Positions 1-42,549 of a DNA stretch of 42,549 bases are shown one piece after another. A program made the position numbers and the translations under genes. Under the pieces are notes generated by a model that made no database searches, was not told the origin of the DNA, and saw nothing but the letters and a program-made list of their open reading frames with translations. The stretch comes from Eubacteriales bacterium (GTDB lineage Bacteria; Bacillota; Clostridia; Lachnospirales; Lachnospiraceae): the NCBI GenBank assembly GCA_030524585.1, contig JAUNGJ010000023.1, positions 1 through 42,549 of the forward strand, read 5' to 3'. Position 1 is the first letter of the stretch. Every line of letters starts with the position of its first letter.

Positions 1-338
1 CGCTCTTTTGCCTCTTTTGCCACATCTTCATCGGACATGAAGCACTGCACCTGTCCTCCAAGAGATGCCAGCTTTTTCTTATTGATACCAGCCTTTGCCA
101 TCTGGGTATCGGTGACGATCGCCGCTCCTCGTTTTAAGGCCTCCAACGCCCGTTCTACAGCATTTTCTGAGAATACCAGATTGTCCGCGTAATCAAAATC
201 AGCGCTGGTATGGATACAGCGCATAACAACCGGTTCCGTTCCCGGTATTAGTTTCCTGTCTCCAAGCTCCTCTCGGATGATTTCAAAGCTGCGCCTTTCG
301 ATCTCCTGCGGAAGCACTTTTTCTAATTGAATCTCCAT
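1..338 (-). CDS. cbiC: Cobalt-precorrin-8 methylmutase CbiC, N-terminal part (cut by window edge)
   Basis: This enzyme moves the C11 methyl group of cobalt-precorrin-8 to C12, giving cobyrinate. About 112 N-terminal residues of a family usually near 210 are visible; the frame runs open off the left edge. The text IERRSFEII, the VVMRCIHTSADFD segment with its conserved His, and AIVTDTQMAKAGI are typical of CbiC/CobH. The ATG at 338 follows a GGAG ribosome binding site that lies inside the end of the preceding cobU-like gene, whose stop codon is three bases upstream. It is therefore the last visible gene of the cobalamin operon. The rest of the gene is outside the window. Confidence 0.9.
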   Translation of the reverse strand, partial: MEIQLEKVLPQEIERRSFEIIREELGDRKLIPGTEPVVMRCIHTSADFDYADNLVFSENAVERALEALKRGAAIVTDTQMAKAGINKKKLASLGGQVQCFMSDEDVAKEAKE

Positions 339-341
339 ATG

Positions 342-758
342 TTATTTCTCCTTTATATGATTTCCAATTCCCATCACCACACGGACCACTTCTTCTGAGA
401 ACCCTGCAAGTGCCGTACAGACTCTTCCCACCTGTTCCCGATAGGCACGTTCAAAAGCATCCACCGGAACCAATCCGTAGCCGATCTCGTCGCTGACAAT
501 GACGATTTGGGGATTCCGCTGAATAATCTCCTCTGCAAGTTTTTCGAAAATCACCGGATGATCACCCTCCAATCCCAGACTCTCCGTCATCATGTGCCGC
601 CGGACATACTCATGAAAATCGTAAATTCCCTTACAGGTAAATATTGCTTCCAATTCACAGGTCTTACCGTCAATCCATTGCTCATCCGTCACCTCCGGAC
701 AGTTTTCTTTCGCCCAGATAAGCTGTCCCTGCCAGGCGCCGCCTATAATCATCTTCAT
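342..758 (-). CDS. Second, divergent CobU-like protein with degenerate Walker A motif
   Basis: A 138-residue CobU-family protein, shorter than the usual roughly 180. The C-terminal half keeps the CobU signature (SDEIGYGLVP, then a Gly-Arg-Val segment and a VVMGIG ending), which in CobU follows the nucleotide site. The N-terminal loop reads GGAWQGQL at residues 6-13, where CobU has GGxxSGKS, so the P-loop lysine and serine are replaced by Gln and Leu. Its ATG overlaps the stop of the upstream cobU as ATGA, so the two are translationally coupled. It may be an accessory subunit or partner of the adjacent CobU, or an enzyme with altered nucleotide use; alone it probably does not bind ATP/GTP in the standard way. 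Family assignment is firm, function uncertain. Confidence 0.75.
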   Translation of the reverse strand: MKMIIGGAWQGQLIWAKENCPEVTDEQWIDGKTCELEAIFTCKGIYDFHEYVRRHMMTESLGLEGDHPVIFEKLAEEIIQRNPQIVIVSDEIGYGLVPVDAFERAYREQVGRVCTALAGFSEEVVRVVMGIGNHIKEK

Positions 759-1345
759 CTTTTTACCTCCACAGGAATCCCATACACCACTTCTGTTACC
801 GCATCCGCCATCCGGGCCAGAGAACAGTTAATCTCCGACAGCACTCTTTTATACTCCTGCATTTCTACTGAATCTACTGTACATTCCGAGCAGACTTCAT
901 TGGTAACAATCACCACATTTCCACAGAATTCGCAGAGGCTCTTTACCCCCCAAAGAATCCTCTCTGCTGTTCGCTTCCCTGCACCATCCGGACGATATAG
1001 CTCATTGGCCACAAGGTTGGACATACACTCCAGCAGTATCACAGATTTTCTTTCATTTCTGCCATCTTTTGATTCTAAGACTGCTCCTTCTCCACTCATT
1101 TCTCCCGTCAACTGCGCTGCCTTTCCGGCAAGATCCACATAACATTCCACCGTCTTAAATCCTTTGCCAGCACGCATTTCCCGGTGTCTATGTATCTTTC
1201 GCAGCGTCTCTTCTCCAAAAGGCTCCATAGTGGCGATATAATATTTTTTCAGATTCCTGTTCCCAGCCTTACTCAACCGTACCGCTTCCGCCTCTGCATA
1301 GGCAGACTTTCCGCTTCCACTGCCTCCGGTAATTACATGCAGCAT
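755..1345 (-). CDS. cobU: Adenosylcobinamide kinase / adenosylcobinamide-phosphate guanylyltransferase CobU
   Basis: CobU phosphorylates adenosylcobinamide and then transfers GMP from GTP, giving AdoCbi-GDP for CobS. A perfect P-loop GGSGSGKS sits at residues 7-14, and the HRHR segment near residue 52 corresponds to the region carrying the guanylylated histidine in Salmonella CobU. LLECMSNLVANEL and VTNEV follow. After VTNEV the usual GMGIVP motif is absent and replaced by CSECTV, while the next gene keeps that motif but has lost the P-loop. I chose the ATG at 1345 because GGAGGAAAAGACA precedes it; an in-frame GTG lies five codons upstream. It follows cbiP by 26 bases and overlaps the next gene by four. 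Confidence 0.87.
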   Translation of the reverse strand: MLHVITGGSGSGKSAYAEAEAVRLSKAGNRNLKKYYIATMEPFGEETLRKIHRHREMRAGKGFKTVECYVDLAGKAAQLTGEMSGEGAVLESKDGRNERKSVILLECMSNLVANELYRPDGAGKRTAERILWGVKSLCEFCGNVVIVTNEVCSECTVDSVEMQEYKRVLSEINCSLARMADAVTEVVYGIPVEVKR

Positions 1346-1371
1346 TGTCTTTTCCTCCACTGTTCAGTTGA

Positions 1372-2907
1372 TTAAAAGGCATTGCCTTTTTCAATGATTT
1401 CGTAAATCATATTCATATCCAGATTCTCCCGAATAATATCTGCAAGCCGATCATACTGTGTTTCTTTATACTGCTTCCGGTCCAGAACCTGTACATGCCC
1501 GGCATCCAGCCCTTTGCTCTTCAGCACAGCCCGGATGAGCCCGCGTGTCACTTCAGCCCCATCAAATAATCCATGAATATAGCAGCCATATACATTTCCC
1601 TGCTGCACTCCATCGGGCTGCCCACAGATTTCTGACTGCTCGTTTCCATATGTCTCCCTTATTTTTAAAAGTGCTCCTTCCTGTTTTAGAAGCTCCGTGC
1701 GCCCCATATGGATCTCATAGCCTGTAAATTCTGTATCCGTAAGCTCCCTAAATATCCCTTTCACTTTCTGGAAGCGTCCCTCTACCTGAGTCCTTCTCTT
1801 CGCCGGCTCAAAAAATGTCCGGATTGGAAGAAGTCCCATTCCTCTTATCTTTTGCGGTTTCTTCGTCTCTGCTCCGGAAACATCCTCAATCGACTCTCCA
1901 AGCATCTGATAGCCGCCGCAGATTCCAATAATCGTACCTCCATTTGTCCCATGACGCAGAATCCTTCCCTCCAGACCATTCTGCCGCATCCACAGCAAAT
2001 CAGAAATGGTGCTTTTGGTTCCTGGCAGAATCACTACATCCGGCTGTCCAAACTCTGCCGCATTGGTCACATAACGAAGTCCGATTTCTTCCCTGCACTC
2101 CAATGGTGCAAAATCCGTAAAGTTGGAAATCCTTGGGAAACGGATAACCGCAATGTCAATTAGTCCCGATGTTTCTTTTTTGGCAAATCGCTCTGTCAGG
2201 CTGTCCTCATCGTCAATATCCAGATAAAAATAGGGTACCACGCCGCATACCGGAATCCGGGTATGTTCCGTCAGCATATCCAGCCCCGGCTTCAGAATAT
2301 TCCTGTCGCCGCGGAATTTATTGATAATGGTTCCCTTAATCCGCCTTCGCTCTTCTTCCTCCAAAAGCACAATGGTTCCTACAATCTGGGCAAACACGCC
2401 GCCCCGGTCTATATCCCCTGCAAGCAGTACCGGAGCATCCAGAAGTTTTGCAAGTCCCATATTTACAATATCATTTTCTTTTAGATTGATCTCCGCCGGA
2501 CTCCCTGCGCCTTCAATCACAATGACATCGTAAGACTTTGTCAAGGTCTCGTAGGCCTCCATAATCGCCGGAATATACTCGGTCTTCCTTCGATAGTATT
2601 CTGCAGCAGACATCACCCCCGTCACTTCTCCGTTTACAATCACCTGGGATCCGATATCATTGGTAGGCTTCAGCAAAATGGGATTCATAGCAGCAATCGG
2701 CTTGATCCCGGCCGCCTCCGCCTGCATCACCTGCGCTCTGCCTATCTCCAGACCTTCTTCCGTAATATAAGAATTTAGCGCCATATTTTGGGACTTAAAT
2801 GGTGCGGCCTTGATTCCATCCTGAGCAAGCACTCTGAGAATCCCTCCCGCAAGCACACTTTTTCCTGCATTCGACATAGTTCCCTGTATCATAATCGACT
2901 TCGTCAT
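1372..2907 (-). CDS. cobQ: Cobyric acid synthase CbiP/CobQ
   Basis: A glutamine-dependent amidotransferase that amidates four carboxylates of adenosylcobyrinate a,c-diamide (positions b, d, e and g). It is 511 residues, normal for the family. The N-terminal dethiobiotin-synthetase-like domain begins with GTMSNAGKS (P-loop, residues 9-17) and includes VIVIEGAGSPAEINL. The C-terminal class I glutaminase domain has the nucleophile Cys in IGICGGYQMLG near residue 330 and the catalytic His in CYIHGLFD. It lies 19 bases after cobD and just before cobU, the usual late-pathway grouping. The symbol cbiP is equally valid for the anaerobic route. Confidence 0.95.
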   Translation of the reverse strand: MTKSIMIQGTMSNAGKSVLAGGILRVLAQDGIKAAPFKSQNMALNSYITEEGLEIGRAQVMQAEAAGIKPIAAMNPILLKPTNDIGSQVIVNGEVTGVMSAAEYYRRKTEYIPAIMEAYETLTKSYDVIVIEGAGSPAEINLKENDIVNMGLAKLLDAPVLLAGDIDRGGVFAQIVGTIVLLEEEERRRIKGTIINKFRGDRNILKPGLDMLTEHTRIPVCGVVPYFYLDIDDEDSLTERFAKKETSGLIDIAVIRFPRISNFTDFAPLECREEIGLRYVTNAAEFGQPDVVILPGTKSTISDLLWMRQNGLEGRILRHGTNGGTIIGICGGYQMLGESIEDVSGAETKKPQKIRGMGLLPIRTFFEPAKRRTQVEGRFQKVKGIFRELTDTEFTGYEIHMGRTELLKQEGALLKIRETYGNEQSEICGQPDGVQQGNVYGCYIHGLFDGAEVTRGLIRAVLKSKGLDAGHVQVLDRKQYKETQYDRLADIIRENLDMNMIYEIIEKGNAF

Positions 2908-2926
2908 CTGTTACATCCCCCAACTT

Positions 2927-3985
2927 TTATCCGTTTTCTGAGCAGATCCCGTACAGTGCCCGTATCAATTCTTCATTCTCATCTTCTTTCTTTACTGCGA
3001 CCCGATAATATCCTTCGGTAAGTCCCCGGTAATTACTGCAGTCACGAATCAGAATTCCCTGCTCCTTTAACGGTTCCATAAGTTTTCTATCCGTATAAAA
3101 CAGCAGATAATTAGCAGAAGACGGATATACTCGAAAGCCAAGCTCTGTAAGCTGCTCCTGCAGCCATACGCGCTGCTTTTTCACATAATTTCGGACCATC
3201 CCTGTCCAGCCTTCCGTTTTCAGCGCTGCAATTCCTGCCTCCTGAGCAGGTATGGACACACTCCACGGCTGTCGCACCATCTTCATTCGCTCGATAAGCC
3301 TGCTGTCCGAAGATATTCCATATCCCAGGCGCAATCCTGGCATCCCGTACATTTTTGTAAAAGAACGGATGATAACCAGCGACTTTGTCTCCTCTATCTT
3401 CGGCAGCATCGTCTCCGATTCCCCGGCAAATGCAAATTCATAAAAACTCTCGTCCACCACCAGCAGGCTGCCATACCGATCACATAGCTTCAAAGCTTCC
3501 TCTAAAATATCTTTCCGGATAAGACCTCCCGTCGGATTATCCGGCGAACAGAGAAACACAAGATCCAGGCCCTGCTTGAGCTCTGCCTCTAACACTTTTA
3601 TGAATCTTTTATCTACCGTAAAATCCAGCTCCTTTGGTCTTTCATAAACCACGGTCCGACAATCAGCGCTTTTCAGTGCCTGCTCATATTCCAGAAATGC
3701 AGGCGCCAGTATTAATCCCCTCTTTGGTCTTACCGCAAAAACTAATGAAAAAATCAAATCTGCCGCCCCATTTCCGGCAATGATCCATTTCTCCGAAATT
3801 CCCAGTTTCTCTGCCAGCGCGCTCTTGAATCTCCGGCATCTGCTGTCCGGATAAGCCGACGCCTGCTTCATGGAATTCGCCGCTGCAAGACGCACATCTT
3901 CACTCATTCCAAAAGGATTGATGTTAGAAGAAAAATCCAGCCTGTATTCATTTGTATAAATATCTCCGCCGTGCTCATACCTCAT
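2927..3985 (-). CDS. cobD: L-threonine-O-3-phosphate decarboxylase CobD (PLP enzyme)
   Basis: It makes (R)-1-amino-2-propanol phosphate, the linker that CbiB attaches to cobyric acid. The 352-residue protein is a fold-type I aminotransferase-like enzyme: MRYEHGGDIY start, DFSSNINPFG, NPTGGLI, DESFYEF, and the PLP lysine K211 in RSFTKMYGMPGLRLGYG. Histidinol-phosphate aminotransferase has a similar core, but the N-terminus and the position next to cbiB favour CobD. Its ATG overlaps the cbiB stop (ATGA), so translation is coupled. The zinc-finger-bearing C-terminal extension found in some homologues is absent. Confidence 0.92.
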   Translation of the reverse strand: MRYEHGGDIYTNEYRLDFSSNINPFGMSEDVRLAAANSMKQASAYPDSRCRRFKSALAEKLGISEKWIIAGNGAADLIFSLVFAVRPKRGLILAPAFLEYEQALKSADCRTVVYERPKELDFTVDKRFIKVLEAELKQGLDLVFLCSPDNPTGGLIRKDILEEALKLCDRYGSLLVVDESFYEFAFAGESETMLPKIEETKSLVIIRSFTKMYGMPGLRLGYGISSDSRLIERMKMVRQPWSVSIPAQEAGIAALKTEGWTGMVRNYVKKQRVWLQEQLTELGFRVYPSSANYLLFYTDRKLMEPLKEQGILIRDCSNYRGLTEGYYRVAVKKEDENEELIRALYGICSENG

Positions 3986-4935
3986 AGAAACAGTCTCAAT
4001 CCTCCAAATATAATCAGCGTCAGAACTTCGGTTCCAACCATTAATTTATTCGCCCGAAGAATATCCTCCGGGCAGATCTCCCGTATGGGATCTCCAATAA
4101 ATTCCTTCTCATATAATTTTCCAAAATAATAGGCATTTCCTGCAAGCTGTACATGCAGCGCCCCGGCGCACACTGCTTCCGTCTGCGCCGCATTGGGGCT
4201 GGCATGTTTTTTTCTGTCTCTTCGGTAAATGCGATAAGCATTCCTGCCATCCATTCCCAAAACCCCGGCGCTTACAATCATCAGCCACGCCGATATTCTT
4301 GCAGGAATATAGTTTGCTGCATCATCCATCTTCGCCGCCACACGGCCAAAATACAAATATTTCTCATTCTTATATCCCACCATGGAATCCATGGTATTGA
4401 TTGCTTTATATAAAAATCCAAACACCGGTCCGCCAATCAGCATATATAGAAGCGGTGCGATAACACCGTCTGACGTATTTTCTGCCACCGTCTCAACTGC
4501 CGCTTTCGTCACACCTTCTTCCGTTAATTCGGCTGTATCCCGTCCCACAATCATGGAAACCGCCTTTCTCGCTCCGGCAAGATCATGCTCCGTCAGCCTA
4601 ACGTATACCTTTCTGCTTTCTGTACCCAGAGATCTGGCGGCCAGCAGCTGATAGCACCAGAAACATTCCAGCACAAATGCAGCTGTCGGACACACTTCTT
4701 CCAAAACCCTTAAAATTCCCCAAGGGGCACCAACTGCCAGCAGAACCACCAGAATCCACATGACTCCCCCTGCACAGATTAGTCCCTTTTTATTTTCTCC
4801 GGCATATCTGCGAAATCCCTTTTCCAATAAGGCAATGCAATTTCCAATAATTCGCACCGGATGATACAGCCACACCGGGTCTCCAAAAATCCAATCCAGT
4901 ATAACGCCGATCATACAGATAATTACTATCTTCAT
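3982..4935 (-). CDS. cbiB: Adenosylcobinamide-phosphate synthase CbiB
   Basis: An integral membrane enzyme that joins aminopropanol phosphate to adenosylcobyric acid. It is about 317 residues with several hydrophobic helices. Family marks are DWIFGDPVWLYHPVRIIG near the N-terminus, AVETVAENTSDGVIAPLLYMLIGG in the middle, and AINTMDSMVGYKNEKYLYFGRVAAKMDDAANYIPAR, given here only to locate them. I start at the ATG at 4935, where the family homology begins (MKIVIICMIG), preceded by GAGGAACG and overlapping the cobC stop as ATGA; the open frame extends 23 codons further up without homology. It sits between cobC and cobD. Confidence 0.93.
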   Translation of the reverse strand: MKIVIICMIGVILDWIFGDPVWLYHPVRIIGNCIALLEKGFRRYAGENKKGLICAGGVMWILVVLLAVGAPWGILRVLEEVCPTAAFVLECFWCYQLLAARSLGTESRKVYVRLTEHDLAGARKAVSMIVGRDTAELTEEGVTKAAVETVAENTSDGVIAPLLYMLIGGPVFGFLYKAINTMDSMVGYKNEKYLYFGRVAAKMDDAANYIPARISAWLMIVSAGVLGMDGRNAYRIYRRDRKKHASPNAAQTEAVCAGALHVQLAGNAYYFGKLYEKEFIGDPIREICPEDILRANKLMVGTEVLTLIIFGGLRLFL

Positions 4936-5543
4936 CGTTCCTCTGACTCTTTTGTCTGCCATAAGCTTCGAATATTCTGAAACATCCGTCTTCCGGCAAT
5001 CCACTCCCTCTCGTCAATTTCTGTCAAATACCCATCACCGTTTTTCACCTGCCAGTGATAAAAGGACTTATCTTTTGGCCCATAGGCAGACATGACCGCC
5101 ATGATCGTGCCGCCATGTACCACTGCTGCAGCCCGCTTACATTTTTGTTTAATCAAATATGCCATCAGCTCTTCCATGCCCTGCATGCATCTTTCCTGAA
5201 ATACCCTCCGGTCTTCGCCTCCCGGAAATGCGCCCAGACCACCGGAGTCAATCCATCTCTGATAAGCCGGTTCATTTTTCAGTTCCTCGTAAGTTCTTCT
5301 CTCATATTCTCCGAAATCAATCTCTCTAAGAAGAGGGCAGACTCTTCCCTCGACTCCCGGATAAATAATCCCCGCCGTCTGTATACACCGCTTCATAGGG
5401 CTGACGGCTAACTGATCGACCTTAGGATAGTCCGCAGCCGGGCCGGGAATCTTCGTCTCATCCAGCGGTTCATCTGTGCTGCCGATATACTGTCCTTTCC
5501 CATTTCCAGGTGTCTGAAAATGTCGAATCAACACTAGCTCCAT
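4932..5543 (-). CDS. cobC: Histidine phosphatase family protein, probable alpha-ribazole phosphatase CobC
   Basis: It probably removes the 5'-phosphate in lower-ligand or cobalamin-phosphate metabolism. About 203 residues with the phosphoglycerate-mutase-like core: the RH motif at residues 7-8 (LIRHFQTPGN; most relatives have RHG or RHA), the acid-containing segment REIDFGEYERRTYEEL, and the second catalytic His in AAVVHGGTIMA. The start at 5543 follows GGAGGTGGCTT; upstream in-frame methionines lack homology. It overlaps cobS by 10 bases and cbiB by 4. The family is broad, so the specific substrate is inferred from the cobS-cobC-cbiB context. Confidence 0.85.
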   Translation of the reverse strand: MELVLIRHFQTPGNGKGQYIGSTDEPLDETKIPGPAADYPKVDQLAVSPMKRCIQTAGIIYPGVEGRVCPLLREIDFGEYERRTYEELKNEPAYQRWIDSGGLGAFPGGEDRRVFQERCMQGMEELMAYLIKQKCKRAAAVVHGGTIMAVMSAYGPKDKSFYHWQVKNGDGYLTEIDEREWIAGRRMFQNIRSLWQTKESEER

Positions 5544-6301
5544 AAGCCACCTCCACATATCAATATTCCTGTCAGCATCAGAAGCTCCGAAAGCTCCAGA
5601 AAATATCCGGCCAAGTCCCCTGTCACTCCGCCAAACTGTTTTTTGCATATATGTTTATAATAATAAAAGGTAAGTCCTGATGCCAGAGCCATACCAGCTG
5701 CCGCTCTCCAATCAGCCACAAATGCTGCACACAGGCTAAGTACAAGGTATCCTGTCATAGTAATCCCTACGGTCCGCTTCTGTGCCCCATCCTGAAAGGT
5801 CCTTAAAAGTCCGCTGTTTCTGGCTGCCTGAAAAGTGACCACGCTGAGTCCGCTCAATGCTCTGGACACAGTATAAATAAGGCAGCTGATCCCCAGCAGT
5901 TCCGGACCCAGTTCACTCCACACAGCCACATTCCAGATTAGATAACATCCAAGTCCCAGAATGGCAAATGCACCTGCATGGGAATCTTTCAAAATCTCCA
6001 GTTTTTTCTCCTGATCGCCATAAGAAGCCAGTGCATCCATCGTATCCATGAAGCCATCCATGTGGATCCCTCCGCTGACAAACAGTGGAATCAGAGTAAA
6101 TACCACTCCCCGAAATACCGGACCGACAGACAGCTGAAACAAAATCCGGCCAATCAGATATGTAACCGCACCAATGACCACTCCTACGAAAGGAAAGAAG
6201 CACATAGCATACCGCATATTTTCTTTTTTCCATTCTACATCCGGCATCGGTATTTTCGAATACATGGATATGGCAATCGCAAAGGATTGTAAAATATTCA
6301 T
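5534..6301 (-). CDS. cobS: Adenosylcobinamide-GDP ribazoletransferase (cobalamin synthase) CobS
   Basis: The membrane enzyme that joins AdoCbi-GDP to alpha-ribazole (phosphate), completing the cobamide. The 255-residue protein has multiple transmembrane segments. The Asp-rich catalytic motif HMDGFMDTMDAL covers residues 80-91 with D82, D86 and D89, followed by LKDSHAGAFAILG. The N-terminal FAIAISMYSKIPMP segment is also standard for the family. Its ATG overlaps the cobT stop (ATGA), and it overlaps cobC at the other end, so cobT-cobS-cobC form a tightly coupled lower-ligand block. Confidence 0.95.
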   Translation of the reverse strand: MNILQSFAIAISMYSKIPMPDVEWKKENMRYAMCFFPFVGVVIGAVTYLIGRILFQLSVGPVFRGVVFTLIPLFVSGGIHMDGFMDTMDALASYGDQEKKLEILKDSHAGAFAILGLGCYLIWNVAVWSELGPELLGISCLIYTVSRALSGLSVVTFQAARNSGLLRTFQDGAQKRTVGITMTGYLVLSLCAAFVADWRAAAGMALASGLTFYYYKHICKKQFGGVTGDLAGYFLELSELLMLTGILICGGGLWS

Positions 6302-7356
6302 TCCAGCACCTCATACTGTTCCACATTAATTTCTTCAAAGGTACTCATCTGATTATAGACCCGAAGTCCCATTTCCAGTAACGGCATCACCGCAACCGCG
6401 CCGCTTCCCTCACCCAGGCACATATCACAGGTCAGAAGCGGCGACAATCCAAGTTCCTCCAGAACCATTTTTGTGGCCGGCTCTTTGGATATATGCGACG
6501 GAATCAGATAGTCCCGCACCTGCGGCACCAATCTTACTGCACAAAGCGCCGCTACGGCTGAGATAAACCCATCAATCACGACCGGGACCTGATACAGACC
6601 ACCGCCCAAATACAGACCACATAATCCAGCAATGTCGTAACCGCCTACCTTAGCCATTACATCCAGCACATCTTCTCTGCCCAGATGATATTCCTCAACT
6701 GCTCTCTTGATAACCCGGATTTTACGTTTTAACCCCTGGCTGTCAAGCCCGGCTCCCCGTCCGGTCATTTCTTCCGGCGCTTTCTCAAGCAGCACAGACG
6801 CCACCGCACTGCTGGTGGTCGTATTGCCAATCCCCATCTCACCAGTCAGCAGTATATCATATCCCTCCTGCTTTTTCTTCCGGACACTCTCTATTCCAAC
6901 CTCGATGGCCTTCCACAGCTGCTCTCCTGTCATAGCAGGCTCGTGGGCAAAATTATTTGTGCCATAGGCTATTTTATAATTTTTTTCTGTCACCGAAGGT
7001 ACATCGGAGACCATACCAATATCTATCGGAAATACATCCACACCGGCCACCTGTGCCATCAAACAGGTGCTGGTTTCATTGCGCGTGAAATTATCCGCTA
7101 CAATAGCAGTCACCTCCTGTCCGGTCTGGGTGACTCCCTCTGCCACAACACCATTATCAGCACACATAACAATCAGAGCCTTCTTCTTTAATTCATAGCA
7201 TACTATTCTTTTTATTCCGGAAATCCGGGTAATCTGTGTTTCCAGCTTTCCCAGACTAAACAGTGGTTTTCCCACACTCATCCAGCGTTTTTCCGAAAGC
7301 TTCATAATCTCTCTGTCCGCAGGCTTGATTCCAGCTCTCACTTCTTCTATCGTCAT
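6298..7356 (-). CDS. cobT: Nicotinate-nucleotide:dimethylbenzimidazole phosphoribosyltransferase CobT
   Basis: It activates the lower-ligand base by forming an alpha-riboside phosphate from nicotinate mononucleotide. The 352 residues match the family length. Diagnostic segments are VMCADNGVVAEGVTQ, TGEMGIGNTTTSSA, and LGEGSGA near residue 315, whose glutamate corresponds to the catalytic Glu317 of Salmonella CobT. It sits 6 bases after cbiA and overlaps cobS. The base actually used cannot be read from the sequence, and no bzaA-F-type 5,6-dimethylbenzimidazole genes are in the window. Confidence 0.95.
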   Translation of the reverse strand: MTIEEVRAGIKPADREIMKLSEKRWMSVGKPLFSLGKLETQITRISGIKRIVCYELKKKALIVMCADNGVVAEGVTQTGQEVTAIVADNFTRNETSTCLMAQVAGVDVFPIDIGMVSDVPSVTEKNYKIAYGTNNFAHEPAMTGEQLWKAIEVGIESVRKKKQEGYDILLTGEMGIGNTTTSSAVASVLLEKAPEEMTGRGAGLDSQGLKRKIRVIKRAVEEYHLGREDVLDVMAKVGGYDIAGLCGLYLGGGLYQVPVVIDGFISAVAALCAVRLVPQVRDYLIPSHISKEPATKMVLEELGLSPLLTCDMCLGEGSGAVAVMPLLEMGLRVYNQMSTFEEINVEQYEVLE

Positions 7357-7362
7357 GTCTCT

Positions 7363-8754
7363 TTACCTCCGCATTCTATATATCAGGCAGGCCTCTACAA
7401 AACGTCTCGCAAAATCCGGATTAGACGGATAATGCAAATGAGGATATCCTGCAAATAAGCTGCCCTTTGCATGAATACACGGCCAGCTTCTTTTTCCATC
7501 CGGCTTTACTGCCCGGCAGGCATCTCCATTGCTGCTGCTGTCCCAGTGATGGAATTCATGGCCTCGAATCTGTTCTCCCCGCTTCAGATACATCCCATCC
7601 TCGATTCCTTCCACTGTAATATAACCAAAACGAACAAGTCTTCTCTGGTTCCTGCTGGAAGATGATATCACTCCAGCCATCCTGCGGATTTTTCCATCTG
7701 CATCTTCCAGATTCTCCTGCAGATACTGGAAACCTCCACATTCTGCCAGACAGGGAAGTCCTTCCAAAATCTGTTTTCGAATCTCTGTCATAATCTCCTG
7801 ATTTGCTTCTAATTCCTTTGCATAAAGCTCTGGATATCCTCCTCCAAGAAGAAGTCCATCACATCCCTCAGGCAGGTGTCTGTCTTCCATCGGGCTAAAA
7901 AACGTCAATTCACAGCCCAGTTTTTTCAGATATTCCAGATTCTCTTTATAATAAAAACAGAATGCCCGGTCTCTTGCCACCGCAATACGTACCTTCTGCT
8001 TTTGTGTCCCATCCTCACGCCAATCCTCCAAATTCGGATTCAAGGCTTCTGCAAGTTCTGCAATTTCAGAAATCTTTTCCATGTCCACAGTCTTAGAAAC
8101 CATCTCTCCGGCATGCTTCATCTGCTGCATCAAGCCATCAATTTCCTCCGGTGTAATTAATCCCAAGTGTCTGCTTTCCAGCTGAAACACCTTATCCTCC
8201 GGCAGATATCCTAAAACAGATATATCCTTATATCCCATTTCCTTTAGTCCCTGCTCAACCATCTCCTTCATCCGCAGATATAGCGCAGGCGAAATGCGGT
8301 TCAAAAGAACCCCCTTAATATTGCTGTCCTTCTGATACTCCACCAATCCTTTTAGTACCGCAAGAGCGGAAGCTGCCATTCCTTTGCATGGCAAAACCAG
8401 AATCACAGGAATCCTCAGCGCCTTTGCAATCTCATAAGCGCTTCCCTTTACTGAGCCGAGCGTCATACCATCGTAATATCCCATAACGCCCTCCACAATC
8501 GTAATATCTGCTTCTTTTGCGTGACTGCAGAAATTCTTCTCAAGCTCCGCCTCTTCACTGAAAAACAAATCAAGATTTTCAGAGTCTACTCCAAGTACAG
8601 TTCGATGAAACATAGGGTCAATATAGTCCGGTCCACACTTACATGCTCTGACTTCTTTATGCATTTGTTGAAAACCGGCCATCAGACCACAGGCAGCAAT
8701 CGTCTTACCATTTCCACTTGCAGGCGCCGCCAGCATAATTCTTGGAATCTGCAT
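7363..8754 (-). CDS. cbiA: Cobyrinate a,c-diamide synthase CbiA
   Basis: An ATP- and glutamine-dependent amidase that amidates the a and c side chains of cobyrinate. It is 463 residues. The N-terminal ATPase domain opens with APASGNGKT (P-loop, residues 9-17), and VEGVMGYYDGM is typical. The C-terminal glutaminase domain has GLLLGGGYPELYA and the Cys nucleophile in LAECGGFQYL. Its ATG lies one base after the cbiET stop, which implies coupled translation. It acts between the methylation steps (cbiET, cbiC) and cobQ. Confidence 0.95.
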   Translation of the reverse strand: MQIPRIMLAAPASGNGKTIAACGLMAGFQQMHKEVRACKCGPDYIDPMFHRTVLGVDSENLDLFFSEEAELEKNFCSHAKEADITIVEGVMGYYDGMTLGSVKGSAYEIAKALRIPVILVLPCKGMAASALAVLKGLVEYQKDSNIKGVLLNRISPALYLRMKEMVEQGLKEMGYKDISVLGYLPEDKVFQLESRHLGLITPEEIDGLMQQMKHAGEMVSKTVDMEKISEIAELAEALNPNLEDWREDGTQKQKVRIAVARDRAFCFYYKENLEYLKKLGCELTFFSPMEDRHLPEGCDGLLLGGGYPELYAKELEANQEIMTEIRKQILEGLPCLAECGGFQYLQENLEDADGKIRRMAGVISSSSRNQRRLVRFGYITVEGIEDGMYLKRGEQIRGHEFHHWDSSSNGDACRAVKPDGKRSWPCIHAKGSLFAGYPHLHYPSNPDFARRFVEACLIYRMRR

Positions 8755-8755
8755 A

Positions 8756-9979
8756 TCATTTTCTCTCCGTAATAATATAGATTGGGTTCTGTCCCGTCAT
8801 CATATGATAGTCACCAAGTACTCTGGATCTTGCCACATTCAGCTGTATCATCTCCGGATTTTCCAAAAGTCCTTCCTTTACCGCTGCCATTACTTCACCA
8901 ATGGTTTCCATTGAAATCGCATTGATAACAAGGGTAATATCCGGATTTTTCTCCTTCAGGCACCGGATAATCTCAATCAGATTACCGGAGCTTCCACCAA
9001 TAAACGCATGCGTTGGCGTTTCCAACTCTTCTAACGCCTCTGGCGCTCTTCCATGTATCACAGTTACCTGGTCCGCACGAAATTTTTGTTTATTTCTCTC
9101 AATCAGTTCACATGCCTCTTTTCGCTGTTCAATTGCATAAGCATGAATATTTTCCGAATGAAGTGCTGCTTCTATGGAAACCGAACCAGTACCCGCCCCT
9201 ATATCGTAAAATACGGAATCTGTCGCCAGTGCGAGCTTTGCCATGCTGACCGCCCGCACCTCCTCCTTTGTCATTGGAACTCTCGCAGCCCCTAGATTAC
9301 GGATGAATTCCTCATCTCTGATATGTACACTTGCCCGTCTCTTGGGACATGGATTTATTACCAGCACCGTTGCCAGCTCCCCGATATCCTCCGGCGTCAC
9401 TTCACATCCTTTTCTTACCATGATACGCTCATCGTCATAAGACAGACGGCTTCCGATATAGCACGCCACCTGTGCAAAGTCATATTTTTTTAATACCGCA
9501 CAGAAATCTTCCGCGCTCTTTTTATCCATCAGAATAAAAGTCTTCTCATAATGGTCTATGGCATAGACAATATTCTGATCTCTGCCATGGATGCTTCTAA
9601 GAGCAGCATCCTCCCATGATACTCCCAGCCTTGCTGCAAGATACACAATCGATGCAATCCCCGGCACACAGACTGCCGGAATATGTTCTTCCCGAAGCAG
9701 ACCAAACAGCTTCTTTGCACCGCTGTAAAATCCGGTATCACCAGACAATACTACTGCCCACCTTTTATATTCCGGATGCCCCTTAATAATTTTCACAATC
9801 TCTTTTGGCCGATACTCTGCATAGCAGGGCTTTCCCTTCTTATAGAATGTCTCGAGTACCCGAGATGCTCCGATAATTCCATCTGCCTGTTCAATCACCA
9901 GTTTCGCTTCTCCGGTAATCATTTCTCTGTTTCCCATTCCAGCTCCCACCAGTGCAACATTCCGCTCTTCCTTACACAT
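8756..9979 (-). CDS. cbiET: Fused cobalt-precorrin-7 C5-methyltransferase and C15-methyltransferase/decarboxylase CbiE-CbiT
   Basis: Two enzymes in one 407-residue chain. Residues 1 to about 205 are the CbiE tetrapyrrole methylase (VALVGAGMGNREMIT start, LSGDTGFYSGAKK, SIHGRDQN). Residues from about 220 are CbiT, a class I SAM methyltransferase with the DIGAGTGSVSIEAA glycine-rich motif and FIGGSSGN. Together they methylate C5 and C15 and remove the C12 acetate carboxyl. The fusion resembles CobL of the aerobic pathway, but the surrounding cbi genes show the anaerobic route. Its start overlaps the cbiH stop by 8 bases. Confidence 0.94.
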   Translation of the reverse strand: MCKEERNVALVGAGMGNREMITGEAKLVIEQADGIIGASRVLETFYKKGKPCYAEYRPKEIVKIIKGHPEYKRWAVVLSGDTGFYSGAKKLFGLLREEHIPAVCVPGIASIVYLAARLGVSWEDAALRSIHGRDQNIVYAIDHYEKTFILMDKKSAEDFCAVLKKYDFAQVACYIGSRLSYDDERIMVRKGCEVTPEDIGELATVLVINPCPKRRASVHIRDEEFIRNLGAARVPMTKEEVRAVSMAKLALATDSVFYDIGAGTGSVSIEAALHSENIHAYAIEQRKEACELIERNKQKFRADQVTVIHGRAPEALEELETPTHAFIGGSSGNLIEIIRCLKEKNPDITLVINAISMETIGEVMAAVKEGLLENPEMIQLNVARSRVLGDYHMMTGQNPIYIITERK

Positions 9980-10703
9980 TGCGATACCCTCTTGGTGTAA
10001 TCATCTTCCCACCTATCTCTCTTGTTTCCCGATTTCCTATATACACAGTTGTAAACATGTCAACTTTTTTGTTTCTCATTTCTCCCAGCGGTAAAATCTC
10101 ATAGGTCTCTCCCATACGTCCGATATTTCTTACAAGACCGCACACCGTGTCCGATGATTTATACTGCAGAATCAGATCGCAGGCCCGCTCCAGATAATCT
10201 GCGCGTTTCCTGCTGGACGGATTATACAGGCAGATCACAAAATCTGCCATAGCCGCTGCTATGAGACGTTTCTCTATTTTCTCCCAGGGGGTCAGAAGAT
10301 CACTGAGACTAATCACTGCAAAATCATGCATCAGAGGTGCTCCCAGCACCGCTGCTCCTGCCGAAGCCGCCGTGATCCCCGGAACAATGATAAGATCTAC
10401 CTCCGGATATTCCTGCCCAATCTGATACATAAGACCCGCCATCCCGTAAATACCGGAATCTCCACTGCACACCATGGCAGTTTCCATCCCCTTTGCAGCC
10501 TCTTCAAATGCCATCCGGCAGCGCTCTGTCTCCTGCTTCATAGGTGTAGTCAAAAAGATTTTCTCCGGATAGTCTGCTTTCAGCAAATCCACATATGCCG
10601 TATAACCCACAATTACCTGGCACTCTTCCAGTACCCTGGCGGCTGCTCCGGTCAGGTATTTCCTGTCTCCGGGTCCGATTCCCACTACATAAATTCTCTT
10701 CAT
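9972..10703 (-). CDS. cbiH: Cobalt-factor III C17-methyltransferase CbiH
   Basis: This SAM-dependent tetrapyrrole methylase methylates C17 and contracts the ring. The 243-residue single domain starts with YVVGIGPGDRKYLT and contains VCSGDSGIYGMAGL and VPGITAASAGAAVLGAPLMHDF, with ICLYNPSSRKR and RNIGR toward the C-terminus, all usual for CbiH/CobJ. An AAGGAAG site precedes the ATG. There is no C-terminal Fe-S extension as seen in CobJ-type relatives of some aerobes. It is followed by cbiET with an 8-base overlap. Confidence 0.94.
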   Translation of the reverse strand: MKRIYVVGIGPGDRKYLTGAAARVLEECQVIVGYTAYVDLLKADYPEKIFLTTPMKQETERCRMAFEEAAKGMETAMVCSGDSGIYGMAGLMYQIGQEYPEVDLIIVPGITAASAGAAVLGAPLMHDFAVISLSDLLTPWEKIEKRLIAAAMADFVICLYNPSSRKRADYLERACDLILQYKSSDTVCGLVRNIGRMGETYEILPLGEMRNKKVDMFTTVYIGNRETREIGGKMITPRGYRNV

Positions 10704-10750
10704 TTCAGAACTTCCTTTCCCACATCATCTCCAAATTCTCAGGAATATCT

Positions 10751-11524
10751 CTATCCCTTATCTATATGCTCAGAAACCGCAGGCCGAAACTCTGTGGCAA
10801 ATTCCGGATGATACAGATCAGATCTTCTGTAATCGCTGTCGAGAATGTCTCCCACTACAATCAATGCTGTCTTGGTAATATTATTCTTTCTGGCAGTCTC
10901 TTCCAGGGTTCCCACATGACAGAGATGAACTTCTTCGTCCGGCCAGGTCGCTCTGTACACGATTGCCGCCGGAGTATCTTTACTGTAACCTCCCATCAGC
11001 AGTTCCCGGGTCAGTTCCTTTAAAAGCCCTGTGCTTAGGAACAGCACCATCGTCGCCCGGTGCGCCGCAAAACTTCTGATCGATTCCCGTTCCGGTACCG
11101 GTGTTCGACCTGCCATCCGGGTAATAATCACGGATTGAGACACATCCGGCAGAGTATATTCCGCCTTAAGCGCTGCTGCCGCACCGCAGAAGGAGCTTAC
11201 TCCAGGGCACACCTCATAAGCAATGTTCTCTCTGTCAAGCCAATCCATCTGTTCCTTAATCGCACCATATAAAGATGCATCTCCAGTATGCAGCCTGACA
11301 ACACGTTTTCCCTGCCTTTCTGCTTTCACCATAAAATTCATCACCTGCTCCAGTGTCAGATAAGCACTATTGTGAATCTCACAATTCTTCTTACAGTTCG
11401 CAAGCAGTTTCGGATTCACCAGAGAACCCGCATAAACTACCATATCCGCTTCCTGAAGCAGCTTCTGTCCCCGAACTGTAATCAAATCTTCCGCACCGGG
11501 TCCTGCCCCCACAAACCAAATCAT
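10751..11524 (-). CDS. cbiF: Cobalt-precorrin-4 C11-methyltransferase CbiF
   Basis: Methylates C11 of cobalt-precorrin-4 using SAM. It is 257 residues in the tetrapyrrole methylase fold: WFVGAGPGAEDLITVRG at the start, VVYAGSLVNP, LHTGDASLYGAIKEQMDWL, VCPGVSSFCGAAAAL and ITRMAGRTPVP, which distinguish CbiF/CobM from CbiL and CbiH. GAGGAGAG sits six bases before the ATG. It lies 37 bases after cbiD and 47 bases before cbiH, so it is probably in the same transcript. Confidence 0.95.
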   Translation of the reverse strand: MIWFVGAGPGAEDLITVRGQKLLQEADMVVYAGSLVNPKLLANCKKNCEIHNSAYLTLEQVMNFMVKAERQGKRVVRLHTGDASLYGAIKEQMDWLDRENIAYEVCPGVSSFCGAAAALKAEYTLPDVSQSVIITRMAGRTPVPERESIRSFAAHRATMVLFLSTGLLKELTRELLMGGYSKDTPAAIVYRATWPDEEVHLCHVGTLEETARKNNITKTALIVVGDILDSDYRRSDLYHPEFATEFRPAVSEHIDKG

Positions 11525-11561
11525 CTCACACTCTCCTCACTATCAATCTCCGCTGTTATTA

Positions 11562-12710
11562 TCATTCTTTTCTCTGCTGATTGATCCGCCTTATCAGATC
11601 ATCTGCCTGTGTAGTCTCACCAAGAATCCCCTCTTCCTTCGAAAACATAACTGCACCGATCTGCAGAGACTTTCCCGCTCTTTCTATTAAATGATCTTCT
11701 ATCTTCTTCATAATAGATCCCATAGTTTTCTCTAAGATCTCATTTTCTTTCAAAAGCTCCAACGCCTCAGTTGTTGTAATACAATCCATAATCTGCATTA
11801 CCAATCTCTTCGAGGCTCCTGACATGGCTGCATGGACTGCAAGAACCTCCATTCTGCCATCCGCCTGTCTGGAATGGGTATTCATGATCCCTGCCGCCAG
11901 CTTCACAAGTTTACCTACATGTCCCACCAATAGAATCCCCTTCATCTGAAGCCGCACGGCATCATCAATCACTTCCCCAATATAATTACTGCATTTTACT
12001 GCCAAGTCTTCTTCATATCCGAGCTGTTCCCTGAGAAAATCCGCTCCATAATTTCCCGGTACCACATAGCAATATTCCATGCCTCCTTCTTTGCGCATAT
12101 TCATTTCAAGGAAAATGGTATCCGTCAGCGCTTTCTCACTCATAGGTTCTACAATACCGCTGGTTCCAAGCACAGAAATGCCGCCCTCAATTCCAAGTTT
12201 CGGGTTGAAAGTCTTTGCTGCCAGCTTTGCTCCCTCCGGAATCCAAATCAATACATTCAGACCTCCCGTATAGTCCGCATTATTTCTCTCCTCCTCAGCC
12301 GCCCGGAGAATCATCTGCCTTGGTACTTTATTAACTGCCGGCTCACCAACCGCCTGCTCCAATCCTTTCCTAGTCACCCTGCCAATGCCTTCTCCTGCCT
12401 CCAGAATAATGTCCGAACTTTCTGTCCGCCTGGAAACTTTTGCATATACATATATACCATTGGTCACATCCGGATCATCACCGCTGTCCTTTCGAACAGC
12501 ACAGCTTACGGTCTGCCTGTCTCTGACGGTCTTCTCCACCTCCAGGTACAGCCGAATCCCCGCCGGAGTAAGCAGCGATATCTCCTGAATATCTTCTCCT
12601 GAAAGCAGCATATGTGCGGCTGCTTTTGTCGCCGCAGCCGCGCAGCTTCCAGTAGTATAACCAGTACGGAGTTTTGTTTGGTTCTTCCAAATCATATGAC
12701 TGTGTGTCAT
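11562..12710 (-). CDS. cbiD: Cobalt-precorrin-5B C1-methyltransferase CbiD
   Basis: CbiD methylates C1 in the anaerobic pathway; it is not a member of the tetrapyrrole methylase family. The 382 residues carry the LRTGYTTGSCAAAATKAA signature near residue 14 and GGISVLGTSGIVEPMSE in the middle. The ATG at 12710 follows GAGG with nine bases between; a second in-frame ATG five codons later is possible. It opens the continuous cbiD-to-cbiC run and lies immediately downstream of a strong hairpin that separates it from the Rpn-type gene, so it may have its own promoter or be subject to attenuation. Confidence 0.95.
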   Translation of the reverse strand: MTHSHMIWKNQTKLRTGYTTGSCAAAATKAAAHMLLSGEDIQEISLLTPAGIRLYLEVEKTVRDRQTVSCAVRKDSGDDPDVTNGIYVYAKVSRRTESSDIILEAGEGIGRVTRKGLEQAVGEPAVNKVPRQMILRAAEEERNNADYTGGLNVLIWIPEGAKLAAKTFNPKLGIEGGISVLGTSGIVEPMSEKALTDTIFLEMNMRKEGGMEYCYVVPGNYGADFLREQLGYEEDLAVKCSNYIGEVIDDAVRLQMKGILLVGHVGKLVKLAAGIMNTHSRQADGRMEVLAVHAAMSGASKRLVMQIMDCITTTEALELLKENEILEKTMGSIMKKIEDHLIERAGKSLQIGAVMFSKEEGILGETTQADDLIRRINQQRKE

Positions 12711-12730
12711 AACATATCGCCTCGTCTATA

Positions 12731-12762
12731 ATATATGCCCGGTAGCCTTACCGGGCATATAT
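12731..12762 (-). terminator. Perfect 14-bp hairpin between rpn-like gene and cbiD
   Basis: Arms 12731-12744 (ATATATGCCCGGTA) and 12749-12762 are exact reverse complements around a 4-base loop. It follows the stop of the Rpn-type gene and precedes the cbiD ribosome binding site by about 15 bases. The trailing sequence is A/T-rich (TATAGA) but not a clean T-run, so it could terminate weakly, act as an mRNA processing or stability element, or both. Confidence 0.6.
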
Positions 12763-12787
12763 ATTCTATCATAAGCAATCAATATAT

Positions 12788-13678
12788 TCAAATTTGCTTT
12801 TCCTGTTCTCTGATTCCATCATTTTTTACATATAAATTATATTCTTTTAATAATTTTTCCTGATATTTTGTGTCCTCAGAAGCCTTAATAATATCCTCTG
12901 TCCGGTTTTGCTCCGCAAGCAGCCTGTTCAAAGTATTGATTTGCTCGATTCCCTGTTCAATTCCCCGATTCTCTGCACAGAGCATCTGCGTATTATAATC
13001 CTTCAGAGCCTTCTCTCTTGCTTCGTATTCCATTCGTTTCATTTCATCTGCACTGATTTCTTTTAGCATATTATATGCTTCATCCAGATACTCATTTGTT
13101 TTTGCCATATGCTCAAACTCCTCCCGTGTTTTCCCACTGAAGAAACGCATCCATTCTATGACATCTTCGCCTTTTTTTACTTCCGGAGGCAGCTTCTGAA
13201 GCTCCAAAATCTGAAGTTCAAATAAATCCGTATAGATATCCCCTGTCTTATCATCCCGAAAATGGATCTTCCGATAACATTCCATATCATCTTTAAAATG
13301 GATAAAATCCAGAATGCTGACATGGATACATTTCTGAAGCTTACTGTAGGGTTCTCCTTTATGAATCTGATCCGTGTACATTTTGCCGAGATAAAACAGA
13401 ATCCGATTATCCCAATATTCAAAATATGCCACCTGCATTTCCATATCCAACTGCGTCCCGTTCTCCAGCAGAATACGAACATCCAGAATACCCAGCTTAT
13501 CCTGTTCGGCCTCCTGCCTTAAAATTGTAGGCAGGAGTTTTGTTTCCCGAATCTCCTCCGGCAAAATGCCAAGAAGTGCTGCAACAAATCCTTTCCTTAC
13601 TTTCGGGTTCTGCATCAATTCCTTAAAGCAGAAATCCACAGTGGGTAACATGATAAAATCATCTTTGTTCCTTGTCAT
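12788..13678 (-). CDS. Rpn family recombination-promoting nuclease / PD-(D/E)XK putative transposase
   Basis: A 296-residue protein of the Rpn/TIGR01784 type, a PD-(D/E)XK nuclease family common in Lachnospiraceae and linked to DNA cleavage that stimulates RecA-independent recombination in E. coli. Visible marks are LPTVDFCFKELM near the start, D66 in LGILDVR and the E-x-Q pair E80/Q82 in DMEMQV, consistent with an intact active site. The C-terminal third is charged, probably coiled coil, and contains a short repeat (RGIEQGIEQ), as is usual. It lies inside the cobalamin cluster between a small unknown gene and cbiD. It has no cobalamin role that I can see and may be a mobile passenger. Confidence 0.85.
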   Translation of the reverse strand: MTRNKDDFIMLPTVDFCFKELMQNPKVRKGFVAALLGILPEEIRETKLLPTILRQEAEQDKLGILDVRILLENGTQLDMEMQVAYFEYWDNRILFYLGKMYTDQIHKGEPYSKLQKCIHVSILDFIHFKDDMECYRKIHFRDDKTGDIYTDLFELQILELQKLPPEVKKGEDVIEWMRFFSGKTREEFEHMAKTNEYLDEAYNMLKEISADEMKRMEYEAREKALKDYNTQMLCAENRGIEQGIEQINTLNRLLAEQNRTEDIIKASEDTKYQEKLLKEYNLYVKNDGIREQEKQI

Positions 13679-14082
13679 AGGTCTCCTTTCCGATTACAGA
13701 AAAGGATTCTGCCGGAAAAGATTTTAACATACTTCATTGTATCATAATTGTGCAAATATGAAAAGCCTCTTTTCGTTCCGTTTACTCCTTCTCTATATAC
13801 ATCATCTTTTTGTTTGCTGATAAGTGCCGAACAGAATATAATTCCGGCGCGACACACATATACATGTGTAATAAATACCCGTCAGATTCTCTCTGACAGC
13901 TATTAAGACCATCCCGGACATATACACATTATTATCCGAAATGTCATCTGGATGGAAAGAACTTCCATCCAAGAAGTAAACATATTATATGCCAGATTAC
14001 ATAAAATGTCAATCTGGCATATTGTAAAATTTCTAAATCACCCATTTACAGGAAATAGAAACACAGAATTCATGGGCTTCTC
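13679..14082. other. 404-base gap with several hairpins, no gene recognised
   Basis: AT-rich stretch between the small unknown gene and the Rpn-type gene. I see no convincing coding frame. It holds several inverted repeats: 13881-13897 (GTCAGA arms), 13950-13970 (GGATGGAA arms, 5-base loop) and 13987-14022 (ATATGCCAGATT arms, 12-base loop). The last is well placed to end transcription of the 14083 gene, though no T-run follows. Promoter elements for the Rpn-type gene presumably lie here, but none is clear. Confidence 0.5.
13987..14022 (-). terminator. Possible terminator after the small unknown gene
   Basis: A 12-bp perfect stem, ATATGCCAGATT at 13987-13998 pairing with 14011-14022, loop of 12 bases. 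It begins about 60 bases beyond the minus-strand gene ending at 14083. The following bases are A/T-rich without a T-run, so termination strength is uncertain. Confidence 0.4.
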
Positions 14083-14463
14083 TTATGGCTTGCCGTATTG
14101 AATCTCCGGATGCTCGTCCTTCAGCTTCCTATATAACGCATCCGCTTCTTTCAGCATTCCCTCTCCAATAAGAACCTCAAATCCGTTGCCATCCCTTAAA
14201 AGAAAAACCAGCTTCTGGATATCAAAATTTACATTCCCGCAGCACATCTTTGTATCCACTCCTTCAATTTTGCGATAGATACGCTTTACACTCGATAGTT
14301 CCATCATCGACCACGTAAATCCTTTTTTCCAGAAAATATATTCCTGTCCGAGTTTTACTTTTCCATAACCTGATGCCATTTTAAACTCCCTATCAACGTC
14401 CCTGTCTTCCCCCCGGCGATATCCGAAGGTATTCCTTCCTGTCTCTTCTCTGTTACTGCTCAT
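14083..14463 (-). CDS. Small protein of unknown function
   Basis: I do not recognise this 126-residue protein. I chose the ATG at 14463, preceded by GGGAGAAAAGAAT, over more upstream frame openings that would overlap the peptidase gene. The first 35 residues are polar and charged. The remainder (from about GKVKLGQEYIFWKKGFTW) alternates hydrophobic strands, with VKRIYRKIEG and VFLLRDGNGFEVLIGEGM, and ends in a helical ALYRKLKDEHPEI. That pattern resembles a small PH-like beta domain as found in stress or membrane-associated proteins, but this is a guess from layout. It follows the S66 peptidase by 55 bases. Confidence 0.65.
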   Translation of the reverse strand: MSSNREETGRNTFGYRRGEDRDVDREFKMASGYGKVKLGQEYIFWKKGFTWSMMELSSVKRIYRKIEGVDTKMCCGNVNFDIQKLVFLLRDGNGFEVLIGEGMLKEADALYRKLKDEHPEIQYGKP

Positions 14464-14518
14464 ATTCTTTTCTCCCTCTGCTCTCTTCAGCAAACATCTC
14501 ACCAGCTGTTTGCTGTTG

Positions 14519-15409
14519 TTAATAAATATTTGATTCCATTGCCAAAAGGTATTCTTTTCCAATAACAACCCCTTTAGAATCCGCCCCATGTCCAATTTCA
14601 GGCGTACAGGCAATCGGAATATCATTTCCTGCATATTTTTTCACCAGATCTTCGATTTTTGATATGCCGTTCTCCTCTTCCATCTGGGTAAATGTTCCTA
14701 ACAGAATACCGGATATTTGTTCAAATACTCCCATCTGCTTTAATTGATTTAGGTAAGTGACCATCTGTGGAACCCCTCCGCTGTATGCCTCTAGCAGCAG
14801 AATTTTTTCATTCATGTTCGGCCAGTATTCTGTTCCGGCTAATTTTAGCAGGCAACGAATATTGCCGCCAACTACAGTTCCCTGCATCCTCTTCCCCTGA
14901 ATAAAAGTATACTGGAACTCAAAAAGAGACTTTTTCCCATTCAAAAGCGTATTCCTAAAATGGGTAATCTGATTTTTGGCATCTTCCCTCACTACATTTC
15001 TGAGCTGATACAGTACAGATTCTTTACCCGTTTTAGTAAAAACAGCATTCAAAATAGTGGTAAGATCACTGTATCCCCAAAGCATCTTGTCAGTTTCGGC
15101 AATCACTGCAAAATCCAAATACGGCAATATCTCATTGGCAATATCACCGCCTGAAATATCAAAAATAGCTTTGATTCCATCATCCATATAAAATTTCATC
15201 AAATTATCTGCCCGCTCCTTAGCCGAACCACTGAACACAGAATCTTTTTCATAAATACAGCTGCTCCATTCTGGGATCAGACCAATTTCATTCATGATCA
15301 CCAAATGTAGCTTTTCAAGCTTCTCCCTGTTTGATACCGCCTGTCCATTTGAACAGCATACGATTCCTATTTTATCTCCCAGCTTCATTTGATCCTTCTT
15401 TATTATCAT
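14519..15409 (-). CDS. S66 family peptidase (LD-carboxypeptidase / MccF-like)
   Basis: A serine peptidase of family S66, which includes murein LD-carboxypeptidases and MccF, the immunity enzyme that hydrolyses microcin C. The protein is 296 residues. All three catalytic positions can be placed: S114 in WGYSDLT, E207 in LLLEAYSGG and H274 in EIGHGADSKG. No signal peptide is visible, so it is probably cytoplasmic. The ATG at 15409 follows GGAGGATCTG. It lies 19 bases behind a GNAT acetyltransferase, inside the cobalamin cluster. MccF-type detoxification of aminoacyl-nucleotide antibiotics and peptidoglycan recycling are both possible; I cannot separate them from the sequence. Confidence 0.85.
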   Translation of the reverse strand: MIIKKDQMKLGDKIGIVCCSNGQAVSNREKLEKLHLVIMNEIGLIPEWSSCIYEKDSVFSGSAKERADNLMKFYMDDGIKAIFDISGGDIANEILPYLDFAVIAETDKMLWGYSDLTTILNAVFTKTGKESVLYQLRNVVREDAKNQITHFRNTLLNGKKSLFEFQYTFIQGKRMQGTVVGGNIRCLLKLAGTEYWPNMNEKILLLEAYSGGVPQMVTYLNQLKQMGVFEQISGILLGTFTQMEEENGISKIEDLVKKYAGNDIPIACTPEIGHGADSKGVVIGKEYLLAMESNIY

Positions 15410-15428
15410 CAGATCCTCCATACACCGT

Positions 15429-15950
15429 CTATAATATTTTTTCAAAAAACAGGTGTCCCCCATGTGAAATTGCCCCTCCAACATTCATATGGGAACGTGC
15501 CGTCACCTGAAACCCCAGCTTTCGATATAAAGCTACGGCGGGAGTATTCTGTTCTCCCGTATCAAGCCTGACTGCTACACAGGAATCCTCCTTCGCCATC
15601 TCCAATGCCTTCTTTACAAGCGCCGATCCAATCCCCTTTCCTGCCATACCCGGCCGTACCATTAACAGATGAATAACCCTTACTTTTTCATCGGATGCCC
15701 CGCCTGGCCAATGAATCGTTCTGTACTCGGCCGGCTGTCTTCTGTCCAGAATCATACTGCCCATTATAACGCCATTTTCTTCATAAACATACAGCCCTTT
15801 ATTCCGCAAAGCTTTCTCGGCATCACTTCTTGTAGGATAAACGCCTTCTTTGAAAACCGTATACGCACCATTTGTTCTCTCATATGTAAAATGCTCGCGA
15901 TATCCTTCTTCTATACTGTCTAAGTCCGAAACCACCGCCTGTCTAATCAT
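15429..15950 (-). CDS. GNAT family N-acetyltransferase
   Basis: A 173-residue GNAT protein. The acetyl-CoA binding motif A is visible as VRPGMAGKGIGSALV near residue 95-110, followed by NTPAVALYRKLGF, the common motif B region. The substrate is unknown. Its ATG overlaps the cbiJ stop region by 8 bases, so it is translated from the cobalamin message. The S66 peptidase follows directly. The overlap suggests the pair is expressed with the pathway even though neither gene has an obvious corrin role. Confidence 0.88.
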   Translation of the reverse strand: MIRQAVVSDLDSIEEGYREHFTYERTNGAYTVFKEGVYPTRSDAEKALRNKGLYVYEENGVIMGSMILDRRQPAEYRTIHWPGGASDEKVRVIHLLMVRPGMAGKGIGSALVKKALEMAKEDSCVAVRLDTGEQNTPAVALYRKLGFQVTARSHMNVGGAISHGGHLFFEKIL

Positions 15951-16752
15951 TTTCCTCTCCTTTCAGATCTTTTTCCGTCTTATTTGCAATAGAGAGCAGA
16001 TGCTCACATACTGCCTTCACGCTCATTCCCTCTTCCTTCGGCCTTCCCACGACTACCAGCGCAGCTCCTGTTTCTTTGGCCGCTTCCAGCTTCTCGAGAA
16101 ATCCGCCCGTCTTTCCAGAATCCTTGGTTACAAAGTACGCTGCCTTCGTGTGCTTTAACATTGCTACATTGATTTCCCTGGAAAAAGGGCCCTGCATCGC
16201 AATCAGGTGTTCCCCCTCAAATCCGAGCGCTACCGTTTTCTCAACGGATTCCAGGGTAGAAAGCACTCTGACATAGCACCGTTCTCTATAATCTTCCATC
16301 TCTGTGTACAAAGCAAGCTCTTTGCTTCCAGTAGAAATGAAAACATTTCCATCGACCTCTTTTAAATACTCTACGGCCTGCGCTACAGACTCCACCTCGA
16401 TTACACACATATCTCCGGCAGCCTCATTATCTTCTCTCAGACATCTAAGATACTGCACACCCGTGTTTTCACAGGCCTTTATTATATTCTCCGTCGCCAG
16501 CACTGCAAAAGGATGGGTAGCATCCACCACCAGGTCAATCTTCTTTTCTCTTAAAAAGTCCGCGATCTCTTCTTCATTCCTCCGGCCGCAGAGTATGTGA
16601 ACATTTCTGCATTCCTTTAACAGGCTTTGTCCATATTCTGTCGCCACACTGACATACGTTTCCATCGATAACGTATCTAACAGCTCTGCTATCTCCCTGC
16701 CTTCTGTTGTTCCTGCAAATACTAATATTCTATATCCATTTTCCAATCGCAA
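15943..16752 (-). CDS. cbiJ: Cobalt-precorrin-6A reductase CbiJ
   Basis: An NADH-dependent reductase of the corrin macrocycle (CobK/CbiJ family). It is 269 residues. The N-terminus ILVFAGTTEGREIAELL and the VDATHPFA segment are diagnostic; RCLRE and the VFISTGSKEL and AMQGPFS motifs follow. I place the start at a TTG (16752) because GGAGGAG lies seven bases before it and family homology begins a few codons later; it overlaps cbiG by 23 bases. The next gene overlaps its end by 8 bases. Confidence 0.92.
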   Translation of the reverse strand: MRLENGYRILVFAGTTEGREIAELLDTLSMETYVSVATEYGQSLLKECRNVHILCGRRNEEEIADFLREKKIDLVVDATHPFAVLATENIIKACENTGVQYLRCLREDNEAAGDMCVIEVESVAQAVEYLKEVDGNVFISTGSKELALYTEMEDYRERCYVRVLSTLESVEKTVALGFEGEHLIAMQGPFSREINVAMLKHTKAAYFVTKDSGKTGGFLEKLEAAKETGAALVVVGRPKEEGMSVKAVCEHLLSIANKTEKDLKGEEND

Positions 16753-17812
16753 TGGTCATCTCCTCCAGACACCGTTTTTCCTGTATCACCGTTCCTCCAT
16801 CATATGCCTTCAGGTATCGCTTTACCGCACGTTCACATACATTATCCACTCCGGTTACCTGTTCTACAAATTTGGAACTGCTGCTGATAGAACCAACCTC
16901 CTTCAGTTCTTCTGCCGAATATGTGATAAAAGGCAGATTACGTTCTTTACAGAGCTCCAGCAGCCCCGGCTCCTGAGCCTTAAGGTTAATGCTGACAACC
17001 GCCGCAATCTGCTCCCATCTAATGCTATGCTCTATTAAGGTCTCTGATATCCCTTTCATTAGCGTAGCTCTTTCTGTACCTTTTCTGCAGCCAATTCCCA
17101 CCACAATATTTTGTGGAAGAAGATACAGTACATTTTGTCCTTTTTTATCAGCGTTTTGCCCTATTCTGATTCCATATTCAAATTGCTCCAGCTCTTCATA
17201 ATTCCTGCACAGCCGCAGCTCTTCAAATTGCTGCAATCGCCCCGTCATATCACCAATCCAATTTTCACACTCTGTATCCACATAGATTCCAATATGCTTT
17301 CCTTCCAGTACTGCCGCGGAAATACATTTTGCAAGCTCCCGGTCCGTAATCACCAGATGATTCTCTCTGGCAAATACATCCACTGCAAATTTTTTCTGTA
17401 CATCCGTTGCTGTTGTAATAACTGGCAGTGCTCCTGTCCAATCAGCAATTTTTTCTGCAAGCTCTACACCTCCGCCTATATGTCCGGAAAGAAGAGGAAT
17501 CACATATTGCCCTCTCTCATCCATAGACAGTACCGCCGAATCCGTATACTTATCTTTCACCAATGGCGCAATCATACGAATCGCAATTCCAACGGCACCA
17601 ATAAAAAGAAAATCATTCTTCCCCCACTGGGAAGCAATCCATTCCCTGATATTTCCCGGCAAAGGCGTAAGCTTTTCCGCAAATCGCTCCGGCCCATATC
17701 CCTCACAAACGCATAAATCCAATTCTCTGCATAGTCGTTCGTTTAATCTGGTCCCTTCTTCTGTGAAGCTAATGATAATTAATCTTTTATTTGAATACAA
17801 AAATTTATCCAT
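16730..17812 (-). CDS. cbiG: Cobalt-precorrin-5A hydrolase CbiG
   Basis: CbiG opens the delta-lactone ring of cobalt-precorrin-5A and releases acetaldehyde, a step unique to the anaerobic route. It is about 360 residues. Marks are IIISFTEEGTRL, FLFIGAVGIAIRMIAPLVKDKYTDSAV-type text around residues 70-95, LLSGHIGGGVELA, TTATDVQKKFAVDVFA, and in the C-terminal half VVGIGCRKGT and the YSAEEL...FVEQVTGVDNV region. The ATG at 17812 is used here; an in-frame GTG seven codons upstream is the alternative. It is the first gene of the visible cobalamin cluster, divergent from sstT. Confidence 0.93.
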   Translation of the reverse strand: MDKFLYSNKRLIIISFTEEGTRLNERLCRELDLCVCEGYGPERFAEKLTPLPGNIREWIASQWGKNDFLFIGAVGIAIRMIAPLVKDKYTDSAVLSMDERGQYVIPLLSGHIGGGVELAEKIADWTGALPVITTATDVQKKFAVDVFARENHLVITDRELAKCISAAVLEGKHIGIYVDTECENWIGDMTGRLQQFEELRLCRNYEELEQFEYGIRIGQNADKKGQNVLYLLPQNIVVGIGCRKGTERATLMKGISETLIEHSIRWEQIAAVVSINLKAQEPGLLELCKERNLPFITYSAEELKEVGSISSSSKFVEQVTGVDNVCERAVKRYLKAYDGGTVIQEKRCLEEMTIAIGKWI

Positions 17813-17964
17813 ATGTACTACGCAGCCTCCCACAGTGTTTCTATCATCATATCACATTGTAGTATCTCCATGTGCATTTTTCTTGCCATTCACCGTCATT
17901 TTATGCAATAATAAGATGGTCTATGTAAATGGATTTTAAGTAAAAAGAGAGGAGAAGCGGATGT
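17813..17964. promoter_or_regulatory. Divergent intergenic region between cbiG and sstT
   Basis: These 152 bases must contain the promoters of both the minus-strand cobalamin cluster and plus-strand sstT. I do not see a B12 box or the conserved core of a cobalamin riboswitch, and the space is too short for a full one plus expression platform. On the minus strand TACAAT and TATGAT are candidate -10 elements, but no good -35 is paired with them. Confidence 0.35.
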
Positions 17965-19221
17965 ATGATCCGCAAAAGAACTATGAAAAATACAATTCAA
18001 AAATGGAATAGCATCAGTCTGGTGAAACGAATCATCTGCGGATTGGTGCTGGGATTAATTCTTGGCCTTACAGTTCCACAGGCCACACCAATCTCAATGC
18101 TTGGAGATTTATTTGTAGGCGCCCTGAAAGCAGTTGCTCCGGTGCTGGTGTTCTTCCTTGTCATGAGCGCTCTCTGTCAGCAGGGCGCCGGTCAGAGAAC
18201 CAACATGAAAACGGTAATTGTCCTGTATCTTCTTGGAACTTTTCTGGCAGGCTGCGTAGCCGTTATTGCCAGCTTTCTGTTCCCGATAAGCCTGTCACTT
18301 ACTGAGGGTGTAGAGGATATGACTGCACCGGGCGGTGTAGGAGAGGTTCTTACAAATCTGCTGATGAATATCGTGTCAAATCCGGTAAGCTCTCTTGCAA
18401 ATGCCAACTATATCGGCATTCTTGCATGGGCTGTTATTTTTGGGATTGCCCTAAAAAAGGCAAACGAAGGAACCAAACAGGCCCTATCAAATATCGCTGA
18501 TGCCGTATCCCTGGCCGTGCGCTGGATTATAAGCTGCGCACCATTCGGTATTATGGGCCTGATGTTTACGACAATTTCTCAGCAGGGATTAGGCGTTCTG
18601 GCTTCCTATGGAAGACTGCTTCTGGTACTGGTAGGAAGTATGGTATTTGTAGCGCTAATCGTAAATCCGCTAATTTCTTACGTATGTATGCGCAGAAATC
18701 CATATCCACTGGTATTTCGCTGTTTAAAGGAAAGTGGAATCACTGCGTTCTTTACCAGAAGCTCTGCAGCAAATATTCCTGTAAATATGGAACTGTGTGA
18801 GAATCTCGGATTGGATGAAGATACCTATTCCATTTCAATCCCACTGGGAGCAACCATCAATATGGCCGGGGCTGCTATCACAATTTCCGTACTGACTCTG
18901 GCTGCAACCAACACCCTGGGAATCTCCGTAGATATCCCGACAGCAATCATTCTCTGCGTACTGTCGGCGGCAAGCGCCTGTGGCGCGTCCGGAGTTGCCG
19001 GAGGATCACTCCTCTTAATTCCGCTTGCCTGCAGCCTGTTCGGTATTTCCAATGATGTTGCGATGCAGGTTGTCGGCGTAGGATTTATTGTCGGTGTTAT
19101 TCAGGATTCCTGCGAAACCGCACTGAATTCCTCGACCGACGCACTGTTTACGGCAATTGCCGAATACAGAGACAGAAGGTTACACCCAGAACGTTATCAA
19201 GACAGCGAACACAGTAAATAG
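17965..19221 (+). CDS. sstT: SstT-type serine/threonine:Na+ symporter (DAACS family)
   Basis: A 418-residue integral membrane symporter of the dicarboxylate/amino acid:cation family, which imports serine and threonine with sodium. Several transmembrane segments begin with [12 protein letters not shown]. Typical SstT motifs are [33 protein letters not shown] (the serine-rich hairpin), [14 protein letters not shown] and [16 protein letters not shown] near the end. GGAG lies ten bases before the ATG at 17965. A second ATG four bases earlier, in another frame, opens a 16-codon reading frame that overlaps this start. A bidirectional terminator follows. Confidence 0.92.
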
Positions 19222-19270
19222 AATTTCCATTTATGCAGAAAGTCTTATCACCCTGCATACTAAGACATAT

Positions 19271-19305
19271 AAAACCGCCGGAACACAGACAATTCCGGCG
19301 GTTTT
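19271..19305. terminator. Bidirectional rho-independent terminator
   Basis: AAAACCGCCGGAA at 19271-19283 pairs perfectly with 19293-19305, giving a 13-bp stem with a 9-base loop and T-runs on both strands. It lies between the convergent sstT (plus) and the cytidylate-kinase-like gene (minus) and can serve both. Confidence 0.92.
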
Positions 19306-19318
19306 TAACTGCAGACAT

Positions 19319-19930
19319 CTACTGGGACAGATTTTCCATCTCCTCATATACTGATTTTATCATTTTAATAATCTGTACTACCGTAAAACGACTGCTGTCA
19401 ATACACAGATCATAAGCGCTCATATCAAGCCATTTCTCATCGGTAAAATATTCATAATAGGTACGTCTTTCTTTATCCATTTTCTTAACAATAGAAATCG
19501 CATCCTTCTCCTGCACATCCATCCGCTCAGCAGCTATTTTTACCCGATAGTCAAAGGGAGCATGAATAAAAACCTTCAGACACTTTCCTTCCAGTACCTG
19601 TCCGGCACAGCGGCCAATAATCACACAGTCTTCCTGTTCGGCAATCGACTTTATAATTTCACTTTCCGCCTGGAACAGGACATCATTCATTGGGTAAAAA
19701 CGGTACTGCGGTGCCATTTGTGCCGGTTCATCCACCGGATAACGCCACATACTGGCTCTTTTCTCATCTACCTTCAATAACTCTTCGTAGGGAAGCCCTT
19801 CCTTATCGCTGGCGATCCGGATCAGCTCCTTGTCATAGCAGGGAATCCCCAGTTCCTCAGATAAAGCTCTTCCGATTTTTCTTCCGTTACTTCCGTACAT
19901 TCGATTTATCGTAATCACCCGTTTTGCCAT
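19319..19930 (-). CDS. Cytidylate kinase-like family protein
   Basis: A 203-residue P-loop protein of the cytidylate-kinase-like family, distinct from true Cmk. The N-terminal ITINRMYGSNGRKIGRALSEELGIPCYD carries the family's variant nucleotide loop, where GSNG replaces the usual GSGG. VIIGRCAGQVL and the VFIHAPFDYRVK region are also typical, and the C-terminus has the expected Arg-containing lid (KKMDKERRTYY). Its real substrate is unknown. AAAGGAG precedes the ATG. It is convergent with sstT and shares its terminator. Confidence 0.85.
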   Translation of the reverse strand: MAKRVITINRMYGSNGRKIGRALSEELGIPCYDKELIRIASDKEGLPYEELLKVDEKRASMWRYPVDEPAQMAPQYRFYPMNDVLFQAESEIIKSIAEQEDCVIIGRCAGQVLEGKCLKVFIHAPFDYRVKIAAERMDVQEKDAISIVKKMDKERRTYYEYFTDEKWLDMSAYDLCIDSSRFTVVQIIKMIKSVYEEMENLSQ

Positions 19931-20041
19931 AATATCAAGCTCCTTTCCGATATATGTTTGTCTATATTCATTATAGCAAAATATTCAGAATATTTCCATC
20001 TTCTCATTTAGAAAAACTGATAATTTAAGATAAAGAAAGAA

Positions 20042-20076
20042 AAGGAGCCTGACCTCTCAATTGCATCCTGCTCCTT
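20042..20076 (-). terminator. Terminator after the activase gene
   Basis: AAGGAGC (20042-20048) pairs with GCTCCTT (20070-20076). On the minus strand the stem is followed by TTTCTTTCTTT. It lies 8 bases beyond the stop of the activase gene and ends the iron-sulfur module. Confidence 0.75.
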
Positions 20077-20083
20077 CAAATGA

Positions 20084-20854
20084 CTATCTTCTTCTCTTTG
20101 ATTTTTCTTCTGCCAGCAGCGCTGCCCCTATCGCTCCGGCATATCTGCCGTTCTCTGTGGGCTCCACTCTCTTTCCTAGCTTCTGAGACAAAATATCCGT
20201 AAAATAGGTACTGCTGCTGATTCCTCCGGTCAGAATCACTTTATCCGTTATATTCTTTCTTCCGGCTAACTGCGCTACCTTGGCCGCAACAGAATCCACC
20301 ACACCTGCAGCAATATCTTCCCGCTTCTTGCCCTCTCCGATATAATTGATAACCTCTGACTCAGCAAATACCGTACAGAGAGAACTGATCGAGAGTACTT
20401 CCCCGCTTCTTGCCATATCAAACAGCTCCTGCAGAGTCACACCCAGACGATTCGCCATAATCTCAAGGAATTTTCCGGTTCCGGCAGAGCATTTATCATT
20501 CATCAGGAAGTCCTGTACCATTCCTCCGGCAACCAGAATCACTTTTGTATCCTGTCCTCCCACATCAATGATGGTGCAGTCATCCCCGGCCATCTCTCTT
20601 CCGCCTCTTGCATGACAGGTAATCTCTGTGATCACATAATCTGCAAAATCTACTGCAATTCTTCCATAACCAGTGGCAACCACTTTTACCTCATCCGATG
20701 TAACATCTATGCCTTCCTCCAACAATCTGTCCTTGATCGTTATGGTCGTCTCTTTGCTGCTCCAGCCCGTGGGCAGTACAAACATAAGCTCCTTATCACC
20801 TCTTACAGCTGTCTTAGAAGCTGTAGAGCCAATATCTATTCCTACGTAATACAT
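20084..20854 (-). CDS. Acyl-CoA dehydratase activase / double-cubane protein reductase (BadF/HgdC family)
   Basis: An ATP-driven one-electron donor of the ASKHA fold. These dimers hold a [4Fe-4S] cluster with two cysteines per subunit and inject a low-potential electron into dehydratases or double-cubane proteins. The 256 residues include the phosphate loop GIDIGSTASKTAV (4-16), DVGGQDTK near 97-104, and C122 (DKCSAGTGKFLE) and C160 (SLCTVFAESEVI), matching the cluster ligands of HgdC-type activases. It closes the desulfurase, double-cubane, DUF3343 series and is followed by a terminator. With only one large subunit gene upstream, the double-cubane reductase role is more likely than a dehydratase activase. 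Confidence 0.9.
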   Translation of the reverse strand: MYYVGIDIGSTASKTAVRGDKELMFVLPTGWSSKETTITIKDRLLEEGIDVTSDEVKVVATGYGRIAVDFADYVITEITCHARGGREMAGDDCTIIDVGGQDTKVILVAGGMVQDFLMNDKCSAGTGKFLEIMANRLGVTLQELFDMARSGEVLSISSLCTVFAESEVINYIGEGKKREDIAAGVVDSVAAKVAQLAGRKNITDKVILTGGISSSTYFTDILSQKLGKRVEPTENGRYAGAIGAALLAEEKSKRRR

Positions 20855-20931
20855 CGTTTCTTTTTTCTCCCTTTTTATCTATTCCTGCGCCAATCATAAG
20901 CTGCTTTCTATCCTGGGCTCATCATGATACC

Positions 20932-21192
20932 CTAGCAGTATCGGTCTCTGTGTGGATTAAAGTCCTTCTCCACTTCTGCAATTTTTAAAATCTCGATATC
21001 TTTTTGATCTGCAATGTCCTGAATCTTTTCCAGATCCTCTTTTTCCACCATCAATGACACGCCGCAGCATTTACTCGCACTTCTGGGGGTAGGAGCAATC
21101 GCTGCCCGAACCCCCAGCTTTTTTAACTCTCGATATAACCGCATTGCGTTATCATGATTAGGAAATAAAACATAATGCTGAATATCCGGCAT
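20932..21192 (-). CDS. DUF3343 small protein, putative S/Se carrier
   Basis: An 86-residue protein matching the DUF3343 family by its text LFPNHDNAMRLYRELK and the central SKCCGVSLMV with adjacent cysteines. Relatives are annotated as putative sulfur or selenium carriers because they often sit near selenium genes and cysteine desulfurases. The role here is inferred from the neighbours: it lies between the double-cubane protein and its activase, with a NifS-type desulfurase upstream. A GTGGGGA site precedes the ATG. Confidence 0.82.
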   Translation of the reverse strand: MPDIQHYVLFPNHDNAMRLYRELKKLGVRAAIAPTPRSASKCCGVSLMVEKEDLEKIQDIADQKDIEILKIAEVEKDFNPHRDRYC

Positions 21193-21257
21193 CGTCTTTT
21201 CCCCACCTGATTACTATATACCTTATCAAACACTAACAGTTCACGAAATATGCTGTC

Positions 21258-22532
21258 TTAGTTGTTCAGCATCTCCACAAATGCACTGACTCTGGTGCGA
21301 AGCTGCTGTGCATCACTGTCTGTATAATCCGTTTCAATTCCAAGTACCGGGATTCCTGCTTCATTCAATGCACGCTCTACGAAATATCCCTCTGTGTCAT
21401 ACAGATTACAGAACTTCAGGTTCACATCAATAATACCATCAACCTTATATTCCTTCGCCAGACGGAGTATATCATCAATCCTTGCATGGTTCGGTGTAAA
21501 GCATGCACAGTTAATTCCCATGTAGCGCTCTGCCAGTGCGTCAATCTGTTCTTCAACCGTTTCTCCTGACTCATCTACATATCTCTCAAAGTAACGTGTT
21601 CCGGTACACATTTCTTCACAGACAACCACTGCTCCGCTGGTCTCAACAATATTATGAAGCTTCCAGTTCGGAATAGCAAGTGGTGTTCCAGTCAGCATAA
21701 TTCTCTTAGTTCCTGCCGGCACTACGCTGACACCATCCTTAACTCTCTGCTCCAACTCGTCACACAGCTTATTGGTCATCTGTGCAAATCTTGCAGGATC
21801 ATCATAGAAAGCAATCTGGGAGATTACCAAAGCATCTGTACCGCTGATCGGCACATTCTCACTCTTCCGGCACTCATACAGTCTTGCCAGAGCTTTTCTC
21901 TTATTATTGATCAGCTTAATACTCTCTGCCAGCTTCTCTGCCGTCACCTTATTGCCGGTAAATTCTTCCACGACTTCCTTCAGAGTCACAATCTCTTCTG
22001 CCCATGCCTTTACATCTTTTGCACGCTTCATCTGCGGAAGATCCATAACATGAACCGGGACATCCTCAGAAAGAATCTCCCATGCTTTCTTCTTGCCATC
22101 ACAGGTAGTCTCTCCTATGTACATATCCGCAATCCTGAAGAATGGGCAGGTACGATCCAGCCTTGCTCCCACAGAAGCCTTGATCAGAGGACAGGTATTG
22201 GTCGGAAGGACCTTCTCTCCTCCCGGAACCCAGAACTGTGAGCCTCCGCAAAGTCCGGTCGCAATTGCATCTGCTGCAAAGATGATCTCATCCGGTACAT
22301 AGACACAGAAGGTTCCAAATACCTTTCCGCCTTTCTCCTGATGTGCGATCAGCTCTGAAGGACGGATACCGTGAATATCTGCAACTACCATATCATAATA
22401 GTCCATGCCATCCGGACGGTTCTCCTGTGATAAAAACACGTCTCCCACTGCCTGTGGAAGCACCTCGCACAGTTGATCATGCAGCTCCAGATTCATCCCC
22501 AGTTCTTCCCACATTTTACGATTATCAGCCAT
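21258..22532 (-). CDS. Double-cubane cluster protein (2-hydroxyacyl-CoA dehydratase subunit family)
   Basis: A 424-residue protein of the HgdB/FldC-like superfamily. Cysteine-containing segments are FGTFCVYVPDEII, NTCPLIKASVG, RTCPFFRIADM, GETTCDGKKKAW, EEMCTGTRYF and FCNLYD. GETTCDGKKK and the solitary subunit, with no partner gene of the same family alongside, match the double-cubane cluster proteins rather than two-subunit acyl-CoA dehydratases. The characterised Carboxydothermus member holds an [8Fe-9S] cluster and, with its activase, reduces small substrates such as acetylene and hydrazine. The physiological substrate is unknown. AAGGAGG precedes the ATG, and a dyad at 22575-22589 lies in its promoter region. 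Confidence 0.85.
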   Translation of the reverse strand: MADNRKMWEELGMNLELHDQLCEVLPQAVGDVFLSQENRPDGMDYYDMVVADIHGIRPSELIAHQEKGGKVFGTFCVYVPDEIIFAADAIATGLCGGSQFWVPGGEKVLPTNTCPLIKASVGARLDRTCPFFRIADMYIGETTCDGKKKAWEILSEDVPVHVMDLPQMKRAKDVKAWAEEIVTLKEVVEEFTGNKVTAEKLAESIKLINNKRKALARLYECRKSENVPISGTDALVISQIAFYDDPARFAQMTNKLCDELEQRVKDGVSVVPAGTKRIMLTGTPLAIPNWKLHNIVETSGAVVVCEEMCTGTRYFERYVDESGETVEEQIDALAERYMGINCACFTPNHARIDDILRLAKEYKVDGIIDVNLKFCNLYDTEGYFVERALNEAGIPVLGIETDYTDSDAQQLRTRVSAFVEMLNN

Positions 22533-22574
22533 ATCTAATTTCCTCCTTTTTCGATATATTTTCCCGATAAATCA

Positions 22575-22589
22575 TTACCATAATGGTAA
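22575..22589. promoter_or_regulatory. Perfect dyad, putative operator upstream of the double-cubane gene
   Basis: TTACCAT-A-ATGGTAA, two 7-base arms around one base, lies 43 bases before the ATG at 22532. Read on the minus strand, TTGAAA, a 17-base spacer and CATTAT form a plausible sigma-A promoter whose -10 falls inside the dyad, as expected for a repressor site. The binding protein is not identified. Confidence 0.55.
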
Positions 22590-22642
22590 CATTTTTATCA
22601 CTTTTCAACAATCAAATTGGAGGTTTTTCCTATATGTCTCAT

Positions 22643-23794
22643 CTATGTATAACGTAATTTATAGATGCTGTCTATGCATCTGTCAATCTCTTCTTCTGTG
22701 TTTACGGCACTAAATGCAAATCTCACTGTTCCTCTCGGAAATGTCCCCAGCGATTGGTGTGCAAGCGGCGCACAGTGAAGTCCGACTCTGGTCATAATTC
22801 CGGCACGCTGCTCTAATTCAAAAGCGGCAACCGCATTATCTGCCTCTTGAAAATCCAGCGAAATTACAGCCACTCTGTTTTCACAGGTCGGATTTCCCAC
22901 GATGCGCACTTTGGGGATCTCCTGTACCTTTCTAAGGAAATATTCCGTAAGCTCCATCTTCCGTCTGTGAATCTTCTGGATTCCCGTCTCTTCCAGATAA
23001 TTTAACGCTGCATGAAGTCCTATGATTCCCGGAAGATTCATAGTTCCGCTCTCATATTTGTCCGGAAGATTCTCCGGCATAAGAAGTGAGTCCGATTGAC
23101 TCCCGGTGCCTCCTGCAATTAATGGCGTCATCTGTTTATCCAATCTCTCCGATATCAGAAATCCTCCGATTCCCTGCGGTCCTAAAAGTCCCTTATGCCC
23201 TGTAAATGCCAGAAAATCAATCCCGCATTTCTCCACATCAATATCCAGAGTTCCCGCGGTCTGAGCTGAATCCACTCCGAATATCAGATTATGTTTCTTA
23301 CAGATATGCCCGATTGTTTCAATTGGCAGTACGGTTCCGCACACATTGGATGCATGAGTGATCAGCACTGCTTTAGTACGCTCATTAATACAGGCTTCCA
23401 GATCAGACACATCCAGATTGCCAGCTCTGTCTACCGGTGCAATATCATAAGAAACGCCCTGCCTTATCATCTGCTCAAGAGGACGCATCACCGCGTTATG
23501 TTCCAGACCGGATACAACAATGTGATCTCCCGCTCTCAGGAATCCTTTCAGAAAATAATTCAGGGAATAGGTTACACTCGGTGTAAACACTACTCCCCTG
23601 GAATTCCTGGCATGAAAAAGCTGCGCCAGCTGTTCTCTGGTATCCAGCACGACGCCCTCAATCTCATATGCGCCCTCGTAATTGCCGCGATTAATATTAA
23701 ACGCGCCATTCTCAAGCAGCTCTGCCATGGCCATAGACACTCCCGGTGCCTTTGGCCATGATGTACTGCCATTGTCAAAATAAATCTTATCCAT
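22643..23794 (-). CDS. Class V aminotransferase / cysteine desulfurase family protein (NifS/IscS-like)
   Basis: A 383-residue PLP enzyme that most likely removes sulfur (or selenium) from cysteine (or selenocysteine). IYFDNGSTSWPKAP at the start matches the subgroup often found beside DUF3343 and selenium genes. D175 (GVDSAQTAG) and the PLP lysine K201 (TGHKGLLGPQG) are in place, and the mobile-loop cysteine C341 in RVGLHCAPLAHQ could carry the persulfide. The start at 23794 lies one base after the glyS stop, so it is probably translationally coupled. It is followed, after 110 bases with a likely promoter, by the double-cubane gene. Confidence 0.88.
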   Translation of the reverse strand: MDKIYFDNGSTSWPKAPGVSMAMAELLENGAFNINRGNYEGAYEIEGVVLDTREQLAQLFHARNSRGVVFTPSVTYSLNYFLKGFLRAGDHIVVSGLEHNAVMRPLEQMIRQGVSYDIAPVDRAGNLDVSDLEACINERTKAVLITHASNVCGTVLPIETIGHICKKHNLIFGVDSAQTAGTLDIDVEKCGIDFLAFTGHKGLLGPQGIGGFLISERLDKQMTPLIAGGTGSQSDSLLMPENLPDKYESGTMNLPGIIGLHAALNYLEETGIQKIHRRKMELTEYFLRKVQEIPKVRIVGNPTCENRVAVISLDFQEADNAVAAFELEQRAGIMTRVGLHCAPLAHQSLGTFPRGTVRFAFSAVNTEEEIDRCIDSIYKLRYT

Positions 23795-23795
23795 C

Positions 23796-25196
23796 TTACC
23801 ACTCAAACTTCTTCTCAAAGTATGCATTCAGATCTTCAATCTTAACCCGCTCCTGCTCCATGGTGTCTCTGTCACGAACGGTTACTGCTCCATCTTCCTC
23901 TGAGTCAAAATCATAAGTCACACAGAACGGTGTGCCGATCTCGTCCTGACGGCGGTAACGCTTACCGATATTGCCGCGTTCATCATACTCACAGTTATAT
24001 TTCTTAGCAAGCTGTGCATAAACCTTCTGCGCTCCCTCACTAAGCTTCTTGGAAAGTGGAAGAACACCAATCTTAACCGGTGCAAGTGCCGGATGGAAAT
24101 GAAGCACGGTTCTCATATCCGGCTTCTCCTCCGTTCCAATATTCTCCTCATCATATGCGCTGCATAGGAAAGCCAGCACCATACGGTCCGCTCCCAGTGA
24201 CGGCTCGATAACATACGGAACGTACTTTGTCTTCTTCTCGTCGTCAAAATAAGTAAGATCCTGCTTGGATACCTCTATATGCTGGGACAGATCGTAGTCG
24301 GTACGGTCTGCAATACCCCACAGCTCGCCCCATCCGAATGGGAACAGGAACTCGATATCCGTCGTAGCCTTGCTGTAGAAAGACAGTTCCTCCTTATCAT
24401 GGTCACGATAGCGAACCTCATCCTCTTTCAGGCCAAGTCTGCTCAGCCAATCCAGACAGAACTTCTTCCAGTAGGCAAACCACTCAAGGTCCGTATCCGG
24501 CTCACAGAAGAACTCCATCTCCATCTGCTCAAACTCTCTGGTACGGAAAGTAAAGTTACCCGGTGTGATCTCATTTCGGAAAGACTTACCAATCTGGCAG
24601 ATACCAAATGGAATCTTCTTTCTGGATGTACGCTGTACATTCTTAAAGTTTACGAAGATACCCTGTGCAGTCTCCGGGCGAAGATATACAACGTTCTTTG
24701 CATCCTCGGTTACTCCCTGAAAAGTCTTGAACATCAGATTAAATTCACGAATCTCTGTAAAATTATGCTTGCCGCAGGTCGGACAGGGAATCTCATGCTC
24801 CGCAATAAAATCCTGCATCTTCTCATGACTCCATCCGTCAATGCTGTCACCAATATCAAGTCCATGCTCATGTGCATAGTCCTCAATCAGCTTATCTGCA
24901 CGGAAACGCTCATGACATTCCTTACAATCCATCAAAGGATCACTGAAGCCGCCCAGATGTCCACTGGCAATCCATGTCTGCGGATTCATCAGAATCGCGC
25001 AGTCCACGCCTACATTATAAGGTGATTCCTGAACAAACTTCTGCCACCAGGCTTTCTTTACATTGTTCTTGAGCTCAACGCCCAGATTACCGTAATCCCA
25101 TGTATTGGCAAGACCGCCGTAAATCTCAGAACCCGGATATACGAATCCTCTTGACTTTGCCAGCGCTACAATCTTATCCATTGTCTTTTCTACCAT
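23796..25196 (-). CDS. glyS: Glycyl-tRNA synthetase, single-chain type
   Basis: Charges tRNA-Gly. It is about 466 residues, the eukaryote/archaea-like homodimeric form common in Firmicutes rather than the two-gene GlyQ/GlyS form. Class II motifs are present: [17 protein letters not shown] and [18 protein letters not shown] (motif 2), and [14 protein letters not shown] (motif 3). [14 protein letters not shown] opens the protein, and a short zinc-type CPTCGKHNF segment sits in the insertion. The ATG at 25196 follows AGAGGAT; an in-frame GTG is immediately upstream. No T-box leader fits in the 90-base gap before it. Confidence 0.95.
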
Positions 25197-25269
25197 CACT
25201 TTATCCTCTTTCTTTTATTTTATATATTCATAACTGCTCATAACAGTTACATATCCTAAGATAGTGTAC

Positions 25270-25292
25270 CTTGAAAAGCAATATTTTTCAAG
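25270..25292 (-). other. Hairpin over the recO stop codon
   Basis: CTTGAAAA (25270-25277) pairs with TTTTCAAG (25285-25292), 7-base loop, overlapping the recO stop at 25288. No T-run follows, so it is probably not a full terminator; it may stabilise or process the recO-glyS message. Confidence 0.35.
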
Positions 25293-26028
25293 TCATCTGC
25301 TCCAATATTTCCAGTGATTTGAAGCGTTTATCCACATATACATCCATATACCGTCCAATCACCATTCCAAGCTCCCGAAGAACCAGGTCTGACACCGTAA
25401 ATGTATAGAGCCGTTCCACTTTTGCGCCGACAATATACTGAAGTGCATACCAGGTGGACACATCAAGCTTAATACCATCAAATACATCCCTGTCACATTC
25501 ACAGCAGACTCTGCCGCCTTTCCTGACACTGAACTGTCCCTGACGCTCTTTATTACCGCACGCCACACACTGAAACACCTGAGGTGCCTCTCCGTTCAGA
25601 CAGATTGCTTTCAGTTCATATATGTAACGTACCAGAAGATTTGGAATACTCTCATTGACCAATGCCCGTAATGACTGATACAAAAGTTTTAACATCTGGG
25701 TCTCATCATTTGCCTCCCTGCAGTAATAATCGGCAATTTCCATAAAATAAAATCCGTAATAGGCTCCTTCCATATCTTCCTTAAGTTCAGTAAAATAATT
25801 GGAAATAGAGGCCGACATCAGCGTATAGGATGTCCGCCCCTCATAGATTGTAAACTCTCCAAAAGAAAATGGTATAATACTTCCGCCAAGGGCGCTGGAT
25901 GGCTTTCTCGCTCCTTTTGCAAATACAGAAATCTTGCCCCGCTCTTTGGTTAGTATCACAACCCGCTTATCATATTCTCCAATTGGAATGGCTGCTAATA
26001 CCATTCCCATTACCGTTATCTGGTTCAC
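25288..26028 (-). CDS. recO: DNA repair protein RecO
   Basis: RecO anneals single strands and helps load RecA in RecFOR repair. It is 246 residues with an N-terminal OB fold (VLAAIPIGEYDKRVVILTKERGKISVFAKGARK) and a zinc site CVACG plus CCEC near residues 155-180. The start is a GTG at 26028 preceded by GGGGAAGG, so it overlaps the end of the YqzL-like gene by 59 bases. The era-yqzL-recO-glyS order is common in Firmicutes. Confidence 0.92.
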   Translation of the reverse strand: MNQITVMGMVLAAIPIGEYDKRVVILTKERGKISVFAKGARKPSSALGGSIIPFSFGEFTIYEGRTSYTLMSASISNYFTELKEDMEGAYYGFYFMEIADYYCREANDETQMLKLLYQSLRALVNESIPNLLVRYIYELKAICLNGEAPQVFQCVACGNKERQGQFSVRKGGRVCCECDRDVFDGIKLDVSTWYALQYIVGAKVERLYTFTVSDLVLRELGMVIGRYMDVYVDKRFKSLEILEQMT

Positions 26029-26167
26029 TTAAACCTTCCCCTGTTCTGGCATCCGGCCCCTGTCCATACCTTTTCATCACTTCCGAACAGATTGCGATTC
26101 CCCGGTAATTCAGATAGTCGTCTACGCTTCCGGATGCCATAAATTTATTCCAGTACTTCTCTTCCAT
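25970..26167 (-). CDS. YqzL-like small protein upstream of recO
   Basis: A 65-residue protein. The first 25 residues (EEKYWNKFMASGSVDDYLNYRG) match the pattern of short YqzL proteins between era and recO, where a W..F..SG..DDYL text recurs. The last 20 residues are low-complexity (PDNGNGNGISSH) and are encoded where the frame overlaps recO. Function unknown. The position between era (54-base gap) and recO supports it as real. Confidence 0.7.
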   Translation of the reverse strand: MEEKYWNKFMASGSVDDYLNYRGIAICSEVMKRYGQGPDARTGEGLSEPDNGNGNGISSHSNWRI

Positions 26168-26221
26168 ATCGTCACCTCATCCTCTGTTATATGGATTAGG
26201 TTCTCCTATGAAAGGGGCTTT

Positions 26222-27118
26222 TTATTCATCTTCCCGGTATCCAAAATTTTTCACAAGAAAATCACTGTCTCTCCAATCCTTCTTCACCTTGACCCAAAGC
26301 TTTAAATTTACCTGAGAATCCAGCATCTTCTCAATCTCATACCGTGCCGTACTGCCAATCTTTTTCAACATATTTCCTTGTTTTCCAATAATTATCCCCT
26401 TGTGGGAATCCCGCTCACATATGATAGTAGCGTCTATGTGAGTCACCCTGCCTTTTCGCTTCATACTGTCAATGACAACTGCCAATCCATGAGGAATTTC
26501 TTCATTCAGACAGTGCAGCGCCTTCTCCCGGATCAGTTCCGCCACGATCTGTCTCTCCGGCTGATCTGTGATGGTATCCTCATCATAAAACTGCGGTCCA
26601 TAAGGAAGATATTTAAAAACTACCTTCAGCAGTTCCCCGGTGTTGTCGCCGCTTCTGGCTGATACCGGCACGATCTCCGCAAAATCATAGATATCCTTAT
26701 AAGCCGAGATTGCTGCAAGAACTTCCTCCGTTTTCACCATATCCACCTTGTTAATAACCAGAATTACCGGTGTCTTCACCTTCTTAAGCTGGTCTGCAAT
26801 ATGCCGCTCACCGGCTCCGATAAATGTGGCAGGCTCCACCAGCCACAGAACCACGTCTACCTCATTCAGCGTCCGCTCCGCTACATTTACCATATACTCG
26901 CCCAGCTTATTCTTTGCCTTGTGAATCCCCGGAGTGTCCACAAAGATAATCTGCCCTTCCTCCCTGGTAAGCACCGTCTGAATCCGATTTCTTGTGGTCT
27001 GGGGCTTATTGGACGTAATCGCAATCTTCTGGCCGATGAGATAATTCATCAGCGTAGATTTTCCCACATTGGGACGCCCGATTAATGTTACAAATCCTGA
27101 TTTATAATCTTTTCTCAT
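26222..27118 (-). CDS. era: GTPase Era
   Basis: Era binds 16S rRNA and GTP during 30S maturation. It is about 298 residues. G1 is GRPNVGKST, G3 DTPG (VDTPGIHKAKN), G4 NKVD (VINKVDMV), and the C-terminal KH domain has GIIIGKQGNMLKKIG. The ATG at 27118 follows GAGGAGAATAC; an upstream frame extension has no homology. It lies 64 bases after the M16 protease and before yqzL-recO. Confidence 0.96.
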   Translation of the reverse strand: MRKDYKSGFVTLIGRPNVGKSTLMNYLIGQKIAITSNKPQTTRNRIQTVLTREEGQIIFVDTPGIHKAKNKLGEYMVNVAERTLNEVDVVLWLVEPATFIGAGERHIADQLKKVKTPVILVINKVDMVKTEEVLAAISAYKDIYDFAEIVPVSARSGDNTGELLKVVFKYLPYGPQFYDEDTITDQPERQIVAELIREKALHCLNEEIPHGLAVVIDSMKRKGRVTHIDATIICERDSHKGIIIGKQGNMLKKIGSTARYEIEKMLDSQVNLKLWVKVKKDWRDSDFLVKNFGYREDE

Positions 27119-27182
27119 GTATTCTCCTCGCTTCGGACACCGGGCGGCCATGCTTTGGCCGTCTGCGTGCAGTATATACCGC

Positions 27183-30113
27183 CTAAAAACCAGTCACCCG
27201 GTCAAACATATCTTTTGCTTCCTCGATTTTTTCCTCGCTTCCAATCACACAGATCTGCTCCGCTTTCATCATAGCTTCCACAACCCCTGCCAATCTTCGG
27301 ATATCATCCTGAGTTGCTTCCAGCACCTGTCTGCGCTCTTCCCGAATCATATCCGCACTAACGTGATTCATATACAGATTCAGGGATCGATCGCCTTTCA
27401 TAGCCGGTGTCATCGGCTGATCCAGATTACTCATAGTTCCAATGACATATTTATTCATATCATAGTCGCTGACCGTAAAGTTACGAAGATACTCTGCCAC
27501 ACCTTCATACACTTCCATAGTGCGTTCCAGATTCGGATCACGGTAGGAGACAAAATATCCCTCGCCAATTCGGTTAAAACTGCTCATACAGCCATATGCG
27601 CCGCCCTTTACACGGATATTCTGCCACAGGTATTCATAACCCATGATTACCTTCAGCACCTGCAGCGCCCCCGTATAAGAAGCACCCTGGTCAATAAAAT
27701 TACCGCATCTTGCCACATACTGTACCTTTGAAGCGGTCTTAAAGCCCTCGTTTTTCTTTTCACAGTGAATGATACACCGTTCGCCGTCCCCAAGCTTCGC
27801 CGGCTCCTTAAAGAGACCTTCTGCAAATGTCTTCATCTCCGCTTCCAGGAATGAAAGCCCATCCTTTTCCGCTGTGAAACTTACCATCATGTTATCAGCA
27901 CAAAACAGTGCCTGAGCCAGCATTTTAAGGTTGGAAACCAATGTTCCTTTCTCGCTCTCATAATTCTTCTCGATAGAAGCCACTTTCTGATAATATTCAA
28001 TTCCGCTTGTCATATCCTTAAGCTTTGCCGAAGGTGATGCATAGGACATGGCGCGAAGCGCCGCTGTCACGTGACCGGAGGACTGAAACCTCATCAGGAG
28101 TCTTGACGTAGTCATGGCAAGAATCTCCTTCAACCGCCTCTCATCGTCAAGCTTTGATTTTGTCAGAATCTCTTTCATCATTGCAAATGCAACCGGCAGC
28201 TTACCATACAGCGCCTTTGCTTTTATTTCAAACGTAGCCTTAAATTCCTTTTCACGAACCTTGGTCACATCCGTATAAAGCTCCATAGACGTGCCGATTC
28301 CGCCGGTATGCACATTAATCTCGTTAAACAGCTCGCCGTACTCATAATTCTCAGTATCAATGATTCCCAGAACTCCCTGCAAAATTCCCACATAAGGAAG
28401 CAGCTCCTTTGGAACCCCCGACATGTCAAACATCACCGTCACATAGCCGATTCCATTGGTGTCGATTTCATGGAAGATGACAGGAATATCTCCTATTCTC
28501 ATCTCTTCATTGTAAATTGGCGCAATTTCTCTGGAAATATCTTCCCGGCTCAGCACTGGGATACATGCCATTGCCGCCTCATCGGACGGCTCTGACTGAT
28601 ACTCCTCCAGCGCTCTGGTCCGTGCTACAAGGGCTTCTATTTCTTTCTTACTTAAGCTGTTCTTATATGCCTGAAGCTTATCATGAAGCTCTCTGTCCAT
28701 GCGGGCAGTACGTCCCTTTTCCGGTTTTAGCGTCACAATTACTCCATGCTGATTATCCAGCAGGTATTTGCGGATCAGATTTTCAAAATAATCTGTGTTC
28801 ATCTGCTGTTTCAGAAATTCAAAGGTATCCAGTGCCTGAATATGCATAAACGGCTCTGTCTCATCATAAAGCCAGCTGTCCATAATCTGCAGGCCATACA
28901 TCAGGCCCTTCGGATAACGCCCATAATCCGCCTCACGGTACTGGAACTCATGATAGTTAATACCTGCCTCTAATGCCTTTCTGTCAATTCCCTTCTCTGC
29001 CATTTCTGCAAGAAGGTTTTCGATCAATTCTACAAATGCTTCTTTCTGCTCTGCGTTGGCATTCTTCGCCACTACAGAAAAAATCGGCTGATAGATTCCA
29101 TTGTCATAGGAACCCATAATATCCTTGCCAATTCCCGCCTCAAGAAGCGCTTTCTTAAGCGGCGCCCCCGGCGCTGACAGCAGTGCATAGTCCAGAATTT
29201 CAAAAGCCACATAGAGTTCTTTGTCCAAACTGGTGCCAATCACTTTATTATAAGAAAGATAAGTATTATCTTCCAAAGGCTCTTCACTGGTGATAGAATA
29301 TGGAATCTCCACTTCCTTCATCTTAGCAAACGGCTCCTGATATCTTATCTCAGAATCAATATTCATCTGTTCAAATTTACTCAGATACTCTCTGTCCAGC
29401 CACGCCAGCTTTTCTTCCATATCCATATCTCCGTACAGATAAATATAGCTGTTGGACGGATGATAGTATTTCTTATGAAATGCCAGAAACTGTTCATAGC
29501 TTAAATCCGGAATCACTTCCGGGTCGCCGCCGGACTCATTTGCATAGGAAGTATCTGGAAACAGCTCGTTAAGCACCACCCGGTCAAGCACACCCTCCGG
29601 TGACGAAAAGGCTCCCTTCATCTCATTATATACTACGCCGTTATACTCCAGCTCGGCATCTTCGCTTTCCAGCTTATAGCTCCATCCTTCCTGACGGAAA
29701 ATTTCCTCATGCTGATAAATATTCGGATAAAATACCGCATCCATATATACGTGCATCAGATTCTGGAAATCCTTATCGTTACAGCTTGCCACCGGATACA
29801 CCGTCTTATCCGGGTACGTCATGGCATTCAAGAACGTATTCAAGGAACCCTTTACCAATTCCACAAAGGGATCCTTTACCGGAAAATTCTTAGAACCGCA
29901 GAGCACCGAATGCTCCAAAATATGGGGAAGCCCCGTACTGTCCTCCGGCGGAGTCCGAAATCCCACTGAGAACACCTTATTATCATCAGCCGTCTCCATC
30001 AGGACCAATCTTGCGCCGCTTTTCTTGTGCCTCAGAAGATACCCCCGGCACTTCACGTCCTGCAGATTCTGCTCTTTTATGATTTCATATCGCGTTAAAT
30101 CTTTTACACTCAT
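27183..30113 (-). CDS. M16C family metalloprotease (presequence protease PreP/Cym1-like, insulinase family)
   Basis: A 976-residue zinc peptidase that degrades peptides inside a closed two-half chamber. The inverted zinc motif HILEH lies at residues 64-68 (H64, E67, H68), and the downstream acidic ligand region is near residue 165 (VVYNEMKGAFSSPEG). The C-terminal half retains the Arg/Tyr pair region (RVKGGAYGCMSSF, then SYRDPNLERT) typical of full-length active members. No signal peptide is seen, so it is probably cytoplasmic. GGAGAG precedes the ATG. In Clostridia it commonly sits next to era. Confidence 0.93.
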   Translation of the reverse strand: MSVKDLTRYEIIKEQNLQDVKCRGYLLRHKKSGARLVLMETADDNKVFSVGFRTPPEDSTGLPHILEHSVLCGSKNFPVKDPFVELVKGSLNTFLNAMTYPDKTVYPVASCNDKDFQNLMHVYMDAVFYPNIYQHEEIFRQEGWSYKLESEDAELEYNGVVYNEMKGAFSSPEGVLDRVVLNELFPDTSYANESGGDPEVIPDLSYEQFLAFHKKYYHPSNSYIYLYGDMDMEEKLAWLDREYLSKFEQMNIDSEIRYQEPFAKMKEVEIPYSITSEEPLEDNTYLSYNKVIGTSLDKELYVAFEILDYALLSAPGAPLKKALLEAGIGKDIMGSYDNGIYQPIFSVVAKNANAEQKEAFVELIENLLAEMAEKGIDRKALEAGINYHEFQYREADYGRYPKGLMYGLQIMDSWLYDETEPFMHIQALDTFEFLKQQMNTDYFENLIRKYLLDNQHGVIVTLKPEKGRTARMDRELHDKLQAYKNSLSKKEIEALVARTRALEEYQSEPSDEAAMACIPVLSREDISREIAPIYNEEMRIGDIPVIFHEIDTNGIGYVTVMFDMSGVPKELLPYVGILQGVLGIIDTENYEYGELFNEINVHTGGIGTSMELYTDVTKVREKEFKATFEIKAKALYGKLPVAFAMMKEILTKSKLDDERRLKEILAMTTSRLLMRFQSSGHVTAALRAMSYASPSAKLKDMTSGIEYYQKVASIEKNYESEKGTLVSNLKMLAQALFCADNMMVSFTAEKDGLSFLEAEMKTFAEGLFKEPAKLGDGERCIIHCEKKNEGFKTASKVQYVARCGNFIDQGASYTGALQVLKVIMGYEYLWQNIRVKGGAYGCMSSFNRIGEGYFVSYRDPNLERTMEVYEGVAEYLRNFTVSDYDMNKYVIGTMSNLDQPMTPAMKGDRSLNLYMNHVSADMIREERRQVLEATQDDIRRLAGVVEAMMKAEQICVIGSEEKIEEAKDMFDRVTGF

Positions 30114-30195
30114 CTGAATCTCTCCAATTTTTTATTTATTATTCTAACCATATCTGACTAATCATTATACCAGTTTTTACCGGAAAAAGGAACTC

Positions 30196-31193
30196 TTATA
30201 AGCCACTCAAATCCAATTTATAAATAAGACTACAGATTTTCTTACTTTCCAAAAACATAACCATATAAACCTTTTTTCCGCAGACCTCTACATTGCCCTC
30301 CGAAAAAATATAGGCTTCATCAATGCCGAATGACGTTTATAATCTTTCCCGGATTTAATCTCTAACGGTAAGATATTACCATTCAGCTCTGTCACGAAAT
30401 CTATCTCTCCCAGCTTAGGTCAGCTTACAAGGAACTACACGCAGATCGCGAAACGGCTCGGCTGGCTTTGCTATTTATCCAACGTTTCTTTACTGGAAAG
30501 ACAATCCGCAAGATAGATTACATCATCAGAAGTGCGGAAGCCTACCATATCGAAAAAGTGACCCGGCAATGGAATTATTTCAACGCCGGACGGTAAAGTA
30601 TTTTTTGTAAGATATTCGGTATTGCTTTCCTGCGCCATTAAAAATTTATGCTTCAAGTCTTTAGGTGGGTATGCACCATATAGAAATGATGGTTCTAAAA
30701 TAGGATGTCTTATAAAATCACATTCAATACCGGGCGCATATATTTTGCAGCCAGTTTGTCCCTGTAAATATCTATTACCTCCTATGTGATCTGCGTTAGA
30801 ATGGGTATTGTAAATTGCGCTTAAATGCCATTGGTGCGCGTCCAGTATTTGCCGGATTTTTCGCCCAGCGTCTTTGTCATTTCCGCTGTCAATTAAGCAT
30901 ACGTCGGTGTCGTTTAATTTGAAAAGTCCTATTTTTGCAGGGCTTTCAGTTTGTACCGATTCTCATACCGCGTGAAATCCTTTTTATATAGTTTAACAAT
31001 CTTTTCGTGTACCCGAGCAATCTTATTCAAGTCATTGGACTCTATTCTACAAGGAACTTAATTCTTGTATCACAATATCCTTAAACTTCTGTATCTCGTC
31101 AAAGAAAATGATTGTCTTTCCAATCTGCCTTGCGCCTGTCAGAAGAAAAGCATCCTTTCCTTCTGCAACCCACTCATTAACCACCGTTTCCAT
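30196..31193 (-). pseudogene. Decayed AAA ATPase with DUF4143/PD-(D/E)XK C-terminus, interrupted by foreign segment
   Basis: Three pieces of one ATPase type lie in order on the minus strand. 31193-31047 starts METVVNEWVAEGKD, has Walker A TGARQIGKT and joins it directly to Walker B IIFFDEIQKF, so about 60 residues between are missing; it ends at a TAG. 31046-30929 in another frame reads DLNKIARVHEKIVKLYKKDF, a mid-protein segment. 30426-30196 reads GEIDFVTELNGNILPLEIKSG (nuclease-like end) and, after a frameshift, DEAYIFSEGNVEV to a final stop. Between the second and third lies a metallo-beta-lactamase-fold segment. Deletions, frameshifts and the insertion show it cannot make the ATPase. Confidence 0.82.
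30471..30962 (-). pseudogene. Internal fragment of an MBL-fold metallo-hydrolase gene
   Basis: An open frame of 163 codons with no good start before residue ~106. It reads ESPAKIGLFKLNDTDVCLIDSG, then the metal motif THSNADHIGG (HxxxDH form) and later LPGHFFDMVGF and YLADCLSSKETLDK before a TAG. These are the first three MBL motifs; the N-terminal strands and the C-terminal third are missing. It is AT-richer than its neighbours and sits inside the broken ATPase. The HSNADHIGG variant occurs in some clostridial MBL proteins. It is probably not expressed as a functional enzyme. Confidence 0.75.
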
Positions 31194-31376
31194 ATGTGTT
31201 TAAAGATGAATATGTATACAAAAAACAGAGGATTATCATATATAATCGATAACCCTCAGATACTTGAACAACTATACTAATTCACCTTTATCTCATTTTT
31301 TCTTATTGATATTCAATTCTTCCGATATTTCCGGCTTCATGTTTATAACCGGAAATTTTCAGAATATACTATGCTT
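31194..31376. other. Intergenic region, nothing recognised
   Basis: About 180 AT-rich bases between the ATPase remnant and the zinc-ribbon protein gene. No coding frame, tRNA or clear terminator is visible. It may hold the degraded promoter of the ATPase. Confidence 0.4.
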
Positions 31377-32201
31377 TTATTCCGCATATACTTCAATTTC
31401 AGATATACATCCTTCATCCCATGCGGTATTAGTGCCTCTATTAACATTTTTAATTGTTATGGTTATATCGGAGGCGCTGCAGGGTTTTGACAATTCTACC
31501 CATTGTTCCTTTTTCTCATCAGAGAAAGACACAGGCTGACTATATCCGCCTATTGAGATTTCAAGTTCTATTGGTCGATTATTTCCCCAAAAACGGTCAT
31601 CATCTCTCCAATTTCCCAATTTCAACCCAATATATTTCACATTATACTGCATATTAAACCTGCCGCAGATCCACTCTCCAATTCCGGAACCACTTGCATT
31701 TTCCTGCCATGATGTAGCCTCTATTCCGTCAAAGGCAGCCAATGCACTATTATCATATCCGGCCTGATAGTATTCAGACGAAGCGCCTGCGCTTTCAATA
31801 CCGACCTTTGTATAATTAGTCAAATCCGGAGTCTGTCCCAAAACAGACATAGACAATTCTACAGTTTCTTCCTCTTCTGCCGTCTCTTTTTCCGGTTCCC
31901 CAGCATCTTCTGCATCAGATCCTGATTCCACTGCTTCTTTTTGTACTTCTGTATCCTGTGCTTCTGTATCTTGTGCTTCTGCAGCCTTATCTCCACTGTT
32001 TACATTCGGCCATATAAAAAATATGACGCATAACAGCACAGCTACAACAATTAGTCCGAGAATAAGCGGAAGTATTGGCTTTTTCTTCGGAACCGGCTTC
32101 TGTTCCACTTCCAGCGGCGTTATATTCTCCATAGGCATTCCGCATTCCGCGCAAAACATAGCATCCTCATCATTTTTTGCCCCACAGTTACTGCAATACA
32201 T
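31377..32201 (-). CDS. Membrane-anchored zinc-ribbon protein with C-terminal galactose-binding-like (NADase-type glycan-binding) domain
   Basis: A 274-residue protein in three parts. The N-terminal zinc ribbon has C3, C6, C17 and C20 (YCSNCG ... CAECG). One transmembrane helix spans about 43-64. A Glu/Ala-rich linker with a tandem AQDTE repeat (about 75-120) leads to a beta-rich domain from about 125. That domain has SALAAFDGIEATSWQE, GIGEWI, NNRPIELEI and WDEGCISEIEVY, the pattern of discoidin-like NADase-type glycan-binding domains. The likely topology puts the ribbon inside and the sugar-binding domain outside. It starts 9 bases after the nhaC stop behind GGAGGAG, so it is expressed with the lysine-riboswitch transporter. 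Function unknown. Confidence 0.8.
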   Translation of the reverse strand: MYCSNCGAKNDEDAMFCAECGMPMENITPLEVEQKPVPKKKPILPLILGLIVVAVLLCVIFFIWPNVNSGDKAAEAQDTEAQDTEVQKEAVESGSDAEDAGEPEKETAEEEETVELSMSVLGQTPDLTNYTKVGIESAGASSEYYQAGYDNSALAAFDGIEATSWQENASGSGIGEWICGRFNMQYNVKYIGLKLGNWRDDDRFWGNNRPIELEISIGGYSQPVSFSDEKKEQWVELSKPCSASDITITIKNVNRGTNTAWDEGCISEIEVYAE

Positions 32202-32210
32202 ATGCTCCTC

Positions 32211-33821
32211 CTACACATTCATTTTCTTCAGTACCACTAATACTGCCAGCATCAGTACAATACCAACCGGAAGTGCAATGAACGCAGTCTGCACAAATCC
32301 TGCCACCAGATAGGTTACAAAGGATACTGCCGCTACAGTTATGGCATATGGAAGCTGTGTTGACACATGGTTCACGTGATTACACTGTGCACCTGCCGAC
32401 GCCATAATCGTAGTATCGGAAATCGGTGAGCAATGGTCGCCGCATACAGCACCTGCCATACATGCAGAGATAGAAATGATCATCATCGTCTCGTTGGTTC
32501 CTGCAAATACCGCAACTACAATTGGAATCAGAATACCAAAGGTTCCCCATGAGGTTCCTGTGGCAAATGCCAAAAAGCATCCTACCAGGAAGATAATTGC
32601 CGGCAGGAAGTTCACAAGTCCGCCAGCGGCATGTTCCATAGCTCCTGCCACAAAATCAGCCGCACCGAGACTGTCTGTCATAGCCTTCAGTGTCCACGCC
32701 AGCGTCAGGATCAGGATCGCCGGTACCATGGCCTTAAATCCATCCGGCACACAGGACATACATTCATTAAACTTCAATACTCTGCGGATCAGATAGAACA
32801 CAATGGTAATTACAAACGCGAAAAAGCTTCCTACAGCAAGACCAACCGATGCATCGCTGTTAGAGAATGCAGCAATAAAGCCTTCTCCATCAAAGAAACC
32901 ACCCGTCCAGATCATACCGATTACACAGCTAATAATCAATGCAATGATCGGGAATACCAGATCAATTACCTTGCCCTTACTGCTTATTACTTCGTCCTCT
33001 GCGTTGGCATACGGTCTGTCAGGTGTGGTATAAATATCGCCTTTTTCCACCGCATTCTTCTCATGAGTCTTCATCGGACCGTAATCCACCTTCAGGAATA
33101 CAATTCCAAGCATCATTACGATAGTCAGCAAGGCATAGAAATTATATGGAATCGCACGCACAAAAATGGACAGGCCATCCTCGCCTTCTACAAAACCAGT
33201 TACCGCCGCTGCCCAGGAAGAGATTGGCGCGATAATGCAGACCGGAGCAGCTGTCGCATCGATCAGATAAGACAGCTTTGCACGGGAAATGTTGTGCTTA
33301 TCTGTTACCGGACGCATAACGCTTCCTACCGTCAGACAGTTAAAATAGTCATCAATAAAAATCAACACGCCAAGCACGATGGTTGCAAGCTGCGCACCCG
33401 CACGGCTCTTAATATGAATCTCTGCCCAACGTCCGAAAGCCGCGGAACCACCGGCCTTATTCATCAGACATACCATAATGCCAAGCACAACCAGGAACAC
33501 CAGAATACCTACATTATAGCTGTCAGACAGCACTCCGATAATACCATCCTGGAATACATGTGTAATCGTAGTCTCAAAAGTAAATCCGGAATAAAACAGA
33601 CCTCCGATCAGAATACCCACAAACAGAGAACTGTATACCTCTTTTGTAATTAATGCCAGCACGATTGCCACCACCGGCGGTATCAATGCCCAGAATGTTG
33701 CATACATGGACGGCACATATTCTTCTGCTTCTTCCGCTGCAAAAGCAATCACCGGACAGCATATAACCATCAGCATAACCGACGAGACAGCCCATGCAAG
33801 TTTTCTCTTTACGTTTCTCAT
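32211..33821 (-). CDS. NhaC-family transporter under lysine riboswitch control, probable lysine transporter (LysW-like)
   Basis: A 536-residue polytopic membrane protein of the NhaC Na+/H+ antiporter superfamily. It carries FIDDYFNCLTVGSVMRPVTD, IDATAAPVCIIAPISSWAA, ATGTSWGTFGILIPI and CGDHCSPISDTT, all family marks. The first 28 residues form an unusual signal-like segment ending in AFA-AEEAEE before the first conserved helix. A lysine riboswitch lies upstream (34067-34223). Comparative work on L-box regulons assigned NhaC-type proteins in this setting as lysine transporters, so lysine uptake is the better call than sodium export. AGAGGG precedes the ATG. Confidence 0.85.
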   Translation of the reverse strand: MRNVKRKLAWAVSSVMLMVICCPVIAFAAEEAEEYVPSMYATFWALIPPVVAIVLALITKEVYSSLFVGILIGGLFYSGFTFETTITHVFQDGIIGVLSDSYNVGILVFLVVLGIMVCLMNKAGGSAAFGRWAEIHIKSRAGAQLATIVLGVLIFIDDYFNCLTVGSVMRPVTDKHNISRAKLSYLIDATAAPVCIIAPISSWAAAVTGFVEGEDGLSIFVRAIPYNFYALLTIVMMLGIVFLKVDYGPMKTHEKNAVEKGDIYTTPDRPYANAEDEVISSKGKVIDLVFPIIALIISCVIGMIWTGGFFDGEGFIAAFSNSDASVGLAVGSFFAFVITIVFYLIRRVLKFNECMSCVPDGFKAMVPAILILTLAWTLKAMTDSLGAADFVAGAMEHAAGGLVNFLPAIIFLVGCFLAFATGTSWGTFGILIPIVVAVFAGTNETMMIISISACMAGAVCGDHCSPISDTTIMASAGAQCNHVNHVSTQLPYAITVAAVSFVTYLVAGFVQTAFIALPVGIVLMLAVLVVLKKMNV

Positions 33822-33858
33822 AAAATCCCTCTTTCCTCTCTATAATGTAAAAATAGTT

Positions 33859-33944
33859 TGCACATAGGTGCAGACTCCGCAAGCGGACGAACTGCATTGC
33901 AGTATCTTCATATCCGCGAGCTGCGCATCGCTGCACAAAGTGCA
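33859..33944. repeat. String of five short palindromes in the nhaC leader
   Basis: Five near-perfect inverted repeats in 86 bases: 33859-33872 (TGCAC arms), 33876-33887 (TCCGC arms), 33891-33903 (ACTGCA arms), 33923-33931 (GCG arms) and 33932-33944 (TGCAC arms). The two outer elements share the same arms. It lies between the riboswitch terminator and the nhaC ribosome binding site. The last element plus TTTT recurs before nifJ at 39742. It looks like a dispersed intergenic repeat rather than a gene. Confidence 0.6.
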
Positions 33945-33990
33945 TTTTATGTCAGCAGAATTACAAAAGAATTTCCCGTGACATAAAACA

Positions 33991-34028
33991 AGTCATGAAC
34001 AACGCCCTTGGAAGCGATATTCATGACT
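33991..34028 (-). terminator. Riboswitch expression-platform terminator
   Basis: AGTCATGAA (33991-33999) pairs with TTCATGACT (34020-34028), with further partial pairing inside (AACGC against GCGAT). On the minus strand it is followed by TGTTTTATG. It sits about 40 bases downstream of the lysine aptamer, as expected for a transcription-attenuating OFF switch. Confidence 0.8.
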
Positions 34029-34066
34029 CGTATTCTCGTAACACAGATTATGCTCTATTGTCATCT

Positions 34067-34223
34067 GATAGCGCTCCACTTCATCGTGACAGTACGCAGC
34101 ATATTCTGCTACATCCCAGACCAATCCTCTGGCAGAAGATTCATCTTCGGCAGTTTCCCCTTTTTCACACAGCAGTCTGCCGGACTATCACTGTATGATA
34201 CTGATGAAAACCGCGCCTCTATC
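34067..34223 (-). ncRNA. Lysine riboswitch (L-box) aptamer
   Basis: Read on the minus strand, the P1 helix is GATAGAGGCGCGG at the 5' end closing with GTGGAGCGCTATC at the 3' end. Between them are the conserved L-box blocks ATCAGTA, GGGGAAACTGCCGAAG, GGTCTGGGATG and GTACTGTCAC in the right order. Length is 157 bases. A promoter lies just upstream and a terminator downstream, with nhaC as the first gene. Lysine binding is expected to favour the terminator and shut off the transporter and zinc-ribbon genes. Confidence 0.93.
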
Positions 34224-34245
34224 AAGCTATTATTCACATAGTACA

Positions 34246-34274
34246 GTTTTACCATTTTTACAAACAAATGTCAA
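34246..34274 (-). promoter_or_regulatory. Sigma-A promoter of the lysine riboswitch transcript
   Basis: On the minus strand a perfect -35 TTGACA (34269-34274), a 17-base spacer and -10 TAAAAC (34246-34251). The predicted start near 34239 is about 15 bases before the aptamer P1 helix. Confidence 0.75.
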
Positions 34275-34277
34275 CTA

Positions 34278-35123
34278 TTAAGTATTTCCATTTCCTGACT
34301 GCTTTTGATTTCGATTTACACGCAGAACCAGACTAATACCAAAAGGATTTACCACAATTCCCGTGGCCTCTTTTGCAATGTGCTTTAAAAACTCAGCCTC
34401 GGTCACTACAGAAGTCTTCAGCTGCTTTCCTGCATTTGCATGCTGAAATTTCACAAATTCCTGCATATCCGTAAAGATCGGCTGAAGACTTCCGCTATCT
34501 TTTATCCTAAGAAGCGGCGTGCCGCCGTCCTCCGCTCTTGCAGCGAGATAATAGCCCTCCCGGTAATGTATCATCATCTCTTCCTGAAGCTCTTTCAGCT
34601 CCTCTGCACACTGATCTGCGCGCTGTCCTCTCGCCATCTGCGTAAAATAGATAGCTGTTAAATGAAATTCCGGATTTTCTACACGAAATTTCACTTTTTC
34701 TCCTTTCTTTACCCGTTCTCCAATCTCTGCAGAAAATCTTGGAATCCCCGGTCTTGTAATCACCAAATCAAGATCAAGCAGATATTGTCTGTCCGTATCT
34801 TTATTCAGCAAAACTGCATTAACTCCCATAGAAAACAGGCTGGAAAAAAAAGCCAGCCTCTGCTTCAGAGGAATCGTCATCATTCGAACCGGGCAGCCTG
34901 ACTCTCTAAGAACTTCTGCAGCATGCTTTGCCTCCTTCTCATTGTCAAACACCAGGATTTCATCATCGCAGGTTTCCTCATCACATTCAACATAAGGAAG
35001 TCTTGTGCTGTCAGAAACCAGAGTGCAAAGTGTCTCTGTCTCACGCAGAATCCTGAGCGCCATCCCGTTCTTTTCAGCTGAAGCAGCAACAAGCTTTCCC
35101 TCTTCCGGTTTGCTAATAATCAT
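34278..35123 (-). CDS. SseB-like protein
   Basis: A 281-residue soluble protein. The C-terminal 80 residues (LLRIKDSGSLQPIFTDMQEFVKF, TSVVTEAEFLKHI, GIVVNPFGISLVL) match the SseB domain, named for enhanced serine sensitivity in E. coli and also found in type III and type VII-related proteins as an adaptor. The N-terminal half has no clear family. SseB proteins lack a defined biochemical role. AAAGGAT precedes the ATG. It lies 19 bases after the AEC transporter and probably shares its transcript; the riboswitch promoter begins right behind its stop. Confidence 0.7.
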   Translation of the reverse strand: MIISKPEEGKLVAASAEKNGMALRILRETETLCTLVSDSTRLPYVECDEETCDDEILVFDNEKEAKHAAEVLRESGCPVRMMTIPLKQRLAFFSSLFSMGVNAVLLNKDTDRQYLLDLDLVITRPGIPRFSAEIGERVKKGEKVKFRVENPEFHLTAIYFTQMARGQRADQCAEELKELQEEMMIHYREGYYLAARAEDGGTPLLRIKDSGSLQPIFTDMQEFVKFQHANAGKQLKTSVVTEAEFLKHIAKEATGIVVNPFGISLVLRVNRNQKQSGNGNT

Positions 35124-35142
35124 TTTAAATCATCCTTTCTTT

Positions 35143-36057
35143 TTATAATACAATTGCAGATACAAGCGGTATGGTAACGACGGAAAGAAGTGTCGTAATC
35201 GCCACTCCCTTAGAAGCCAGCTCTACATTACGATCATATTGCTGGGCCAGCATCACCGACATGCTCGCCACCGGTGTAGCCAGCATGATCATACATACTG
35301 CCACCAACAGCTCATTACTAACAAACTGCCTGATAATCAAAGTTCCAATTATTGGTATGATTAACAGCTTCACCGCTGCATACACGAGTAATTTTACATC
35401 CAGAAACAGCTCCTTTAAGCTGATTGCAGATAGAGAAATTCCGATTACCATCATGCTGAGAGGCGCTGTGAGTCCGCTTAGTCCGCTGACTGTTGTCTTT
35501 ACGAACTGGGGAACCGGTACCGATGCCAGATACAGTACCACCGCAATCAGACAGGCCACTACCCCTACATTCAGAATCTTCCTCCACTGAAATCCTTCCC
35601 CCGTGCTATCCTCACCACGCACCATAGCAATTCCATAGGTATAGATCAGCACATTAAAAGGCAGTGTAAATATCGCCGCATACAAAAGAGCTTCATTTCC
35701 ATACACGGCGGCGATAACCGGAAATCCCATAAATCCTATATTATTAAAAGTTGTCATCAACTTGTATATCCCTTTTTCATGTTCAGATGCCCGAAATACA
35801 ATTGGCGCAAGCTGTGCCAGGACGAGAAGAATCACATACATAATCACTGCGATAACTGCCGTATTCACAAGCTCTCTGCCGGTCGCCCTGCCATCTCCGC
35901 CAACTGCCGAATTAATTACCATTCCCGGATTGGCAACATTTACAACGATCCAGGACAGGACCTTACTTGCTCTGCTGTCCAGTACGCCTTTCCTGCTTCC
36001 ATAATATCCCAGCACCATATAAAAAAATAGCACAATCATCTGCTGTAAAAGTAACAT
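35143..36057 (-). CDS. AEC family transporter (auxin efflux carrier/malate permease type)
   Basis: A 304-residue membrane protein with about ten hydrophobic segments. FFYMVLGYYGSRKGVL near the start, NIGFMGFPVIAAVYG around residue 110-125 and the C-terminal MLATPVASMSVMLAQQY are the usual AEC marks. Bacterial members move dicarboxylates, malate or amino acids; the substrate here cannot be read. GAGG precedes the ATG by nine bases. It is followed by the SseB-like gene and preceded, after the nifJ terminator, by about 40 bases. Confidence 0.85.
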   Translation of the reverse strand: MLLLQQMIVLFFYMVLGYYGSRKGVLDSRASKVLSWIVVNVANPGMVINSAVGGDGRATGRELVNTAVIAVIMYVILLVLAQLAPIVFRASEHEKGIYKLMTTFNNIGFMGFPVIAAVYGNEALLYAAIFTLPFNVLIYTYGIAMVRGEDSTGEGFQWRKILNVGVVACLIAVVLYLASVPVPQFVKTTVSGLSGLTAPLSMMVIGISLSAISLKELFLDVKLLVYAAVKLLIIPIIGTLIIRQFVSNELLVAVCMIMLATPVASMSVMLAQQYDRNVELASKGVAITTLLSVVTIPLVSAIVL

Positions 36058-36091
36058 GTTAAAACCTCTTAATAAAGAATATCCTTAGTCA

Positions 36092-36121
36092 TAAAAACCC
36101 GCCGGCTTTCGCCAGCGGGCT
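36092..36121 (-). terminator. Terminator after nifJ
   Basis: On the minus strand GCCCGCTGGC-GAAA-GCCGGCGGG followed by TTTTTAT. A stable GC-rich stem capped by a GAAA tetraloop with one mismatch, 34 bases after the nifJ stop. Confidence 0.9.
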
Positions 36122-36154
36122 TTCAATCAACTCATTATATGAACATCACTGTTC

Positions 36155-39100
36155 TTAATTCTCTGCTCCGTACAGAGTAACAAGCTTCTTCAGATACTCG
36201 TATCTTTCCTTAGCTTCCTTCTCATTCTGAGCAAACATAACTTCTGCTTTCTCTGGGTTGAATCTTGCAAGAGCGTTGTAACGAACCTCTCCATTCAGGA
36301 AGTCTTTGTATCCTTCCATCTTAGGCTCTTTGCTGTCAAGTGTGAACTTACCGCCCTCTGCTGCAGGATTGAATCTGAAGTTGTTCCAGTATCCACATTC
36401 TACTGCTAACTGCTCCTCAGTCTGAGCCTTGCTCATACCCTTCTTAATACCATGGTTGATACATGGAGCGTAAGCAATGATGAGTGATGGTCCCGGATAT
36501 GCCTCTGCCTCAGCAATAGCCTTAACTGTCTGGTTAAAGTCAGCACCCATAGCGATCTGTGCAACATATACATAACCGTAACTCATTGCAATACCTGCAA
36601 GGTCTTTCTTCTTAGTCTCCTTACCACCTGCTGCGAACTGAGCGATAGCGCCTGTCTTAGTAGCTTTAGAAGACTGTCCGCCTGTATTAGAGTAAACCTC
36701 TGTATCGAATACCATTACGTTGATATCCTTACCGCTTGCAAGTACATGGTCAACGCCGCCGAATCCAATATCATAAGCCCATCCGTCACCACCGAAGATC
36801 CACTGTGACTTCTTAGCGAGGAAATCTTTATTCTTAACGATGTCCTGGCAAACTTCACAATCGCAGCCCTCTAATGCAGCAACAAGCCTGTCTGTAGCTG
36901 TTCCGTTTGTAGCTCCGCATCCATAGGTGTCAAGCCACTCAGCACATGCAGCCTTTACTTCCTCAGAAGCTTCTTCAGAAGCAGCTACCTGCTCAACTTT
37001 AGCCTTCAGACCTTCTCTCAGAGCCTTCTGAGCTAACAGCATACCATAACCAAACTCAGCATTATCCTCGAACAGTGAGTTAGACCAAGCCGGTCCCTTG
37101 CCTTCCGGAGTTACTGTGTAAGGTGTAGACGGTGAAGAGTTACCCCAGATAGAAGAACATCCTGTTGCATTAGCAATGTACATTCTGTCTCCGAACAACT
37201 GTGTAATTAACTTAGCATAAGGTGTCTCACCACATCCTGCACAAGCGCCTGAGAACTCTAAGAGCGGCTGTTTGAACTGACTTCCCTTAACGGTGTTCTC
37301 TTTAAATTTAGCGACAACTTCTGGCTTAACCGGAATCTCTCTTCCGAAATCAAAGTAAACCTGTGAACCTGCATTCGCCTCCATGTTCTCCATTACAAGA
37401 GCCTTTGCACCCTTCTTGCCAGGACAAACATTTGCACAAGAACCACAGCCTGTACAATCGTAAGCAGAAACAGTCATTGTAAATTTCATGCCAGGCATAC
37501 CGATCATATTGATGGTCTTAAGTCCTTCCGGAGCATTCGCAGCCTCTTCCTCTGTCAGAGCTACCGGACGGATAACTGCATGAGGACACACATATGCACA
37601 GCGGTTACACTGGATACAGTTCTCTTCCTTCCATACTGGAATATCTACTGCGATACCACGCTTCTCATATGCTGAAGAACCAGATGGAGTAGTACCATCT
37701 ACATAATCAACAAATGCAGATACCGGAAGTGTATTACCTTCCTGAGCATTAACCTTAGCCTGAATATTCTTAACAAATGCAACAACGTCTTCTCTTCCAC
37801 CCTTAACTTCCGGTGTGAACAGACCTTCGTCCTCGCAATCCTTCCAGCTTTCCGGAACCTCTACTGCAACTACCTGCTTAGCGCCAGCGTCGATAGCATC
37901 GTAGTTCATCTGTACGATCTTATCACCCTTCTTGCCGTAAGTAGCTTTCGCAGCCTTCTTCATCAGGTCAATTGCCTCTTCCTCAGGAATAATAGCAGCC
38001 AGTTTAAAGAATGCAGATTGAAGAACAGTATTGATACGTCCGCCAAGTCCGATTTCCTTACCGATCTTAATACCATCGATTGTGTAAAGCTTAATGTCAT
38101 GATTAGCAATAAATGCCTTAACCTGTCCCGGAAGATGTTTCTCAAGACCTTCCATATCCCATGGACAGTTCAAAAGGAATGTTCCGCCGTCTACCAGCTC
38201 CTGAACCATATTGTACTTGTCCACATAAGATGGATTATGGCAGGCAACAAAGTTTGCTTTATGAATCAGATATGTGGACTTAATCGGACTCTTACCGAAA
38301 CGCAGGTGAGACATTGTAACACCGCCTGATTTCTTGGAGTCATAGTCAAAATATGCCTGAGCATACATATCTGTGTTATCACCGATAATCTTGATAGAGT
38401 TCTTGTTAGCACCAACAGTACCGTCTGCTCCAAGTCCCCAGAACTTGCAGTTGATAGTTCCTTCCGGAGTAGTAACCAGAGGAGCTCCAACCTCAAGAGA
38501 AAGACCTGTAACGTCATCTACGATACCAATTGTGAATACCTTTTTCTCTGTATTCTCATATACTGCAACGATCTGTGCAGGTGTTGTATCCTTAGAACCC
38601 AATCCGTAACGTCCGGAGAGAACCGGAACTGCATCGAACTTAGAGCCCTTAAGTGCTGCAACAACATCCAGGTATAATGGCTCGCCAAGTGCGCCTGGCT
38701 CTTTTGTTCTGTCTAATACTGTAATTGTCTTAACTGTCTCAGGAATTGCATCAATCAGAGCTGCAGCGCTGAATGGTCTGTAAAGACGAACCTTAACAAC
38801 ACCAACCTTCTGGCCTGCTGCTGTAAGGTAATCAATGGTCTCATCGATGGTGTCACATACAGAACCCATAGCGATGATAATTCTCTCTGCATCCTCTGCT
38901 CCATAGTAATTGAACAGTTTGTAATTTGTACCAATCTTAGCATTAACCTTGTCCATGTACTCCTGTACGATAGCCGGCATAGCATCGTAGTATGGGTTAC
39001 ATGCCTCTCTTGCCTGGAAGAAGATGTCCGGATTCTGTGCGGAACCTCTCTGGCAAGGATGATTCGGATTCAGCGCGTGCTTTCTGAAAGCTTCAATTGC

Positions 39101-39694
39101 GTCCATATCAACCAGATCCTTCAGATCCTCATAATCCCATGTCTCGATCTTCTGAATCTCGTGGGATGTACGGAAACCATCAAAGAAGTTGATAAATGGA
39201 ATACGTCCCTTGATCGCTGCACAGTGAGCAACCGGTGTCAGGTCCATAACCTCCTGTACACTGGATTCACACAGCATAGCGCATCCGGTCTGCCGACAGG
39301 CATACACGTCTGAGTGATCTCCGAAAATGGATAATGCATGGCTTGCAAGTGCACGTGCAGATACGTTGAACACGCCTGGAAGCTGCTCGCCTGCGATTTT
39401 ATAAAGGTTTGGAATCATAAGAAGCAAACCCTGAGATGCTGTATAAGTAGTAGTCAGAGCACCTGCTGCCAGTGAGCCGTGAACAGTACCTGCTGCTCCT
39501 GCCTCTGACTGCATCTCTGTAACCTGTACTTCCTGTCCAAAGATGTTCTTTCTGCCCTGGGTTGCCCATTCATCTGTAGCTTCTGCCATAACAGATGAAG
39601 GTGTAATCGGGTAAATCGCTGCGACATCAGTATATGCATAGGAAGCATGAGCCGCTGCATGATTACCATCCATGGTCTTCATTTTTCTTGCCAT
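36155..39694 (-). CDS. nifJ: Pyruvate:ferredoxin (flavodoxin) oxidoreductase, single-chain
   Basis: Oxidises pyruvate to acetyl-CoA and CO2 while reducing ferredoxin, the central step of fermentation. It is 1179 residues with domains fused as usual: N-terminal pyruvate domain (YPITPSSVMAE), transketolase C-like and gamma domains in the middle, a two-cluster ferredoxin domain (CIQCNRCAYVCP and CTGCGSCANVCPG), and the C-terminal thiamine domain with the proximal cluster Cys in CAGCGETPYAK and the ThDP site GGDGWAYDIGFGG plus NTGGQSSK. AAGGAGG precedes the ATG. A good promoter is at 39773-39801 and a terminator follows. Monocistronic. Confidence 0.97.
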   Translation of the reverse strand: MARKMKTMDGNHAAAHASYAYTDVAAIYPITPSSVMAEATDEWATQGRKNIFGQEVQVTEMQSEAGAAGTVHGSLAAGALTTTYTASQGLLLMIPNLYKIAGEQLPGVFNVSARALASHALSIFGDHSDVYACRQTGCAMLCESSVQEVMDLTPVAHCAAIKGRIPFINFFDGFRTSHEIQKIETWDYEDLKDLVDMDAIEAFRKHALNPNHPCQRGSAQNPDIFFQAREACNPYYDAMPAIVQEYMDKVNAKIGTNYKLFNYYGAEDAERIIIAMGSVCDTIDETIDYLTAAGQKVGVVKVRLYRPFSAAALIDAIPETVKTITVLDRTKEPGALGEPLYLDVVAALKGSKFDAVPVLSGRYGLGSKDTTPAQIVAVYENTEKKVFTIGIVDDVTGLSLEVGAPLVTTPEGTINCKFWGLGADGTVGANKNSIKIIGDNTDMYAQAYFDYDSKKSGGVTMSHLRFGKSPIKSTYLIHKANFVACHNPSYVDKYNMVQELVDGGTFLLNCPWDMEGLEKHLPGQVKAFIANHDIKLYTIDGIKIGKEIGLGGRINTVLQSAFFKLAAIIPEEEAIDLMKKAAKATYGKKGDKIVQMNYDAIDAGAKQVVAVEVPESWKDCEDEGLFTPEVKGGREDVVAFVKNIQAKVNAQEGNTLPVSAFVDYVDGTTPSGSSAYEKRGIAVDIPVWKEENCIQCNRCAYVCPHAVIRPVALTEEEAANAPEGLKTINMIGMPGMKFTMTVSAYDCTGCGSCANVCPGKKGAKALVMENMEANAGSQVYFDFGREIPVKPEVVAKFKENTVKGSQFKQPLLEFSGACAGCGETPYAKLITQLFGDRMYIANATGCSSIWGNSSPSTPYTVTPEGKGPAWSNSLFEDNAEFGYGMLLAQKALREGLKAKVEQVAASEEASEEVKAACAEWLDTYGCGATNGTATDRLVAALEGCDCEVCQDIVKNKDFLAKKSQWIFGGDGWAYDIGFGGVDHVLASGKDINVMVFDTEVYSNTGGQSSKATKTGAIAQFAAGGKETKKKDLAGIAMSYGYVYVAQIAMGADFNQTVKAIAEAEAYPGPSLIIAYAPCINHGIKKGMSKAQTEEQLAVECGYWNNFRFNPAAEGGKFTLDSKEPKMEGYKDFLNGEVRYNALARFNPEKAEVMFAQNEKEAKERYEYLKKLVTLYGAEN

Positions 39695-39741
39695 TTTTAT
39701 TGTTCCTCCTTAAATTTGAAAATACTAACAGTTTGCGCCTT

Positions 39742-39758
39742 TGCACAAAGTGCATTTT
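39742..39758. repeat. TGCACAAAGTGCATTTT element in the nifJ leader
   Basis: Palindrome TGCAC-AAA-GTGCA followed by TTTT, identical over 17 bases to 33932-33948 in the nhaC leader. It lies between the nifJ -10 and its ribosome binding site. It may be a regulatory site or part of a dispersed repeat. Confidence 0.55.
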
Positions 39759-39772
39759 TCACGTATGTAATT

Positions 39773-39801
39773 ATTATAGTCCCTGCTTTTTGAAAAGTCC
39801 A
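39773..39801 (-). promoter_or_regulatory. Sigma-A promoter of nifJ
   Basis: On the minus strand -35 TGGACT (39796-39801), 17-base spacer, -10 TATAAT (39773-39778). The leader to the ATG at 39694 is about 70 bases. Confidence 0.75.
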
Positions 39802-39858
39802 GTGCTTCGCTGTTAATATTTTGTTCCTTTTCCCATACATTATCGTGCAAACAAAAAA

Positions 39859-39878
39859 GACAGATTACGAATCTGCCT
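39859..39878 (-). terminator. Terminator after lgt
   Basis: AGGCAGATT-CG-AATCTGTCT-type stem on the minus strand followed by TTTTTTG, 18 bases beyond the lgt stop. One G-T pair in the stem. Confidence 0.8.
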
Positions 39879-39895
39879 TTTCATAATAACGTTTA

Positions 39896-40813
39896 CTATT
39901 CCTCTGACGCCGGCTGTGCCTCTTCCTGCACACGTTTCCTATGCCTGTGCATAGTCCGTCTCCTCAACATAGTCTTCCGTACCTTCACAATCAGAACCAC
40001 AGAACCTGCCGTCAGCAGAAATGCCAGCACTCTCGATACCGGCCATCCAATTCCCGGAAGCAAAAGCTGATCGGTACGGAGTCCCTCAATCCAGAATCTT
40101 CCAAAGCCATAGCCTGCAAGGTACACCAAAAAGATTTCTCCTTTGAACATCTGTCTTCTGTGATAAAACAGCAGAAGCGCCAGCACCAGCAGACACCAGA
40201 CAGATTCATACAGGAAAGTGGGATGAACCTGAATATAGCCGACGCCGTCTATCATCTCCAGATGATCCCGCATCTGCTGTGTCACATCGGAGCTTCTCAC
40301 TGCATCAATCGGAATCCGCATTGCAAACAGACCATTGGTATATTCTCCAAACGCCTCTCTGTTGAAGAAATTGCCCCAGCGGCCGATCGCCTGTCCCAGC
40401 ACCAATCCCAGGCAGGCTGTATCAAGAAGCCTTCCCGGAGCAAGGTTCCTCTTCCTTGCAAATACGAACACCGTGATTACCGCGCCGATCACGCCGCCGT
40501 AAATGGCAAGTCCTCCCTGACGGATATTGAAAATGCTGAGCAGATCATTCTTATACATATCCCAGGAGAATATTACGTAGTAGATACGTGCACCGATAAT
40601 GCCGAATATCACTCCGTAAATCGCCAGATCCACATAGGTCTCCGGATTCTGTTTTGTCCTCTTTGCCTGAAGCATTGCTATCAAAATACCTGCCAGAATC
40701 CCGACCCCGATGATCATCCCGTAAAACGCAATGTCAAATCCAAAAACAGAAAATGCTTTTCCAACATTATCAAGATGAATCCCCAGATTCGGGAAATCAA
40801 TTGTCTTATGCAT
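39896..40813 (-). CDS. lgt: Prolipoprotein diacylglyceryl transferase Lgt
   Basis: A membrane enzyme that adds diacylglycerol to the lipobox cysteine of prolipoproteins. It is 305 residues with about seven transmembrane segments. The Lgt signature GRWGNFFNREAFG is present, with GQAIGRWGN before it; VHPTFLYES and FGRFWIEGLRTD are the other conserved blocks. The C-terminus has a basic tail (RRRTMHRHRKR) ending in an acidic stretch. AAGGAAG precedes the ATG. It lies 21 bases after ychF. Confidence 0.94.
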   Translation of the reverse strand: MHKTIDFPNLGIHLDNVGKAFSVFGFDIAFYGMIIGVGILAGILIAMLQAKRTKQNPETYVDLAIYGVIFGIIGARIYYVIFSWDMYKNDLLSIFNIRQGGLAIYGGVIGAVITVFVFARKRNLAPGRLLDTACLGLVLGQAIGRWGNFFNREAFGEYTNGLFAMRIPIDAVRSSDVTQQMRDHLEMIDGVGYIQVHPTFLYESVWCLLVLALLLFYHRRQMFKGEIFLVYLAGYGFGRFWIEGLRTDQLLLPGIGWPVSRVLAFLLTAGSVVLIVKVRKTMLRRRTMHRHRKRVQEEAQPASEE

Positions 40814-40834
40814 ATCTTCTTCCTTTCCGTATCT

Positions 40835-41935
40835 TTATACATTAAAGCGGAAGAGCATGATGTCACCGTCCTGAACCACATAATCTTTGCCTTCCAGACG
40901 GACAAGTCCCTTTTCTTTTGCCGCATTGTGAGATCCACAGGCCATCAGATCGTCATAGGCTACAACTTCAGCCCGGATAAATCCCCGTTCAAAATCCGTA
41001 TGGATCTTACCGGCAGCCTGAGGCGCCTTCGTTCCCCTTGTAATGGTCCATGCCCGAACCTCCGGTTCTCCCGCTGTCAGATAACTGATGAGTCCAAGAA
41101 GACTATAGCTTGCCTTGATCAGTTTTTCAAGGCCAGACTCCACAAGTCCCAAATCTTCCAAAAACATCTTCTTCTCATCCTCATCAAGCTCTGCAATCTC
41201 CTGCTCAATCTGCGCGCATACCACAAACACCTCACAGTGCTCCGCCTTCGCATACTCACGTACCGCCTGCACACCTGCATTCTGCGCACCATCATCCGGG
41301 AGATCATCCTCCGTAACATTCGCCGCAAAAATCACCGGTTTTCCCGTCAGAAGGTTATAGCTCTTAAACAGCTGCTCTTCATCTTCGTCTTCAAAGCCGC
41401 TGAAATTCTTGGCAAGCTTTCCTTCCTCAAGATGCTCTTTGATTCTTTCCAGAAGCTTCAGCTCCTTGGCTGCCGCCTTGTCATTTCTGGCGGACCTGAC
41501 CGTCTTGGCGATCCGCCGCTCCAAAACCTCAAGATCAGAGAAAATCAGCTCCAGATTAATGGTTTCCACATCACGCATGGGATCAATGCTTCCGTCTACA
41601 TGAATAATATTGCTGTCCTCAAAGCAGCGCACCACATGGACAATCGCGTCCACCTCTCGGATATTCGCAAGGAACTGGTTTCCAAGGCCCTCTCCCTTTG
41701 ACGCACCCTTTACAAGACCGGCAATATCCACAAATTCAATTGCTGCCGGAATAATCTTTTTCGTATGATACATCTCACCGAGAACATTTAAACGCTCATC
41801 CGGCACCGTAACCACTCCCACATTGGGATCGATGGTACAGAACGGATAATTCGCCGATTCTGCTCCCGCCTTTGTCAATGAATTAAATAACGTACTTTTG
41901 CCTACATTCGGCAATCCAACGATTCCGAGTTTCAT
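40835..41935 (-). CDS. ychF: Redox-regulated ATPase YchF (Obg family)
   Basis: An ATP-preferring member of the Obg/HflX GTPase superfamily that binds ribosomes and responds to oxidative stress. About 366 residues. [19 protein letters not shown] at the start, [37 protein letters not shown], a coiled-coil insertion and the C-terminal TGS domain ([25 protein letters not shown]) ending DIMLFRFNV are all typical. G4 is NVTED in place of NKxD, which explains the adenine preference. The ATG at 41935 follows AAGGATAAGA; an 11-codon upstream extension has no homology. Confidence 0.95.
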
Positions 41936-41957
41936 TCTTATCCTTCCCTCCATAAAA

Positions 41958-41981
41958 GCTCTTCTCACTTAAAGGAAGAGC
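41958..41981 (-). promoter_or_regulatory. Hairpin with T-tail in the ychF leader
   Basis: GCTCTTC and GAAGAGC arms around a 10-base loop, followed on the minus strand by TTTTATG and then the ychF ribosome binding site. It has terminator form but lies between the promoter side and the gene, so it could attenuate ychF or regulate translation. Confidence 0.45.
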
Positions 41982-42092
41982 CCTGATACAGCAATATCAT
42001 ACTATACAAAAGTTCAAAAGTCCACCTTCCATTTCCAAAGTTTTCTGAAGTCATTCCAAATTTAAATAATAGAATATATTTATTTAGGTACC

Positions 42093-42121
42093 TTGATTTT
42101 TAATGTAATTCCTATTATAAT
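42093..42121 (+). promoter_or_regulatory. Sigma-A promoter of the alcohol dehydrogenase gene
   Basis: -35 TTGATT (42093-42098), 17-base spacer, perfect -10 TATAAT (42116-42121). The ribosome binding site AGGAGG follows at 42137-42142 before the ATG at 42149. Confidence 0.85.
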
Positions 42122-42148
42122 AAAAGAAAAACGTATAGGAGGACATTT

Positions 42149-42549
42149 ATGAACAACTTTAATTATTGGGCGCCTACAAAAGTTATTTTCGGCAAAGATG
42201 CCGAGCTGGAAGTCGGCAGGGAAATTGCATCCCGCGGCGGTCACAAGGTTTTGGTTCACTACGGCGACACATTTCTTCAGGAAAACGGTATCTTAGATAA
42301 GGTACATAAAAGTTTAATGGATGCAGGACTTGAATATCTCGATCTGGATGGAGTGGTACCAAACCCACGATTAAGTCTTGCAAGAAAAGGTATTGAATTA
42401 TGCAAAAAGGAAGGCGTCGACTTCATTCTGCCAATTGGAGGCGGAAATGCAACGGACTCCGCCAAATGTATTGCGTACGGCATTGCAAATGATGATTTCG
42501 ACGTAAAAGACCTTATCCTGCAGAAAATTCCTGCCGACAAGGTAAAAAT
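42149..42549 (+). CDS. Iron-containing alcohol dehydrogenase, N-terminal part (cut by window edge)
   Basis: The first 133 residues of a group III (iron-activated) alcohol dehydrogenase, possibly butanol-type: FNYWAPTKVIFGKDAE, VLVHYGDTFLQ, the GVVPNPRLS segment that meets NAD(P), and the nucleotide motif PIGGGNATDSAKCIAYG. The iron ligands lie beyond the edge and cannot be checked. AGGAGG precedes the ATG and a strong promoter lies 30 bases upstream. It is divergent from ychF. Confidence 0.92.
   Translation, partial: MNNFNYWAPTKVIFGKDAELEVGREIASRGGHKVLVHYGDTFLQENGILDKVHKSLMDAGLEYLDLDGVVPNPRLSLARKGIELCKKEGVDFILPIGGGNATDSAKCIAYGIANDDFDVKDLILQKIPADKVK

Follow-up and report, generated by a model that had tools for sequence, protein, structure and literature searches.

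A putative chalcogen relay built around a double-cubane cluster protein and associated with selenium genes

Gene content of the locus

The window analysed here, a contig stretch of 42,549 nucleotides from an anaerobic bacterium of gut type, carries four genes (Table 1) which lie on the minus strand and, in the ORF list of the window, follow one another in the order desulfurase, double-cubane cluster protein (DCCP), DUF3343 protein and activase. The first-pass annotation had placed the same genes at the same coordinates, and family scores above the respective cut-offs bear this out. For the desulfurase, the ORF list gives a start at 23827, within glyS; an alternative ATG at 23794 abuts the glyS stop (23796) and agrees with the coordinate given earlier. 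The upstream glyS is possibly co-transcribed with the module and is not thought to be a member of it.

Table 1. Features of the four-gene module and its immediate surroundings
Feature	Position	Strand	Assignment
Desulfurase / selenocysteine-lyase-like PLP enzyme	22643..23794	-	TIGR01977 (am_tr_V_EF2568)
Double-cubane cluster protein (DCCP), 424 aa	21258..22532	-	NF040772; full-length match to 6ENO/7YYL
DUF3343 / Se_S_carrier protein, 86 aa	20932..21192	-	PF11823, E 4.9e-20
ATP-dependent activase (DCCP reductase), 256 aa	20084..20854	-	TIGR00241
Possible rho-independent terminator, 3' of activase	20036..20077	-	Fold: 8-bp stem, long loop, U-rich tail
glyS (glycine--tRNA ligase), upstream neighbour	23796..25199	-	NF003211, 699 bits

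A terminator had also been proposed to close the gene set, and for this the support is modest. The stem and the U-rich tail are present and the putative fold has a z-score of -1.98, with 10 of 200 shuffles equally good, but a stricter pattern scan, with loops of up to 8 bases, listed no terminator at the 3' end of the activase gene.

Since the desulfurase gene abuts glyS, the locus could in principle be a passenger operon of four unrelated genes. This was ruled out, and its probability is negligible, because the genes co-localise across many genera even though their order is shuffled; moreover, no glyS match was found in 20 family regions. In seven of these 20 regions (L037, L038, L040-L043 and L046) the four genes stand in the same order, with proteins showing 59-94% identity, and the order is therefore not due to chance.

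Properties of the encoded proteins

The DCCP scores 511 bits against NF040772 (cut-off 350) and has a partner activase, of family TIGR00241, in the same gene run. The cluster ligands of BzdN are given in a passage of PMC11971306 as C36/73/100/263/293/327, and transferring these by eye onto the alignment yields C76, C114, C144, C309, C342 (or C344) and C375 as presumed ligands. In the alignment as printed BzdN C293 falls on C344, with C342 as the alternative. All of these except C344 are kept in 173/173 aligned rows, and the large protein thus retains cubane-binding cysteines, as the earlier proposal required. A further cysteine, C22, is specific to the clade of the window DCCP, occurring in 36/36 and 80/80 clade members as against 7/47 other long DCCPs. 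Membership of the 2-hydroxyacyl-CoA dehydratases or benzoyl-CoA reductases was rejected on the basis of low scores against the equivalogs of that type (HadC, 127 of 700 bits; BzdN, 117 of 454 bits) and the lack of a second subunit, no other HGD-type gene being found among the nine window proteins scanned or adjoining the DCCP gene in the ORF list.

The activase yields 225 bits against TIGR00241 (cut-off 125), its cysteines C122 and C160 are kept in 117/117 aligned rows and it has relatives of known structure in PDB entries 1HUX, 4EHT and 7YYL_E. The desulfurase, at 443 bits against TIGR01977 (cut-off 377), carries conserved K212 and C352, as numbered from the long ORF starting at 23827, and falls below the selenocysteine lyase model for SclA, NF040779 (371 bits against an exception cut-off of 525). 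Three further desulfurase-type genes are present in the host.

The DUF3343 protein matches PF11823 with 71 bits (gathering cut-off 25). A CC pair had been noted in it, but as the family or carrier signature we reject this pair, since only the second residue, C43, is invariant (57/57 aligned rows) and C42 is present in 14/57. Its C-terminal residue is also a cysteine, C86, and a C-terminal cysteine occurs in 76/103 DCCP-linked DUF3343 proteins but in 1/34 others. Sequence searches yielded no convincing solved relative: the best match, at 1e-6, was to a designed repeat protein in which no individual stretch passed by itself, and other matches were at 0.16 or worse. At two loci (L278 and L280) DUF3343 is fused to HydE, and 29 of 239 DUF3343 carriers lack selD, so the family is not confined to selenium. 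Lin et al. 2015 (PMC5322559), in the part of the text available, likewise report no selenium-specific DUF3343 branch.

Clade-specific pairing and gene neighbourhoods

A DUF3343 gene lies near 35/36 window-clade DCCPs, 34 of them detected by HMM and one (L183) by eye, compared with 4/47 and 16/87 in the other DCCP groups (20/134, counted within 5 kb). It is directly downstream of the DCCP gene in 71 of the 76 named-genome loci with room for it. Desulfurase and DUF3343 genes both occur near the DCCP in 24/36 window-clade cases versus 0/47 and 7/87 elsewhere. The families are found together in other genomes, as the earlier proposal required.

Some of these neighbourhoods include selenium genes. 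Clusters of the form SelD-YedF-DUF3343-ACT-DESULF-DCCP-DUF3343 were found at L224, L226 and L233, and one of the form SelA-SelB...DCCP-DUF3343 at L237. DUF3343 is fused to SelD at L176 and to an activase at L247, where SelA, SelB, SelD, YedF and a desulfurase are also encoded; both fusions are single occurrences and come from draft or metagenome assemblies. Genes selD, selA or selB lie within 6 kb of 2/36 window-clade DCCPs in the first sample and within 8 kb of 9/48 in the second.

Inspection by eye of the recurrent neighbours of a number of DCCPs also suggests ABC importers and UroD/MtaA-like methyltransferases.

Association with selenium genes

Among 398 genomes of the phylum, selD is present in 114/117 with a DCCP and in 147/281 others (odds ratio 35, Fisher p 6e-22), where p-values overstate independence because genomes and loci are related. 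The nifH control gave 66/93 versus 195/305 (odds ratio 1.4, p 0.26) and, among nifH-positive genomes, selD occurs in 49/49 with a DCCP as against 17/44 without. Within the family the corresponding numbers are 22/23 and 30/127, whereas other HGD-superfamily matches, in genomes lacking a true DCCP, show no such association in the family sample (11/36 versus 19/91, p 0.26). Among 14 control genomes, DCCP matches and DUF3343 matches were each confined to E. coli and M. jannaschii, and selD, at its stricter limit, was also confined to these two.

The first-pass annotation had asked after selD, and it is present in the genome of the window. The host sel contig carries selD with an in-frame TGA, selA, selB, YedF, LysR, a desulfurase, a DUF3343 protein and tRNA-Sec. 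This desulfurase-DUF3343 pair is paralogous to that of the module, which itself has no sel genes alongside, and the description of the module as self-contained was consequently too strong.

A few DCCP carriers lack selD. Two of them, G267 and G420, have selA. The other two yielded no selA match and no selD above the cut-off: G104 (completeness 96%) has the full four-gene module and G331 (94%) an ACT-DCCP-YedF-DESULF-DUF3343 cluster, and sulfur use is thus conceivable. These two genomes, the desulfurase score under the SclA cut-off and the lack of a selenium-specific DUF3343 branch in the available text of Lin et al. 2015 (PMC5322559) favour a sulfur-only reading, in which the window-clade module transfers sulfur instead of selenium and its parts were taken over by selenium clusters elsewhere; this reading is nevertheless very improbable, as selD accompanies the window-clade DCCP in 22/23 genomes of the phylum sample and 11/12 of the family sample.

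Cluster assembly had been proposed earlier, with the desulfurase and the DUF3343 protein supplying sulfur (or selenium) for building or modifying the double cubane as a maturation set dedicated to the clade. The tight clade-specific pairing is consistent with this, C22 could be the transfer site, HydE, to which DUF3343 is fused, itself matures a different complex Fe-S cofactor, and the DUF3343-activase fusion at L247 also fits. However, the other DCCP groups keep the same ligands with so few DUF3343 genes nearby, no DUF3343 was detected in 16/117 DCCP genomes, and the host has its further desulfurase-type genes. Nor does cluster assembly predict the selD link, which holds in 15 of those 16 genomes. 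Cluster building as the chief and dedicated role is therefore not the best fit, and we consider it unlikely.

A putative chalcogen relay

The recurrence with selenium genes points to the handling of selenium (or sulfur), and not only to building of the protein's own cluster. We give about even chances to the module being a chalcogen relay that serves selenium metabolism, with putative substrate and chemistry, a reading which fits better than cluster assembly, the weaker rival. It is based on the gene identities, the ligands, the clade-specific pairing, the co-occurrence with selD and the fusions with SelD and activase; the activase fusion, being compatible with both readings, leaves the odds between them unchanged. 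Points against the relay are G104 and G331, the 29 DUF3343 carriers without selD and the HydE fusions, the position of the window module away from sel genes, the small share of window-clade DCCPs with selD, selA or selB nearby, and the desulfurase score under the SclA cut-off.

In such a relay, the desulfurase would strip selenium (or sulfur) from selenocysteine or cysteine and hold it as a perselenide or persulfide on the catalytic C352 (long-ORF numbering). The DUF3343 protein would take it onto C43, with C86 perhaps serving as a swinging arm that docks on the DCCP near C22. The activase would spend ATP in driving low-potential electrons into the double cubane, the DCCP would turn the delivered oxidised species into selenide or sulfide, and selenide would pass to SelD. 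The step between DCCP and DUF3343 could represent either substrate delivery or product removal.

Alternatively, the DCCP may reduce another small molecule, such as an organic compound of sulfur, selenium or nitrogen taken up from outside, with the desulfurase and DUF3343 protein taking up the freed chalcogen and the selD link being indirect, through lifestyle or a selenoprotein partner. Acetylene, hydrazine and azide are the DCCP activities on record in the accessible text of PMC11971306, type I mlp clusters, some with a DCCP, have been proposed, in a passage of PMC10418091, to act in methyl-selenide or methyl-sulfur metabolism, and the importers and methyltransferases suggested near some DCCPs would also fit. 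Three observations speak against this: selD does not follow nifH or other HGD-superfamily matches in the controls, DCCPs of the window clade are accompanied by carriers (and in 24/36 cases by a desulfurase), and the module itself includes no importer. We regard this alternative as rather unlikely.

The physiological role of DCCPs, as ATP-driven double-cubane reductases, is called unclear in a passage of PMC11971306, and the in vivo selenium donor of SelD is called incompletely known in one of PMC13188914. The near-complete DCCP-selD link and a carrier tied to one DCCP clade join these two open questions into one hypothesis. For the relay we suggest, tentatively and as a possibility on the doubtful side, that a dedicated DUF3343 protein presents selenium (or sulfur) on its C-terminal cysteine as the first physiological substrate of a DCCP, and that this ATP-driven [8Fe-9S] enzyme reduces it to supply selenophosphate synthesis.

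Comparison with known systems

The selenium links of these families are partly in print already. In Slackia heliotrinireducens, genes for an activase, a DUF3343 protein, a Sec lyase, YedF and a 2-hydroxyglutaryl-CoA dehydratase subunit are linked with SelD in a selenium gene group described in the available portion of Lin et al. 2015 (PMC5322559), and the claim of an undescribed system was accordingly overstated. In that portion the dehydratase subunit is not called a DCCP, and neither a clade pairing DCCP with DUF3343 nor a signature of cysteines nor a function for the module is given. The literature searched gave no mention of the pairing of DCCP with DUF3343, of the cysteine signatures that go with it or of the selD statistics. 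No experimental study of the module was among the matches listed, a search whose coverage left out most subscription journals and which does not imply absence in print.

The window desulfurase and SclA are presumably both to be grouped with the TIGR01977/EF2568-type enzymes, the EF2568 link being taken from the model name. The model for SclA of Enterococcus faecalis (NF040779; PMC13188914, seen in excerpt) matches the window desulfurase but, as given above, with a score under its cut-off.

In E. coli K-12, yjiM-yjiL-ytiA form a single gene set that encodes a DCCP, an activase and a DUF3343 protein and is found at a coverage of at least 80% in 5,323/5,426 E. coli genomes. In contrast to the window module, this set includes no desulfurase, its DCCP (35% identity to that of the window) lacks the N-terminal extension and YtiA lacks the C-terminal cysteine.

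The sulfur carriers DsrC/TusE are small proteins which present a cysteine on a C-terminal arm and serve a reductase. The window DUF3343 protein may resemble them in this arm-and-carrier design, with no homology claimed. A close parallel to the DCCP itself is with the DCCP and reductase of Carboxydothermus hydrogenoformans (6ENO; 7YYL), where homology is full length with 51% identity and both the cluster cysteines and the activase partner are shared, while the window clade differs in having DUF3343 downstream, a desulfurase nearby in 24/36 cases, and C22 at the position where 6ENO has a leucine.

The Four-Gene Module and its Conserved Cysteines

The four genes reported by the first-pass annotation, encoding a desulfurase (TIGR01977), a double-cubane cluster protein (DCCP), a small DUF3343 carrier protein and an activase, were all recovered on the minus strand, each scoring above the curated cut-off of its family, while the terminator placed after the activase gene is plausible but weak. 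The Carboxydothermus double-cubane protein (6ENO, 7YYL) matches the window DCCP over its full length with 51% identity. According to PMC11971306, the [8Fe-9S] cluster of the benzoyl-CoA reductase subunit BzdN is bound by C36, C73, C100, C263, C293 and C327, and these ligands were mapped by eye in the alignment to C76, C114, C144, C309, C342 or C344, and C375 of the window DCCP. The presumed cubane ligands are conserved, with C76, C114, C144, C309, C342 and C375, together with C95, invariant in all 173 alignment rows (170 DCCP ORFs including that of the window, a second window copy, 6ENO and E. coli YjiM); C129 is present in 98% and C344 in 77% of them. Conservation extends to activase C122 and C160 (117/117 aligned rows), DUF3343 C43 (57/57) and desulfurase C352 (43/46, the other three being gaps).

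Features located in the window, the host genome and the fetched loci (L)
Location	Strand	Feature	Remarks
Window 23794–23796		glyS stop and desulfurase start	abutting, minus strand
Window 34061–34229	-	lysine riboswitch	99 bits
Window 15943–17833	-	CbiJ- and CbiG-family cobalamin genes	
Host contig C98, 766–1578	-	NifH-family match	437 bits, over curated cut-off
L176, 4869–6167	+	DUF3343–SelD fusion	PF11823, residues 2–64; TIGR00476, 374 bits from residue 97
L247, 9351–10505	+	activase with C-terminal DUF3343	TIGR00241, 226 bits; PF11823, 52 bits, residues 316–364
L278, 8–1369	-	DUF3343 at N-terminus of HydE	TIGR03956, 318 bits
L280, 1–1305	-	DUF3343 at N-terminus of HydE	TIGR03956, 312 bits
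L279, 797–1999	+	PF11823 and radical SAM in one protein	
L036, 669–2851	-	E. coli K-12 yjiM-yjiL-ytiA	DCCP-activase-DUF3343

A Distinct Clade of DCCPs Paired with DUF3343

Regions were fetched around 20 family DCCPs and, drawn from among the matches listed rather than from every one, around 134 phylum DCCPs and the host's second DCCP. Three of the 173 matches, each scoring below 450 bits, were set aside. A tree of the remaining 170 DCCPs placed 36 in the window clade (support 0.86), the rest comprising 47 further long DCCPs and a mostly short set of 87. DUF3343 lies within 5 kb of the DCCP in 34/36, 4/47 and 16/87 of these, respectively, and in 35/36 of the window clade when a gene at L183, missed by the ORF finder, is read by eye, such that L124 is the sole window-clade locus (1/36) with no DUF3343 within that distance. 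Within the clade it is encoded downstream of the DCCP in the same orientation, at a spacing of -79 to 66 bases. In the same order of groups, a desulfurase is found nearby in 24/36, 3/47 and 12/87, and an activase in 23/36, 32/47 and 66/87. The proposed co-occurrence of all four genes was borne out within the clade (17/36), against 0/47 and 7/87 elsewhere.

Among the best 80 loci of a named-genome scan, weighted towards close relatives, DUF3343 directly follows the DCCP in 71 of the 76 that extend far enough to include it. For the 48 carrying more than 4 kb on both sides, DUF3343 occurs in 46, a desulfurase in 29, an activase in 41 and all of these in 26, with YedF in 12 and a selD, selA or selB gene within 8 kb in nine. 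These loci include Lachnospiraceae, Peptostreptococcus, Finegoldia, Anaerococcus, Coriobacteriia and Fretibacterium, the last presumably a member of the Synergistota. Several are outright selenium clusters (L224, L226, L233, L227, L237, L247, L266 and L270), the first three sharing the order SelD-YedF-DUF3343-activase-desulfurase-DCCP-DUF3343. In the regions fetched around family and phylum DCCPs, other recurrent neighbours, labelled by eye from one sequence per family, are an ABC ATPase group (48 loci), a UroD/MtaA-like family (16) and a YedE-like membrane protein (11).

Both partners carry characteristic cysteines. A C-terminal cysteine occurs in 76/103 distinct DCCP-linked DUF3343 proteins and in 1/34 others, a count that omits four unlinked proteins of 140 aa or more and no linked ones; a minority of linked proteins, such as the Syntrophomonadaceae type, lack it. 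DCCP C22 is present in 36/36 of the window clade and in all 80 named-genome DCCPs but in only 7/47 other long DCCPs, and its position is a gap in 82/87 short ones. Among the other long DCCPs, DUF3343 or a desulfurase is nearby in 4/7 with C22 and 3/40 without (Fisher p 0.006). The two residues are a candidate donor/acceptor pair.

Association with selD and Competing Readings

The host genome, 92% complete and assembled into 115 contigs totalling 2.8 Mb, encodes two DCCPs over the cut-off, two DUF3343 proteins and four desulfurase-type proteins at E 1e-20 or better. The presence of selD was confirmed by a single gene that scores above the cut-off and contains an in-frame TGA. Its contig also carries YedF, selA, selB, tRNA-Sec, a LysR regulator, the second DUF3343 and a desulfurase of family TIGR01977 that shares 43% identity with that of the window; thus the host possesses selenocysteine machinery, and its selenium locus holds a pair paralogous to the window desulfurase and DUF3343.

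Across the 398 phylum genomes, of which 117 carry a DCCP, 261 selD and 239 DUF3343, selD occurs in 114/117 with and 147/281 without a DCCP. As a control, nifH, itself associated with DCCP (odds ratio 3.9), shows no comparable tie (66/93 versus 195/305; odds ratio 1.4, p 0.26), and within nifH-carrying genomes selD is present in 49/49 with and 17/44 without a DCCP. In the window's own family (150 genomes) the figures are 22/23 and 30/127, while other HGD-superfamily matches in that sample are untied to selD where a true DCCP is lacking (11/36 versus 19/91). DUF3343 is likewise linked to selD (210/239 versus 51/159), and among selD-containing genomes its own tie to DCCP, counted per genome, is weak (99/114 versus 111/147, p 0.03).

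The best reading is that the module constitutes a predicted chalcogen relay that serves selenium metabolism and includes a reduction driven by ATP. The DUF3343–SelD protein lies in a cluster ordered DCCP-DUF3343-activase-desulfurase-[DUF3343-SelD]-YedF, and the fused activase of a Coriobacteriia MAG has SelA, SelB, SelD, YedF and a desulfurase nearby, each fusion being a single case. Against a relay for selenium stands the finding that most sampled window-clade DCCPs are not directly beside sel genes. Moreover, four DCCP-containing genomes lack selD over the cut-off. Two of them, G267 and G420 (81% and 84% complete), carry selA, so that selD may be absent only from the assemblies. G331 and G104 (94% and 96% complete) yielded neither a selA match nor selD over the cut-off, and yet contain, respectively, a close version of the module (contig C85, L155) and the full four genes (contig C1, L046); they are real evidence against a role confined to selenium. 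The fusions to the [FeFe]-hydrogenase maturase HydE also count against the relay, falling outside selenium metabolism as far as can be told, and they suggest a chalcogen carrier in H-cluster assembly. Together with the activase fusion they strengthen the alternative, favoured by the first-pass annotation, that desulfurase and DUF3343 serve the building or modification of the DCCP double cubane. That alternative is not the best reading, as it leaves unaccounted for the selD link, which holds in 15/16 DCCP genomes of the phylum sample that have no DUF3343.

Relation to Known Systems

In a literature search, to which most subscription journals were inaccessible, neither the clade-specific DCCP-DUF3343 pairing with its cysteine signatures nor the DUF3343 fusions and controlled selD statistics were found. 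In Lin et al. 2015 (PMC5322559), a Se/S trafficking chaperone role is proposed for DUF3343, and a Slackia table ties it to SelD as well as to Sec lyase, YedF, an activase and a dehydratase subunit; the chaperone proposal is restated in PMC9312934. The dicubane protein is provisionally linked to selenium metabolism in a preprint (PMC10418091), and SclA is described in PMC13188914. According to PMC7306483, DCCP genes are lowered under CO and the DCCP unit includes a LysR-like gene.

The E. coli K-12 relative comprises yjiM, yjiL and ytiA, the last encoding a PF11823 protein, and 5,323 of 5,426 E. coli genomes carry the set at a coverage of at least 80%. RefSeq annotates YjiM as a double-cubane-cluster-containing anaerobic reductase, adjoining the DUF3343 protein YtiA.
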